DNA from: an uncultured Colwellia sp.
GTDB lineage: Bacteria; Pseudomonadota; Gammaproteobacteria; Enterobacterales; Alteromonadaceae
Length of the DNA: 64,000 nt
NCBI GenBank assembly: GCA_913058145.1
Contig: CAJXQM010000002.1
Location: 62,001 to 126,000 of the forward strand
Reading direction: 5' to 3'
Shown here: piece after piece, positions 1 through 64,000 of the stretch
Numbering within the stretch: the stretch's first letter is position 1
Layout of the letters: each line of letters begins with the position of its first letter
Notes under the pieces: generated by a model
Databases searched by the model: none
Told to the model about the DNA's origin: nothing
The model's input: the letters and a program-made list of their open reading frames with translations, nothing else
Made by a program: the position numbers and the translations under genes

Positions 1-148
1 GTTGTTTATGGATTTCTATGCTGTTTTTAGCCTTAACCGCAGCAATTTCAACAAAATTACCTTTGTTAAAATTTAGTCAGTAAGCACCATTTAAAGAATA
101 AGGCCTAACATTACAATTAGGCCTATGGATAATGTGAAATAATCGGTA

Positions 149-700
149 TTAAAATAAAAATTTAAGGCCAAGATTAAAACCATTATCCATTTTTAAATCA
201 CCACCTAACGCTTGATTTACTTGTATATTACGGTAGTTAATATACACAGTACCATTGATTAATAATTGATAACTTGCCGTGATGGTTAGGTCCGTCAAAT
301 AATCTAAATCATCTGATAACGTTGGGCTAGGTGCATAATAAACTGAACCATGTAGTTGAAATTTGTCATTCATTGGTATTTTATAATTAAGTTCACCACC
401 GAGACCTAAGCCTTGAATGTTTTCACCAAAAAAACGGATAACGTAAGCTTTACCACCCAAAGCCGCTTCAAGGTTTTTATTTTGTTCTAAAACGCCTGTA
501 ACTAAACCTTTTAATGAGTATAAATGAACGTCATCGGCATGTAACATTGCTACTGAAAATTCATTATCTTGTGAAAAATTTTTTGAGCCAGCTTCAACGC
601 TTAATACATCGTTACTGATATCAATAGCCAGGTTAGTTGCTTGGCTGTTTAAAGTTGTAATAGTTAATAAGCTTACGATATATAATGCTATTTTTTTCAT
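149..700 (-). CDS. YfaZ-like outer membrane beta-barrel protein
   Basis: Signal peptide; alternating beta-strand pattern, terminal LGLKFLF ending in aromatic residue. Confidence 0.65.
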   Translation of the reverse strand: MKKIALYIVSLLTITTLNSQATNLAIDISNDVLSVEAGSKNFSQDNEFSVAMLHADDVHLYSLKGLVTGVLEQNKNLEAALGGKAYVIRFFGENIQGLGLGGELNYKIPMNDKFQLHGSVYYAPSPTLSDDLDYLTDLTITASYQLLINGTVYINYRNIQVNQALGGDLKMDNGFNLGLKFLF

Positions 701-706
701 AATAAT

Positions 707-748
707 TCCTTTCTAATAAATCCTTTCTAATAAATCCTTCATAATAAA
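707..748. repeat. 14-bp tandem repeat (tcctttctaataaa), about 3 copies
   Basis: Two exact copies 707-720 and 721-734, third degenerate copy from 735. Confidence 0.85.
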
Positions 749-904
749 GATCGACGTCAATTAAGTATTTTATAAAATAAAACAACATAAACGACTTATC
801 TAGTATTTTGCTATCTAAACAATGACACGGATTTTAAACACTTTTCTTCAATAATCAAATAAGAATATTTAATTTTTTGCATGGCTGCATTTTAACATAT
901 AACA

Positions 905-1154
905 TCGCCTATTTTATGGCATGAGTGAACGTAGTGTTAATAGTGTACCTCCTGAATAACTGATGTTAACGCTAAAGCACTTCGTTAGTTGATCAGTTTT
1001 TGACTTGCTCACTTCAGTAATACGAGATGCAAGTAATTATCCAGCACAGCCTGGGCACATTATAGATAAAAAACGCCTTGCTTACCGTACGGCTGCAAAT
1101 ATCATAATACGAAGTATCTACTAAACTAATATGTTGTGAACGGGTCTTAGGCAT
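905..1154 (-). pseudogene. Decayed IS200-like/REP-associated (Y1) transposase remnant
   Basis: Minus-strand translation from 1154: MPKTRSQHISLVDTSYYDICSRTVSKAFF resembles the N-terminus of this transposase family (MPR.R.QISL.DT.YYHCVSR.VR.AF), then disrupted by stops and frameshifts. Confidence 0.55.
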
Positions 1155-1218
1155 GACAATCATTAGACTTAACAAAGGTAAATAAGCTTAATTTAATGAT
1201 GTAAATATACATAAGTTA

Positions 1219-1674
1219 TTATGGGTAACTTGATAACGTTCCTACCCTATGGGTGAGTGATTTTTTATACTCACGTTTACAGGCATAATATACACTTTCA
1301 GATATTTCGGAACCAAAACATCTAGTGTGAATAAATTCGCTTTCATTTTCATATACACTTGAATTATATAACATATATAACACTTTGTGCTTACCATAGA
1401 CCATAGCAGGGAAGTTTGTAAAGGATTCTAATTTGACCAACTTATTCATCATTTGATCTAAACATGACTTGTCGAATTGAAACTCAGACACATGATGACC
1501 CACATATTCTTCTTCACTGTAGCCTAATATATTTAATTCATGATCGTTAGCATATTCAATTATGCCTTCAGATGAAACCGTATGGATTCCAATATTTGAA
1601 TTTTTGATAAAATCTAAAGCTTGTTCTATAAGCATTTGTTTAATTACCTTAATTACCTTAATTACCTTATTCAA
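1219..1674 (-). CDS. PAS domain protein
   Basis: GIHTVSSEGIIEYANDHELNILGYSEEEYVGHHVSEF is PAS-like. Confidence 0.7.
   Translation of the reverse strand: MNKVIKVIKVIKQMLIEQALDFIKNSNIGIHTVSSEGIIEYANDHELNILGYSEEEYVGHHVSEFQFDKSCLDQMMNKLVKLESFTNFPAMVYGKHKVLYMLYNSSVYENESEFIHTRCFGSEISESVYYACKREYKKSLTHRVGTLSSYP
1639..1668. repeat. 9-bp tandem repeat (ttaattacc) in the 5' coding end of the PAS gene
   Basis: Three consecutive copies, encoding KVI-KVI-KVI. Confidence 0.8.
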
Positions 1675-1817
1675 TATTAAGTAATTAGTTCGACAAAATC
1701 TATATCTTTAGCTAAATAACTTTCACACAACTATTGATACCGCATGTGTTCGTCAACCTATATATCCGCTCCACTTGAATTACAATAAATTCCTCTTCAA
1801 GTAAAGCGAGTATAAAC

Positions 1818-2531
1818 CTACTCGGCCTTCTCTTTTGGCAGATATTTATAACCGGTAATCATGGCAGAAACCAATGCCGTTTTTTCTCTTCTCTCAGCAA
1901 AAATAACACCTATAATATGTAAAGGAATAAGAAAAATCAGTCCATAAAAAGCATAAAAATGGGCGGTAATGAATGGTTTTCGTATATCCCTCATTGCTTT
2001 ATAGGCTTCTTCATCAACGTTAACTTTTGAATAAGGTTTAATGGCTTCAATATTCTGTTTATCTATTGCAATACTTTCGGCAAAAGATTGCCCAAAAGGT
2101 GGGTAGTAAATATCTGTTCCCGCAACAACCAGACCTGAAATCATTTGAATGAACAATAAAGAGAATAAGGCAAGTAACATCAATTTACCTGCGGGGTTAT
2201 GCCCTTTGTAGGTTGCTTTTTTATGCTCTTTAAAGTCAATTAATTCTTGTGAAAAACCTTTGTTAAAGGGTAAAATTTTACCCCATTTTTCGTATGATTT
2301 ACCTATAAAACCAAGAAGTAACCTAAAAAGTAAGTTGATTGCAAAAACATATCCTACGATTACATGGATTGTTTTTAATAGAATTTTACCATCCGTGCTA
2401 ACCCCAAATAATTTGGCATTTAAAATGAGGGTTCCTATACAAATGAGTAATGTAATGGCGATTACATTTATCCAATGAAACAACCTTATATTACGACTCC
2501 ACACAAAAATTTGTTCTCGTTTAGTATTCAT
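1818..2531 (-). CDS. Cytochrome b561-type membrane protein (Ni/Fe-hydrogenase b-type cytochrome family)
   Basis: Four TM segments with conserved His (RLFHWINV, IHVIVGY, HFYAFYG, PLHIIGV). Confidence 0.8.
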   Translation of the reverse strand: MNTKREQIFVWSRNIRLFHWINVIAITLLICIGTLILNAKLFGVSTDGKILLKTIHVIVGYVFAINLLFRLLLGFIGKSYEKWGKILPFNKGFSQELIDFKEHKKATYKGHNPAGKLMLLALFSLLFIQMISGLVVAGTDIYYPPFGQSFAESIAIDKQNIEAIKPYSKVNVDEEAYKAMRDIRKPFITAHFYAFYGLIFLIPLHIIGVIFAERREKTALVSAMITGYKYLPKEKAE

Positions 2532-2661
2532 ATTAGTCTCTCTTTTTTGTCGTAAATAATACGTTAATTAAGTATAGAATAAACTATCTTTAATTAACTT
2601 TTATTGTTCTAAGTTCGCTTATGCGACGCTGATTTGGAAATAAAATTGGTAAGGGTATATA

Positions 2662-2964
2662 TTAAAAATGTCCACTTTCTATAACAGGTGTTAACCAATA
2701 TCTTAATTTAGCGGGTTGGCAAACAGGGTTTAAACACGCTTTAAGCATACTCACCTCATTTGAAGCGATAAGTACTTCAAATTGATAAAATGCTCTATAG
2801 CCCTCAACCTGTTCCGATATATCGAATAAGCTATGTTCTTTACTATAGCCGCTCATTTTATTTAAGTTAAACCCTGTCAGATTTTGCAAACTGATTAACC
2901 GATCAATAATCTCATCTTTTAAGCTTTCGGGGACATGTAACGTAAAGAGTAATACATCAGTCAT
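2662..2964 (-). CDS. DUF3240 family protein
   Basis: Small protein immediately downstream of a CzcA-type gene, matches the family context and pattern. Confidence 0.65.
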   Translation of the reverse strand: MTDVLLFTLHVPESLKDEIIDRLISLQNLTGFNLNKMSGYSKEHSLFDISEQVEGYRAFYQFEVLIASNEVSMLKACLNPVCQPAKLRYWLTPVIESGHF

Positions 2965-5900
2965 TTTTTTTCTCCAACCAGCAATAAAATATAGGTAATA
3001 AATATAAGGTAGTAATAGTGGACGTTATCAACCCTCCGATAACGACTATTGCTAAAGGTTTTTGAATCTCAGCCCCTGGGCCTGTGGCAAAAACTAAAGG
3101 TAATAACCCAAACATGGCGGTTGTCGCGGTCATTAATACTGGCCTTAATCGACGATTTGCACCGTCAATAACGCGTTTAACTAAACTTTGTGATGACAGT
3201 TTCGTTTGTTCAAAATAACTGATCATGACGATGCCATTTAACACAGCTACGCCAAGCAACGCGATAAAGCCTACCGAAGCGGGTACCGATAAGTATTCTT
3301 TACTCAGGTACAACGCAATAATACCGCCCATCAAAGCAAACGGGATATTCGCAATAATCAGCGCTGATTTAGCGGTTGAATTAAAAGTGGTAAATAAAAT
3401 AATAAATATGAGTAAAAGTGCAAGAGGAATTAACACCAATAAATTTTTTGTTGCCCTTTGTTGGCTTTCAAATTCACCACCAAAGGATAAGGAATAGCCT
3501 GGTGGAAGCTTAATAGTATTGGTTATTTTAGTATTTAATTCATTTACAAAGCTAACCACATCGCGGTTTACAACATTGGCACTTACTGAGGCAAATCGGT
3601 TACCCTTCTCTCTTTCAATTAACAAAGGGCCTGTTTTAAAGGTGATTTCAGCTACCTGTTCAAGTGCTACCAACGTGTTGTTAGGCATTAAAATAAGCTT
3701 TTGTTTTAATGCCTTTATTGAGGATATCACATTATAATTATCACTCTTATTTTTTGTCCCATTGAAAACAATCGGTATAGAACGATTACCTTCTAGCAAA
3801 GAAGAAATTTGTAGCCCTTCAAGTTGAGACGTTAAGTAATGACTTAATTGCTCTGTAGATAATGAAAATTGGCTCGCTACCGCTGGAATGAGTTTTATAT
3901 TGACATATTTTCCGCCTTCAATGATTGCCATTTGTACATCAGAAGCGCCTTCAATTTTATTAGCCAATGCGGTTATTTGTTCAACTAACGCGGCAAGTGT
4001 TGAAATATCATTGCCAAAAACTTTAATAGAAATATCGCCAGTGCTACCGGTTAGCATTTCTGAAACTCTCATTTGAATGGGCTGGGTGAAACCGACATTC
4101 ATACCAGGAAACTGACTGAGAATTTTTCGTATATCTTCAATCAATTCTTTTTTAGTATCGAAGCGCCATTCACTTTTTGATGCAAGTTCCATAAACACAT
4201 CCGTTTCATTTAACCCCATAGGATCAAGGCCCAGTTCATCTGAACCTGTTCGGGCCACTATCTGTACTATTTCTGGAATACTTTTTAGTAGTGCCCTTTC
4301 AACTTGTTCATCAATATCAATGGATGACTTTAAGGAAATACTGGGAGATTTTTCAAGTTGTACAATAATGTCGCCTTCATCAAGTACAGGCATGAAGCTT
4401 TTGCCTAAATCTTTAAAAAGTACCAGACTAACAATTAATACGCTTAACGACAGTAGTACTAAAGCACCTGGCTTGTCGGCCACTTTAGTTAACGTTTTTA
4501 CATAATACTTTTGCAGAAATACAACAAGTTTAGGCGGTTTAACCGCCTCATTTTTTAATAAAAATGAAGCGAGTATTGGAATAATGGTCAGTGACAAAAT
4601 CAATGCACTTAACATAGCAAAAACAATGGTGAGTGCTACTGGCGTAAAGAGTTTACCTTCTAACCCTGAAAGCATTAATAAAGGCGAAAAGACAATAATA
4701 ATGATTATTGTGCCTGAAAATACCGGTGTTGCCACCTCTTTACATGCTCTAAAAATGATGTGTAATCTAGGTAAGTGTTGATTGTTTTCAAGTCTGTTTA
4801 CTATATTTTCAACAATAACTACGGAAGAATCAACCAACATACCGATAGCAATAACTAGCCCACCAAGGCTCATTAAGTTTGCCGATAAATCAAACTGCTT
4901 CATTAGAATGAAGGTCATCAATGCCGCCATGGGTAGTGACAGTGCAACGACTAAAGAAGATCGAATATCCCCTAAAAAAATAGCGAGTAGCACAACAACT
5001 AGAATAACAGCCTGCCCCAACGCACTTGTTATGGTGCTTATTGCGGTATTGATTAAGTTAGATCTATCATAAAAAACATTGATTTTTGTTCCTTGTGGTA
5101 ACGACGCTTCTATCATTTTTAGTTTGTTTTTTACCTCGGTAACTACTTGTGCGGTATTGCTGTTTTTTAACGCTATGATTAAGCCCTGAGTTGCCTCTTC
5201 TCCATCTTTAGTGACCGCACCGTAGCGTGTTAGACTGCCTACCTTTATTGTTGCAACGTCTTGAAGGCGTATAACTTTGTTTGCACTTGTTTTAATCACC
5301 GTTTCTTTTATTGAATCGATGTTTTCATATTTCCCTTCCGTTCTTAGGATCAGTGTATCGTTGCCTTTGATAAGTCGGCCAATACCCCCATTTTGATTTG
5401 TTTGGGTAATAACAGATTCAATGTCATCAAAAGAAATACGGTATTGTTGCATCAGTAAAATATCAGGTACTATTTCATAAGTTTTTACAAAACCACCTAG
5501 GCTGTTTACGTCAGCCACACCAGCCACTGTTCTGAGTAAAGGGCGAATTTGCCAATCGAGTAATTCTCTTTTTTCTATCAGTGATAATGCAGGGTTTTCA
5601 ACGGTGAACATGAAAACTTCACTTAAAGGCGTACTCATTGGCGCCATACCCCCACTAATATTTGAAGGGAGCGTTGGGAGTATATTAACTAGCCTTTCAT
5701 TGACTTGTTGCCTTGCCCAATAAATATCTGTTCCATCTTCAAAGTCAATGGTGATATCAGTGATAGAATACTTTGTCGTTGAACGCAGCATTTCTTGTGA
5801 AGGAATACCAAGCAACTCAGTTTCAATAATTCGCGTTACTTGCGATTCAATTTCTAACGCATTCATCCCGGGTAATTTAAGAACTATTTTAACTTGCGTT

Positions 5901-6031
5901 GGTGATATTTCAGGAAAAGCATCGACGGGGATTTCTAACCAAGATTTCACGCCAATAAACATGACTAAAATAGCTAAGATACTGACAAATAATCGCTGAG
6001 TGAGAGAAAACTTAATAAGTTGGTTTAACAT
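2957..6031 (-). CDS. CzcA-type heavy-metal efflux RND permease
   Basis: 1024 aa; RND motifs (IPVDAFPEISPTQVKI, GMLVDSSVVIVENI, LLGVAVLNGIVMI). Confidence 0.92.
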   Translation of the reverse strand: MLNQLIKFSLTQRLFVSILAILVMFIGVKSWLEIPVDAFPEISPTQVKIVLKLPGMNALEIESQVTRIIETELLGIPSQEMLRSTTKYSITDITIDFEDGTDIYWARQQVNERLVNILPTLPSNISGGMAPMSTPLSEVFMFTVENPALSLIEKRELLDWQIRPLLRTVAGVADVNSLGGFVKTYEIVPDILLMQQYRISFDDIESVITQTNQNGGIGRLIKGNDTLILRTEGKYENIDSIKETVIKTSANKVIRLQDVATIKVGSLTRYGAVTKDGEEATQGLIIALKNSNTAQVVTEVKNKLKMIEASLPQGTKINVFYDRSNLINTAISTITSALGQAVILVVVLLAIFLGDIRSSLVVALSLPMAALMTFILMKQFDLSANLMSLGGLVIAIGMLVDSSVVIVENIVNRLENNQHLPRLHIIFRACKEVATPVFSGTIIIIIVFSPLLMLSGLEGKLFTPVALTIVFAMLSALILSLTIIPILASFLLKNEAVKPPKLVVFLQKYYVKTLTKVADKPGALVLLSLSVLIVSLVLFKDLGKSFMPVLDEGDIIVQLEKSPSISLKSSIDIDEQVERALLKSIPEIVQIVARTGSDELGLDPMGLNETDVFMELASKSEWRFDTKKELIEDIRKILSQFPGMNVGFTQPIQMRVSEMLTGSTGDISIKVFGNDISTLAALVEQITALANKIEGASDVQMAIIEGGKYVNIKLIPAVASQFSLSTEQLSHYLTSQLEGLQISSLLEGNRSIPIVFNGTKNKSDNYNVISSIKALKQKLILMPNNTLVALEQVAEITFKTGPLLIEREKGNRFASVSANVVNRDVVSFVNELNTKITNTIKLPPGYSLSFGGEFESQQRATKNLLVLIPLALLLIFIILFTTFNSTAKSALIIANIPFALMGGIIALYLSKEYLSVPASVGFIALLGVAVLNGIVMISYFEQTKLSSQSLVKRVIDGANRRLRPVLMTATTAMFGLLPLVFATGPGAEIQKPLAIVVIGGLITSTITTLYLLPIFYCWLEKKND

Positions 6032-7108
6032 TTACTCTGCTCCTAAGCTAAGTAAATCACCCTGTAAAATACTTACTGAACTGATCAGCCCTTGTTTGCC
6101 TTCAATACTTTCTTTTGTCGTAAAAATATACACGCCTTCACTGCTACCAATAATATTAATAGGAATCAAAGACAGTGCTTCTTTAACTTTAATCGCAATA
6201 TAATTATTATTTTCAAATTCAAAAACAGCTGTCTTGGCAATCTTATATCCATCCATTTTCTGTATAGGAGTGACTTTTATGACTTGACCCAATATTAATT
6301 TACAATCCATCGAGGCTGGCTCAGCCCACACTATTTGGTGAAACTTATCGGCAATTTTCTCAATACTATTGATGTTAAGACGACAGGTTGAGTTAACGTC
6401 AAAATGAGATAAATTTGATGCGGTCAAAAGCGGTACGTTAACTTTAACCTTAATGGCGTTTATATCGACAAGATCAAAGGCAAGTTCACCTGACATTTTA
6501 CTCCCGATTAAACTCGGTATTTGTATCACGCCTTTTTTAGGGCTGATAATAGTAATTTGTTCATTTTCATCAATATGTAAAAAAGACATTAGATGTTGAA
6601 TGTGTTCAAAATTTAGTTTGGCTTCATAGTAACTTTTAGTGATCTCTATCCACTGTGAGCTTTTAATCGTTTTGTTCTCAAAATACTGCTTATTGGTTTG
6701 AAAGTGCCTTTCTTGAATTTCAAGTAACACCTTTGTTGTCTCGTATTCATCAATAAAGTGATGAACATCATAGCCTTCAACCAATGCGATTGACTCTCCT
6801 TGGTTGACTACACTGCCATTTTTCACCTGATAGCTAATTCGTTGTACATCAAAGGGAAATCTAACGGAATAATTATTACCTGCCATGTAACTAATTTCGC
6901 CTATTAAGTTTTGACCTCTCATTAATTCAATTTTTTGAACGTCTGAAAATTTCGTTTCAAAGTTGCCTAATGATGAAAGTTCAATCATTTTTATACCCTC
7001 AGCAGCATTTACCGTAGAAATTTTAATTAATACAACTATTAAAAAGTAAAATAACGAATATTGGCATTTAATGCTTATTGATGATTTTTTTATAAAAAGT
7101 AATGACAT
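6032..7108 (-). CDS. RND efflux periplasmic adaptor (membrane fusion protein)
   Basis: Position directly upstream of the RND gene; HlyD-like lipoyl/beta-barrel pattern. Confidence 0.75.
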   Translation of the reverse strand: MSLLFIKKSSISIKCQYSLFYFLIVVLIKISTVNAAEGIKMIELSSLGNFETKFSDVQKIELMRGQNLIGEISYMAGNNYSVRFPFDVQRISYQVKNGSVVNQGESIALVEGYDVHHFIDEYETTKVLLEIQERHFQTNKQYFENKTIKSSQWIEITKSYYEAKLNFEHIQHLMSFLHIDENEQITIISPKKGVIQIPSLIGSKMSGELAFDLVDINAIKVKVNVPLLTASNLSHFDVNSTCRLNINSIEKIADKFHQIVWAEPASMDCKLILGQVIKVTPIQKMDGYKIAKTAVFEFENNNYIAIKVKEALSLIPINIIGSSEGVYIFTTKESIEGKQGLISSVSILQGDLLSLGAE

Positions 7109-7266
7109 ATAATTGATTCATAGAAAATAAGTTTATGATCCTATTATTACTTTTTTATATTGATAAATCATTAGGCATACGTTGATTTTTGCTATTTACA
7201 TCGTTATTCTTGAGTATGGTACATTTGCCCATTTATTTTGTATCCAACTGATAGTTAAGGGGTTTT

Positions 7267-7755
7267 ATGAGAGATAAGTTTATAGCAATAATATTGCTTG
7301 TTATTATGTGTTTAAATTTTTCTGACGTGTTTACTGATATATCTTTAGGTGTTCCGCTCTGGCATATTATCTCTGAAAGTCTCATTGTTATCGTGTCAGG
7401 AATTGGTGCGTTATATTTAATCAAAGATATTTATGCGCGAACGTCTGATATATCGAGGCTAAAACAAGAATTATTAATCTCGGATGATAAATTTAGGAAT
7501 ATTTCTGATGAAATGAAAAATGCTCGCCATGAGTATAGCGCCGTTATTCATAGCCAATTCAAACAATGGTCACTGACGCCAAGTGAACAAGATGTTGCGA
7601 TGTTATTGTTAAAAGGATTGAGCTTTAAAGAGATTAGTGGTGTAAGAAATACTAAAGAAAAAACCGTTCGCCAACAAGCTTCTGTTATCTACAGTAAAGC
7701 GAATGTTGAAGGAAGGCATGAACTTGCGGCATGGTTCTTAGAAGATTTCATGTAA
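7267..7755 (+). CDS. Membrane-anchored LuxR-type HTH regulator
   Basis: Two N-terminal TM segments, coiled coil, C-terminal LTPSEQDVAMLLLKGLSFKEISGVRNTKEKTVRQQASVIYSKANV (LuxR HTH). Confidence 0.75.
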   Translation: MRDKFIAIILLVIMCLNFSDVFTDISLGVPLWHIISESLIVIVSGIGALYLIKDIYARTSDISRLKQELLISDDKFRNISDEMKNARHEYSAVIHSQFKQWSLTPSEQDVAMLLLKGLSFKEISGVRNTKEKTVRQQASVIYSKANVEGRHELAAWFLEDFM

Positions 7756-7888
7756 ATGTTTAAAATTAAATTACTCTCGGCTCAACAGATAGTTAATAGC
7801 AGACATTAAATGTAATACCTGTGATAGTAACTTAGTGTATAAATAATTGTATCATCGATATAACCTTAGTTATGCTTGTCATACCATA

Positions 7889-8515
7889 TTAGGTAACTTT
7901 ATTGAAAGGCATATACTCTAAAGCCGTTTGATAAACTTCCGTCATTCGTGATTTATCATTATATACCCGCTCAATTACCGCTATACCCCTAGTTAATGCA
8001 ACTAAATACCGTGCAGTAGATTGTGCATTGCCACCGAATTGCTTATCTTTTATCGCTTGTTCAAGACGGTTTTTCATAATGACTTCTAGGCCGTCAAGAA
8101 AGCGGGTAAGACATAATTGAATGTCGGGACATTTTTGTGCGGCCTCCATGATTGCACGCGTACTAAAACAACCCCTTACCTCTTTATCACTACATAGACG
8201 CTCTACTACGGTGTTTAATAATTGGGTAAAAGCTTTTTTAGCATCCGAGTTTTGTAATTCACCTTCAATCAGCGTTAGAAAGTTGTTGGTATAATGACTA
8301 AAAGCTTTTAAAAAAAGAACATTTTTATTTTTATATGCATTGTACAAGCTGCCTCGCTGTACACCTGTTTCCTCTGCAAGGTCGAGCATGGTAGTGGCGA
8401 TAAAACCCTTCCTAGAGAATACGTCAACGGCAATATCTAATACTTTTTCTTCATTAAATTTACGTGTACCAACCATACTTTCTCTACTTATTTTCATTCG
8501 TGGATATCCTGACAA
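7889..8515 (-). CDS. TetR/AcrR family regulator
   Basis: N-terminal HTH KVLDIAVDVFSRKGFIATTMLDLAEETGVQRGSLYNAYKNKNVLFLKAF. Confidence 0.9.
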   Translation of the reverse strand: MSGYPRMKISRESMVGTRKFNEEKVLDIAVDVFSRKGFIATTMLDLAEETGVQRGSLYNAYKNKNVLFLKAFSHYTNNFLTLIEGELQNSDAKKAFTQLLNTVVERLCSDKEVRGCFSTRAIMEAAQKCPDIQLCLTRFLDGLEVIMKNRLEQAIKDKQFGGNAQSTARYLVALTRGIAVIERVYNDKSRMTEVYQTALEYMPFNKVT

Positions 8516-8535
8516 TAGCGTATCTTAACTTATTC

Positions 8536-8551
8536 TTGACATCAGTGTCAT
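8536..8551. promoter_or_regulatory. Candidate TetR operator copy 1: TTGACA-N4-TGTCAT
   Basis: Inverted repeat in divergent TetR/GST intergenic region. Confidence 0.55.
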
Positions 8552-8553
8552 CT

Positions 8554-8569
8554 TTGACATACTTGTCAA
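8554..8569. promoter_or_regulatory. Candidate TetR operator copy 2: TTGACA-N4-TGTCAA
   Basis: Perfect 6-bp-arm inverted repeat 18 bp from copy 1. Confidence 0.6.
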
Positions 8570-8593
8570 GGATAATTTCAAAAGGAATACTTA

Positions 8594-9280
8594 ATGTCAT
8601 CACTCGATTTGTATTATTGGACTACGCCAAATGGCCATAAAATCACCATCTTCTTAGAAGAGGCTGGCCTGCCTTATAATTTATATCCCATTGATATTAA
8701 TAAAGGCGATCAATTTACTCCCGAGTTTCTCGCGATAAGCCCTAACAATCGTATCCCTGCGTTGGTTGATCCAACGGCAAACGATGGTGATAAATCTTTA
8801 TCTATTTTTGAGTCTGGTGCTATTTTAGAATACTTAGCGGATAAGACCGGAACCTTTTTACCTCAATCGGGCGCTGCACGTTACGACGTATTGCAGTGGT
8901 TGTACTGGCAGATTGGTGGTTTGGGTCCTATGGCCGGACAAAACCATCATTTTTCGCAGTATGCAACCGAAAAAATTCCTTATGCTATTAACCGTTATGT
9001 CAATGAAACAAGCCGTTTATACGGTGTGTTAAACAAGCAATTAGCCGATAAATCGTTTGTTACTGGGGAGTATTCCATTGCAGATATGGCAAGTTATCCG
9101 TGGATACGTTCTTATGAAAAACAGGGCCAAAACCTTAATGATTTCCCTAATGTTAAAGCATGGTTTGAACGTATGTCGGCGCGTCCAGCGGTGATTCAGG
9201 CTTATGCCAAAGCAGATACGATGAATAGTGGCTCTGCAGTCAGTGAAGCAGGTAAGTTGATTCTATTCGGGCAAAAATAA
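8594..9280 (+). CDS. Glutathione S-transferase family protein (YghU/YfcG-like)
   Basis: LDLYYWTTPNGHKITIFLEEAGLPYNLYPIDINKGDQFTPEFLAISPNNRIPAL. Confidence 0.88.
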   Translation: MSSLDLYYWTTPNGHKITIFLEEAGLPYNLYPIDINKGDQFTPEFLAISPNNRIPALVDPTANDGDKSLSIFESGAILEYLADKTGTFLPQSGAARYDVLQWLYWQIGGLGPMAGQNHHFSQYATEKIPYAINRYVNETSRLYGVLNKQLADKSFVTGEYSIADMASYPWIRSYEKQGQNLNDFPNVKAWFERMSARPAVIQAYAKADTMNSGSAVSEAGKLILFGQK

Positions 9281-9371
9281 TAAATAAAATCACACATACA
9301 CTTATATTTAATCAAGCAGTACATAGAAAAATAGTACATAAACAACACACAACCCATTTGAAGGAAAGATC

Positions 9372-10073
9372 ATGACGATTACACTTTATGAATTAGCAGG
9401 CGCAGATCGTAGCCTACGTTTTGCACCACACTGTTGGAAGACTAAATTAGCTTTAGTACATAAGCAGCTTAGCCATAAAACAGAGCCAGTTTGGTTTACT
9501 GAAAAAGAAAAATTTGCCGTGTCTGAGCAACCTTTATTGCCAGTGATTACTGATGGCGATAAGGTCGTTAGTGATTCATGGACTATCGCTGAATATTTAG
9601 AAGCTAAATACCCTGACGCACCAAGCTTATTTGCCAATGATAAAGCTAAAACAAAAGCTGAGTCGTTTCATCTGTGGGTATCTACTGTTTTGTCTAAGCA
9701 TATTCCAGGAATTCTTATTTTAGATCTCTATAATATTCTTTCAGACCAAGATCAACAATATTTTCGTCGTACTAGAGAAGAGAAAATCGGTAAAACTTTA
9801 GAAGAGTTTGCCGCTACCCCAGAACAACATATTCAAGGATTACAAGCTGAGCTTGATTATGTAAGAGAGTTATTGGCGACTAATAACTATTTAGGTGGCG
9901 ATAAGCCAGACTATAGCGATATTTGTTTGCTCGGTACCTTCTTGTGGATTGCCACTTCAGGCATTACAGAGTTCTTAGAAAATGACGATGTGGTTTATGC
10001 TTGGTATCAGCGTATGTTAAGCGATTACAGCGAAGTGATTCCAAAGTCGGTCGTCGCTTCAGCGTTATCATAG
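9372..10073 (+). CDS. Glutathione S-transferase family protein
   Basis: Thioredoxin-like N-domain and GST C-domain pattern (ADRSLRFAPHCWKTKLALVHKQL, LPVITDGDKVVSDSWTIAEYLEAKYP). Confidence 0.8.
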   Translation: MTITLYELAGADRSLRFAPHCWKTKLALVHKQLSHKTEPVWFTEKEKFAVSEQPLLPVITDGDKVVSDSWTIAEYLEAKYPDAPSLFANDKAKTKAESFHLWVSTVLSKHIPGILILDLYNILSDQDQQYFRRTREEKIGKTLEEFAATPEQHIQGLQAELDYVRELLATNNYLGGDKPDYSDICLLGTFLWIATSGITEFLENDDVVYAWYQRMLSDYSEVIPKSVVASALS

Positions 10074-10301
10074 AGATAAAAAGATTCGCTAAAAGGCATA
10101 AAGAGTTTTTGTATCTATATGCCTTATTAATAACTAGTTCAGTATCATTAGCCTTGTTATACGCTAGTATCTTTTTTAATACTGTTCCTTATCACATTAG
10201 TTTGGCTCTTCATCAGTTTAAATAAATCCTATTTATTATCACCAACTTCAAAATAGTGACTTATGCCGCTACTGGCCAATGAAAGAGATTAAGGCTTACG
10301 T

Positions 10302-11327
10302 TTAAAAGCCTTCTAACACGATTTTTCCTATTGATTTACCTAATTCAAGTTCTTCATGCGCAATTCTTAAATTTTTCGCATTAATTGTTCCTAAATTTTT
10401 ACCCACCGTAGTTTGGATATAACCTTGGTCAATCAATTCAGACACTTTGTTAAGTAAATTATGTTGTTCGCTGATATCTACAGTGTTGAACATTGAACGG
10501 GTAAACATAAACTCCCAATGTAGTGACAAACATTTCGGTTTAAGCTTTCTGATGTCAATCGATTGAGGATCATCAATTAGCGCTATTTTTCCCATTGGGG
10601 CTAACAATTCAACATAGCTATCTAGATATGAATCTGTGTGCGTTAAACTAGCAACATGCGTTACTTGCCCGATATTAAGTTGATTAACTTGTTCCTCTAA
10701 TGGCTTGGAGTGATCAACGACATAATCCGCACCCAATTTTTTCACCCATTTTGCTGAGCTTTCACGAGAGGCGCTAGCAATAACGGTTGCACCTGTTAAT
10801 ACACTTGCTAATTGAACTAAAATTGAGCCTACACCACCCGCTGCGCCAACAATCAAAATCACATCGTTTGATTGCTCTTTTAAGTCAGGAGCCTGTTGCT
10901 TAATGGCCAAACGTTCAAACAATAATTCCCAAGCAGTAATTGACGTTAGCGGTAATGCGGCGGCTTCACTATCGGATAAACTTTTTGGCTTATTACCGAC
11001 AAGTCGTTCATCAACTAATTGATACTCTGCATTACTACCTTGACGATTTAAGTCCCCTGCATAGAACACCCTATCGCCCGGCTGAAAGTTACTTACTGAT
11101 TCACCTATTGCAACAACTTCACCAACAGCATCCCAACCGAGTACTTTGTACTGATCTCCTTCAGGTGAAACATTTTGACGAATCTTACAATCAACGGGAT
11201 TAACCGCGATTGAGCTAACGCGTACTAATAAGTCATGTCCTGATGCAATAGGTTGTGGGAGTTCAATATCGATTAAAGATAATGGGTCGTTGATAGATAA
11301 TGATTGCTTGTAGCCAATTGCTTTCAT
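10302..11327 (-). CDS. Zinc-binding alcohol dehydrogenase family protein (quinone oxidoreductase-like MDR)
   Basis: VLGWDAVGEVVAIGESV, IVGAAGGVGSILVQLA. Confidence 0.88.
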   Translation of the reverse strand: MKAIGYKQSLSINDPLSLIDIELPQPIASGHDLLVRVSSIAVNPVDCKIRQNVSPEGDQYKVLGWDAVGEVVAIGESVSNFQPGDRVFYAGDLNRQGSNAEYQLVDERLVGNKPKSLSDSEAAALPLTSITAWELLFERLAIKQQAPDLKEQSNDVILIVGAAGGVGSILVQLASVLTGATVIASASRESSAKWVKKLGADYVVDHSKPLEEQVNQLNIGQVTHVASLTHTDSYLDSYVELLAPMGKIALIDDPQSIDIRKLKPKCLSLHWEFMFTRSMFNTVDISEQHNLLNKVSELIDQGYIQTTVGKNLGTINAKNLRIAHEELELGKSIGKIVLEGF

Positions 11328-11541
11328 GTTTATTCTCCTGTTTGTATAAAGGTGATAGTTAGAATTTGTAACTATAACTGGTAATTAAAATTGAGCGTTA
11401 AGGTTCACCGTTAACTTTGGAGTAATAATAGAACTTGATTGATTAGAAAGAAACAACATAATGATGTAAATAATGTCATTACGAAGGTAGAATTGCGTTA
11501 ATCATGTCAACGGCCATTGAAAGTTGTCTAGCAAAAGGTAA

Positions 11542-11811
11542 GTGAAATTTATGGATTATTTTGAACAGTTAAGTGTAAGTAGAGTATCGACAACCATCGA
11601 GATTAAAAAAGCCTATCGTAAACTCGCTAATAAATATCACCCCGATAGAAATGATAGCACGGAAGCCAAAGAAAAATTTCAACTAATTCAACAGGCTTAT
11701 GATGTTATTTCTGATCCAAAAAAGCGTTCTTTATACTTAAAAAACAACTATACCGTAATAACTGATCCCCGAGAAATTACTGATTCTTTTTGGAACAGTG
11801 CTTTAAATTAG
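11542..11811 (+). CDS. Short J-domain protein
   Basis: J domain with [42 protein letters not shown]. Confidence 0.9.
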
Positions 11812-11869
11812 GCTTTAAATAATATTATCCTCTAGACTTTCTGTTAGACTTTCAATTAGGAAACAATGA

Positions 11870-12331
11870 ATGCAACCTGAAACAAGCTTACCTGATTATT
11901 TAACCGATGATTTTTCTATGTATTTAGAAAATATGATCTCATTAGCTGATCCTGAAAACCCTGATTTATTATCAAATTATTTATCTAATTTATTCGAACA
12001 ATTAAAAAAAATGCCTTTATTATTTAATGGCATGGCTGATCAACTCGCGATGGCGATATCAAGCAAGGTTAGAGTTGATAGCAAAAACCTAGCAAAAGTC
12101 GAACTTACTGATGAACCGTCTTGGGCTGAGATCAAACCATTTGTGGGCGTGCATGCTGATGCTAGAGCCTGTATTTCTGAAATAATGACCCACGCAGAAC
12201 AGGATTTAAAAACAGCCATTTTACTCATTCATTTTTATAATGGTTATGATGCTACTCCTTTAAAAGCAGAAGAAGATGAACATGATCAGCTCGATGAGTA
12301 TGGCTCAAATGATTATGATGAGAACTACTAG
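11870..12331 (+). CDS. Uncharacterised acidic protein
   Basis: ORF co-directional with J-domain gene; no recognised domain. Confidence 0.6.
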   Translation: MQPETSLPDYLTDDFSMYLENMISLADPENPDLLSNYLSNLFEQLKKMPLLFNGMADQLAMAISSKVRVDSKNLAKVELTDEPSWAEIKPFVGVHADARACISEIMTHAEQDLKTAILLIHFYNGYDATPLKAEEDEHDQLDEYGSNDYDENY

Positions 12332-12436
12332 TCTTTGTACTATTTTGACGTAACTAAATCAACAGAACCCATTAAAAAATTTAATTAAGCTATTTACTTA
12401 ACAAACCTATTTTAATAAACATATAAGTTTTAAGGA

Positions 12437-13090
12437 ATGACCTTGACAAAAAATGCATTAATTCTTGCTACCGATATTATTGAACAAGCGCAGCATAGCG
12501 GTAGACGCGCGGGCACCTCATTAGAAAACATTGCTTCTGAACAAGGTGATGAGACCATGCTTGCTGTGTTAACCGAAATGGATATTTTAACTGTCGCTAA
12601 AATTGTTAGAGAGCACGACGCGACTATCCCTTCTATTGCCACCTGGTTAATGGACGCGGAATCAATTAAGCAGCTATTAAACGTTGAACCCTCTTATTGG
12701 CAAAATATGGACGAAGAACACGTATTTTGTGCACAAACTGAAGCACACAGTTTATTAACACAAATATTTCTTTCTTCCGATGATGAAGAAAAACAATTGG
12801 AAGTGTTAACTGCCATTGTTGAAGATGACTTTGGTCTTTTATATTTATCTTTACCGTTTATTGGTCACGATTTTTCAGAATTAGAAGAAGACGAAGAACA
12901 AACGTCTGGCAGTACTGAAGAGTTGTTAATGAAAATAAAATCGCTAAGCGAAGAGGCCTATCATGAAGTCATGACGGTAAGTAGCAATGGTACACTCGAC
13001 AATATTGAAAACGCGTTAAAACAAAATGCCAATAAACAAAGAGTCACCGCTGTTGAAATGGATACCGACGATATGTTCGCGCCACTTTAA
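12437..13090 (+). CDS. Uncharacterised acidic protein
   Basis: ORF co-directional with J-domain gene; no recognised domain. Confidence 0.65.
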   Translation: MTLTKNALILATDIIEQAQHSGRRAGTSLENIASEQGDETMLAVLTEMDILTVAKIVREHDATIPSIATWLMDAESIKQLLNVEPSYWQNMDEEHVFCAQTEAHSLLTQIFLSSDDEEKQLEVLTAIVEDDFGLLYLSLPFIGHDFSELEEDEEQTSGSTEELLMKIKSLSEEAYHEVMTVSSNGTLDNIENALKQNANKQRVTAVEMDTDDMFAPL

Positions 13091-13119
13091 TTTGTTAGGT
13101 TATTTATTAGGATTCATCA

Positions 13120-14040
13120 ATGAAAATTGCAGCGTTAAGAAATCACCCATTTCTACTTTTAGTCTTAAAAGATGGAGAAAGTGAAGGCTATTTTACGCCA
13201 GAATTTATGCATAAAACTAAGCAACAATTATCCGATATGTCGTTGAGAATAGCGTCTGATAACTTGTCGATAATTTATGCCGATCAAATAAAAAAAGGCT
13301 GTGAAATTGTTCTTGGTTTGAGTAACTTAGGTCTATTAGAACTGTGCGATAACAATACGGATAAAGCAAAAGAGTTACTAAAAACCCAAGGTATCGTTTA
13401 TTGCTTTAGAGCCGGTTGGGCAAAGTACACTCAATTAAAAAAAGTATCTCCCTCATATTTTGAAGAGGTCTCGCTCAGTAGTTATGCGTTAGCCATTAAT
13501 GATACGTCTGACATAAGGCTTATGCATACGGCATTGATAAGTGAAGGCTATCAAAGCGCTATGCTGTTAAACGTTTATCAAAGTATTGCTGCCAACTATG
13601 GTGCCAACGCCCTGCTTATTGATACTGATGAAGACGTGTTGATATTTGAATTACAAAAGTTTCTCAATACGGCAATTGCATTGTTGCTTATTGATTGTGA
13701 CAAAAAAATGTTTACTACTACTTTATATCAGCAGTTAAACACTTACCTTACAGTAACTGATAAAGCTGCGCTGCTTATTAAAGTAGACAGTTCCATAGAA
13801 CACTTCATCCAAAAGCTACCGTTATTAACTAGGGAATACCTGCAAGAAGTAGGTTTGTTAGATTTCAACGAGTTAAAGGGGATTATTGATCAACAAGTCA
13901 ATATTTCTATTTATATCCCAGAAATATTAGAACTCCCTATCACGGTTGCCAATGAGCTGAATGGCGATTTTGAGGGGGGTTACGATTTTCATGCTGATGA
14001 TGAAGATGATCTCGCTTATTTAAAGCCTGACGGTCAATAA
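13120..14040 (+). CDS. Uncharacterised protein
   Basis: 306-aa ORF with acidic C-terminus, 29 bp after the previous gene. Confidence 0.65.
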   Translation: MKIAALRNHPFLLLVLKDGESEGYFTPEFMHKTKQQLSDMSLRIASDNLSIIYADQIKKGCEIVLGLSNLGLLELCDNNTDKAKELLKTQGIVYCFRAGWAKYTQLKKVSPSYFEEVSLSSYALAINDTSDIRLMHTALISEGYQSAMLLNVYQSIAANYGANALLIDTDEDVLIFELQKFLNTAIALLLIDCDKKMFTTTLYQQLNTYLTVTDKAALLIKVDSSIEHFIQKLPLLTREYLQEVGLLDFNELKGIIDQQVNISIYIPEILELPITVANELNGDFEGGYDFHADDEDDLAYLKPDGQ

Positions 14041-14226
14041 GAAGACGCCTAACTTCGCACTTCTTTTTACTTAGCCAGAGAGTATATGTAATGGTCAAAA
14101 AAAAGCATTTAAACTTGAAGAAATTTGGCGTATTCCTCTCCAGTCAAGTTAAAAATAGTACGAAGTTAGAGCTATGTTAAAATTTACGTTGAGTTAACGC
14201 GTAGTTAATACTTGGTTAGTAGATGA

Positions 14227-14718
14227 TTAATCCACTTTAAACGAAAGATTTAACCTAGGTATTTCTATTGCAGGGCATCGATTTACAATAATATTAATAC
14301 CACTTTCTAACGCTAATAATTCTGACTTTATGTCAGTTACCCCTAGTTGTGTCCATATATGGGCAATATTTTCTTGTTTAGCCTCAACCACTATATCTAA
14401 TAGATACTTAGATTGTCGAAACACGTCAATCATATCGATAGATGATGGTATATCCTTTATACAACCATACACCTCACGGTTTAATATTGTTGCCCCCTCA
14501 AGAAGTGGATTAACAGGAAAAACTTGATACCCCTCCTTTATTAGATAAGCCATCACTTTATAACTATCTCGCTCTGGTTTTGAGCTAGCCCCAATCAAAG
14601 CAATAGTTTTGACCTTTTTTAGGGTGTCAATGATGTTATTATCTTCAATCTCATCCCTATCATTAATCAGCTCTAAGCTCACATTAAAGCCCTTTCCATT
14701 GTGGTTCTCTTTTATCAA
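14227..14718 (-). CDS. CoA-binding protein (YccU-like)
   Basis: KVKTIALIGASSKPERDSYKVMAYLIKEGYQVFPVNPLLEGATILNREVYGCIKDIP. Confidence 0.85.
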   Translation of the reverse strand: MIKENHNGKGFNVSLELINDRDEIEDNNIIDTLKKVKTIALIGASSKPERDSYKVMAYLIKEGYQVFPVNPLLEGATILNREVYGCIKDIPSSIDMIDVFRQSKYLLDIVVEAKQENIAHIWTQLGVTDIKSELLALESGINIIVNRCPAIEIPRLNLSFKVD

Positions 14719-15496
14719 AAAATGCGCTCACACCTTCATCACACTCATCTGACAACATAGCTTGCAACATAGCCTGACTAGCTGAAATATATGCGTTTTC
14801 AATTGATTCATCTATTTGTTGATAGAAAGCAAGTTTACCCGAATGAATACCCACAGCTGATTTTTGCGCTATTTTATTCGCTAACTTATCAGTTTCTTCT
14901 TTTAAGTTTTCTATTTTTACAACCTTATTCACCAACCCGAAACGCATGGCATCTTCTGCAGAAAACATATCACCTGTTAATGCTATTTCCATCGCATGCT
15001 TACGGTGCATGTTACGGCCTATACCGACCAGTGGCGTGGTACAAAATGTTCCAATATTAACGCCCGGTGCGCAAAATCCAGCTTTGTCTTGAGTAATCGC
15101 TAAATCACACATAGATACCAATTGGCAACCCGCCGCACTTGCCGTGCCTTGCACACAAGCAATAACCACTTTAGGCGATTCAATGAGTGACATCATTAAT
15201 CGTGTGCAGTCATCTAAAACAGTTTTGACTCGTTTGGCATTATCAGGCTCGCAGTTTTTTTTTCTACCTGACATTTCTTTTAAATCATGACCTGCAGAAA
15301 ATACACCTCCCTCACCTGTTATAACAATAACGCGAACGTCATCATTTTCATTCGCTTCATTTATATGCTGATGTAAAGCCCTTAACATAGCTGAAGATAA
15401 TGGGTTTCTTTGTTTCGGACGATTCATAGATAACCAAAGAACATGGTTAGTAGTATTTGTTAAAACATAAGGCTGATTTTCGATGTTTTGAGTCAT
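14684..15496 (-). CDS. Enoyl-CoA hydratase/isomerase family protein
   Basis: Crotonase motifs: VIVITGEGGVFSAGHDLKEM, GTASAAGCQLVSMCDLAI. Confidence 0.88.
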   Translation of the reverse strand: MTQNIENQPYVLTNTTNHVLWLSMNRPKQRNPLSSAMLRALHQHINEANENDDVRVIVITGEGGVFSAGHDLKEMSGRKKNCEPDNAKRVKTVLDDCTRLMMSLIESPKVVIACVQGTASAAGCQLVSMCDLAITQDKAGFCAPGVNIGTFCTTPLVGIGRNMHRKHAMEIALTGDMFSAEDAMRFGLVNKVVKIENLKEETDKLANKIAQKSAVGIHSGKLAFYQQIDESIENAYISASQAMLQAMLSDECDEGVSAFFDKREPQWKGL

Positions 15497-15691
15497 GATT
15501 TTCCTATTGATGATAATTATTCCATATTATTATTTGAGGCTAAGAGTGTTAATAATGACTTGCTAAACAACTAAACACAGTGAGCTATAAGTAGCGAGGA
15601 ACGATAAATAAGTCAAATATCTGCCCCATTACATATCAGTTTTAAACACATTACCACAAATAACTTTCGCTTTCATTTAATGGAAAAGTAA

Positions 15692-16018
15692 ATCCAACTG
15701 AGTATTGTTTTACCTAAGGAGAAAAATCCGAACCCATACCCAAATATCACCCTAAATTTCCGTTATTTTTTCGCTCGTAAAGTTATGTTTGTGAAACATT
15801 CAATGGGCTATATTTGTATGCCCGGTGGTTTTGGTACACTCGATGAGTTTTTTAAAGCGTTAACCCTTGTGCAAACAAATAAAATTTATCCTATACCTAT
15901 AGTGCTATTTGGAACTAAATATTGGGAAGGCTTACTAAGCTGGATTAAAGAGCAACCACTAAAAGCAAGGTTAATGTCACCAATAATGTTTAAACTTATA
16001 CTGCGTTATTATTTTTAG
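15692..16018 (+). pseudogene. Truncated LOG-family (TIGR00730 Rossmann-fold) remnant
   Basis: Frame reads ...LPKEKNPNPYPNITLNFRYFFARKVMFVKHSMGYICMPGGFGTLDEFFKALTLVQTNKIYPIPIVLFGTKYWEGLLSWIKEQPL; PGGxGTxxE motif present but N-terminal Rossmann region and C-terminus missing; stop at 15689-15691. Confidence 0.75.
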
Positions 16019-18443
16019 ATGAGTTGTTGATAAAATGATAGGTCACCATTTTAATTACATCATTAATTAAAAACCAAACAAAGGCATAAAGCCAAATATA
16101 AAGCGCAAACTCCCAGCCTATAGGAGTAATAAATAATCCATAAACCGCAATAAGTGTACCGAGTATTTCAGTGCCAAATGTCGCAACAAGTAATAAGGGT
16201 GAGGGCCAAGGTTTTTGATAAAACCAACCATCAGCTCTAGTAATATAAAGTGTGCTATGCCCGGCGATAATCAGCTTTAAGAATAAAAGGCTTTGAATTG
16301 TCTCTTCAGCAACCCCTTGCTTTTGTAACCAGAAAAATAATACAAATGAAGATAAAACACCAGCGAGACCAAGTACTGTAGAAACGGTGAGTAAGGTATG
16401 CATTTTCCAAGAAACGGGGAGACTACTAACTTTAGTATTGTCATAAGCAATGGCAAGAATAGGTATATCGTTCAATAACGCTAAGAGAATTATCATTACT
16501 GTTGTTATTGGGTAGAAATTAAATACTAAAATACTTAATGTCATAAACAACACAATTCGAATAGTTTCTGCAACACGAAAAGTGGCGTAACTCTTCATTC
16601 TTTCAAAAGTAATTCTAGCCTGCTCTATAGCATGATTAATCACTGAAATACCAGGGGAGGTCAATATAATATCAGCAGAGGCACGTGCTGCGTCAGTAGC
16701 ATTGGACACAGCAAAACCACAATCTGCTTTTTTTAGGGCTGGCGCATCATTGACTCCATCACCCGTCATGCCAACTAAATGACCTGCTTTTTGCAGTTCT
16801 TCTACAATTAGGTATTTATCTTCTGGGAGTACTTCTGCAAAAACATCAACAGATTCAATAGTTTTTAACAATTTTTCCCCATCATATGAGGACAATTCTT
16901 TAGAACATATTACGCCTTCTTTAAAACCAAGTCTTTGTCCTATCTCACTTGCAATTGCGGCATTATCACCCGTGATCATTTTAACCGTTACTCCATGCTT
17001 TAGCATGGTTTGAATAACTTGTGCGGAATCATCTCTTTGAGGATCAATTAAAGGTATTAAACCAATGAGTTCAATCTTGTCTTTTTCTTTTTCAATAGCC
17101 ACGGCTAAAGAGCGGTAGCCTCTAGTAGCAAATAATTCAATGCATTTCATTATTGCAACGTATTCTTTCTCTGACAAGTCAGCCATTTTCAATATAATTT
17201 GAGGAGCGCCTTTATAGACAGTTAACTTTTCATTAGAGAGACAAACGATTGCGGAAGTGAATTTTTTAACAGGATCAAAGGGATTAAATTGCAGCTGTTT
17301 CCATTCTTGCCAATTAGCATGAGGATATTGGGTATCGATATAATCAAATAAAGGGACTTCAATGGGATCATGATTTTCATGGCGCGAAGCAAGCACCGCG
17401 TAAAGAAATAGCTCTTGCTCTATATAGCCATTTAAGGTCATAGGTTCAGCTACTTGCATTTCATTTTTTGTTAAGGTTCCCGTTTTATCTGAGCAAAACA
17501 CATCGACGCCAGCAAGCTCTTCAATCGCAGTAAGGCGAGAAACAATAGCCTTCTTTTTGGCTAGGTTAACTGCACCTACCGCCATTGTAACTGACAGTAC
17601 TGCGGGCAAAGCAACGGGTATTGCTGCTACGGTTAAAACCAAGGCAAAGCGAACAATTTCAAATAAGGGTTCTTGGCGAATAATGCCTGAAATTATAATT
17701 AATAACACCATAAAAAGGGTGAGAACGATAAGAAAATTACCAATTTTCATTACCATCTGTTGGAAGTGACTGCGTTCATTTAGTGAAGCTTTAGCCACAA
17801 GTGCAACAACAGTATTAAAACGGGTATTACTCGCAGTATTCACAATCAACGCTAGCATTTCACCCTGTTTTATTACTGTATTACTGTATGCCAATTCACC
17901 CTCATGTTTAGTCACGGGTAATGATTCTCCTGTTAAGGATGATTCATCAACCGACACAAAGCCACCGCTTAGTAATTTAACATCAGCGGGGATTATATCG
18001 CCAATGCGTATTCTAATAATGTCACCTGGCACTAAGTCTTGTGCGGGAAGCAAACTGTAATGTCCGTCCCGTAATACGCGAACTTCAAGGTTTAGGTGAC
18101 TTTTTAAAACTTTCAGCGCATTTAAAGCTTTATGTTCCTGAAAAAAATCAATTAGTACATTAACTAAAAGCATTATGGTTATAATTACAAAATCTTCCCA
18201 GTGTTTAACCAAGGCTGATAAGATCGCGGCAGCCTCAATCATCCAGGGAATAGGTCCCCAAAATCGACGCAGTATACGGTGTAATATACTTTCTTCTTTT
18301 TCAGTGATTTTGTTCGGACCAAAACGTTCTAATCTAATTTTTGCTTCAGATGTTGACAGACCGCGGTCAAATTCCACGTGAAAATCATCAAGTAAATCTG
18401 AATTTTTTTGGTTAAGGTAAGCTTCAGTATTTTTTATTTTCAT
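15996..18443 (-). CDS. Plasma-membrane-type H+-transporting P-type ATPase (type III)
   Basis: DKTGTLT, TGES, TGDGVNDAPALKKAD; length 815 aa with type III-like organisation. Confidence 0.85.
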   Translation of the reverse strand: MKIKNTEAYLNQKNSDLLDDFHVEFDRGLSTSEAKIRLERFGPNKITEKEESILHRILRRFWGPIPWMIEAAAILSALVKHWEDFVIITIMLLVNVLIDFFQEHKALNALKVLKSHLNLEVRVLRDGHYSLLPAQDLVPGDIIRIRIGDIIPADVKLLSGGFVSVDESSLTGESLPVTKHEGELAYSNTVIKQGEMLALIVNTASNTRFNTVVALVAKASLNERSHFQQMVMKIGNFLIVLTLFMVLLIIISGIIRQEPLFEIVRFALVLTVAAIPVALPAVLSVTMAVGAVNLAKKKAIVSRLTAIEELAGVDVFCSDKTGTLTKNEMQVAEPMTLNGYIEQELFLYAVLASRHENHDPIEVPLFDYIDTQYPHANWQEWKQLQFNPFDPVKKFTSAIVCLSNEKLTVYKGAPQIILKMADLSEKEYVAIMKCIELFATRGYRSLAVAIEKEKDKIELIGLIPLIDPQRDDSAQVIQTMLKHGVTVKMITGDNAAIASEIGQRLGFKEGVICSKELSSYDGEKLLKTIESVDVFAEVLPEDKYLIVEELQKAGHLVGMTGDGVNDAPALKKADCGFAVSNATDAARASADIILTSPGISVINHAIEQARITFERMKSYATFRVAETIRIVLFMTLSILVFNFYPITTVMIILLALLNDIPILAIAYDNTKVSSLPVSWKMHTLLTVSTVLGLAGVLSSFVLFFWLQKQGVAEETIQSLLFLKLIIAGHSTLYITRADGWFYQKPWPSPLLLVATFGTEILGTLIAVYGLFITPIGWEFALYIWLYAFVWFLINDVIKMVTYHFINNSSKNNNAV

Positions 18444-18646
18444 ATAATTATAAGTCGCTTAACAATAACTAAATTGTAGCATAAACTTTGTTATCACTAG
18501 TGTTTCGCTATATCAGCCTGATTTTTGGGCTTTTGTTGTTTCTCATTACAAAATAACAAAACATGATTTAGAGACACATCACCACCTAGGCGGTGTGACT
18601 AATCACATCAAAAAAATCACGCTTGTTTCACGAATATAGACCAATG

Positions 18647-19348
18647 TTAGCGATGTTGTGCCGCTTCACTTAAATGAGGGATATCTACAATAGTTACTTG
18701 GCGGCGTTCCATTTTTACCCAGCCTTCTTGCTGTAACTGTGTCAATGTTCTACTGACAGTTTCTGATGCTAAGCCTAGATAATTTCCTATGTCATCACGA
18801 GACATGCTTAATTCAAAATCTTTGCCTGAACAGCCAAGAGATTTACAGTTATCGGCTGTATCAATTAAAAATGCGGCAATGCGTGATTTAGCTTTTTTCT
18901 TATTTAACAATGAAATATTACGACCATGTCGTTTGAAATTATCTAGAGCGAGTTTTAACAACCATTCTGGAACTACCTCATTGAGTATTTTTTTCACCTC
19001 AGCAAGTGGAATGGCACAAACTGACGATGTGTGTAAGGCAATAGCTGATGAGACATATTGGTCAGAATCATAGCCTTCTAAACCGATGACATCATTAGGA
19101 AGAGAAAAATTTAAAACTTGTTCGTCACCACTATCATTAGTCACATAGATTTTTATCGCCCCTGATTTAATCACATAAAGTGTGCTTAATATATCACCTG
19201 TGTTAAATACATGTTCATTAACACTCAGCATATGTGACTGAAATATCTTAATATAAGGCGCATATTCTAGGAGTTTTGACCCAATACAACTGTTATTCCA
19301 AATACAGTGTTCACATCCTTTTGATCCTTCCTGTTTATAGTCTTTCAT
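18647..19348 (-). CDS. Crp/Fnr family regulator with Fnr-type cysteines
   Basis: CEHCIWNNSC near N-terminus plus SSVCAIPL; HTH RDDIGNYLGLASETVSRTLTQLQQEGW. Confidence 0.85.
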   Translation of the reverse strand: MKDYKQEGSKGCEHCIWNNSCIGSKLLEYAPYIKIFQSHMLSVNEHVFNTGDILSTLYVIKSGAIKIYVTNDSGDEQVLNFSLPNDVIGLEGYDSDQYVSSAIALHTSSVCAIPLAEVKKILNEVVPEWLLKLALDNFKRHGRNISLLNKKKAKSRIAAFLIDTADNCKSLGCSGKDFELSMSRDDIGNYLGLASETVSRTLTQLQQEGWVKMERRQVTIVDIPHLSEAAQHR

Positions 19349-19730
19349 ATCTTCCTTAAAATATTTATAAGTTTATGTAACCACATACTTTTAATAATGA
19401 TTTAATGACCTAAATTTTGTTATGGGGGAATACCTGATATGTTTTTTTAAAATTACTTATACCCGGTATTATTAGACGATATTCAGCATCACTTCTTGGA
19501 ATGATTTTTTGATAAATAATCCCCATATAATCAATGTAAATATTCTTGCGCACCGCTAGAGATTTTCATGTGTCAAATACATAAATTGACTTAAAAACCA
19601 ACTACTATGGTCAGATATATGTTTAACTTACTGGCTGAAAACACCCTAAAAAAGTGAACAATAAGGCATAAAATGAGAATATAGGATGAGAGGAAAGTTA
19701 CTATGCCACATCAACGAATAAGAGAGTTAA

Positions 19731-20087
19731 ATGCCCAATAACTGCATACATAGCACCTTTGCAGGCATTAACTTATCTAGCGTTGAAATTAATTTTGTTT
19801 CCCGCGATTTGGCTATCAGGGTTACTCTATCTTTTTTATTCTCTCTGGACTGGACTTCTAGTCGCTCCAGTGAACTATTATTTTGGGTAGCTGGTATTCA
19901 TATCTCAGCAGCAATTGTAATATTTATTATTGTGCATGTTTATCTGCTTACTGTTGGTCATGCCTTGCGCAAGTAACTACAACCGATGATAAACGGCTTT
20001 GATGACGTGAATTTAACGGCTGAAGAAGAGGTTTACTTAAAAGAAAATGAACCAGACCATATTGACCCAGTTAAGTTAATGCGATAA
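19731..20087 (+). pseudogene. Cytochrome b561-type relic with in-frame stop
   Basis: ...LLFWVAGIHISAAIVIFIIVHVYLLTVGHALRK*LQPMINGFDDVNLTAEEEVYLKENEPDHIDPVKLMR*; single TAA at 19974-19976 in the same frame; N-terminal region incomplete. Confidence 0.65.
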
Positions 20088-20092
20088 AAAAG

Positions 20093-20130
20093 AATGTTAA
20101 GCAATAATTTATAAATTATTGCTTAACATT
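20093..20130. terminator. Perfect 38-bp palindrome, probable rho-independent terminator of rimO
   Basis: aatgttaagcaataattta / taaattattgcttaacatt (19-bp perfect arms); minus-strand transcript is followed by CTTTTTTAT. Confidence 0.75.
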
Positions 20131-20176
20131 TTAAGAAAATAAAACTGAGTAGTGAATATTTTATATGGAACTAGAA

Positions 20177-21655
20177 CTAAGTCTCTTCATCTTCTACACG
20201 AACACCCCAAACATCATGCTCGTCTGCATGAATAATTTGTACCCACATTAAGTCGCCAGGCTCAGCATCAAAGTCATCAGACAGATAAACTTTACCATCT
20301 ACTTCAGGTGCATCCATATAAGAGCGTCCTACAATACCAAGACCATTCACTTCATCAACAAGAATGAGATATTCTTGACCAATTCGAGCTTGAAGTTTAT
20401 CCGCACTGATTTTTGCTTGTACTGTCATAAAACGTTGCAGTCTGTTTTCCATCACGTCATCTGAAATATGATCAGGTAAAGCATTAGCCGTAGCGCCTTT
20501 AACTGGCGAGTATTTGAAACAACCAACACGGTCTAATTGTGCTTCTTCTAAAAAGTCTAATAACTCTTCAAACTCTTCTTCTGTTTCACCTGGGAAACCG
20601 ACAATAAAGGTTGAACGAATGACTAACTCAGGACACATTTCACGCCACTTGGCAATACGTTCTAACACGCGGTCTGAGCTACCAGGACGTTTCATTAATT
20701 TAAGAATGCGTTTATTTGCATGCTGAAAAGGAATGTCTAAATACGGTAGTATTTTACCCTCAGCCATTAATGGAATGATTTTATCAACATGCGGATACGG
20801 GTAAACATAATGTAGGCGTATCCAAACGCCCTGCTTCGCTAATTCTTCACATAACTGCTGCATGTGAGTTTTAACCGGCATACCATCCCAAAAATCTGTT
20901 TTATGTTTTACATCCACACCGTAAGCAGAAGTATCTTGGGAAATAACCAATAACTCTTTAACGCCAGCATCAACCAAACGTTTAGCTTCACCTAATACAT
21001 CACCAACCGGACGTGAGTCTAAATCGCCACGCATGGATGGAATAATACAGAATGTACAACGGTGATTACACCCTTCTGATATTTTTAAGTAAGCATAATG
21101 CTTAGGCGTAAGTTTAACCCCTTGCGGAGGTACTAAATCAATAAACGGATTATGCTTAGGTTTAGCGACATGTTTATGCACTTGTGTTAATACTTCATCA
21201 TAAGCATGAGGACCAGTAACGCCTAAAACATTTGGGTGAAGCTCAATAATTTCATCTTTCTTAACACCTAAACAACCGGTAACCAACACTTTACCATTTG
21301 CAGCTAGTGCTTCGCCAATGGTATCCAGTGATTCTTGTACTGCCGAATCGATGAAACCACAGGTATTTACTATCACTAATTCAGCATCGTCATAGCTATT
21401 CGTTACATCATAACCTTCAGTGCGAAGTTGAGTAAGAATGCGTTCGCTGTCGACAAGATTCTTTGGGCAACCGAGACTTACGAAGCCTACCTTTGCAGCG
21501 CGTTTTGACTCTGGATGTGATGTAACAACTTCTTGATGTTGCTCTTCAATCATTTTAGATGGAATGTCTAACGTTGTTGTTTGGCTTTCGGCAGAATTAC
21601 TACTTTTCTTAGATTCTTGTGGGTCAAATTTTTCTACGGTCATGTTTTGTCTCAA
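20177..21655 (-). CDS. rimO: Ribosomal protein S12 methylthiotransferase RimO
   Basis: [48 protein letters not shown]; start may be 21643 (MTVEKF). Confidence 0.96.
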
Positions 21656-22025
21656 CTTGCTCTATATTTTATTACCGGGGCTTTAACTAATAGAGAGCAG
21701 CCTCATAAGTGGTGATTTAACTACCTTGATTGCAAATTTAATGTCTTTACTAAGGTACTTGTTTAATACGCGGGATTATACAGCAATGTAGGGAGAGGAT
21801 GAATAATTAGTTTTCAGAGATTTTTTCTTGATTAAAGAACAAAAAAAATAGCTGAATTTTCAATTCAAAATTCCCTTTAAGCCTTTAGTTAAAACCTTGA
21901 ATTATTTTCGCAAAATATACCGTAGTTGTCTCCATCCCTTTAATGTTTGGAAAAAATTTATATTAAATATATGGCTTCAGCACATGAATTTATCTAATGT
22001 CGATTAAATATAAGCCCAGCCAGAG

Positions 22026-22280
22026 TTAATGTTTTTGTTGATCTAGTCCCTGAACGTTTGGTATTCCAACCAAAGATGGCGGTGCTTTACTGCCATCGTA
22101 GTTGACCGCATAGAGTTTTCCGGTGTACTGTTGGATATCCAGTGGGCCATATGAGATTGTTACCATAGTAACCACTCTTTTATTATTGACCCAATAAAAA
22201 CTTCCTATATTGTCTTTACCATTTAATCGAAATAAGTATTTAACGACTTCCCCTAACGAAATTAAAAGGGTTAAAATCAA
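22026..22280 (-). pseudogene. Possible remnant of an S9-type peptidase/alpha-beta hydrolase N-terminal domain
   Basis: GKDNIGSFYWVNNKRVVTMVTISYGPLDIQQYTGKLYAVNYDGSK resembles the beta-propeller start of S9 peptidases; remainder absent. Confidence 0.45.
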
Positions 22281-22394
22281 TTTACCTGTTTTGTACTATT
22301 TGGTGGGAACAGCAAGTTTTTTTTACTGATCCTTAATTACATTCTATGACAATATTAATTTTAAAATACTTGACTACATGAGAAAACTGAGGAA

Positions 22395-24194
22395 ATGATG
22401 AACAATAATAACTTAAATAAAAGTTACAGTATCGTTAGCTTATTAGCCTTTATCGGACTTTTATTTTATAGCACTAACTTAATGGCTGATGATCAAGTCT
22501 CTATAAGTGCCAATGAACAGTTAACGCAAATTATTGATGAAAGATGGGATTTTTCATTAAAAGAAAATCCTTTATCTGCAACTCGTGCTGGCGTGAATAA
22601 ATATAATCATTTACTTAACCGAGTATCATCGAAAGATAACGATAGACGCCTTGCAGCAGAGCGCGTATTTCTTACGCGTTTAATCGATATTGATATTAAG
22701 ACACTTTCCGCAGAAAATCGCATTAATCATCAGTTACTTCAATGGGTAATAAAAGGTGCTATAGATGGCTATCAATTAAATTTATCTCGTATACCACTGA
22801 ATACTTTTAGTAGTTTTTATCTGTCAGTACTTAACATGAGTAATGGTTTGGTGATGAATAATATTGAAGATTATCAAGACTATATTTCCCGGTTAAATGA
22901 TATACCTCGATATTTTAATGAAAATATCATCAATATGCGCACCGGTATTGAAACCGATTTTACGCTACCAAAAATTGTTGTTGAAGGTATACTTCCTACC
23001 GTTCAGGCACAGATATATCAAGACCCAACAAAAAGCAGTTTATATAAACCGTTTTTGAATATTAATAACACTATCTCTTTAGCAAACCAAACACTTCTTA
23101 GAGCTCATGCTAAGCAAGCTATATCAAAATCTGCGATACCTGCTTTTACAACATTTACTGAGTTTTTTGGTGGCGAATATTTACAAGCCGCCTCAAAAAA
23201 TATTGGCGCAGCGCAAATGAATAATGGTAAAGCTTATTATGCTCATCAAATTAAAACCTACACTACATTAACTAATATATCTGCTAGACAAATACATCAA
23301 ACCGGACTTAGCGAAGTAAAACGTATCCGAGAAGAAATGTCCGCCATTATCAAGGAGCTTAACTTTACTGGCACCTTTGAAGAGTTCACTCAATTTCTTA
23401 GAACAGATCCACAGTTTTATGCAAAATCAGCCAAGGAACTTCTCAAAGAAGCGTCTTATATTGCCAAACGAATAGATTATGTGATGCCTGAGTTTTTTGG
23501 AAAACTGCCTCGAAATCCTTACGGTGTTGTGCCAGTACCTAAAGAGATCGCGCCAAACTATACTACGGCATCATATAATAATGCATTAGTTGGTGGTAAT
23601 CGTGGTGGTGCCTACTGGTTAAATACTTATCAATTAGATCAACGACCTTTATATGAACTTACTGCGCTAACATTACATGAAGCAGTACCTGGTCATCACC
23701 ATCAATCTGCTATCTCAAGTGAACTACAAAATGTACCTAAGTTCCGTTTAGCGCTATATTTTAGTGCTTATGGAGAAGGATGGGGGTTGTACTCGGAAAA
23801 ATTAGGCGTTGAAATGGGCGTTTATGATACACCATATGATAATTTTGGACGCCTAAGTTATGAAATGTGGCGGGCTTGTCGATTAGTTATCGATACAGGT
23901 ATACATGCTCAAGGCTGGAGTAGACAACAAGGTGTCGATTTCCTTTCTAGTAATACCTCATTATCTCAAGCTAATGTTAGAGCCGAGATAGATCGTTATA
24001 TATCATGGCCAGGACAGGCGCTTTCATATAAATTAGGTGAACTCGCCATTTGGAAATTTAGAAATAAAGCTGAAAAAGCCTTAGGAGACAGGTTTAGTCT
24101 TCGCGATTTTCATGATGCATTGTTAGGTAACGGTGCATTGCCACTTACAATGGTTGAAGCAGAAATTGATCGATTTATTGCTGCGAGTAATTAG
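22395..24194 (+). CDS. DUF885 family protein (putative metallopeptidase-like lipoprotein/exported)
   Basis: LHEAVPGHHHQSAIS motif, 599 aa. Confidence 0.9.
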   Translation: MMNNNNLNKSYSIVSLLAFIGLLFYSTNLMADDQVSISANEQLTQIIDERWDFSLKENPLSATRAGVNKYNHLLNRVSSKDNDRRLAAERVFLTRLIDIDIKTLSAENRINHQLLQWVIKGAIDGYQLNLSRIPLNTFSSFYLSVLNMSNGLVMNNIEDYQDYISRLNDIPRYFNENIINMRTGIETDFTLPKIVVEGILPTVQAQIYQDPTKSSLYKPFLNINNTISLANQTLLRAHAKQAISKSAIPAFTTFTEFFGGEYLQAASKNIGAAQMNNGKAYYAHQIKTYTTLTNISARQIHQTGLSEVKRIREEMSAIIKELNFTGTFEEFTQFLRTDPQFYAKSAKELLKEASYIAKRIDYVMPEFFGKLPRNPYGVVPVPKEIAPNYTTASYNNALVGGNRGGAYWLNTYQLDQRPLYELTALTLHEAVPGHHHQSAISSELQNVPKFRLALYFSAYGEGWGLYSEKLGVEMGVYDTPYDNFGRLSYEMWRACRLVIDTGIHAQGWSRQQGVDFLSSNTSLSQANVRAEIDRYISWPGQALSYKLGELAIWKFRNKAEKALGDRFSLRDFHDALLGNGALPLTMVEAEIDRFIAASN

Positions 24195-24391
24195 TTATCA
24201 CCTTGGTTAGACGTTTATTATTTCTTATTATAGATACATAGCCAAGGTTATTAATCAAAGGGCATCCGGAGTAATAGAATCGAACTCATTCTCTTTTATT
24301 GCATTAGTTTAGGCTTATAATGCTGATTACTTAGAGAGTTTAGATTGTAAATACGTTAAGGAGTTTAAAGCTTCTAAATCATAATTTATCC

Positions 24392-25681
24392 TCAAACTTT
24401 CATATTCAACTGATGTTTTTTCAACTTCCTATATAAGGTTCTAACGCTTATTTCTAAATTTTCAGCAATAGTTATTGGTTGATTACCGTATTGATTAAGT
24501 AGCTTGATTATGTGCTCTTTTTCGTTTGACATCAGGTTAGTTGAGTTGTTATTTATCTTGTTTAAAACAATAACACTGTTGGGTAAGTTTTCAACGTTTA
24601 TTAAGTCATCATCGCTTAATAGAGCACTTCGTTGAACGATATTTTTAAGCTCTCTGACATTACCTGGATAATGATAATGAGCTAACGCAGTTAACGCTTC
24701 AGTAGTAAATTTTTTCGATGAAAATTCACTTTTTAATAATAAATGCTCTGCTAAAATTGATACATCAGACTTTCTAGCTCTTAGTGTTGGTAAGCTTATT
24801 GGAAAAGCGGCAATACGGTAATACAAATCTTCTCGAAACTCGCCTTCTGTCACCATTTTTTCTAAATTTTTGTGACTAGCACAAATCAATCTAAAGTTGG
24901 CCATTTCCTTTTCAACACTCCCCACACGTCGATAATAGCCTGTTTCAAGTAATCGTAATAATTTTACTTGTAAATTAAGTGGGACATCGCCTATTTCATC
25001 TAAAAATAAAGTGCCGCCATTTGACATACAAACTAAACCATCTTTGCGAGTGCTAGCTCCGGTAAATGCACCTTTCTCATGACCGAATAATTCGGATTCA
25101 AATAAAGATTCATTGAGTCCGGTGCATTCAACCTCTATAAAAGGCTTATTAGCTCGCTTACTGGCTTGATGTATTGATAATGCGGCGAGTTCTTTACCTG
25201 TACCTGTCTCACCTTGTAATAATATGCTGATATTACTATTTGCACTGCGAGTGATCATTTTTAAGAGTTCTTGAAATGGCCTACTTTTACCTATTAATTT
25301 ACTATCGCTACTAATACTACTAGCAAAATCAACTTTTTCGAGTATTTCTAAAAAGCCAATCGTCATGCCATTGTTATCTTTAACTGGTTTCATCAAAATA
25401 TTACAATAAGTATCTCCTGATCCTGTTTTATGAATGTGCAGTGCTGAGCTGTTTTTACCTGTTTCTTTACATGATGATAGAGGACAAGCTTCCCCTCTTT
25501 GATCACAAGGTTTGTTGAAATTATGTGATACCCCGTAGCACTTACTTTTCCCCAGTATTACTTTCGTCGTGTAGGTATCACGGTAAGCCTGATTAACCGC
25601 TTCAATTGAGTAATCATGTGTGATGAATATTGCTGGTTTCTCAACAGATTCGATAATTGCTTGAATAGTTTGATGTACCAA
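24392..25681 (-). CDS. PAS domain sigma-54-dependent transcriptional activator
   Basis: [22 protein letters not shown], Fis-type HTH at C-terminus; Cys-rich PAS region ([26 protein letters not shown]). Confidence 0.93.
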
Positions 25682-25705
25682 TTGTATTTCACCTTAAAAT
25701 AACTT

Positions 25706-25719
25706 TGTCAAAAATGACA
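25706..25719. promoter_or_regulatory. Candidate activator (UAS) site TGTCA-N4-TGACA
   Basis: Perfect 5-bp-arm inverted repeat between divergent sigma-54 activator and cydA; a second TGAC-N10-GTCA at 25725-25742. Confidence 0.5.
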
Positions 25720-25832
25720 CTGATTGACGCTATTTAATGTCATTTGTGTCTTGATTAAAAGCTTATTTTAATCACCTATTCTCATTTGCTTTTATTTTCT
25801 TATATTTCAATTACTTACATTTATTTTATTTA

Positions 25833-25848
25833 TGGTATGTTTATTGCT
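25833..25848 (+). promoter_or_regulatory. Candidate sigma-54 promoter upstream of cydA
   Basis: TGGTATGTTTATTGCT, GG-N10-GC spacing, about 115 bp downstream of the inverted repeats. Confidence 0.5.
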
Positions 25849-26277
25849 TATACTAGGTAAATGTGGTTTAAAGATTAGATAAAATGTTTACACAACCGTT
25901 TGTTTGACCATTAGTACTTTTATCAGGGATTTTAGGGATAAGTTAATCTTTATTGAATAAAGACAAAAATATAAAATTTTCATATCATTTTATATAATTA
26001 TTGGCCGAAACTTTACTCATTTAAATTTTGTAAAAAAGAGGTTATAATTAACATTAGCAAAAACTAAATTAATGAATAGTAATTTAGTCAGACCTAATGT
26101 CTTATAATCTACTTAAAGCTAAAGAAGATAAAATTATGAAAGCGAATGGAATTGGATTGGATATTTAATAGGTTATAAGTTCTAAGCAATTAATATTTCG
26201 GAAAAACGTCTTTAAACATAAAAGTAAAAATCAGTAACTATGTGCTGTAAATAAACAGTACAAGGAGAGTAATTAAA

Positions 26278-27864
26278 ATGATCAGTGAAGCGTTAGTTGA
26301 ATTATCACGGTGGCAGTTTGCTATTACTGCACTATTCCATTTCTTGTTTGTTCCCTTAACCATCGGTTTAACATGGATTCTAGTGATTATGGAATCCGTT
26401 TATGTGATGACCGGCCGTGAGATTTATCGGGACATGACAAAGTTTTGGGGAAAGCTATTTGGTATTAACTTTGCCATTGGTGTGGCCACCGGCCTCACCA
26501 TGGAATTTGAATTTGGTACAAATTGGTCATACTATTCTCACTATGTGGGTGATGTTTTTGGTGCACCGTTAGCGATTGAAGGTTTAATGGCCTTTTTTCT
26601 TGAATCTACCTTCGTAGGAATGTTCTTCTTAGGTTGGGAAAGATTAAGTAAACGACAGCATTTAGTGGGCACATTTTTGATGGCGTTGGGTACAAACTTT
26701 TCTGCGCTATGGATATTAATTGCTAATGGCTGGATGCAAAACCCAGTGGGAAGTGAATTCAACTACATGACAATGCGAATGGAGTTGGTCAGCTTTAGTG
26801 AAATTATTTTTAATCCAGTTGCGCAAGTTAAATTCATTCATACCGTAGCAGGCGGTTATGTTGCTGGTGCAATGTTTGTGTTAAGCATTAGTAGTTATTA
26901 CTTACTTAAAGGTAGAGACGTGGCGTTTGCTAAACGTTCTTTTTCGGTTGCTGCCGGTTTTGGTTTAGCCGCGATATTTTCCGTTATTCTACTAGGTGAT
27001 GAATCAGGCTATGAAGTAGGTGAAGTACAAAGAGTAAAACTTGCGGCTATTGAAGCGGAATATCATACCGAACCAGCGCCTGCAGCATTTACCTTAATAG
27101 GCCTACCTGATGATGAAGCAATGGAAACTCATTATGCAGTGAAAATTCCCTATGCGTTGGGCCTTATTGCCACGCGTTCTTTAGATGGCGAAGTGATGGG
27201 TTTACGCGATTTACAAAAAGCACATGAACCGCGTATTCGCAACGGCATGATTGCATATAAGTACTTAGTTAAATTACGTAATGGCGAAGACACGCCTGAG
27301 AATATTGCTAAATTTAATGAAACGAAACAAGATCTTGGTTACGGATTACTACTTAAACGCTACACCGATAATGTAGTTGATGCGACCGAAGCACAAATAC
27401 AGATGGCGGTTAAAGATTCAACCCCCCCTGTTGCCCCTATTTTTTGGGCATTTAGAATGATGGTGGCTTCTGGCATGATTATGTTGGTGTTATTTTGTTT
27501 AGCCTTTTATTTTAACGCTCGACGTCAAATTGAACAAAAACGTTGGTTGTTAAAATCATTATTTATTGCACTTCCATTGCCCTGGATAGCTATCGAAACC
27601 GGTTGGTTTGTTGCTGAGTTTGGTCGTCAGCCTTGGGCTATTAGTGAAATATTGCCAACGTTTTTATCTACCTCAAGTTTAGCGGCAAGCGATGTGTTAT
27701 TTTCTCTTGTTGCCTTCATCATTGTTTATAGCATTTTGTTTGTGATTGAAATGTACTTGATGATTAAGTTTGCTCGTTTAGGTCCTAGTTCATTACATAC
27801 CGGACGTTATCATTTTGAACAAGCACCAGAGTTAACATCTGGTCTTCGCAGCCAGAATTCTTAA
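26278..27864 (+). CDS. cydA: Cytochrome bd ubiquinol oxidase subunit I
   Basis: [25 protein letters not shown]; followed by cydB. Confidence 0.97.
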
Positions 27865-27874
27865 GGAGAGCTAC

Positions 27875-29029
27875 ATGTTTGATTACGAAACATTAAAATT
27901 TTTATGGTGGTGCTTAATCGGTTTTCTATTTATCGGTTTTGCAGTCACTGATGGTATGGATATGGGCGTAGGGGGTTTGTTACCCTTTGTTGCCAAAAAA
28001 GATGTTGAAAGCCGCGTTGTTATTAATACTGTCGGTCCACATTGGGATGGCAACCAAGTTTGGTTTATTACCGCAGGCGCTTCTCTATTCGCCGCATGGC
28101 CTTTAGTTTATGCGACCGCATTTAGCGGCTTTTATTTTGCGATGATGTTAACGCTATTTAGTTTATTTTTACGTCCGCTTGCTTTTGATTATCGTAGTAA
28201 AATAGACTCGTTAAAATGGCGCACTAACTGGGATAAAGCATTATTTGTTGGCTCTATGGTACCTCCCCTGGTGTTTGGTGTTGCTTTCGGTAATTTATTA
28301 CAAGGCGTGCCATTTGGGTTTGATTCATTAATGCGCGTAACCTATACCGGATCATTTTTCGCTTTGTTTACTCCTTTTACTCTTTTAACAGGCGTAGTGA
28401 GTGTCGCTATGATGTTAATGCATGGTTCAACGTGGTTGGTAATGCGCACAGATGCTGATGTGGCGAAACGTTCAGCTAATATTGGTCGTGTGGTGGCAGT
28501 TGTGTTATCACTGGCTTTTGCGCTTGCTGGTGTAATGGTTTGGCAAAGTATTGATGGCTATTGGGTTGTAAGTACTATTGACACCATGGGACAAGCACAA
28601 CCCACAATTAAGGAAGTAACCACAGGTGCTGGTGCTTGGCTAACTAATTACCAAGAGAATCCAATATTATGGCTAGTGCCTGCTATTGGGTTAATTACAC
28701 CATTTTTGGTTGCGCTTTTGTTAAGTATAAAAAACAAAAGCACCTCAGTAAAAGTAGCCGCTTTTATCGGAAGCTCTTTTACCATTGTCAGTGTAATTTT
28801 AACCGCTGGTATTGCTATGTTCCCATTTGTTATGCCATCAAGTAGCATTCCAAATCACAGCTTATTAATGTGGGATACTGTTTCTAGTGAAGGAACGTTA
28901 GGTTTAATGCTTGCTGTAGTCGCCTTTTTTGTTCCCATTATTCTTGGTTATACCCTTTGGTGTTACAAAAAAATGTGGCGTACCGTTACCGTGGCTGAAA
29001 TTGAGCAAAACAATCACACAGCCTATTAA
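27875..29029 (+). CDS. cydB: Cytochrome bd ubiquinol oxidase subunit II
   Basis: MFDYETLKFLWWCLIGFLFIGFAVTDGMDMGVGGLLPF. Confidence 0.97.
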   Translation: MFDYETLKFLWWCLIGFLFIGFAVTDGMDMGVGGLLPFVAKKDVESRVVINTVGPHWDGNQVWFITAGASLFAAWPLVYATAFSGFYFAMMLTLFSLFLRPLAFDYRSKIDSLKWRTNWDKALFVGSMVPPLVFGVAFGNLLQGVPFGFDSLMRVTYTGSFFALFTPFTLLTGVVSVAMMLMHGSTWLVMRTDADVAKRSANIGRVVAVVLSLAFALAGVMVWQSIDGYWVVSTIDTMGQAQPTIKEVTTGAGAWLTNYQENPILWLVPAIGLITPFLVALLLSIKNKSTSVKVAAFIGSSFTIVSVILTAGIAMFPFVMPSSSIPNHSLLMWDTVSSEGTLGLMLAVVAFFVPIILGYTLWCYKKMWRTVTVAEIEQNNHTAY

Positions 29030-29138
29030 TTTGGTTGGTATAACGCGACTAAACATGACCAAACAAGGTTAAATAAAGCTGAGCATAACTAAGCAAAGTT
29101 GAGCTCAGCAATATTAAAAAAGAATAGAGGAAAATATT

Positions 29139-29270
29139 ATGTGGTATTTCAGTTGGATTTTAGGTGTATTACTCGCAGTGTCTTTGGGCATAATTAATGT
29201 GATGTGGTACGAAATGGAACAGCATGTAGACAATGTTGCTAAAGATCAAGATAGCGACGATCAACCATAA
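29139..29270 (+). CDS. cydX: CydX/CbdX-like small subunit of cytochrome bd oxidase
   Basis: MWYFSWILGVLLAVSLGIINVMWYEMEQHVDNVAKDQDSDDQP; typical MWYFxWxLG start, between cydB and cydD; not in the supplied ORF track. Confidence 0.93.
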   Translation: MWYFSWILGVLLAVSLGIINVMWYEMEQHVDNVAKDQDSDDQP

Positions 29271-29325
29271 AGTAAAACGAATGCGCAGCATTGAAAAATA
29301 ATGGGCCAGTATTAAGTGGATTACT

Positions 29326-31140
29326 ATGACAGAGAAAACTAAACAGCAAAAGAAGCAGGTTAATCACTGGCTCAAATCTCAAAAAAAATATGCCCACGGC
29401 AGGTTAAGCCGGGCTATTGCGTTGGGATCATTAAATGGACTATTAATGATCGTACAAACCGCAATACTGGCTTACCTTATTAATTTAGTCATATTTGCTA
29501 GTAATGAAGCGGGTTTGAATAATGGTTCAAGTAGTAATACCTTAAGTAATACCTTAAGTAATAGTGTTCTTACTAATATTAGTGATGGGGTTATTTTTAC
29601 CGACATCACTATGATAAGTATGGCATTAGTGGCTGTTATTCTTTGTCGTGCGGCATTGGGCTACTTTAGTGAATGTTATAGCCGTCGTGGTGCCATGGAT
29701 ATTAAAACAAATATTCGCTCACGACTGCTTAATCGCTTATTTCAGCTTGGCCCTGCTTACACGCAAACTAAGGGGAGTGCTAAAGTAGCGCATTTACTGC
29801 ATCAAGGTGTTGATTCATTAGAAGATTATTTTGCTGGCTATCTTCCTGTCATTGCCTACTGCGCAGTTATACCGTTAGCAATACTTATTGCCGTATTTCC
29901 CATTGATTGGCAATCAGGATTAATTCTATTATTTACCGCGCCTATGGTACCGTTTTTCATGATACTTATCGGTCATAAAGCACAACGTTTAAACGAAGAG
30001 CATTGGGCTAAATTACAGCGAATGAGCAGTCATTTTTTGGATATTATCCAAGGATTAACACAGCTTAAAATATTCAATGCCTCCCGTAGAGAAATAGCCG
30101 CCGTCAAAAAAATCAGTGATGACTATGGCGATGAAACTATGGGCATTTTAAAAATTGCTTTTCTCTCTTCATTTGTCTTAGAGTTTTTAGCTTCTATTTC
30201 AATCGCATTAGTCGCCGTTATTTTAGGCTTTCGATTATATTATGGCGATGTTGATTATATTTTTGCCTTATGGGTTTTATTACTCGCCCCTGAATTTTAT
30301 TTACCTTTTAGACAACTTGGCACCCAGTATCATGCCAAAATGGCGGGTGTTTCAGCAGCAGAAGATCTGATTGAAGTACTTAATGAACCACAGATACAAG
30401 TTAGCCAACAAGACACCTTTATAGCGCCTTTCACTATCAACCTTGTGCAAGCAGAATTCGCCTACCCCGAACGGAGCAATGCATTAACAAACGTTACTAT
30501 TGAGTTTTCATCTCACGGTTTATATGCCGTCATTGGTGACAGTGGTTCGGGAAAATCAACCTTAACAGACATGGTATTAGGCTTTGTTCAACCAAACGCT
30601 GGCCAGGTGATGATAAACGATAAACCGTTAACCTCTGCTAACCGTGATCAATGGTTAAAACATTGCGGATGGATCTCACAACAGGCACAAATTTTTTATG
30701 GCTCCTTAGCGTTTAATGTCGCCATGTCAGACGATTATCAAGATGAATTGGTGCTTGAAGCGCTTGAAAAATCGGGGTTAGCAAGCTTTGTACAAACACT
30801 TGAGCAAGGTATTAAGAGTACAATTGGCGAAGCCGGTGCAGGAATTTCTGGTGGACAAGCCCAGCGCTTGGCCCTAGCACGAGTCTTTTATCATCAGCCC
30901 GATGTGCTTATTCTGGATGAGCCAACAAGTCATCTGGATCAGCAAACTGAAAAAATAATTACTTCTTCAATAAATGCCTATGCTAAAAATCATATCGTGA
31001 TTGTTATTGCCCACCGTTTACATACCGTTATTGAAGCTAAAAACATCATTGTACTTGAACAAGGAAAAGTCATTGAATCTGGCACACACCAATCATTGTT
31101 AAACCATGATGGCTATTACGCAGGAATGGTTTCACTATGA
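29326..31140 (+). CDS. cydD: Heterodimeric ABC exporter CydDC subunit CydD
   Basis: ABC exporter with Walker A GDSGSGKST, signature ISGGQAQRLALAR; position in cyd operon. Confidence 0.93.
   Translation: MTEKTKQQKKQVNHWLKSQKKYAHGRLSRAIALGSLNGLLMIVQTAILAYLINLVIFASNEAGLNNGSSSNTLSNTLSNSVLTNISDGVIFTDITMISMALVAVILCRAALGYFSECYSRRGAMDIKTNIRSRLLNRLFQLGPAYTQTKGSAKVAHLLHQGVDSLEDYFAGYLPVIAYCAVIPLAILIAVFPIDWQSGLILLFTAPMVPFFMILIGHKAQRLNEEHWAKLQRMSSHFLDIIQGLTQLKIFNASRREIAAVKKISDDYGDETMGILKIAFLSSFVLEFLASISIALVAVILGFRLYYGDVDYIFALWVLLLAPEFYLPFRQLGTQYHAKMAGVSAAEDLIEVLNEPQIQVSQQDTFIAPFTINLVQAEFAYPERSNALTNVTIEFSSHGLYAVIGDSGSGKSTLTDMVLGFVQPNAGQVMINDKPLTSANRDQWLKHCGWISQQAQIFYGSLAFNVAMSDDYQDELVLEALEKSGLASFVQTLEQGIKSTIGEAGAGISGGQAQRLALARVFYHQPDVLILDEPTSHLDQQTEKIITSSINAYAKNHIVIVIAHRLHTVIEAKNIIVLEQGKVIESGTHQSLLNHDGYYAGMVSL
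29533..29563. repeat. 12-bp tandem repeat (agtaatacctta) in cydD
   Basis: Two full copies plus partial third, in frame (SNTLSNTLSN). Confidence 0.85.
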
Positions 31141-31162
31141 ATAAGTATATGGAGGTAAATTT

Positions 31163-32980
31163 ATGAAGGTATTTTTCCGCTTAATCCGCTTACTTAAGCC
31201 CCAGTTACCTTTGATGTTGCTTGGCGCATTATTGTCAGTCATTACGGTGTTAGCCAACATCAGTTTATTGGCAGTTTCTGGTTGGTTTATTACATTAATG
31301 GCTATTGCCGGAACATCAGGCATAACAGTAAATTACTTTACGCCTGCGGCCATCATTCGATTTTTAGCTATTGTGCGCACAGCCGGTCGTTATGCTGAAC
31401 GTATGTTAACGCACAGGGCAACGTTTAACGCACTGGCTGACTTACGTCATTACTTCTACCAGCAACTTGAACCTTTATTACCCTATTATCGGATTAATTT
31501 ACGCTCAGGCGATCTGCTCGCAAGATTACAACAAGATATTGATAATCTTGATAACTTCTATTTGCGCGTACTGTTACCGATGGTAGTTGCCCTAATATCA
31601 GTACCCATCGTTTGTTATGCATTAGCTATTTTCTCTCCCGCTATTGCTTGGGTGATGCTAAGTGCGTTGCTCGTTGTGGCGATTATTTTTCCGGTGATCA
31701 GTTATTTTGCATCAACAACGCTATCCAAGGAAAAATCTCACTTAGAGAGCCATCTAACGGAAGAGTTAATCAATGGTATTGGCGCAATTAAAACGCTATT
31801 GGTTTATCAAGTTAGCATCAGTTATCAGCGCTCAATAGCCAGTATGACTAAGCAATATTATGATGTGCGTTATCACTTAGTGAAAATTAATGCCGGTTTA
31901 AGTGCTATAACGTTCATACTTATTCATTTATCAGCGCTAGTGTGCTTTTTTGTTTTGTTACCCCAATTGTCCGCAGGCGACGTTGACAGCAAGTCTTTAG
32001 TGGCGGTTATTTTATTGGTATTGGTAAGCTTTGAAACAGTAAGCAGTATGCCTTTAGCATTGCAGTTGTTACCACAAAGTTTAGCCAGTGCAACTAGGCT
32101 ATTCGCTATTATTGATAAAGAAAAACCTACCGAAATAGGTATCCAGTCAGTTCAACAGGGAAACATTAATTTTGAAAACTTCACTTTTAGTTATCCAGAG
32201 CAACAATCACCTAGTTTAGTTGATATTAATTTATCTATAAAAGCGGGTGAAAAAGTTGCGATTATTGGCGCAAGTGGTGCTGGAAAATCAACCTTAGTTA
32301 ATTTACTCATGGGCTTTTGGCCAACAGGTTTAGCACTTTCATCAACCCACGATTTATCAGTCGCTAATCTATCCGTATCAGCTGCATCAGCACCCTCAAC
32401 TACTCCCGTAAAAGATGACCTGAGTAACGGGCGGATAACGATTAATGATATTGATTTAAGCTTACTAAACCAAGAATCTTTACGAGAGCATATTGCTTTA
32501 ATGAGTCAACAGGGATATTTATTTGATGCCAGTATTTCTGATAACTTGCGTTTAGCAAAACATGACGTAACAGAAGAAGAAATGCGCCATGTCTGTGAAT
32601 TAGTCAACTTAACCTCCTTTATAGATAGTTTACCTGCAGGCTTTGATACTTGGCTAGGCTCTACCGGAATAGGATTATCAGGCGGTCAAGCACAACGCTT
32701 GCAAATAGCACAGTTATTACTACGTTCTGCCAGTGTTCTAATTTTAGATGAGCCAACAAAAGGATTAGACCGTCGTAATGAAGAAGAAGTGATGGTTAAT
32801 ATTTTAGATCATGTAAAGCAGCAAAAACAAAGTTTACTGGTCATCACGCATAAACCTTTAATGCTAGAAAAAATGGATAAAATAATTGTGATGGAACAAG
32901 GGAAAATAGTTGCTCAAGGATCTCATAAGCAACTTTCTAGTAATAATAATTATTATAAACAGTTACTTAATTATTTTTAA
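31163..32980 (+). CDS. cydC: Heterodimeric ABC exporter CydDC subunit CydC
   Basis: ABC exporter with GASGAGKST and LSGGQAQRLQIAQ; follows cydD. Confidence 0.93.
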   Translation: MKVFFRLIRLLKPQLPLMLLGALLSVITVLANISLLAVSGWFITLMAIAGTSGITVNYFTPAAIIRFLAIVRTAGRYAERMLTHRATFNALADLRHYFYQQLEPLLPYYRINLRSGDLLARLQQDIDNLDNFYLRVLLPMVVALISVPIVCYALAIFSPAIAWVMLSALLVVAIIFPVISYFASTTLSKEKSHLESHLTEELINGIGAIKTLLVYQVSISYQRSIASMTKQYYDVRYHLVKINAGLSAITFILIHLSALVCFFVLLPQLSAGDVDSKSLVAVILLVLVSFETVSSMPLALQLLPQSLASATRLFAIIDKEKPTEIGIQSVQQGNINFENFTFSYPEQQSPSLVDINLSIKAGEKVAIIGASGAGKSTLVNLLMGFWPTGLALSSTHDLSVANLSVSAASAPSTTPVKDDLSNGRITINDIDLSLLNQESLREHIALMSQQGYLFDASISDNLRLAKHDVTEEEMRHVCELVNLTSFIDSLPAGFDTWLGSTGIGLSGGQAQRLQIAQLLLRSASVLILDEPTKGLDRRNEEEVMVNILDHVKQQKQSLLVITHKPLMLEKMDKIIVMEQGKIVAQGSHKQLSSNNNYYKQLLNYF

Positions 32981-33118
32981 TAGCTCGACAAGAATGACCC
33001 ATTTAGCTTACCTAGTCCCAAGGTTGATTAGATAAGCCTGATGAAATAACTTACTAAAAAGATAACTTAATTTTATCTTTAGAATTTTTATAATTTGAAC
33101 TAAAAAAACACTATAACT

Positions 33119-33733
33119 ATGGAGAAGTATATGAAATATATGAAGTCAATGAGCATTAATGTAGTGTTAGCTAGCACTTTATCTATATCACCCTTTCTGG
33201 CAAATGCGGAAGGAATGATTCCAAGTGAAAATATTAAGGAAGCGCGTTCTTTGGTAAAAGCTTTTGGCAGTGATTTAAAACACGTATTAAAAACGTCGAT
33301 GAAATCAGAAGGGCCAATAAAAGCATTAGAGGTATGTAATACTCAAGCAGGACCTATTGCCAAACAGAACTCCTCTTTATCAGGTTGGGACATAGCGCGA
33401 ACGTCACTGAAAGTTAGAAACGAAAACAACGCACCGGATGAATGGGAATTAACTGTACTACATCAATTTGAAAAACGTAAAGCCGCAGGAGAAAATCTAA
33501 AAACTATGGAATATGCTGAAACGGTACAACAAGGTGATAAATCAGTTTATCGTTATATGAAGCCAATACCGACTGCAGGCGTTTGTGTACAATGTCATGG
33601 CGGAAATGTAGGTGACGAAATCACCAAGAAAGTAGCATTATTATATCCTAATGATAATGCTACAGGGTTCAACATTGGTGATATTCGTGGTGCATTCAGC
33701 TTACAAAAAATAATTACGAAACCTATAGATTAA
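33119..33733 (+). CDS. DUF3365 family (Tll0287-like) heme protein
   Basis: Signal peptide and single CxxCH (CVQCHG). Confidence 0.85.
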   Translation: MEKYMKYMKSMSINVVLASTLSISPFLANAEGMIPSENIKEARSLVKAFGSDLKHVLKTSMKSEGPIKALEVCNTQAGPIAKQNSSLSGWDIARTSLKVRNENNAPDEWELTVLHQFEKRKAAGENLKTMEYAETVQQGDKSVYRYMKPIPTAGVCVQCHGGNVGDEITKKVALLYPNDNATGFNIGDIRGAFSLQKIITKPID

Positions 33734-33778
33734 CAGCTGTAATGACAAATCAATTCTGATTTTACGACAAGGGTTACA
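33701..33778. repeat. Direct repeat copy A (78 bp)
   Basis: Aligns ungapped with 35451-35528, 15 mismatches counted by eye; covers the 3' end of the DUF3365 gene. Confidence 0.85.
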
Positions 33779-33854
33779 TAGACTGACTATGCGCCCCTTG
33801 AATACTCCTCCTCTATCTGCGCCATATTGATTAATTTCAGACGTCTAATACACA

Positions 33855-35036
33855 TTAACTTGATGCAGATTCAAGAGATTCTGATAAAAATGACAATGAC
33901 TTTTCTTTTTCTTTAGATATTTGTTGATTGGCGTAAGAAAAATCAACGGTCATTGCGTTGTCAGGCAAATCCTTCCCTTTATATAACACCCTCTCTCTTA
34001 AACCCGTAATACCAAGGATAGTATTCATTCTTGAATGAAGTGCTGCCTGGGAAGGATTATTATGACGCTTGAATGTGAAAAAGGGACAGTTGTAGATAAT
34101 TGAAAATACCGTACCATGAAAAGAGTCTGTACAAACAAACGCGGCATTTTTGAACAATCCAACAAATTCAGCTGGCCCGGTATTATACGCCTTAATAATA
34201 TCTGGATTAGAGTCCATAATATCATGCTTATTGACCGGCAATACCACTATGACCAAATCGAGATATTTCGCTATTGCCTTAGCTGTTTCCCTGATGTAAT
34301 TGTCAGACTCCAAAATATAACAAAGTAAATATTCTTTAGAGGTTATATTTGAATCCTCCTCACTGATACTATTCCATGTTTTTATGTCAAGGAGCAATGT
34401 GGGATCAAGCACAACTTGCGCCGTTCGCCCTGTCAGTGCCTTGATTTCATCTGCCCCTTCCTTCTCTCTGATAGAAAGATATGGAATGTCTAGGATCTGC
34501 TCTTTCATCCAATCTCTTGCATGTCCAGGTATTTCTGATAAACCTAAACTTGGTGCATAGGCGACTCTTTGTTGTTGGGGAGCAAACTTCAAAAAATAAC
34601 TAGCATCTTCGTAATGACCGCCTGGATGCCATACCTGATCACTACCGACAACAAAAGCTTCGCACTGTGGAGGCAATTTAACCAATTCTTCAAATGCGGT
34701 ATAACGAATACTGCCCAGCTTAAAATGTTTGTCTAAAAATCGATCATAGAGTGCCGTTCGTCCTTGCGTAAGCTTACATTTTTTCTTTTCAAATAGGCGA
34801 TCACTTATTCTACTTTTCAATGTCGAAAACTGGCGGACTGACAACACTTTTTTAATGAGACCCGTGAAAGAAGAATCTGTAGCGTTATGTATCGCTCCGT
34901 TCGTGTTATCACGGTCATAATCTATCACTTCACAAGAGAATCCGAGCTTCTCTATCGTCGTTTCCAATGCATACAACTGAAGAAATGTGCCGTAATTATA
35001 ATATCTTGGGAATGATAAAAGACCAATTTTTTTCAT
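33855..35036 (-). CDS. Polysaccharide pyruvyl transferase family protein
   Basis: IGLLSFPRYYNYGTFLQLYAL..., FVVGSDQVWHPG, TDSFHGTVFSIIYNCPF. Confidence 0.9.
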   Translation of the reverse strand: MKKIGLLSFPRYYNYGTFLQLYALETTIEKLGFSCEVIDYDRDNTNGAIHNATDSSFTGLIKKVLSVRQFSTLKSRISDRLFEKKKCKLTQGRTALYDRFLDKHFKLGSIRYTAFEELVKLPPQCEAFVVGSDQVWHPGGHYEDASYFLKFAPQQQRVAYAPSLGLSEIPGHARDWMKEQILDIPYLSIREKEGADEIKALTGRTAQVVLDPTLLLDIKTWNSISEEDSNITSKEYLLCYILESDNYIRETAKAIAKYLDLVIVVLPVNKHDIMDSNPDIIKAYNTGPAEFVGLFKNAAFVCTDSFHGTVFSIIYNCPFFTFKRHNNPSQAALHSRMNTILGITGLRERVLYKGKDLPDNAMTVDFSYANQQISKEKEKSLSFLSESLESASS

Positions 35037-35450
35037 TCTGTAACCTCCGAATTGTGATAGAAATAGATAGCATCAACAGATAACTGTTGTCGCTAAAAAA
35101 TGTATTTGTTATTGCCATAGTTGTGTTCAATGATATAAATGTTTGGTTCACTAATTTTTTAAATCACATAGTTAAAATGGATTTTATTATGTACCCATAT
35201 TTTCAACGTTTATAAGGTTTAGAGTGAATGTAGTAATATGTAACTAGCAAAATACAGGCCATAATAATTATCATGGTTAATTAATATGTATTCCCCCTCC
35301 TATTACCACCTTGTCTACATTGTTTCGCCAAACACACCGATAATATAGGCCTGTGTTATTGGCAACTTATTGCAAATCTAACGACTTCATGATTAATCGA
35401 GGCAATAATTTTGTAAAGACAAGTTTTTATGGTCTCTGGTACTAAGACGC

Positions 35451-35528
35451 TTATAAAAAACAATCACAATGGGTATAGATTAACGGCAGTAATGACAGAT
35501 CTGTTCTGATTTTACGATAAGGATTACA
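35451..35528. repeat. Direct repeat copy B (78 bp)
   Basis: See copy A at 33701-33778. Confidence 0.85.
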
Positions 35529-35559
35529 GTAAGTAATGGTATTGTTAAATTAACAATGC

Positions 35560-36450
35560 CTATCCCATAATAATTGAAATTGATAAAAATAAAGGAGTTA
35601 AAATGGTTACTGCTACATTCGCGCTAAGATACTTAGGGTGTTCTCCGATTTTTTCTTTATATTTTAAAGCTCCTAGAAAGGTAAATAACGCTAATGGCAT
35701 TGGAGTTAAAGCAACAAGACTTAACATGGGGAGATAGCCGAAGCTAACATATATAATAATCGCTAGTATGCTCGCCAACGCGAAAGCACCATAAACGTTA
35801 GTACTGTGATTTACGCCATAGGATATAGGAAAATGCCTACGACCAACCTTTCGATCTGCCTCTATATCAGGGTATTGATTAAGCAATAATAAATTATTGA
35901 CTAAAAAAAATGGAATGACACCCACTAGTAAAGAGATAGCCCAATATTCCCCAACTAATACAAATTGAGTACCTATCACCATCAAAAAGCCAAAACCAAG
36001 CCCCGGAGCTATCAAACAGAGTAACGGGTTTTTATTAATCCATTGGGTATATGTCGCTACAATTAACAGCCCTAGTATGCCAAGAGGCAAAATTTCGGCG
36101 CCATAAAGCCAATAGAAATAGCCGCCAATTAATATCATCAGTAATAGACAAGTAACAGCCAAAATTAAAACATGAGAGCTTAATTCTGGCTGTTGAGGTA
36201 ACCCCCCGCTACCGCCACTAAAGTCTGTTTTTTTGGTCATCAAATCTAAACCACTTTTAAAATCTAAATACTCGTTTAGGCTATTAACACTAACATGAGC
36301 TAAAAGAGCGCCAATAAAGGCTAAAAACAAAGATAAAAAATTAATGCTTTCGGGGCTTGCAATAACAACACTAGCACCTAATAAAATACACATTGGTGTT
36401 AAAATTAAAAAAGGCAGTCTTATAGATAACAAAACAGCTTTATATTTCAT
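35560..36450 (-). CDS. UbiA-family prenyltransferase (MenA-like)
   Basis: NSLNEYLDFKSGLDLMTKKTDFSGGSGGLP, polytopic membrane protein; DIEADRKVGRRHFPI. Confidence 0.85.
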   Translation of the reverse strand: MKYKAVLLSIRLPFLILTPMCILLGASVVIASPESINFLSLFLAFIGALLAHVSVNSLNEYLDFKSGLDLMTKKTDFSGGSGGLPQQPELSSHVLILAVTCLLLMILIGGYFYWLYGAEILPLGILGLLIVATYTQWINKNPLLCLIAPGLGFGFLMVIGTQFVLVGEYWAISLLVGVIPFFLVNNLLLLNQYPDIEADRKVGRRHFPISYGVNHSTNVYGAFALASILAIIIYVSFGYLPMLSLVALTPMPLALFTFLGALKYKEKIGEHPKYLSANVAVTILTPLFLSISIIMG

Positions 36451-36485
36451 TTTTTTCCCATATAATTTAATAAAACATCCATTTA

Positions 36486-36528
36486 ATTAGTGTTTTACAT
36501 AGTTATTAGTGTTTTACATAGTTATTAG
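36486..36528. repeat. 19-bp tandem repeat (attagtgttttacatagtt), 2.3 copies
   Basis: Exact copies at 36486-36504 and 36505-36523. Confidence 0.9.
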
Positions 36529-36724
36529 CCCTGTAGCATAATGCATTTTTATTGAAGACATAGATAAAATAATAATACTTCACATATAAATCCAACGACA
36601 TCAGCTGACTGTTGTTTAATCATTATACATATAACCAGTAATGTTACGTTGTTCATCAAGATATTGATATTTGATTAGATAATTACCTATAGTTGTGATA
36701 AAAAGAAAAAAATAAGGAAGTATA

Positions 36725-37327
36725 ATGTCAGATTTATTTAATGAAAAAGCTAAAGATTGGGATGCTAGTGAGAGGAAAAAGTTGATTTCATCAGCAGTAG
36801 GCTCATCAATATTAAAACATGTCCCTTTACACCAACAAATGGATGTTATGGATTTTGGTGCAGGAACGGGGTTAATTAGCGCTCATGTTGTCCCGTTTGT
36901 GCATAAAATTGTCGCGGTAGATATATCTAAAGCAATGCTTGATAAGCTCACTGCAAAACCAACATTACAGGGTAAGGTTGAAGCCGTCTGTCAGGATATT
37001 ACTGATAAACCTATAGATGCCAAGTTTGATTTAATAATAAGTGCAATGGCAGTACATCATGTAGAAAACACATCTAAACTAATAAACACCTTTTATGAGC
37101 ATTTAAAGCCGGGTGCAAAAGTGGCATTGGCAGATCTTGATAAAGAGGATGGTAGTTTTCACCCTGAAGGTAGTGAAGGTGTGTTTCATTGCGGTTTTGA
37201 GCGTAATGAGCTGCAAACGTTATTAGAAAATAATGGCTTTGATAATATCCAATTTTTTACTGTCCACGTAATAAATAAAAAGGAAAAAGAGTACCCTGTA
37301 TTTTTGGTTGTGGCGACTAAATGTTAA
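36725..37327 (+). CDS. Class I SAM-dependent methyltransferase
   Basis: VMDFGAGTGLISAHVVPFVHKIVAVDISKAML. Confidence 0.9.
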   Translation: MSDLFNEKAKDWDASERKKLISSAVGSSILKHVPLHQQMDVMDFGAGTGLISAHVVPFVHKIVAVDISKAMLDKLTAKPTLQGKVEAVCQDITDKPIDAKFDLIISAMAVHHVENTSKLINTFYEHLKPGAKVALADLDKEDGSFHPEGSEGVFHCGFERNELQTLLENNGFDNIQFFTVHVINKKEKEYPVFLVVATKC

Positions 37328-37556
37328 TTATGTAGGCTGAATAAAAAAGAAGAAATGATATTACATAAATGAAACAACTCTCAAACACGATTTTAAACTT
37401 CGCAAGAAACTTATTAATCAAACACCTTTATGTAGTATTATTTTATTGGTAGTATTTACTCTGCTGAGGTATTCATCTCTCAATTTCAAGCTATTATTTT
37501 ATATAAAAAATCAATAACAACTATCTATAACAACAAGACTCACTGACGAAGATAAA

Positions 37557-39350
37557 ATGAAAACAAAACGTAAAACTCTTTTTTGGCAGTTATACCCCTC
37601 TTTTTTAATGATTTCATTTATCTCATTGCTCGCCATTGTAATGATTGCTCTTTGGTCATTTAAATCCTTCTATTACCAAGAACGTGCTGACGACTTAGAA
37701 ATAAGAGCAAAAATATTAACACCTGAATTTTCTCGGCTTATTCAAGCTAAAAATTATCAAGCAATTCAAAATAAATCTCAAAAACTCGGTGACGAATCAT
37801 CAACACGAATTACTATTATTTTACCATCAGGACAAATAATTGGAGATAATAAAAAAGATCCCGCGACAATGGATAATCATAAAAATCGTCCTGAAATTGA
37901 ACAAGCAATACTTAACGGTAAAGGTTTATCAACAAGGTATGGTCACACACTAGCCATAGACTCAATGTATTTTGCGATGCCTATAATCGCAGAAGACAAA
38001 ATGATTGGCCTAATGAGAACATCTACCCCTTTATATACACTACAAAATGCCTTGTGGAGTATTTATTATAAGGTATCGTTGGGCTTTTTTATTCTCATTA
38101 TCATTACCGCATTTGCTAGTTGGTGGATGTCAAAATCGTTAGTTAGACCACTGGAAATAATCAAAGTACAAGCGCAACGATTAGCCAAAGGTGATTTTTC
38201 AAGTCGCGTGCAATTAAGGTCAAACGACTCACTTGAATCTGAACAATTAGGCCAAGCATTTAACGAAATTGCCATTCAATTAAATCAACGTATTGAAATC
38301 ATTCGTAATCAGAGGAACGAGCAAGAAGCCGTTTTTTCTAGTATGGTTGAAGGGGTTATTGCCGTTGACAGTAGTGAAAACGTGCTTCGTATTAACCAAG
38401 CAGCCTATAATATATTGAAAATTTCAGAAAAAAACATTGAAGGTATAAAATTAAAAAATGTTATTGATAACATTGAACTACATAACCTTATTTTATTTGC
38501 CTTACAACAAGATATGCCTGTAGGGCAAGAAATAATAGTTCACCGTGACGTTGAGCATGAACAGGTGTTACTTGCCCAATCAGCACCTTTACTTGATATA
38601 CATAAAAATAAATGTGGCACCCTTATAGTATTTAATGACATAACCAAACTAAAAGAGTTTGAATTACAAAGAAAAGAATTTGTTGCCAATGTATCGCACG
38701 AACTTAGAACGCCTCTTACCGCTATCCAAGGTCTTTCTGAAACAATAATAGAATTCCCTGATTTACCCCAAGATAAAAGAGCTTATTTTATTGATGTTAT
38801 ACATACACATTCTATTCGCTTAGAAAGTATTATTGAAAATTTATTAACCTTATCAAGAATAGAAAAAGAAACAGAAATTGATGAAATTAACCTTGTAGAT
38901 GAATCTATTACTTTAGCGTTAAGTAACGCTATCTTTCTTTGTAAAGATAAAGCGTTAAAGAGAAATATTGACATTATTTTAAACAACGCCGAAGAGATAA
39001 CATTTAAACACAACTCTTCGTTGATAGAACAAGCAATTATCAATCTTCTAAACAATGCAATTAAGTACAGTAATGGCAACAGCGAAATAAAAATAACAGT
39101 GATTAAGCTTGACCATGAAATTAAAATAAGTGTTGAAGACAAAGGCAGTGGTATTCCCGAAGAACATTTATCACGATTATTTGAACGTTTTTATCGCGTA
39201 GACAAAGCACGTAGTCGGCAGTTAGGCGGAACAGGATTAGGCTTATCTATTGTCAAACATATTGCATTAGCTCACAAAGGCACGGTAACAGTGAGTAGCA
39301 AAATAAATAAAGGCAGTGTTTTTTCCTTAACATTGCCATTAGAAAGGTAA
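37557..39350 (+). CDS. PhoR-like sensor histidine kinase (TM, HAMP, PAS, HisKA, HATPase)
   Basis: FVANVSHELRTPLTAIQGLSETI; GTGLGLSIVKHIA. Confidence 0.93.
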   Translation: MKTKRKTLFWQLYPSFLMISFISLLAIVMIALWSFKSFYYQERADDLEIRAKILTPEFSRLIQAKNYQAIQNKSQKLGDESSTRITIILPSGQIIGDNKKDPATMDNHKNRPEIEQAILNGKGLSTRYGHTLAIDSMYFAMPIIAEDKMIGLMRTSTPLYTLQNALWSIYYKVSLGFFILIIITAFASWWMSKSLVRPLEIIKVQAQRLAKGDFSSRVQLRSNDSLESEQLGQAFNEIAIQLNQRIEIIRNQRNEQEAVFSSMVEGVIAVDSSENVLRINQAAYNILKISEKNIEGIKLKNVIDNIELHNLILFALQQDMPVGQEIIVHRDVEHEQVLLAQSAPLLDIHKNKCGTLIVFNDITKLKEFELQRKEFVANVSHELRTPLTAIQGLSETIIEFPDLPQDKRAYFIDVIHTHSIRLESIIENLLTLSRIEKETEIDEINLVDESITLALSNAIFLCKDKALKRNIDIILNNAEEITFKHNSSLIEQAIINLLNNAIKYSNGNSEIKITVIKLDHEIKISVEDKGSGIPEEHLSRLFERFYRVDKARSRQLGGTGLGLSIVKHIALAHKGTVTVSSKINKGSVFSLTLPLER

Positions 39351-39430
39351 ACTAAGTTACATTGCATTAAGTTAAGTGAAAATTCGGTACATTCAATCAA
39401 TTAACAGTATAAATATTAAGGTAAAAACAT

Positions 39431-39952
39431 ATGCTTTATCAGTTGGGTAAACTTGCTCCAAACATTTCAAAAAGCTGTTTTATCGCACCAAATGCCAGTG
39501 TAATAGGCAATGTAGAGTTAGGTGACAATGCCAGTGTTTGGTTTAATGTGGTAATCCGTGCCGATACAGCACAAATCAAAATAGGGAAAAACTCAAATAT
39601 TCAAGACGGGAGTATTTTGCATGTTGATGAAGGTTTTCCCATTACCATTGATCAAAATGTCACTATAGGTCATAAAGTCATGCTACACGGCTGCTCTATA
39701 GATGAAGGCAGTTTAATTGGAATGAATGCTGTGGTGCTAAATGGTGCTAAAATTGGCAAAAATTGTTTAGTGGGTGCGAATGCGTTGGTGACAGAAAACA
39801 TGATCATTCCTGACGGTAGTTTAGTCTTAGGCTCGCCAGCAAAAGTCATTAAACAACTCGGTGAAAAAGCTAAACTAAAGATCGCAGAAGGCGCTGCTCA
39901 TTATGTTAATAATAATATTCGATATAAGAAAGAGTTAACACAAATAGGCTGA
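39431..39952 (+). CDS. Gamma-carbonic anhydrase family hexapeptide protein
   Basis: Left-handed beta-helix repeats; VVIRADTAQIKIGKNSNIQDGSILHVD, TIGHKVMLHGC. Confidence 0.9.
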   Translation: MLYQLGKLAPNISKSCFIAPNASVIGNVELGDNASVWFNVVIRADTAQIKIGKNSNIQDGSILHVDEGFPITIDQNVTIGHKVMLHGCSIDEGSLIGMNAVVLNGAKIGKNCLVGANALVTENMIIPDGSLVLGSPAKVIKQLGEKAKLKIAEGAAHYVNNNIRYKKELTQIG

Positions 39953-40194
39953 TTTATTTTACTCAAGCGATTCTTAGAACGGGCTAAAAACAATTTAGAC
40001 AAGGTTTTGATTGTGGAGCACGGTTGTTCCATGGATAAAGTATAAATCGTTTTTTTCTCCCACTAAAGCATGCACGTTAAATGGTCACGAGTATAAATGA
40101 AAAAGTTGATGAAACTAACAATACCATGTCAACTACGATATATTTGTTAAATCCGTTTGTTATCTTTTACCAATAGGTTGTATAAATTAGCGTA

Positions 40195-41319
40195 ATGAAA
40201 ACTGAATTTGTAAACTCTATCGATAAAATTAATGAATTAACTTGGCAATCATTAGCTGACTCTAGCTCGCCATTTATAAACTATCAATTGTTTAAAGCCT
40301 TAGAACACAGCCAATCCGTTTGCAGTAAACAAGGTTGGCAACCACACCATTTGTTATGGTCAAAGTCCAACAATGTACGTGCAATACTTCCTATGTATAT
40401 CAAACAGCACTCGTGGGGGGAATATGTATTCGACTGGGCATGGGCTGAAGCTTACCAAAAAAATAATGAACCTTATTATCCAAAATTAGTGGCAACAATC
40501 CCTTTTACACCAATATATACAACTAAGCTAATAACAAGTGATATAGAGCTACCCAAGGTGTTTTCTGTGCTAACCGAGCACTGCCTAGATCAAAATATTA
40601 ATAGTTGGCATATTTTGTATGCGCAAGATATCCCTAAAGAATCACTAAGTTCAAACAATGTATTTCAGCGTAATACCGTACAATTTCACTGGTTCAATCA
40701 TCAGTATCACGATTTTAGTCACTTTTTATCTAAGTTTACCGCACGAAAAAGAAAAAATGTAAAAAAAGAGCGCCTTGCGATCTCACAACAAAATATAAAA
40801 GTACGACAAATTTTGGGTAAAGATATAACTCCACAAGAGCTATCTTTTTTTTACTTAACTTACCAATTAACGTATGTAAAACGTGGGCATTCACCCCATT
40901 TAACAGCTGATTTTTTTGCTCGTGCCCTAACGTCGCTTCCTGATAATATTTTATTAGTGATTGCCAGCATTGACGGCGATGATATAGCCTGTGCCTGGTT
41001 TTTCTTTGACGAGCACCAGCTTTATGGCCGATATTGGGGGTGTACACAAACGCAAAACAATCTTCATTTCGAACTTTGTTACTATCAAGGGATTGAATTT
41101 TGCATTGAGCATAAGCTACAAGTGTTTAATCCCGGAGCGCAAGGCGAACATAAAATTCAACGTGGTTTTGAGCCGGTATTAACTCACTCCTATCATTGGA
41201 TAAAACATCTAGGATTTAGACCGGCCATACAGCAGTTTTGCCTAGAAGAACAACAACAGATGCAGCGCTATTTAAAGCATTGCCAACAATTTTTACCGTT
41301 TAAAGTTGAAAAAAGTTAA
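40195..41319 (+). CDS. GNAT/peptidogalycan biosynthesis-like protein (COG3146)
   Basis: SKFTARKRKNVKKERLAI, NPGAQGEHKIQRGFEPV motifs. Confidence 0.85.
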   Translation: MKTEFVNSIDKINELTWQSLADSSSPFINYQLFKALEHSQSVCSKQGWQPHHLLWSKSNNVRAILPMYIKQHSWGEYVFDWAWAEAYQKNNEPYYPKLVATIPFTPIYTTKLITSDIELPKVFSVLTEHCLDQNINSWHILYAQDIPKESLSSNNVFQRNTVQFHWFNHQYHDFSHFLSKFTARKRKNVKKERLAISQQNIKVRQILGKDITPQELSFFYLTYQLTYVKRGHSPHLTADFFARALTSLPDNILLVIASIDGDDIACAWFFFDEHQLYGRYWGCTQTQNNLHFELCYYQGIEFCIEHKLQVFNPGAQGEHKIQRGFEPVLTHSYHWIKHLGFRPAIQQFCLEEQQQMQRYLKHCQQFLPFKVEKS

Positions 41320-41394
41320 TTTATCGTTATTAAAATTAGAACCCTTAATTAAACTAATGGGTATTACAGTAAACGTTAAAAAGTTAGAAAAACA

Positions 41395-42000
41395 ATGATA
41401 AAGCCATTTTCACAAGCGTGTGAAAACAATAAACAGCCTATACTCGACATATTAACTCGCGTATTCGTCAATCAAGCACATGTCTTAGAAATAGGATCAG
41501 GCACAGGACAACATGCCGTTTATTTTGCAAAAAACTTGCCTTTTCTTACCTGGCAAACTAGTGATTTATCAATTAATCATGAGGCTATTAATCAGTGGAT
41601 AGGTGACCTTCCCCCACCGAACATTAAACGACCATTAGTGATCGATTTAGCAGGCGTTCATGCATTAGCTGAAAACATAGATGCCCTATTCACGGCTAAT
41701 ACCTTGCATATAATTAGTTGGCCACTAGTACAAAAATTTTTCAAACTGGTAGAAAAACTTTTAGCCACAAACGGAGTACTATGCATTTATGGACCATTTA
41801 ACTACCAAGGTAAATACACTAGCGAAAGCAATGCTAACTTTGACCTTTGGCTAAAAGCTCGAGATAAAAATAGTGGTATTCGTGATTTTGAAGCCGTTTG
41901 TCAATTAGCGACAAAGGCAGGTCTATCTTTAAAAGAAGATGTCAATATGCCTGCAAACAACCGAATGTTGATATTTAACACAACAGGTTCAAAAATATGA
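41395..42000 (+). CDS. DUF938 family SAM-dependent methyltransferase-like protein
   Basis: SQACENNKQPILDIL...VLEIGSGTGQHAVYFAKNLP. Confidence 0.88.
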   Translation: MIKPFSQACENNKQPILDILTRVFVNQAHVLEIGSGTGQHAVYFAKNLPFLTWQTSDLSINHEAINQWIGDLPPPNIKRPLVIDLAGVHALAENIDALFTANTLHIISWPLVQKFFKLVEKLLATNGVLCIYGPFNYQGKYTSESNANFDLWLKARDKNSGIRDFEAVCQLATKAGLSLKEDVNMPANNRMLIFNTTGSKI

Positions 42001-42195
42001 TTCATCCTAAAGCATGTTGATAGAAAAATTTTATCTTGAAAAATGAACATTAATCACAACAACTACTTTATTTACCCCTTACGGCTAAGATGCAGGTTGC
42101 GAATTTAATTCACTCAAATAACAAAAACCACCATCGATAAACCATTATTTAATCAGACATCAAATACCTATTATTTTAAATCAACATTACTATAA

Positions 42196-43206
42196 TTAAC
42201 TGATTTTCTTATGCCCAAAAAATGCGATTACTGACTTTTCAATATACGCATAAAGCTTTACAGGAAGTAACTTAAGCCATGCATTCAAGAAAGTAATACA
42301 CGTTCTACTCGGTTCTTGAGATAATATCCGTAGATCGCAATATAATGCTTGATGAATTAACGTTAACCCTGCGATTCGACTACTACTTTTGATAGCTCTA
42401 CGTGCCAAGTAACGAAGTTGAAAAGCTTTTGCCAACGTGTAATGTTTTTTGAAAAATTCAGGGTCTCTAAAATAATTTTGGCTCACTGCATGTTTCCAAT
42501 TGTGCAATCGTTTTTCTAAATTTACACAGAATCCCTCTTCATCCACACGATAATAGGTTAATGGTTCAATAATACCTTCGAATTTCCATTGTGTGGTAAG
42601 CGCAATTCTTGTCCACAACTCTATATCTTGCGATTGTCGTAAACTTTCATCAAAATACATTTTTCGATATTTATCCTGATTAAGTCCAAAATATCCGATA
42701 TCGTTTAACAACGACCGCCTTATAACGGCCACAGAACCATTTCCAACCGGATTATGACAAAAAACATCTTGTTTACTGACATTGGTAAGTTTTGGAAATT
42801 GCCCCACACCGAGAAGTTGACTTTCTTCATCAACAAATAATGATGGGCAATAACTAACGCCAACGTCTGGATGGGTATTTAAATGGTGAAGGTGTTTTGA
42901 TAATTTTTCTGGAGCCCAATAATCATCGGCATCAAGCAATGCAACATAAAAACCTCGCGAGACCTCTATGCCTGTATTTCGAGCACCAGATAACCCACTA
43001 TTTTTTTGTTGGATGAGACGTATCCGATGATCCTCAAATTGCTCTATTAACCTCAGCGTATCATCGGCACAACCATCATCAACTAAAATCAATTCAAAAT
43101 TATGATAAGTTTGTGCCAAAACAGATTGAATACTCTGTTCAATATACTTTTCACCATTAATTATAGGTATCACTACTGAAATCATAGGTAGGGGATTAAT
43201 ATTCAT
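42196..43206 (-). CDS. Glycosyltransferase family 2 protein
   Basis: ISVVIPIINGEKYIEQSIQSVLAQTYHNFELILVDDGCADDT; LLDADDYW. Confidence 0.92.
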   Translation of the reverse strand: MNINPLPMISVVIPIINGEKYIEQSIQSVLAQTYHNFELILVDDGCADDTLRLIEQFEDHRIRLIQQKNSGLSGARNTGIEVSRGFYVALLDADDYWAPEKLSKHLHHLNTHPDVGVSYCPSLFVDEESQLLGVGQFPKLTNVSKQDVFCHNPVGNGSVAVIRRSLLNDIGYFGLNQDKYRKMYFDESLRQSQDIELWTRIALTTQWKFEGIIEPLTYYRVDEEGFCVNLEKRLHNWKHAVSQNYFRDPEFFKKHYTLAKAFQLRYLARRAIKSSSRIAGLTLIHQALYCDLRILSQEPSRTCITFLNAWLKLLPVKLYAYIEKSVIAFFGHKKIS

Positions 43207-43239
43207 GAAATTTTCTTCCGTTAAATAATTACATTAAAA

Positions 43240-43626
43240 TTAAAACTCTAGTTTGTATTGCGTCACCAAAATAAAGCGTAAAACGCCATCCAAGGCTGCT
43301 AAAAAGTAAACAATGGTAAAATACATAGCTTGTTCTGGTGTTAAAATAACAAGCATTGAGACAGTAATAAGCAGAAAAACTAATCGTGTTATAGTTTCAT
43401 TGGTGTAGGAACCTTTTGCCTGCTCAAAGATGCAATAGGTATTAACGATGATGATGGGTAACGCGGCTAATACAGCAATGATGATTATTCTAGCAATTTT
43501 GGCAAATATTTGAGCGCAAAACAACCAAGCTGCATTAGAGTGAAATTGAAAATAAGGTTGTAAACTTTGCTTTAAGCGACTGAATCCCATAAGAACTGAC
43601 CTGAAATATTTAACGTTATGACGCAT
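43240..43626 (-). CDS. Uncharacterised membrane protein
   Basis: 128-aa ORF with several predicted TM segments. Confidence 0.5.
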   Translation of the reverse strand: MRHNVKYFRSVLMGFSRLKQSLQPYFQFHSNAAWLFCAQIFAKIARIIIIAVLAALPIIIVNTYCIFEQAKGSYTNETITRLVFLLITVSMLVILTPEQAMYFTIVYFLAALDGVLRFILVTQYKLEF

Positions 43627-43791
43627 CCTAACGTTAAGTATTCAAGATCTATTCCAATATTAAAAAATAAAACCAACTCTTTGTATTTATTAGTTATTAT
43701 ATAAAAAAGAACATATACCAATGCTGCGTGTTAACCTCTTTTCGCATTGTGCCACTCTAGTGGGTATTCATTTGAAATTTAAAAACAACGA

Positions 43792-45306
43792 CTATTCAGC
43801 AGTTTCAGTTTCCCATTGTTGAATTTTTCTATACAACGTTGAAGGGCTTACCCCAAGTTCACTAGCCGCTTTTACAATATTATCCTGGCAAACTAGGATG
43901 GCTTGCTCTATCGCATAACGTTCAACTTTTTCTAAAGAAATGATTTCTGTATCCGTTTGGTTACCATTATTTGGTTTAGTACTCTTTTGACCTTGCACAC
44001 CATAGAGTGACTTTTCCTTGGATAAAATAGACACTGAACTTGATGGATTAAAATGCCGCGTTAGCTGTTGTTTTAAAATGGTATCTGAAATCAACGGCCC
44101 TTCAGACATAACCACCGCACTGTGAATAATATTTTGTAGCTGGCGAACATTACCAGGCCAAGGGTAATCATTTATCAGTTTTTCCCCCATAAAAGAAAAT
44201 CCTGCAAAACCTTTACCTTCAATTTTACTGTAGTGGCTCAAAAAATGCGTAGCAAGTTGTATGGTGTCATTACCTCGCTCACATAAAGGCGGTAAAAATA
44301 TTGATATGACATTGAGTCGATAAAATAAATCTTCTCGTAATTTATGTTCCGCTATTGCGATGTATGGATCTCTATTGGTTGCACAAATAAACCGTATATC
44401 TACTTGCTCTACTTTACCACTCCCGACCCGTTGAAACTGGCCTGTTTGAATAAAACGCAGTAATTTAGCCTGTAAATTAATATCCATTTCACCAATCTCA
44501 TCTAGAAACAAACTTCCTCCATCGGCAAGTGTGGCAGCACCATTTCTATTGGATATGGCACCAGAAAAAGCCCCTTTTATATGTCCAAAAATTTCTGACT
44601 CCATTAGTTCTGATGGAATTGCTGCGCAATTAAGTGCAACAAAACTATTTTTACTTCTGTTACTTAAACGGTGAATTGCTTGCGCGGCAACTTCCTTACC
44701 TGAACCGCTGGGGCCGGTAATAAAAACTGAGGCATTACTTGAAGAACATTGTTCAATACAAGAGTAGACAAATTGCATAGGGACTGAATCACCAATAAAT
44801 CCCTCAAACTTTGTTTTACGGTATTGCTGAAATTGATCAATTGTGCGGCGCATTAGCGTTCGCTCAGCTAATATTTGTTGTAATTCCAGCGCCTGTTTCA
44901 GGGTAATAATTAAATCATTATTATCCCAAGGTTTTTTCAGATACCCCCATACACGTCCTTGATTTATTGCAGATAAAACCATACTCATATCATTACAACC
45001 GGTTAATACAATACGTACTGTTTCAGGTGATAATTTAGCTACTTTTTCAAGTAATTGAATGCCATCCATCTTGGGCATTTTCATATCAGATACAATCACA
45101 TCAACCGGAAGCTTAGCAAATACTTCAAGTGCCAAAGCTCCACTTTCTGCAGTAATAATGTCTGCGTCTAATTTACTCGCAACACGTTTAAGAGAACTTA
45201 GTATTAACTTTTCATCATCAACAAATAAAATTCTCAGTTTATTCATGTTTTTCATATCACACCCTAGTAAAGTCCATATTACATAATTTTTTTGAAAATC
45301 AATCAC
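43792..45306 (-). CDS. Sigma-54-dependent response regulator (receiver-AAA+-Fis HTH; SypG/NtrC-like)
   Basis: ILFVDDEKLILSSLKR...VIVSDMKMPKMDG; TGPSGSGKEVAAQAIH; GAFSGA; Fis HTH. Start likely 45255 or 45246 (MKNMNKLRILFVDDE). Confidence 0.95.
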   Translation of the reverse strand: MIDFQKNYVIWTLLGCDMKNMNKLRILFVDDEKLILSSLKRVASKLDADIITAESGALALEVFAKLPVDVIVSDMKMPKMDGIQLLEKVAKLSPETVRIVLTGCNDMSMVLSAINQGRVWGYLKKPWDNNDLIITLKQALELQQILAERTLMRRTIDQFQQYRKTKFEGFIGDSVPMQFVYSCIEQCSSSNASVFITGPSGSGKEVAAQAIHRLSNRSKNSFVALNCAAIPSELMESEIFGHIKGAFSGAISNRNGAATLADGGSLFLDEIGEMDINLQAKLLRFIQTGQFQRVGSGKVEQVDIRFICATNRDPYIAIAEHKLREDLFYRLNVISIFLPPLCERGNDTIQLATHFLSHYSKIEGKGFAGFSFMGEKLINDYPWPGNVRQLQNIIHSAVVMSEGPLISDTILKQQLTRHFNPSSSVSILSKEKSLYGVQGQKSTKPNNGNQTDTEIISLEKVERYAIEQAILVCQDNIVKAASELGVSPSTLYRKIQQWETETAE

Positions 45307-45579
45307 ATCCCTGTTTAGGTGAATAAAGTTACTTTAGTATTATTTATTCTGATATATTTATTACTGATTACAACATATGATATTTTAGCTCATAATTATT
45401 GTCGCGGTAAAAATTAACAGGAAAAACTCAATACTACATAAATAAAACCTTATCACTAAAAACCTAAATCAATGAAATAATAGCGTAAATTTTACTTTTT
45501 GCTTTGTTTTATAATAAAATGATAAAAATATGTATCCTATAAAGATTATAGTATTGAGTGAATAAACAAGGATGAACAG

Positions 45580-46008
45580 ATGTTAAAAAAAGAGTGTGAA
45601 CTCGATTTATATTCAGACATGACTATTTTATGTGTCGATGATGAAGCCTGTATATTAAGATCACTACAGCGTTTATTTTACCGTCAAACTTACCGAGTTT
45701 TAGTCGCTCAAAGCGCTGAACAAGCATTGTTGATAATGCAAAAGCAGCCTGTAAGTTTGATCATTTCTGATATGCGCATGCCTAAAATGGATGGAGCCCA
45801 ACTTTTACAGCAAGTTTCGCAATTACACCCTAAAATTTATCGTATTATGTTAAGTGGCTATGCTGACTTTGAATCTACAGTAGGCTCATTAAACTTAGAT
45901 AAAACACATAAATTTATTAACAAACCTTGGAATAATAACGAATTAATAGGTGTTGTTAACGAAGGTTTAGCGCAGGTGGTATTAAAGAAAGGTAATGTTC
46001 ATCATTAG
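45580..46008 (+). CDS. Single-domain response regulator receiver
   Basis: ILCVDDEACILRSLQRL...LIISDMRMPKMDG...INKPW. Confidence 0.92.
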   Translation: MLKKECELDLYSDMTILCVDDEACILRSLQRLFYRQTYRVLVAQSAEQALLIMQKQPVSLIISDMRMPKMDGAQLLQQVSQLHPKIYRIMLSGYADFESTVGSLNLDKTHKFINKPWNNNELIGVVNEGLAQVVLKKGNVHH

Positions 46009-46017
46009 GAGTTAGTT

Positions 46018-46569
46018 ATGCAAGGTTCTATATTTACCACTTTATCAAAAATGGTTATTGATAAATGGGGCATTGAAACATGGAATGAGTTGTTGGATAC
46101 GATAAAACCATCATCTAAAGGTATTTATACTAAAGGGATGCAGTATGATGATTCAGAGATGACGGCATTAATTGGCGCATTGTCGAAAAAAACGAATATT
46201 GATACCCCTAGCTTAGTAAGAACATTTGGACGTTATCTGTTTATTCATTTATATAATAGCAGCCCAACTAATTTGTCTCATATTGATAATCTAAAAGATT
46301 TTTTACTCAGTATTGATTTGGTGATTCATAAAGAAGTTAAACGTGTTTATCCTCAAGCTTATCTGCCAAGTTTTGATTATTCAATAACACCGGATGGTGA
46401 TTTGGTAATGTTTTATCATTCTAAACGTAAGTTGTGTTATTTGTCAGAAGGTTTGATTTTAAGCGCCGCCTCGCATTTTGGTGAGGAGGTGCAAATTACC
46501 CAACCAGAATGTATGCATAACGGAGCGGAAAAATGTAAATTAATTATTTCTTTTAAGGATAAAATATGA
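46018..46569 (+). CDS. H-NOX (heme nitric oxide/oxygen binding) domain protein
   Basis: IHKEVKRVYPQAYLPSF with candidate proximal His and YHSKR (YxSxR heme motif). Confidence 0.92.
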   Translation: MQGSIFTTLSKMVIDKWGIETWNELLDTIKPSSKGIYTKGMQYDDSEMTALIGALSKKTNIDTPSLVRTFGRYLFIHLYNSSPTNLSHIDNLKDFLLSIDLVIHKEVKRVYPQAYLPSFDYSITPDGDLVMFYHSKRKLCYLSEGLILSAASHFGEEVQITQPECMHNGAEKCKLIISFKDKI

Positions 46570-47558
46570 ATCAGCCAGATGCTTATAAAATTGCTTTTAA
46601 AAGAGAAGTAAAAGCAAGAGAATTAGCGGAAAAATTGCTTGAAGATAAAACCCGAGAACTATACGACAACGTTTTACATCTCGAAGGGGTTATTGATGAA
46701 CTGAACGTCATGCAAAAACAGCTTATTCAGTCAGAAAAAATGGCTTCCTTAGGTCAGCTTACCGCAGGTATTGCTCATGAAATCAATAATCCTATTGGTT
46801 TTTCCTACAGTAATATTTCTTGCTTAAATGATTATTTAACCGACTTTTTTTTATTAGATGATCACATAATGAATTCGAATGATTTGCAATTAAATGAAGC
46901 AGAGCTACTGAAACAATATCGTCAAATTCATAAAAAAATCAATGCTGACTATCTGAAAAAAGATATACCTATACTATTAAAAGATACGTTCGAAGGGTTA
47001 CACCGCGTTAAACATATTGTTGAAAATTTAAAAAAAATTTCTTACAAAAGTAATGATAAATTTACATCTTTTAGCATAAATGAATGTATTAATTATAGCC
47101 TTAAAGCGGTTAAAAATGAGTTAAAGTATTCCATGGATACCACATTAGAATTAAATGACTGCCCTAACATATTTGGAGAAGCATCAGACTTAATTCAAGT
47201 GTTCATTATTTTATTCATAAATGCTTCCCAGGCATGTGAAAAAAAAGGGCATCTGTTTATTAAGTCCTCGCATGAACAAGATAAAGTGATTATATCCATT
47301 AGGGATAATGGAAAAGGCATTGCTGAGGATAATTTACATAAAATTTTCGATCCTTTTTTTACTACAAAAGATATTGGTGCTGGTACAGGGTTAGGCTTAT
47401 CGATATCACACGGAATTATGGAAAAACATTGTGGAAAAATTACAGTTGAAAGTAAAATAAACCAAGGGACTTGCTTTACAATAACCTTACCAATTGAAAA
47501 ACGAATAAAACCAAGGGGCTTGTCTTATGATAACCTTGTCCCCCAAAAAATCGTTTAA
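46566..47558 (+). CDS. Soluble sensor histidine kinase, H-NOX-associated
   Basis: GQLTAGIAHEINNPIGFSYSNI; GTGLGLSISHGIMEKH; start overlaps the end of the H-NOX gene. Confidence 0.93.
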   Translation: MNQPDAYKIAFKREVKARELAEKLLEDKTRELYDNVLHLEGVIDELNVMQKQLIQSEKMASLGQLTAGIAHEINNPIGFSYSNISCLNDYLTDFFLLDDHIMNSNDLQLNEAELLKQYRQIHKKINADYLKKDIPILLKDTFEGLHRVKHIVENLKKISYKSNDKFTSFSINECINYSLKAVKNELKYSMDTTLELNDCPNIFGEASDLIQVFIILFINASQACEKKGHLFIKSSHEQDKVIISIRDNGKGIAEDNLHKIFDPFFTTKDIGAGTGLGLSISHGIMEKHCGKITVESKINQGTCFTITLPIEKRIKPRGLSYDNLVPQKIV

Positions 47559-47649
47559 GATCGTCTAAAGCCCCATCGAAGTGATATGACAACCTAGTAC
47601 TCTATCTCCTAGTGAGTAAAGACTAAATATCACTAACACTTTTATTTGT

Positions 47650-47674
47650 CGCCTAACACTTAAATTTATAGGCG
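47650..47674 (+). terminator. Possible weak terminator hairpin after the histidine kinase gene
   Basis: CGCCTA-N13-TAGGCG followed by TTTATT. Confidence 0.35.
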
Positions 47675-47743
47675 TTTATTCCGTTAGTATCAAGCGGCCT
47701 AACCACAACAAATCAAAGTACGGATACATAAGAAAATAAAATA

Positions 47744-47759
47744 TGGAATACTTTTTGCT
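47744..47759 (+). promoter_or_regulatory. Candidate sigma-54 promoter upstream of the LruC-domain gene
   Basis: TGGAATACTTTTTGCT, GG-N10-GC spacing; weak -24 block. Confidence 0.4.
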
Positions 47760-47802
47760 TAACTATTAATAATAATTGGTAAACATTGAGCAGAGTTTTT
47801 TT

Positions 47803-49890
47803 ATGTTGTATTCAAAAAGTATTCAGCGTTTTTTTATCGCTTGTTTGATGATTTTTAATGGGTCAATAGCTGCAGCCCCTTTCGGAAGTTGTCCTTCAAA
47901 CGCTTTTTTAATGCAAGATAACACGGCACAACTTTATGGGGTAAACCTAGTTACCGGTGATTACTCATTATTATCGAGTGATTTAGGCACTACTAATAAA
48001 ATCAATGCCATTGGTTTTAATTTTCATGACAACTACATTTATGGTTGGGGATATGAATGGGGCACTCTAGTTCGTATTGGCGATGACTATCAGGCTACGC
48101 CATTGAACTTAATCAATACCCCCGAAGTAAACTTTTATATTGGTGATATAGCGCTCAATGAAAATAGCTATTACTTTTATAAAAAAGGAGTGGATTATGG
48201 CTTATATAAAGTATCACTTAACGTAAAATCAAACGAATATCTCCAAGTTAACAAAGTTATTAATGGTCAAGATTTATCGCTCAACATTTATGATCTTGCT
48301 TTTCATCCTGATAATGGTTTTGCTTACAGTGTAGATAGGCTTGGACAGCTTCATCAAATAAACGTGACTAACGGCAACTCAGTTATGTTAGGCCAGACTG
48401 CTGTAACCGGTGTCTTTGGCGCTGTTTATTTTGATGTTGAGGGTAATTTTTATATCAGTCGTAACACTGATGGTTTTGTCTTTATTATCGATATCGCAGA
48501 GCAAACGCCTCAAGCGACCTTTTTTTCCTATGGCCCTAACTCGTCACAAAACGATGGCGCCCGTTGCGCCGTTGCACCGGTTATTGATGAGTCTATTGCT
48601 GCGACAACAGACTATGGCGATGCACCAGACAGTTATGGCACTACATTGTTTAGTAATGGTGCCAGACACGGTATTAGCAATATCTATTTGGGTAGTAGCA
48701 TAACAACTGAACATAATGCCAATGTCTACCCAAAAATAGATCAAGATGACGGCATAACTTTTGTAACTCCATTACTCGCGGGTAGTGATAGCCTTATTCA
48801 AGTTAAAGCAACCGGTGCTGGCTACCTCAATATATGGGGAGATTGGAATCGTGATGGGATATTTTCATCGGAAGAAAAATTGATTTCAGATAAATATATG
48901 GATAACACCACCGAAGTATTTCTTGTTAAGACACCAACCAGTGCCTTGAACGGTTTTACTTGGACTAGAGCTAGATTTACCTCTATAACTTCTATCGTCG
49001 CAAGTGGTGGTGTAGCAAATGGTGAAGTAGAAGACTATAGAGTGTTGGTAACGAATTCGGGGAATAGCCAAATACAAGATACACCTTATTACCTCGCCTT
49101 TGAAGACAGTTGGCCTGAAAAAGGTGATTACGATATGAATGATGTGGTGATGTTACAAAACTCCTCACTATTATTAACAACGTCATCTGAGGTGAAGCAA
49201 ATTGAATTTCAAGGTGAATTAAAAGCCCTAGGGGCTTCTTATCACAATGGTTTTGCTATTCAATTGGATAATATTTTACCCAGTAATGTTGATCATAAGT
49301 TGGTACGTTTTGAAATTAATGGTGTATTGCAAGAAACCAGTGTAATAGAAGAAGATACACAATATTTAGTGATTAACATTACCGATGATTTACATAACCA
49401 TATTCAGCTAACTGAAAACTGTTCATATTATAAAACTGAAATTAATTGCAGTAATTCATCTCAGATGACCTTTAATATTACCGTGCCTTTTATCACACCT
49501 ATTCCATTAGAGCAGTTTCCAGAAGCCCCCTATAACCCCTTTATCTTTGCTCATAAAGCCACTTACCACGGTGACCTATTTTATCACCCTGGTAGAACAC
49601 TAGAGATTCATCTAAAAAATAAAATACCAACATCTAAGGCGGATACTAGTATGTTCGGTGTTGCTGACGATGTAACACAGCTATCGGCCAATCATACCTA
49701 TCAAACTAACAACGGTTTACCTTGGGCATTGGCCATAAACCCTGGTTCACAAGAGAGTTGGAAACATCCAATTGAAATGATTGACATCGTACAAGCCTAT
49801 CCAGATTTTAAACGTTTTATTGAAAGCAATGGCAACACGTCTAGTAATTGGTTTTCTCAAAGTAAGGCGATTAACGCTAAACTTTATTAA
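47803..49890 (+). CDS. Exported LruC-domain protein with GEVEDY-type domain
   Basis: WGDWNRDGIFSSEEK...GEVEDYRVLV; AFEDSWPEKGDYDMNDVVM (LruC); ATG at 47803 preferred to the upstream TTG at 47776. Confidence 0.85.
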   Translation: MLYSKSIQRFFIACLMIFNGSIAAAPFGSCPSNAFLMQDNTAQLYGVNLVTGDYSLLSSDLGTTNKINAIGFNFHDNYIYGWGYEWGTLVRIGDDYQATPLNLINTPEVNFYIGDIALNENSYYFYKKGVDYGLYKVSLNVKSNEYLQVNKVINGQDLSLNIYDLAFHPDNGFAYSVDRLGQLHQINVTNGNSVMLGQTAVTGVFGAVYFDVEGNFYISRNTDGFVFIIDIAEQTPQATFFSYGPNSSQNDGARCAVAPVIDESIAATTDYGDAPDSYGTTLFSNGARHGISNIYLGSSITTEHNANVYPKIDQDDGITFVTPLLAGSDSLIQVKATGAGYLNIWGDWNRDGIFSSEEKLISDKYMDNTTEVFLVKTPTSALNGFTWTRARFTSITSIVASGGVANGEVEDYRVLVTNSGNSQIQDTPYYLAFEDSWPEKGDYDMNDVVMLQNSSLLLTTSSEVKQIEFQGELKALGASYHNGFAIQLDNILPSNVDHKLVRFEINGVLQETSVIEEDTQYLVINITDDLHNHIQLTENCSYYKTEINCSNSSQMTFNITVPFITPIPLEQFPEAPYNPFIFAHKATYHGDLFYHPGRTLEIHLKNKIPTSKADTSMFGVADDVTQLSANHTYQTNNGLPWALAINPGSQESWKHPIEMIDIVQAYPDFKRFIESNGNTSSNWFSQSKAINAKLY

Positions 49891-49910
49891 TATAATCAGA
49901 GGGAATAATA

Positions 49911-50381
49911 GTGATGAATACTTATTTAATTACACTCATCATGTTAACTATAACCATTACAGGTTGTGGTAGTAAAGAAGAAAAAAAAACAATAAAAGAA
50001 ACTGTTGTAACTAATTCTTCAGTTAACAACCCCGCTAAAGAAGCTATAAAGACAAGTGACTTAATCAGTACCCCTGATTTTAATTTTATCTCAAGTACTA
50101 ATTTAGAAGTTGTACTGCCAGCTTCACCATCAACAACCGTTAGCTACTTTATTAGTATATGTACCGATTTTTCTAAAGAAAATGATGAAGTTATTATTAA
50201 TTATGATAGTTGCAAATTAAGAACAACACTCACATCTTCTGAGCAGACATTTACTTTATCTTTAAGTACGGTAGAAGTAGAGTTAATTGCTCAAATTTGG
50301 CCAATAGAAGAGGATGCCCAACCTATAAATGTTCACTGGAATATAGCTGAATTTGGTAATAGTTGGCAAATTTCTATTTAA
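49911..50381 (+). CDS. Hypothetical lipoprotein
   Basis: Lipobox-like ITITGCGSKEE. Confidence 0.65.
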   Translation: MMNTYLITLIMLTITITGCGSKEEKKTIKETVVTNSSVNNPAKEAIKTSDLISTPDFNFISSTNLEVVLPASPSTTVSYFISICTDFSKENDEVIINYDSCKLRTTLTSSEQTFTLSLSTVEVELIAQIWPIEEDAQPINVHWNIAEFGNSWQISI

Positions 50382-50528
50382 ACAACAATCAATAGTGTTG
50401 CTTTCAATTTTACGTCTGTACAAACTATCCAATAAAGCGCATGTATAACGTGATAATTATCTCGTTTGTACTTAAATTTTGTTATTTACTTTAGCTCCGT
50501 CGTCTAGCTTTCGAGCTAATAACTTAGT

Positions 50529-50544
50529 TGCATTTTAAAATGCA
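50529..50544. promoter_or_regulatory. 16-bp perfect palindrome TGCATTTTAAAATGCA, possible UAS
   Basis: About 85 bp upstream of a sigma-54-like promoter; TAGCT-TTCG-AGCTA hairpin also at 50505-50518. Confidence 0.4.
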
Positions 50545-50619
50545 TAACGCGAAATATAAGATAAAATTTATTTCAATTAAACAAAATAAAACTAAATCCT
50601 TATATAACAATAAAATTTG

Positions 50620-50635
50620 TGGCACGTAATATGTA
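50620..50635 (+). promoter_or_regulatory. Candidate sigma-54 promoter of the lipoprotein-wzz-glycosyltransferase operon
   Basis: TGGCACGTAATATGTA: perfect -24 block, degenerate -12 (ATGT). Confidence 0.5.
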
Positions 50636-50682
50636 TATACTAAAAGGGTAAGGGTAATCATTATTAATTCAGGACATTCCAC

Positions 50683-51171
50683 ATGAAAAAACTTTCGTTC
50701 TACTGCATTTTTGTTATTACTCTACTTACTTGTACTGGCTGCGTTTCGTCATCCATAAATGACTCTGTGGCATTGATCGAAAAAGAAGCAAATGCAGAAA
50801 GTTATCGACCAGTGAATAAAAACGTTTTAACGAGTATTCAAGCGTTACGTAACTCACACAAAAGAGTAGAACAAGGCGAGACTCCAACAAATAGTCAAAG
50901 CGACAGTTACAGCTTTACTTATGAGTTGCAAAATAAAGAATTAAAGTACAATGATAAAATAAAAATAGTGAGTCTGGTAGTGAACAAAAACAAAATATTT
51001 ATCATTAATATCGCCCTTGCTAAAGGCACCAATAGACTTGACCAATTAGCACTATCAATGGCTAGGGCAGAATTATTACGACTGTATATTGGTCACTTTA
51101 ATAACAATGTGACCATCAAATTTGCTCCTAAGTTATCAAATAATACTATTAACTTAGTTACTAGTGCTTAA
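50683..51171 (+). CDS. Hypothetical lipoprotein in EPS operon
   Basis: Lipobox LLTCTGCVSS; overlaps next gene. Confidence 0.7.
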   Translation: MKKLSFYCIFVITLLTCTGCVSSSINDSVALIEKEANAESYRPVNKNVLTSIQALRNSHKRVEQGETPTNSQSDSYSFTYELQNKELKYNDKIKIVSLVVNKNKIFIINIALAKGTNRLDQLALSMARAELLRLYIGHFNNNVTIKFAPKLSNNTINLVTSA

Positions 51172-52651
51172 TATGAGAACATCGGTAATGATAAATATCC
51201 ACCTTATATTGTCAGCGATATGGCGTCATAGGTATTTAATTATATTGCCAGCAATGATATTACCCGTTATCGCGCTAATTATATCCTTTCTCGCCCCAAG
51301 AACTTGGGAATCACACACCACGATATTGGTACAAGAAAGTGCCAAAATGAACCCTTTTCTTGAAGATTTATCAGTATCAACTGATTTAAAAGACAGAATG
51401 GCTACTTTAGATACCTTGCTTCATAGCCGACATATGCTAATTAATGTTGCGCAAGATTTAGCACTGATAAATGAAAAGTCAACTAACTTACAAACTGATG
51501 ATTTCGTTAATAAATTATCAGCTTCACTTAAGGTAAACTGGATTGGTAAAGATCTTGTAAAGCTTATTTACCGTACAGATTCCCCTGAAAACATGGTTGA
51601 TGTACTAGTAGCAGTTAGAAAAAGATTTTTAGAAATACTTTTAGCCCCAGAGTTATCCTCAATAGATGCATCTGAATTATTTCTAACGACCCAATTAACA
51701 CTAAAAACAGCAGACTTACAAAAAGCAGAATTTAGGTTGTCTAATTTTAAACAAAAAAATGCTGAGCAATTACCTCAGCTTTATGGTGCAAACAATACTC
51801 GCTTCAGAGAGTTAAGTCAGTTACTCGAACAGAAAAAAATGGAATTGTCTGGTGCTATTGCCGCCAAAAAAACGATCCGTAGTAGGCTTGCTCAAGTTGA
51901 TCCTGTGATGAGTGAAATTGAGCAAAACATAGTAGAGACCAAAAGCGAATTGGCTATTTTGCGTTCTCGTTACACTGACAAACATAGCAAAGTAGAATCA
52001 TCTATTAGAAAATTATCACAACTTGAAGACGAACGTGAAACCCAAAGCAAAACATCATATAAGATAACCGACGTTGACTTAAATCGTTTATGGGAAGTTG
52101 CAAGTAGCATGCAAGATGGTCGAGTTGATAATAATCAAAACCTATTATTAGTGTCGCAATTACAAGAGTTACAACTTGCAGACAGCCATGTAGAGCAAAT
52201 TAAAGAAGAGATTAGCTCTATTGAACAACAGGTGAAAATGGTAAAAGATTCTCTTGCCGGTACCGGTGAAATGGAAAGGCAACTGTCAGAGCTAAAAAGA
52301 GATCTTGAGGTTCAACGAACTTTATATGGTGATTTACTGACTCGTTATGAAAAGGCAAAAATAACAGGTGCACTTGGCCGGTTTGAACAGCCACAAAGAA
52401 TCAAAATAATCGACGAACCTTACAAACCGAGTTCTCCGACTAACTCCCCTCTTTCAATATTTTTATTAGCCGGAATAATTGGCGGACTATTATTAGGCTC
52501 TGGGTTAGCATTATTCGCCGAAATAACAGACACATCAATCCGAGCAAGACATCAGCTCGAATTAATCACTTCAGTTCCGGTAATAACCCGGTTACCAATA
52601 ATTGGCGCGCAGCCTTTTGAAAGTATGAAAACTTTAGGAGAAAACTTATGA
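51164..52651 (+). CDS. Wzz-family chain-length determinant (EpsF/SypO-like)
   Basis: N- and C-terminal TM, coiled coil, PSSPTNSPLSIFLLAGIIGGLLLGSGLALFAE. Confidence 0.88.
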   Translation: MLNMRTSVMINIHLILSAIWRHRYLIILPAMILPVIALIISFLAPRTWESHTTILVQESAKMNPFLEDLSVSTDLKDRMATLDTLLHSRHMLINVAQDLALINEKSTNLQTDDFVNKLSASLKVNWIGKDLVKLIYRTDSPENMVDVLVAVRKRFLEILLAPELSSIDASELFLTTQLTLKTADLQKAEFRLSNFKQKNAEQLPQLYGANNTRFRELSQLLEQKKMELSGAIAAKKTIRSRLAQVDPVMSEIEQNIVETKSELAILRSRYTDKHSKVESSIRKLSQLEDERETQSKTSYKITDVDLNRLWEVASSMQDGRVDNNQNLLLVSQLQELQLADSHVEQIKEEISSIEQQVKMVKDSLAGTGEMERQLSELKRDLEVQRTLYGDLLTRYEKAKITGALGRFEQPQRIKIIDEPYKPSSPTNSPLSIFLLAGIIGGLLLGSGLALFAEITDTSIRARHQLELITSVPVITRLPIIGAQPFESMKTLGENL

Positions 52652-53715
52652 AACCAGTCACCCTTCATCTTCTACAACACTTAAAACCAGGTGGTATAGA
52701 AAGTTTGGCATTAGAGTTTCAACGTGCTGCACAGCCATTATTTGATGTGCACATCATTTCTCTAGAAAAACACAACGTCAAATGTTACTGGAATAATATC
52801 GATGGTTTTGAAGAATTTATTCACGTATTAAATAAAAAGCCAGGTTGGCAAATGAACATTTTCAGCCAATTAACCGCATTCTTTAAAAAAGTTAAACCTA
52901 TCTATGTTCACACCCATCATATTGGGCCGTTAATATATGGCGGTGTCGCTAAAGCAAACTTTGACAATATTGTTTTTAGCGATGTATCCGCATTATTACC
53001 CGTAAATAGCTTGTTGATGCTAGATAGTCATTTTAAAAATCCAAAGGTGGGTGCTGTTTCAGGTGGTTATAAATTTATTCAAAAAGGAACCGCAGGCGAG
53101 CAATGCTATTGGAAATATCAATCCATGGTTAAAACAAGAGAAAGCTCTATTGCCAGTGTATTAGGCGCTCACGGTGCTTTTTATGCCCTAAGGAAGTCTT
53201 GTTATGACGATGTTCCAGCAGAGACCATTAATGACGATTTTTTGATCCCCATGAATGTTATTAAACAAGGTTATCGTGTGATATATGAGCCTAGAGTCGT
53301 TGCCATTGAACTTGAACAAGTTAATTTAGAGCAAGATATGGGTAGACGATTAAGAATAGCGGCAGGGAACTTTCAACAACTTGTTTATTTACTGCCTTTG
53401 TTATCACCTAAGTATGGCTGGAATGCGATAAATTTTGCTTCTGGTAAAGCGTTAAGAGCAATAATGCCTTTTATATTGGTATTTATCTTTATTGGTAATA
53501 TTTATCTTGCTCCCATTCATACTCTTTTTATATCGCTATTGGCCTGCCAGCTTTTTTTATATGGCCTTGTTATGCTTATTAATGTATTTCAACTTTCACC
53601 TAAATTGAGAGCATTAAAATTAATTTGTTATTTAGTCAATGGTTACTGGGTCGCCTTAAAGGGATCGTTAAAGTACATATTTGGTTTACAAGAAAAAATT
53701 TGGACTAAAATCTAG
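52648..53715 (+). CDS. Apparent GT4 (N-terminal) :: GT2 (C-terminal) glycosyltransferase fusion
   Basis: Starts VTLHLLQHLKPGGIESLALEF...VHTHHIGPLIYGGVAKA (GT4 N-domain) then FSDVSALLPVNSLLMLDSHFKNPKVGAVSGG...GAHGAFYALRK...NDDFLIPM plus C-terminal TM (GT2 C-terminal half). Confidence 0.8.
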   Translation: MKPVTLHLLQHLKPGGIESLALEFQRAAQPLFDVHIISLEKHNVKCYWNNIDGFEEFIHVLNKKPGWQMNIFSQLTAFFKKVKPIYVHTHHIGPLIYGGVAKANFDNIVFSDVSALLPVNSLLMLDSHFKNPKVGAVSGGYKFIQKGTAGEQCYWKYQSMVKTRESSIASVLGAHGAFYALRKSCYDDVPAETINDDFLIPMNVIKQGYRVIYEPRVVAIELEQVNLEQDMGRRLRIAAGNFQQLVYLLPLLSPKYGWNAINFASGKALRAIMPFILVFIFIGNIYLAPIHTLFISLLACQLFLYGLVMLINVFQLSPKLRALKLICYLVNGYWVALKGSLKYIFGLQEKIWTKI

Positions 53716-53723
53716 GAGATATC

Positions 53724-54365
53724 ATGAAACACACTAGCTTTGTACACCCAACGATTTCTATTATTAAAAGAAATATTGATTTAACATTTTCCATAACCTG
53801 TTTGTTATTAACTTTACCCTTGTTTGTAGTGATAGCATTAATGATAAAATTATCCTCACGAGGAGACATTTTTTATTGTCAATTAAGAGTAGGTAAAATG
53901 AAAGACGGAAAAGTTCAGCATTTTAATATGATCAAATTTCGCACTATGGTGACTAATGCCGAAGCGAGCTCTGGTGCTGTTTGGGCAACAAGTAACGATA
54001 ATAGGCTAACCCCTATTGGTAAGTTACTTAGAAAAGTTCGCCTTGATGAACTGCCGCAATTTATTAATGTTATTAAAGGTGATATGTCACTTATCGGGCC
54101 TCGACCTGAAAGGCCTGAAATAGTTATAGAGCTAGACAAAGTAATCCCTTTTTATTCTGAGCGTACTTACGATATTACTCCTGGTATTACTGGCTTAGCA
54201 CAAGTGAATCAAGGATATGATACCTGCATTGATGATGTTAAAACAAAAATAGGTTATGACTTTGCATACTCGCTATCACTTACTAAACCACATAGATGGT
54301 TGTTAATGGATTTAAAAATCGTTTTTAAAACAATACTTATCATGGTGTTAGGACGTGGGCAGTAA
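53724..54365 (+). CDS. Sugar transferase (bacterial phosphoglycosyl transferase; SypR-like)
   Basis: FNMIKFRTMVTNAEA...LRKVRLDELPQFINVIKGDMSLIGPRPERPE. Confidence 0.93.
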   Translation: MKHTSFVHPTISIIKRNIDLTFSITCLLLTLPLFVVIALMIKLSSRGDIFYCQLRVGKMKDGKVQHFNMIKFRTMVTNAEASSGAVWATSNDNRLTPIGKLLRKVRLDELPQFINVIKGDMSLIGPRPERPEIVIELDKVIPFYSERTYDITPGITGLAQVNQGYDTCIDDVKTKIGYDFAYSLSLTKPHRWLLMDLKIVFKTILIMVLGRGQ

Positions 54366-54389
54366 CACTTTTAGCTACAAGGATAAGTG

Positions 54390-55286
54390 ATGACAGATAT
54401 TAATGTGACTTGTATTGGCGGAGGGCACGGTTTAGGGCACCTGTTAGAAATCATCAATGATTTTGACAACGTCAATTTAACTGGCATTGTTAGTACTACT
54501 GATAATGGGGGGTCTACTGGCCGTTTGAGGGAAAGCTGCGATACAATTTCTTGGGGCGACATTCGCTATTGTTTATCAAAATTAACTAAAGCTGTATCAA
54601 ATAAAGAGTCTTCAACTAAAGCACTCTTATTTGAATATCGCTTCGATAAATCAGGCGTTCTCTCAGGGCATAACCTAGGAAATTTAATGTTTTGCGCCGT
54701 TGATTCTCTTTGCCTAAGACCTACTAAAACGGTGCAGGTGATGCGTGAATATTTGGGAGTTAAAGCAAATATTTTACCTATGTCTGACGCAGTAACTCAC
54801 CTGGTGAGTCACTGCGCTGAGCATTGTTATGTTGGCGAAGTTGAAGTTGATGAACACGCTAGCCAAGGCATTAACAATCTAGTATTAACACCTATGGTTC
54901 AACCCAGCGAAGAAGTTTTATACTCCTTACAAAATGCAAATATTTTATTTCTTGGTCCAGGGAGTTTTTATACCAGTACCCTACCGAGCCTATTAATGAA
55001 TACTGTTATTGATGCTATTAATCACAATACTAAACTTAAAGTTTATTTTATTACTAATGTGGAAGATGAGTTCAACGGCCAACGCGACGAAATACATGAC
55101 CAACTTGAATTCATTAGGAAGCTAGGACTAACAAAAACGGTTCACTCCTTGATCCCCCGCCATCGCGTTTCCTCTTCTATCGAATTATGTAAACCTTATA
55201 CTATCGCCGAGCTTCCTGGGGATATTGGCGGCAGGCATCAACAGCCATTTTATCGAGAACAGCTGCTTGAACTTATACAACGATAG
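54390..55286 (+). CDS. YvcK/CofD-family protein
   Basis: CIGGGHGLGHLL, VSTTDNGGSTGRLRE, LGPGSFYTSTLPSLL. Confidence 0.9.
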   Translation: MTDINVTCIGGGHGLGHLLEIINDFDNVNLTGIVSTTDNGGSTGRLRESCDTISWGDIRYCLSKLTKAVSNKESSTKALLFEYRFDKSGVLSGHNLGNLMFCAVDSLCLRPTKTVQVMREYLGVKANILPMSDAVTHLVSHCAEHCYVGEVEVDEHASQGINNLVLTPMVQPSEEVLYSLQNANILFLGPGSFYTSTLPSLLMNTVIDAINHNTKLKVYFITNVEDEFNGQRDEIHDQLEFIRKLGLTKTVHSLIPRHRVSSSIELCKPYTIAELPGDIGGRHQQPFYREQLLELIQR

Positions 55287-55360
55287 CAATGTACTGTCTC
55301 TTCCTATATGCCTGCACTGACTCAAGCTTTTTTTAATTACTCATTCGTTGTTCCTTATTT

Positions 55361-55394
55361 GCAATTTGCAATTCGCAATTCGCAATTTGCATTC
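55361..55394. repeat. 7-bp tandem repeat GCAATT(T/C), about 4.9 units
   Basis: gcaattt gcaattc gcaattc gcaattt gcattc. Confidence 0.85.
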
Positions 55395-55463
55395 TATTTT
55401 TATTTTTAATGAAGTAAGACAATCCCAAACAAACTAACCAGTTGATAAAAAAGATATTATTAT

Positions 55464-55479
55464 TGGCTCGAACATTGCT
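55464..55479 (+). promoter_or_regulatory. Strong candidate sigma-54 promoter upstream of the STAS gene
   Basis: TGGCTCGAACATTGCT, near-consensus, GG-N10-GC, 38 bp upstream of the ORF. Confidence 0.7.
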
Positions 55480-55516
55480 TCCACTACTATGAATTAACTA
55501 AAAAGGTGGAACTGTT

Positions 55517-55867
55517 ATGTTAAATGAAACTTATAATCTAATTAACGATTTTATAATTAAGATCAACGGAAACTTTGATGCAGATACGGTAAATATCATG
55601 AAAGATAATATAGAAACGTATAGCAAACTAAGTACAAATATTGTCTTTGATCTTGAACATGTACCTTTTATCGATTCATCAGGCATTGGCGCGATCATAT
55701 TTTTATATAAAAGAATGGTAGCTAAAGGGTATATAGTCTGCGTTACTGGATTAACAAAACAACCGCTAGAATTGTTTCAAATGCTGTTTCTAGATAAAAC
55801 GATAAATTGTTATCAAAATATCGACTGTTATCTAGATACAACACCTAATTTGCAAATTGCAAGCTAA
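55517..55867 (+). CDS. STAS domain protein (SypA-like anti-sigma-factor antagonist family)
   Basis: NIVFDLEHVPFIDSSGIGAIIFLYKRM. Confidence 0.88.
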   Translation: MLNETYNLINDFIIKINGNFDADTVNIMKDNIETYSKLSTNIVFDLEHVPFIDSSGIGAIIFLYKRMVAKGYIVCVTGLTKQPLELFQMLFLDKTINCYQNIDCYLDTTPNLQIAS

Positions 55868-56700
55868 TGGTTTCTAAAACTATTTTGGTGTTACTATCTG
55901 CTAGCATGGGATTGTCAGCTTGTAGTACACCAAAAAAATCAAGTTACAACACTCATTTATTTCCGCTTGTTGGTAATTCAATAAGTTTAGATAAAACGCA
56001 AATAAAAATGTATATTGCTAGCGCAGAGTCTCAACTGTTATTACTGCAACAACAAGAATCTAAACGATGCATATCAGGCCAGTTAGGTATTGCACAATCG
56101 TATTTAGCGCGAGCAACCGCTGAGCATAATGCCGATATGGAAAAAGATGCTTTTATAACATTGATCGAACTTGATCGACAATTTCGTAAAATTCACTGTA
56201 TAAATAAATATATAAAGGGTCATTTAGGTTGTAGTTATACCAACAAAAAAATAGTACTAAAACGTTGGTACAATGAGGGAGATCTTACTCAATGTGCAAA
56301 TTCATCGATAGCAAGAGAGAAAACTAAAATTGAAAAGAAACACATATTAATTACTGAAACATTGCATGATTTTAATCAAGACGAAATAAAACCCATATAT
56401 TACCCACCACTCAATAAACTGATTGAATTAATTAAAAGTTATCCAAGCTCAAAATTACTCATCCGCGGCCATACCGATACTACAGGAAGTACGTCATACA
56501 ACAGTGAGCTAAGTAAGAGACGGGCACAAAATGTTGCCAAATATTTCACAGAAAAAGGCATTGATGCTTCACAAATTGTTATAGAAAACAAAGGAGAGGA
56601 AAGTATCAGGGAAATTGAGAAAAATAACGCTTCAAAAGTATTTAATCGCTATACATCTATCACCTTATCTTTAGATACCAGTACTAAAAGTAACATATAG
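55867..56700 (+). CDS. OmpA-family lipoprotein (SypB-like)
   Basis: Lipobox GLSACST; LLIRGHTDTTGSTSYNSELSKRRAQNVAKYF. Confidence 0.9.
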   Translation: MVSKTILVLLSASMGLSACSTPKKSSYNTHLFPLVGNSISLDKTQIKMYIASAESQLLLLQQQESKRCISGQLGIAQSYLARATAEHNADMEKDAFITLIELDRQFRKIHCINKYIKGHLGCSYTNKKIVLKRWYNEGDLTQCANSSIAREKTKIEKKHILITETLHDFNQDEIKPIYYPPLNKLIELIKSYPSSKLLIRGHTDTTGSTSYNSELSKRRAQNVAKYFTEKGIDASQIVIENKGEESIREIEKNNASKVFNRYTSITLSLDTSTKSNI

Positions 56701-56710
56701 GAAATTAATT

Positions 56711-58816
56711 ATGTTTAAACTATTAATCGCCTTACTAACCTATGTATTTGTTATTATTTCTGCTATATCAGCTGAAATCATCATTCGGCCTGGTGATGTA
56801 CTGCAAATTGAAATCCCCGGTGAAGTTGAATTTAAAAACCCATTTCAAGTCAAACGTGATGGCACGCTCAATTTACCTGAAGTAGGTAAAGTGTCAATTA
56901 TCGATAAAACACTAACGCAAGCAAACGAAGATCTAGCTAAATTATTAGCCGCAGAATATCGCGCCATTAACAACTTTAAAGTCTACCTAGTTGAAAGGCG
57001 AGTACCTATTAAAGTGTTAGGTTTTGTTGAAACTCCTGGATTGATCGATTTACCGGAGAATGGAAACATACAAATGGCGCTGCAAAAATCTGGAGGTGCA
57101 GTAGCTGGAGCTCAACTTGACAGGATACAGTTACATCGTCAAGGGAAGGTAACAATCTTTGATTATAAAAAATATTTAGACACTGGTGATTTTTCAATAT
57201 TACCTAAAGTTGAGCCTTTAGATATAATTTTCGTCCCCGCATCGCCTTTAATTGGTAATGTTCAAATGGATTTTGATGCGGCAACCTTATCAAGTGGTGG
57301 TGATGGTTCTGATGTCAAAACATCTATTAAAGTTTTTGGTGAAGTCATAAAACCCGGCGTTTTTTCTTTTAAAAAAGGTAATACTCTAGTCGATATGCTA
57401 ATGAGAGCTGGTGGTGTAACTCGGTATGCTGGCGTTGAACATATACGCGTGATTAACCAAGGAGCACCACAGCTTTTTGATCTAAAATCATATTTAGATA
57501 CCGGTGATGCTTCGCATATGCCAAAAATCACACCGGGTTCTACCTTATTTATTCCGATCCAGGAAAAAGAAATTAAAAATGGCGCACGAACGGTTTATGT
57601 TATGGGTGAAGTTTTTAAGCCTGGGGCATATGAAGCGCCAGCGAACACAAAGTTTTTTGATATTTTGGCAAATGCTGGTGGCCCTAGTCGCTTTGCTGAA
57701 TCGAGAAAGATTAGAATTATTCGGGCATCAGGCAAAGTAGATGATTTCGACTTACAAGCCTATACTGAAGGATTAACACAAGCGGCCGTCCCCACGGTAT
57801 CCCCTGGAGATGCCATATTTGTTCCTGAAAAAACCGATTTGAATGAAAAGTCATGGCTTAAAATCACGCCTGACAGAGCCATTAAACTGATAGGTGCGGT
57901 GAAAAAACCTGGCCGATATGAATGGGGCGATGAAATGAGCTTCCTTGATATTTTGGCCCATGCTGGTGGACCAACGCAATATGCTGATATGTCTCAAGTA
58001 ATAGTTCTAAAAAAAGGCCAGAAAAAACAGATGGAACCATTCGATTTAGAGAGCTTCATTTCTAAAGGAGGCGACTTCTCTTTGTTGCCTAACATATCAG
58101 CAGGGGACACTATCATTATCAATGAAAGACAACGTGATGTTATCGATAATAAGGCTTCATGGTTACGTCAACCTCAAGAATTATCAATTTATATTTTCGG
58201 TCAAGTAGGATTGCCTGGGCGGTATGCTTTTAATAATAAATTACACATTTTAGATATACTTTCAGCTGCTAATGGACCGACTCAAGCCGCAGATATTCAT
58301 AATATAAAAATAACTCACCGCAATGGTTTTCAAAGTAAAGTAAGTACCCTTGATTTAGGTTTGTACTTTGAAACTGGCGATGAGACTTTATTACCAATAG
58401 TTAAATCGGGTGACACTATTTACGTTCCAGAAAGAGACAGGCAATGGATCGACAATAAGAAAGAACAAACGGTTCGAATAATCGGGGCGGTAGTAAAACC
58501 AGGACGCTACAAGTTTAGCTCAAACATGACAATTTTAGATATCTTAGCTGAATCAGGCGGTCCAACCCAAGCTGCTTATTTGGAAAAAATTATGGTAATA
58601 AATATTTCTAAAAGCAAAGCAGAGGAAAATGTTAGCCGCGTTTTTGATTTAGAATCGTTTATCGAACAGCCAGACTTCACCAAATTACCACTGGTACGTC
58701 TTGGCGACACCATTTTTGTACCAGATGTATCTCAAAATAATTGGAATGTTTTTATGGCTAACGTCAAAGATATGCTTAGCATAGTATCGCTTGTTGCCAT
58801 TTCTGGAGGCTTATAA
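56711..58816 (+). CDS. Polysaccharide export protein with multiple SLBB domains (SypC/Wza-like)
   Basis: IRPGDVLQIEIPGE then repeated GxVxxPGxYxx...DILAxAGGPTQ blocks. Confidence 0.92.
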   Translation: MFKLLIALLTYVFVIISAISAEIIIRPGDVLQIEIPGEVEFKNPFQVKRDGTLNLPEVGKVSIIDKTLTQANEDLAKLLAAEYRAINNFKVYLVERRVPIKVLGFVETPGLIDLPENGNIQMALQKSGGAVAGAQLDRIQLHRQGKVTIFDYKKYLDTGDFSILPKVEPLDIIFVPASPLIGNVQMDFDAATLSSGGDGSDVKTSIKVFGEVIKPGVFSFKKGNTLVDMLMRAGGVTRYAGVEHIRVINQGAPQLFDLKSYLDTGDASHMPKITPGSTLFIPIQEKEIKNGARTVYVMGEVFKPGAYEAPANTKFFDILANAGGPSRFAESRKIRIIRASGKVDDFDLQAYTEGLTQAAVPTVSPGDAIFVPEKTDLNEKSWLKITPDRAIKLIGAVKKPGRYEWGDEMSFLDILAHAGGPTQYADMSQVIVLKKGQKKQMEPFDLESFISKGGDFSLLPNISAGDTIIINERQRDVIDNKASWLRQPQELSIYIFGQVGLPGRYAFNNKLHILDILSAANGPTQAADIHNIKITHRNGFQSKVSTLDLGLYFETGDETLLPIVKSGDTIYVPERDRQWIDNKKEQTVRIIGAVVKPGRYKFSSNMTILDILAESGGPTQAAYLEKIMVINISKSKAEENVSRVFDLESFIEQPDFTKLPLVRLGDTIFVPDVSQNNWNVFMANVKDMLSIVSLVAISGGL

Positions 58817-58818
58817 TA

Positions 58819-59513
58819 TGCAAGAATTACCGATTCATTATTCAGAAGTTGAAGCGATATACAATCAAACTCTTGGTTCGGGTTATAGCACCTTAGCGAT
58901 TACTTCGGCTAAAGCCGGAGAAGGAAAAACGACGGTTGCACAGGCCATTGCTAAACGAGCTCAAGTGGTTGGTAAAATAGTGTTGTTGGTTGAAATGAAT
59001 ACCTTTAACCCTGTTTTATCCAAAGCCTTACGCACTTCAATAACAAAGCCAGTAACGTCAAATGAAATTGTTGCTATTGAAGATAAAGGCTATAGCTTAC
59101 TCCCTGCCCCCGAAAATATTCGTGATATTTTACATTACCGAGAAAAGCATTTATTACTTGAATCAATCAAGCAATGGCTCGTTGAATTTGATTGTATTAT
59201 CTTTGATACCTCAGCATTAACGTCACAAAACCAAAGCAACATACCTGCAGAAATCATCTGTCAAGTATGTGAAGGTGCATTACTGGTAATTGAAGCAGGT
59301 ACAACCCCAGCTAACTTGATAAAAGAAAGTGTTGAAAAATTGAAACTCAAAAATGTTAACTTAATAGGATCGATAATAAATGATATAAATAACCCTTCAT
59401 TATTAACTGAATTACAAAGAGAAACCTATCGCCTTAACCGACTGTTCCCTAAAGTGATGGCGAAGCTTAGAAAGAAATTTGCCAGTTTAGTTTTACTCAA
59501 TATTTCTGTTTAG
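58819..59513 (+). CDS. BY-kinase-like / CpsD-CapB P-loop ATPase (SypD-like)
   Basis: AITSAKAGEGKTTVAQAIAKRA; ATG 58819 (MQELPIHYSEVEAIYN) preferred over the ORF-track start. Confidence 0.85.
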
Positions 59514-59904
59514 GCGTTTAGACTAGGTAAATGATATAAACCCGCTAAATATATCTGTATCACTTGCTAAACAACATGTTTTTATGTGAAATCATTGTAT
59601 AATAACGATATTTACGCTGCATGAGTGGTGTTCAATCAGATAGAAAGAAACGTTTCACAAACTAAAGTGAGTAGTAGGTTGGTTGGTCAACACGCATACC
59701 AATCCCTTCAAGAACATAAATATAGCGAAGTTTTATTATAATCGCGGTAAATTAATGTAAGTTTGTCCCTGGGTGTAAAATCACTTTAGATCAATACTCC
59801 CAGAACGGTTTTTTCTTGCCCTAGCCATAAGGTGATTCAGAAAACCTAAAATAATAACGAATAATTTCCCCTAATGCCGTAAATAGAATGAATCCCGCCT
59901 GATT

Positions 59905-61293
59905 TTACTGTGTTTCTGCGTCATTTGATGCTTCTTTATTGTCGACAAATTGTGCCACGGAGGCTGTGAGTGCAAGCAAAATATATATTGGCCAGGTAAA
60001 TCCTTGCGTCAAAAAAGAGCCCGATATACAAAAGGATAAGAATCCCGCAAAGTTACCCTCGCTTATCGAACGAATAACAGCTGGATATTTACTGCCACGG
60101 CGAGTCACTATAATTAAGGTGTTACGTGACGCTTTAAAGATCCTAGTCATCATGATTAAATAAACTGCTAGACCAACAAACCCCGTTTCTGCTAATACGC
60201 CAAACCAGGTACTATGAACCGCATGATTCAAACCATCCCAAAATGGGGTGTAATAATAATAATTGTAATAAAAGTTATCAATTCCAACGCCTGTCAATGG
60301 GTTATCAAGCGCCATCCCAATAGCAGCCTCCCAGGCGTGAATCCTCCCCATTGCCGACTCATCTACGCCACCCTCTGCAGCACCACCTGATTGCCTATCA
60401 CTGATTCCTGCAAGAATAAACAAAGCGAGAGTGCACAGACCGCCAACGCTGAAGAAAAACGCTTTCGATTTTACTCTGCGATAAGTTACAATGCCAACTA
60501 CCGCAATAACTCCAAGTAATCCCCCACGGCTTTGCGTTGCGATGATGGCACTAAACAATACGATAGTTGCTACGAGCCCAAAATATCGTAACCTTAGGCT
60601 TAACCCTGAAGTCAACAATAGTGAGATGGCAAAAGAAAAGGGGAAAAGTAATACCAAAGAAAGATCATTAGGGTCACCTAATACTGACTGTATATTCCTG
60701 CCAATGGTCACGCGGGTACCTTCGACCAAACCTATACCATTTATTTTATTGAATAGCGCGATAAAACCCACGATCAATCCTGCGCAGGGCATCATAATTA
60801 AAGTCAATTTAAAATGCTTAACTTCGGTAAGTAGCCAAGCTAGTACGGGAACCATAATAGCCATTTTAATATAGCTAGATTGGAAAGTCGCAATTGCTTC
60901 AGATCGATTGGTAGCAGTCAATAAACCGATAAACACGAGCATAAAGAAAATAAAAAAAGCCTGTAATTCTGGTCTGCTATAGGGTTGGATTTTTTTACTG
61001 ATCACTAAGTGCCAAATAAGTGTTGATATAGTAGCAAGAGAAAGCAATAAGGGAATGCGTAGTGTATACAATATGGGTATTGCTTCGTGAATGCGGAAAA
61101 AGGAGAAAACAATAAACAGTAAACCAATTGGCACGGGAAAATGTACAACGAAGATAAGGGCAAGAGGTATTAGACCAAAAGCAATGGGAACAACGGGCTG
61201 AGGCACTAGCGACCAAATAAGTCCAATCAAACAACATAGAATGGTAACAAACCATAGAAGATTAGTATTAAGTTGTAGTCTCCCAGCTTGCAT
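59905..61293 (-). CDS. O-antigen ligase family protein
   Basis: Polytopic; TQSRGGLLGVIAVV, DNPLTGVGIDNFYYNYYYYTPFWDGLNHAVHSTWFGVLAETG. Confidence 0.9.
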   Translation of the reverse strand: MQAGRLQLNTNLLWFVTILCCLIGLIWSLVPQPVVPIAFGLIPLALIFVVHFPVPIGLLFIVFSFFRIHEAIPILYTLRIPLLLSLATISTLIWHLVISKKIQPYSRPELQAFFIFFMLVFIGLLTATNRSEAIATFQSSYIKMAIMVPVLAWLLTEVKHFKLTLIMMPCAGLIVGFIALFNKINGIGLVEGTRVTIGRNIQSVLGDPNDLSLVLLFPFSFAISLLLTSGLSLRLRYFGLVATIVLFSAIIATQSRGGLLGVIAVVGIVTYRRVKSKAFFFSVGGLCTLALFILAGISDRQSGGAAEGGVDESAMGRIHAWEAAIGMALDNPLTGVGIDNFYYNYYYYTPFWDGLNHAVHSTWFGVLAETGFVGLAVYLIMMTRIFKASRNTLIIVTRRGSKYPAVIRSISEGNFAGFLSFCISGSFLTQGFTWPIYILLALTASVAQFVDNKEASNDAETQ

Positions 61294-61334
61294 AAGTATT
61301 CATACTATAATATTTTATTAGATTACCTAAAAGA

Positions 61335-61350
61335 GCAAATTTCATACCAA
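61335..61350 (-). promoter_or_regulatory. Candidate sigma-54 promoter of the O-antigen ligase gene
   Basis: Minus strand TTGGTATGAAATTTGC, GG-N10-GC, about 40 bp upstream of the ORF. Confidence 0.5.
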
Positions 61351-61570
61351 CTAAAAACAAAACAATAAATACATGTTTTTAAAAAATATAATGTAAATAT
61401 CATTACAAGATAATAACCTTATCTGTCATGTTCATATTTTAGCCAACAATACTCTTACTGATTAGCACTAAATTGCTTTGCCAACCTGTATATATTTTGC
61501 AATTAGCGAATGAAAATATATTTCTCTAGATACACCTGCCCTCAGACCCGTATTAAAGTGTTTTTTCAAC

Positions 61571-61586
61571 TGGCCTATTTTATGCA
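61571..61586 (+). promoter_or_regulatory. Candidate sigma-54 promoter of the GT4/flippase genes
   Basis: TGGCCTATTTTATGCA, GG-N10-GC, 36 bp upstream of ATG 61623. Confidence 0.45.
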
Positions 61587-61622
61587 ACCTAAACGTATAA
61601 CACGTTGAGCAAGAGATTTACT

Positions 61623-62669
61623 ATGACGACTAAAAATATAAACATAGCGTTACTGATTGATAGTAAAAATTATGGCGGCATAGAAACACATGTTGCTAAC
61701 CTTGCCAAAGGCCTTCATTCATCAGGTCATAGTGTACAAATTATTTTATTGAATAACTATGGTGAGCATCCTGTCTTTGAATCAGATGAATTTCTTCGTT
61801 CAATACTATTAAAATTAGACGGTGGTCTTACAACGCTCTTTACCTTATTAAAAGATTTGAACATTAATCTTGTGCACACTCATGGTTATAAAGCTGGAAT
61901 TATTGGCCGAATCACCTGCAAACTAGCGAAAAAAGCGGTTGTTTCTACCTTTCATTCGGGTGAAAAAGGCAATATTAAAATGAGGTTATATCGTTGGGCT
62001 GACCATATAACGGCTCATTCCTTCCCTTGCATCTGTGTGTCTGAAGAAATCAAAAAATCAGCTAATTTAACCGCAGAAGTCATTGAAAACTTTGTTGAGT
62101 TACCTAGAAAATTACCCACTAGCTTATTTAAAACAGCCGCGCCAGCAACACAAGTCGCGTTTGTCGGTCGATTAAGTTACGAAAAAGGGCCAGATGTATT
62201 TATTCGTCTAGCTAAGCAGTTACCACAATACGATTTTTCAATATACGGCAGTGGCCCTATGTTGGACGAAATCAACGCTACAGCAACGAGTAACGTGACA
62301 TTAGAGGGCCATGTTACGTCAATGAATCCGCACTGGTCAAAGATAAGTTTGTTATGTATTACAAGTCGAGAAGAAGGCTTACCACTTGTTGCGATTGAAG
62401 CACTCGTCAGAGGTATTCCCGTCATTAGTTTTGATATTGGGGGCATTGCATCAGTGGTAAAAAACAACTTAAATGGTTGGTTAATAACGCCCTATAACGA
62501 AATAGCCTTTATCGAGTCAATAAAACAGGGACAAATGTTATCGAGGGAACAACGAAGAAAAATGTCCTCATTTGCGTATTCACATATTAAAAATAACTTC
62601 TCCAGCAACGCTGTTATTCCTCAGATTTTTAATGTTTACCGTAAAGCATTGATAGGGTTATCATGTTAA
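61623..62669 (+). CDS. Glycosyltransferase family 4 protein
   Basis: YGGIETHVANLAKGLHSSGH; VAFVGRLSYEKGPDVFIRLAKQL; SREEGLPLVAIEALVRGIPVI; ATG 61623 preferred. Confidence 0.92.
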   Translation: MTTKNINIALLIDSKNYGGIETHVANLAKGLHSSGHSVQIILLNNYGEHPVFESDEFLRSILLKLDGGLTTLFTLLKDLNINLVHTHGYKAGIIGRITCKLAKKAVVSTFHSGEKGNIKMRLYRWADHITAHSFPCICVSEEIKKSANLTAEVIENFVELPRKLPTSLFKTAAPATQVAFVGRLSYEKGPDVFIRLAKQLPQYDFSIYGSGPMLDEINATATSNVTLEGHVTSMNPHWSKISLLCITSREEGLPLVAIEALVRGIPVISFDIGGIASVVKNNLNGWLITPYNEIAFIESIKQGQMLSREQRRKMSSFAYSHIKNNFSSNAVIPQIFNVYRKALIGLSC

Positions 62670-63976
62670 ATAGGAGAACTAAAAGTATATTAAACCAATC
62701 AGCATTATATGGCCTAAGTATTTTTCTGATGAAAGGTATTTCTTTAGTGATGCTGCCTGTTTATACCAGTTACTTAATGCCCTCAGAGTATGGTCGGCTA
62801 GAGATTTTAGTCGTCTTTGCTAATATAGTCTCGATAGTTTTAGCATTTGGTTTAGGAGCAGCACTATATCGGTTTGTCGGCTTAGCTGACAGCATTGAAG
62901 ATAAACAACAACGTGCAGCCGAATGTTTATTAGTGGCTGGTATCATTGCACTTTTGTCCTATACCATTTTCCATTTTTTTTCTAGAGATATACTGCCTTA
63001 TTTACCGGGAAATATCACAGAAAATGAACTCTATTTACTTGGTATATCACTGGCTGTCGGTGGTTTGATTGATATTCCATTAGCCTGGTTACGGATCACT
63101 GAACGAGCAGCATTATTTTTTGCTATTTCGATGTTCCAAGTACTGATACAAGTATCACTCACCTTTTATTGGTTAACCAATGGCTGGGGTATTAGCAGTA
63201 TTTTAGCGTCAGGTGCGGTGTCCTCAGTAATTGTTGCAATAATTTTATGCGTTATTCAATTTAAAGAAACTAAAATTAAATTTTCAATAAAACAGATTAA
63301 AAGTATCCTTACTTATGCAGGGCCCATTTTTATTAGTGGTGCTGCGGCATTTACCTTGTCAGGTATGGACCGGTGGTTACTCGCCGAACAGTTTGGTACC
63401 ACAGAAATTGCTTCGTATGCTATCGCAATTAAGTTCGCTTTAATCCCTACTCTACTTACCCAACCTTTTACACTATGGTGGCATCCTAAGCGATTTTCGG
63501 TACTTAAACAGCATGATGGTAAAAACATCAATGCACACTTTGCTGTGGTTGGTGCCATAATTTCAGTCATTATGTGTGGTGGCCTTGGTTTATTAGGACC
63601 GTTATTAATTCAGCATTTAACACCAATAGCTTATCATAATGCTATTGGTATCTTACCTTGGCTATTACTTTGTACCTTATTAAAGATGTTATCTGAGTTG
63701 TTTAACCTTGGCTGTTTTGTAGAAAAAAGTTCTCGGTTACAAATGAACCTCAATTTAGTGTCCTGCGGATTCGGTGCAGTTTTACTGGTTATTTTGGTGC
63801 CGCTATTTATGATAGAAGGTGCACTTACCGCGCTCATTTCTGCTAATGCTCTGCGCATGTGGCTTTTCTATTACTACAGTCAAAAAAAGGTCTATCTTCC
63901 CTACAAGTTTGGTTATTTATATTCGGCAATTAGCGCCGCTGTAATCGCCACCTGGTTTGGGCAAATGAGTGCATAA
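62663..63976 (+). CDS. Polysaccharide flippase (Wzx/MATE-like)
   Basis: Polytopic; MKGISLVMLPVYTSYLMPSEYGRLEILVVFANI. Confidence 0.88.
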   Translation: MLNRRTKSILNQSALYGLSIFLMKGISLVMLPVYTSYLMPSEYGRLEILVVFANIVSIVLAFGLGAALYRFVGLADSIEDKQQRAAECLLVAGIIALLSYTIFHFFSRDILPYLPGNITENELYLLGISLAVGGLIDIPLAWLRITERAALFFAISMFQVLIQVSLTFYWLTNGWGISSILASGAVSSVIVAIILCVIQFKETKIKFSIKQIKSILTYAGPIFISGAAAFTLSGMDRWLLAEQFGTTEIASYAIAIKFALIPTLLTQPFTLWWHPKRFSVLKQHDGKNINAHFAVVGAIISVIMCGGLGLLGPLLIQHLTPIAYHNAIGILPWLLLCTLLKMLSELFNLGCFVEKSSRLQMNLNLVSCGFGAVLLVILVPLFMIEGALTALISANALRMWLFYYYSQKKVYLPYKFGYLYSAISAAVIATWFGQMSA

Positions 63977-64000
63977 AGGCTTATCATATACGATCGCACA

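Follow-up and report, generated by a model that had tools for sequence, protein, structure and literature searches.

A fused GT4::GT2 glycosyltransferase gene in a syp-like locus of an uncultured Colwellia, probably left by a 1.2-kb deletion

Introduction

The syp-like polysaccharide locus found in the window (the whole stretch of 64,000 nucleotides from an uncultured Colwellia sp. that was analysed here) raises the question of what a single open reading frame, beginning as one type of glycosyltransferase and ending as another, represents at the place where two glycosyltransferase genes are expected. The published gene order of this part of the syp locus is sypO-P-Q-R (PMC6420764). In an rpoQ mutant of Aliivibrio salmonicida, disruption of either sypP or sypQ abolishes biofilm formation (PMC6420764), and in Vibrio fischeri cohesive pellicles and the syp biofilm are abolished by deletion of sypQ (PMC12369376); therefore, each gene is needed in the species in which it was disrupted. 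The single frame in the window may be the remnant of two lost enzymes, a product of the way in which the DNA was amplified or assembled, a working hybrid protein, or a member of an old single-gene family.

Materials and methods

The gene-by-gene comparison comprised the loci of Colwellia L022-L034, without the near-duplicate L027, and of Thalassotalea L035-L037. For breakpoint mapping, the window was aligned gap-free from both ends to 12 Colwellia relatives, and adjacent GT4/GT2 gene pairs in the wider genome searches were tallied by eye from match tables. The fused single-ORF form was searched for in 39 genomes of the genus and 299 genomes of the family, the two sets overlapping.

Results

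According to Pfam and NCBIfam profiles and synteny, the locus follows a syp-like order (chain-length protein, glycosyltransferase, glycosyltransferase, sugar transferase), accompanied by STAS, OmpA, export, and kinase genes (Table 1). The order assumed by an earlier sequence-only reading of this DNA, with two glycosyltransferases between the chain-length protein and the sugar transferase, agrees with the published sypO-P-Q-R order and with synteny in relatives. In the window, the SypO-like gene is followed by the fusion and then by the SypR-like, CofD-like, SypA-like, SypB-like, SypC-like, and SypD-like genes; all of them except the fusion are full length when compared with relatives, and the SypO-like gene overlaps the start of the fusion by 4 nt, as it overlaps the corresponding gene in relatives. 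The CofD/YvcK-like gene is conserved between the SypR-like and SypA-like genes across Colwellia and Thalassotalea.

Table 1. Features of the syp-like locus, with positions numbered from the first letter of the window
Feature	Position	Strand	Basis
Wzz/GNVR chain-length protein, SypO-like	51164..52651	+	Pfam Wzz and GNVR; synteny
Fused ORF, 355 aa, GT4 N-terminal half :: GT2 C-terminal part	52648..53715	+	Open frame; Pfam halves; two separate genes in all relatives
SypP-like GT4-derived part, residues 1-97, start of GT-B N-domain	52648..52940	+	75-86% identical to GT4 (364 aa) of Colwellia relatives across 100 residues
Breakpoint interval CGGTGTCGCT, fitting both parental sites, probable short direct repeat remnant	52941..52950	+	Diagnostic bases on either side; null P
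SypQ-like GT2-derived part, residues ~102-355	52951..53712	+	80-89% identity to later part of Colwellia GT2
Bacterial sugar transferase, SypR-like	53724..54365	+	Pfam Bac_transf 5.9e-58; 77-91% identity to Colwellia relatives
CofD/YvcK-like protein	54387..55286	+	Pfam CofD; NCBIfam CofD_related above cut-off; synteny
STAS domain protein, SypA-like	55517..55867	+	Pfam STAS; synteny
OmpA-family protein, SypB-like	55867..56700	+	Pfam OmpA; synteny
Poly_export/SLBB outer-membrane export protein, SypC-like	56711..58816	+	Pfam Poly_export and SLBB; synteny
Tyrosine-autokinase-like ATPase, SypD-like	58791..59513	+	NCBIfam eps_fam below cut-off; 80-84% identity at full coverage in three relatives

The two parts of the fused protein belong to different glycosyltransferase families. 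Residues 14-104 match Pfam Glyco_transf_4 (positions 1-93 of a profile of 170) below the curated cut-off, which is expected because only half of the domain is present, and residues 115-300 match Glyco_trans_2_3 above the cut-off. Among Colwellia relatives, residues 1-100 align with the start of the GT4 and residues 99-355 with the downstream portion of a GT2 (about 395 aa) encoded by its own gene, at the identities listed in Table 1. The translation, the Pfam matches, and these identities uphold the GT4::GT2 fusion recognized in the sequence-only reading, but the switch, which had been placed near residue 110 (nt 52960-52985), lies slightly upstream, at 52941-52950 (codons ~98-101).

The fusion lacks the donor-binding region of each family. 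The N-terminal acceptor-side Rossmann domain of GT4 is represented by its first ~97 residues, and the entire C-terminal donor-binding domain, which is the part that matches solved GT4 structures, for example 3OKA (residues 163-329), is absent, with no match to Pfam Glycos_transf_1; the EX7E motif of the relatives' GT4 (EGLPLSPLE) falls within the deleted segment. On the GT2 side, the missing parts are the N-terminal hydrophobic segment and residues 58-138, with which the match to the solved structure 6YV7 begins, and with them the N-terminal nucleotide-binding strands and the PAFNE/PAYNE and CDG motifs conserved in 14 of 14 aligned relatives. Both losses had been proposed from the sequence, and Pfam searches and alignment with relatives bear them out. 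The GT2-derived part retains FSDVS, NDD, and RRLRI, which we take, from what is known of GT2 enzymes, to act as the DxD-like, TED-like, and QxxRW-like motifs, as well as the hydrophobic C-terminal membrane segment; these are variants of the consensus GT2 motifs, and the intact relatives carry the same variants.

In all 15 close relatives, this place is occupied by two complete genes, whose products are a GT4 (363-364 aa) and a GT2 (about 395 aa). The two genes share a few bases at their overlap but are read in different frames, are flanked by the Wzz-type protein and the sugar transferase, and contain approximately 1.2 kb that the window lacks. Adjacent full-length ORFs, separate or overlapping, occur in at least 41 related genomes (13 of the genus, about 24 others of the family, and 4 from other families of the order). 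The fused form was detected in a single genome, that of the window, among the 39 genus and 299 family genomes; full-length homologues sharing its architecture in many species, which the sequence-only reading had named as the finding that would speak against a fusion by deletion, were absent from both sets. A literature search for glycosyltransferase fusions made by deletion returned nothing relevant.

The junction could be located to within 10 bp. The base at 52940 is that of the GT4 gene in 12 of 12 Colwellia relatives and of the GT2 gene in none, and the base at 52951 is that of the GT2 gene in 12 of 12 and of the GT4 gene in none; therefore, the crossover lies within 52941-52950. These 10 ambiguous bases, CGGTGTCGCT, correspond in relatives to approximately GGYRTNGC in the GT4 gene and approximately GGTGTNGC in the GT2 gene. 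An ambiguous interval of at least 10 bp arose in 0.4% of 20,000 random joins of the relatives' genes (P ~0.004), and a deletion between short direct repeats is thus the natural reading of the breakpoint, as far as a mechanism may be read from the alignment. The missing DNA amounts to 1205 bp compared with most relatives and 1211 bp compared with L023, which is among the closest; both lengths are 2 mod 3, which is also the offset between the frames of the overlapping GT4 and GT2 genes, and for this reason the fused frame stayed open, an outcome expected for one third of random joins. The proposal of an in-frame deletion between adjacent glycosyltransferase genes in a sypO-P-Q-R-like order is thereby supported by the comparison with relatives. 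The DNA lying between the breakpoints was not found in the rest of the same assembly, stray contigs included.

The retained parts of the fusion are free of frameshifts and stop codons. Of 162 positions that do not vary among the other 12 Colwellia sequences, the GT2 part differs at 1, and the pN (non-synonymous difference) of this part is within the range of intact relatives' genes; of 62 invariant positions, the GT4 part differs at 4, which all fall in the first strand (residues 5-9). Since these parts still appear constrained, the event is probably young, and the deletion probably occurred recently on this branch. The constraint fits a young event and also a product still in use, because the deletion may be younger than most of the branch. 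General gene decay was looked for and not seen: among 51 genes with reciprocal matches (contigs C2 and C8), the only odd cases were the fusion and short shadow ORFs or partial relatives. Of the 39 genomes of the genus, which range from about 3.0 to 5.7 Mb, the source genome (3.0 Mb, 97% completeness) is one of the smallest.

Elsewhere in the same genome there is no other close copy of the fused gene. A distant GT2, 29% identical to the SypQ-like GT2, is encoded on contig C8 (1-20000) in a second polysaccharide locus, together with a Wzz-type protein, a full-length sugar transferase, two GT4s, a flippase, and a sulfotransferase.

Two further differences from relatives were observed in the window. 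At 45580-46008, a response regulator of 142 aa consists of the receiver domain only and lacks the last ~290 residues of its close orthologs in four relatives (~420-435 aa); an H-NOX gene starts 9 bp further on. This shortening is separate from the fusion and lies 6.6 kb upstream of it. At 47558-47776, the window is without two genes of the relative G022 (~3.3 kb), one for a 412-aa protein and the other for a sensor kinase of 601 aa; the relatives G010 and G005 also carry such a gene pair just upstream of the ortholog of the gene at 47776.

Discussion

We consider it probable, at roughly three chances in four, that a deletion of approximately 1.2 kb left the fused gene as its scar, that neither enzyme works, and that the locus records an ordinary loss of a syp-like polysaccharide pathway. 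The deletion would have occurred between short, near-identical sequences (approximately GGTGTYGC), one in the sypP-like GT4 gene and the other in the overlapping sypQ-like GT2 gene, likely by slipped-strand or other short-repeat recombination. Its product would begin with the first half of the acceptor-side domain of GT4 and continue with the GT2 from just before the DxD-like motif. The donor nucleotide site is formed by the C-domain in GT4 enzymes and by the N-terminal strands in GT2 enzymes. As both donor-binding regions are missing from the fusion, loss of both transferase activities is most likely, and the protein is more likely inactive than altered in function, judging from the domains that it retains. 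The lipid-linked sugar supplied by the downstream SypR-like enzyme would then be left unextended by these two enzymes, and the syp-like polysaccharide would not be made, with the remaining locus still intact. Owing to the second polysaccharide locus on contig C8, such a loss need not abolish all exopolysaccharide production.

It is unlikely, although worth weighing, that the join was created when the DNA was amplified, assembled, or binned, and that the organism itself carries two intact genes. The assembly is a draft of 68 contigs, and whole-genome amplification is known to produce chimeras at short matching sequences; however, assembly k-mers are far longer than the match of at most 10 bp found here, the missing segment does not appear even as a stray contig, and about 50 other shared genes on two contigs exhibit no comparable break, short or partial ORFs aside.

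Very improbable, in our view, is a functional chimera, that is, a working protein with an altered or regulatory function in which the GT4 half replaces the nucleotide-binding half of GT2 or serves as a binding platform in a polysaccharide assembly complex. The conserved residues of the retained GT2 part and the intact surrounding operon are compatible with such a role, and in a low-confidence AlphaFold2 model a helix (residues 93-103) crosses the junction into a strand (residues 109-112), so that the junction may coincide with a helix-strand boundary that matches in both parts. The model is poor, however (mean pLDDT 51.6), as is that of an intact relative's GT2 used as a control (45.8), and the two models speak neither for nor against folding of the fusion; both donor-binding regions are absent, and the architecture was found in no second genome among the 39 genus and 299 family genomes. 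The more specific version, in which the GT4 half-domain would stand in for the nucleotide-binding half of GT2 at a helix-strand boundary that matches structurally, and would give the protein a new specificity for the donor or make it a non-catalytic scaffold in polysaccharide assembly, is a long shot; if true, the hybrid would be a rare, accidental natural cross of the two main glycosyltransferase folds, GT-B and GT-A. An old, conserved single-gene architecture instead of a deletion product can be rejected with near certainty, as we found no point in its support and the searches of the genus, family, and order gave two-gene arrangements only, without any fused homolog in the genus or family.

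If the fused gene is indeed a deletion scar, a marine bacterium can be deprived of two consecutive enzymes of a polysaccharide pathway in a single step with the reading frame unbroken, and here the event can be placed within 10 bp. Automated annotation would register the fusion as one plausible glycosyltransferase, and neither a functional enzyme nor an unusual pathway should be inferred from the fused ORF.

Among the closest comparisons is that with the intact GT4 and GT2 pair of Colwellia and Thalassotalea (L022-L037), with which the fusion shares its neighbors and an identity of 55-86% in the GT4 half and 68-89% in the GT2 half; in contrast to the window, which is shorter by 1205-1211 bp, both genes of these relatives are complete and overlap out of frame. 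Bacterial gene fusions and pseudogenes formed by deletion between short direct repeats resemble the fusion in the repeat at the breakpoint and in the loss of one repeat copy with the intervening DNA, whereas in the window the frame remained open across two different genes. Compared with SypP (a glycosyltransferase) and SypQ (a transmembrane glycosyltransferase) of Vibrio and Aliivibrio, to which orthology was assigned by gene order and family, the site is the same, flanked by a SypO-like Wzz protein on one side and a SypR-like sugar transferase on the other, genes resembling sypA-D are close by, and each half of the fusion derives from the type of glycosyltransferase that would be expected; however, the two proteins are replaced in the window by one fusion of 355 aa, without the GT4 C-domain and the N-terminal part of GT2.
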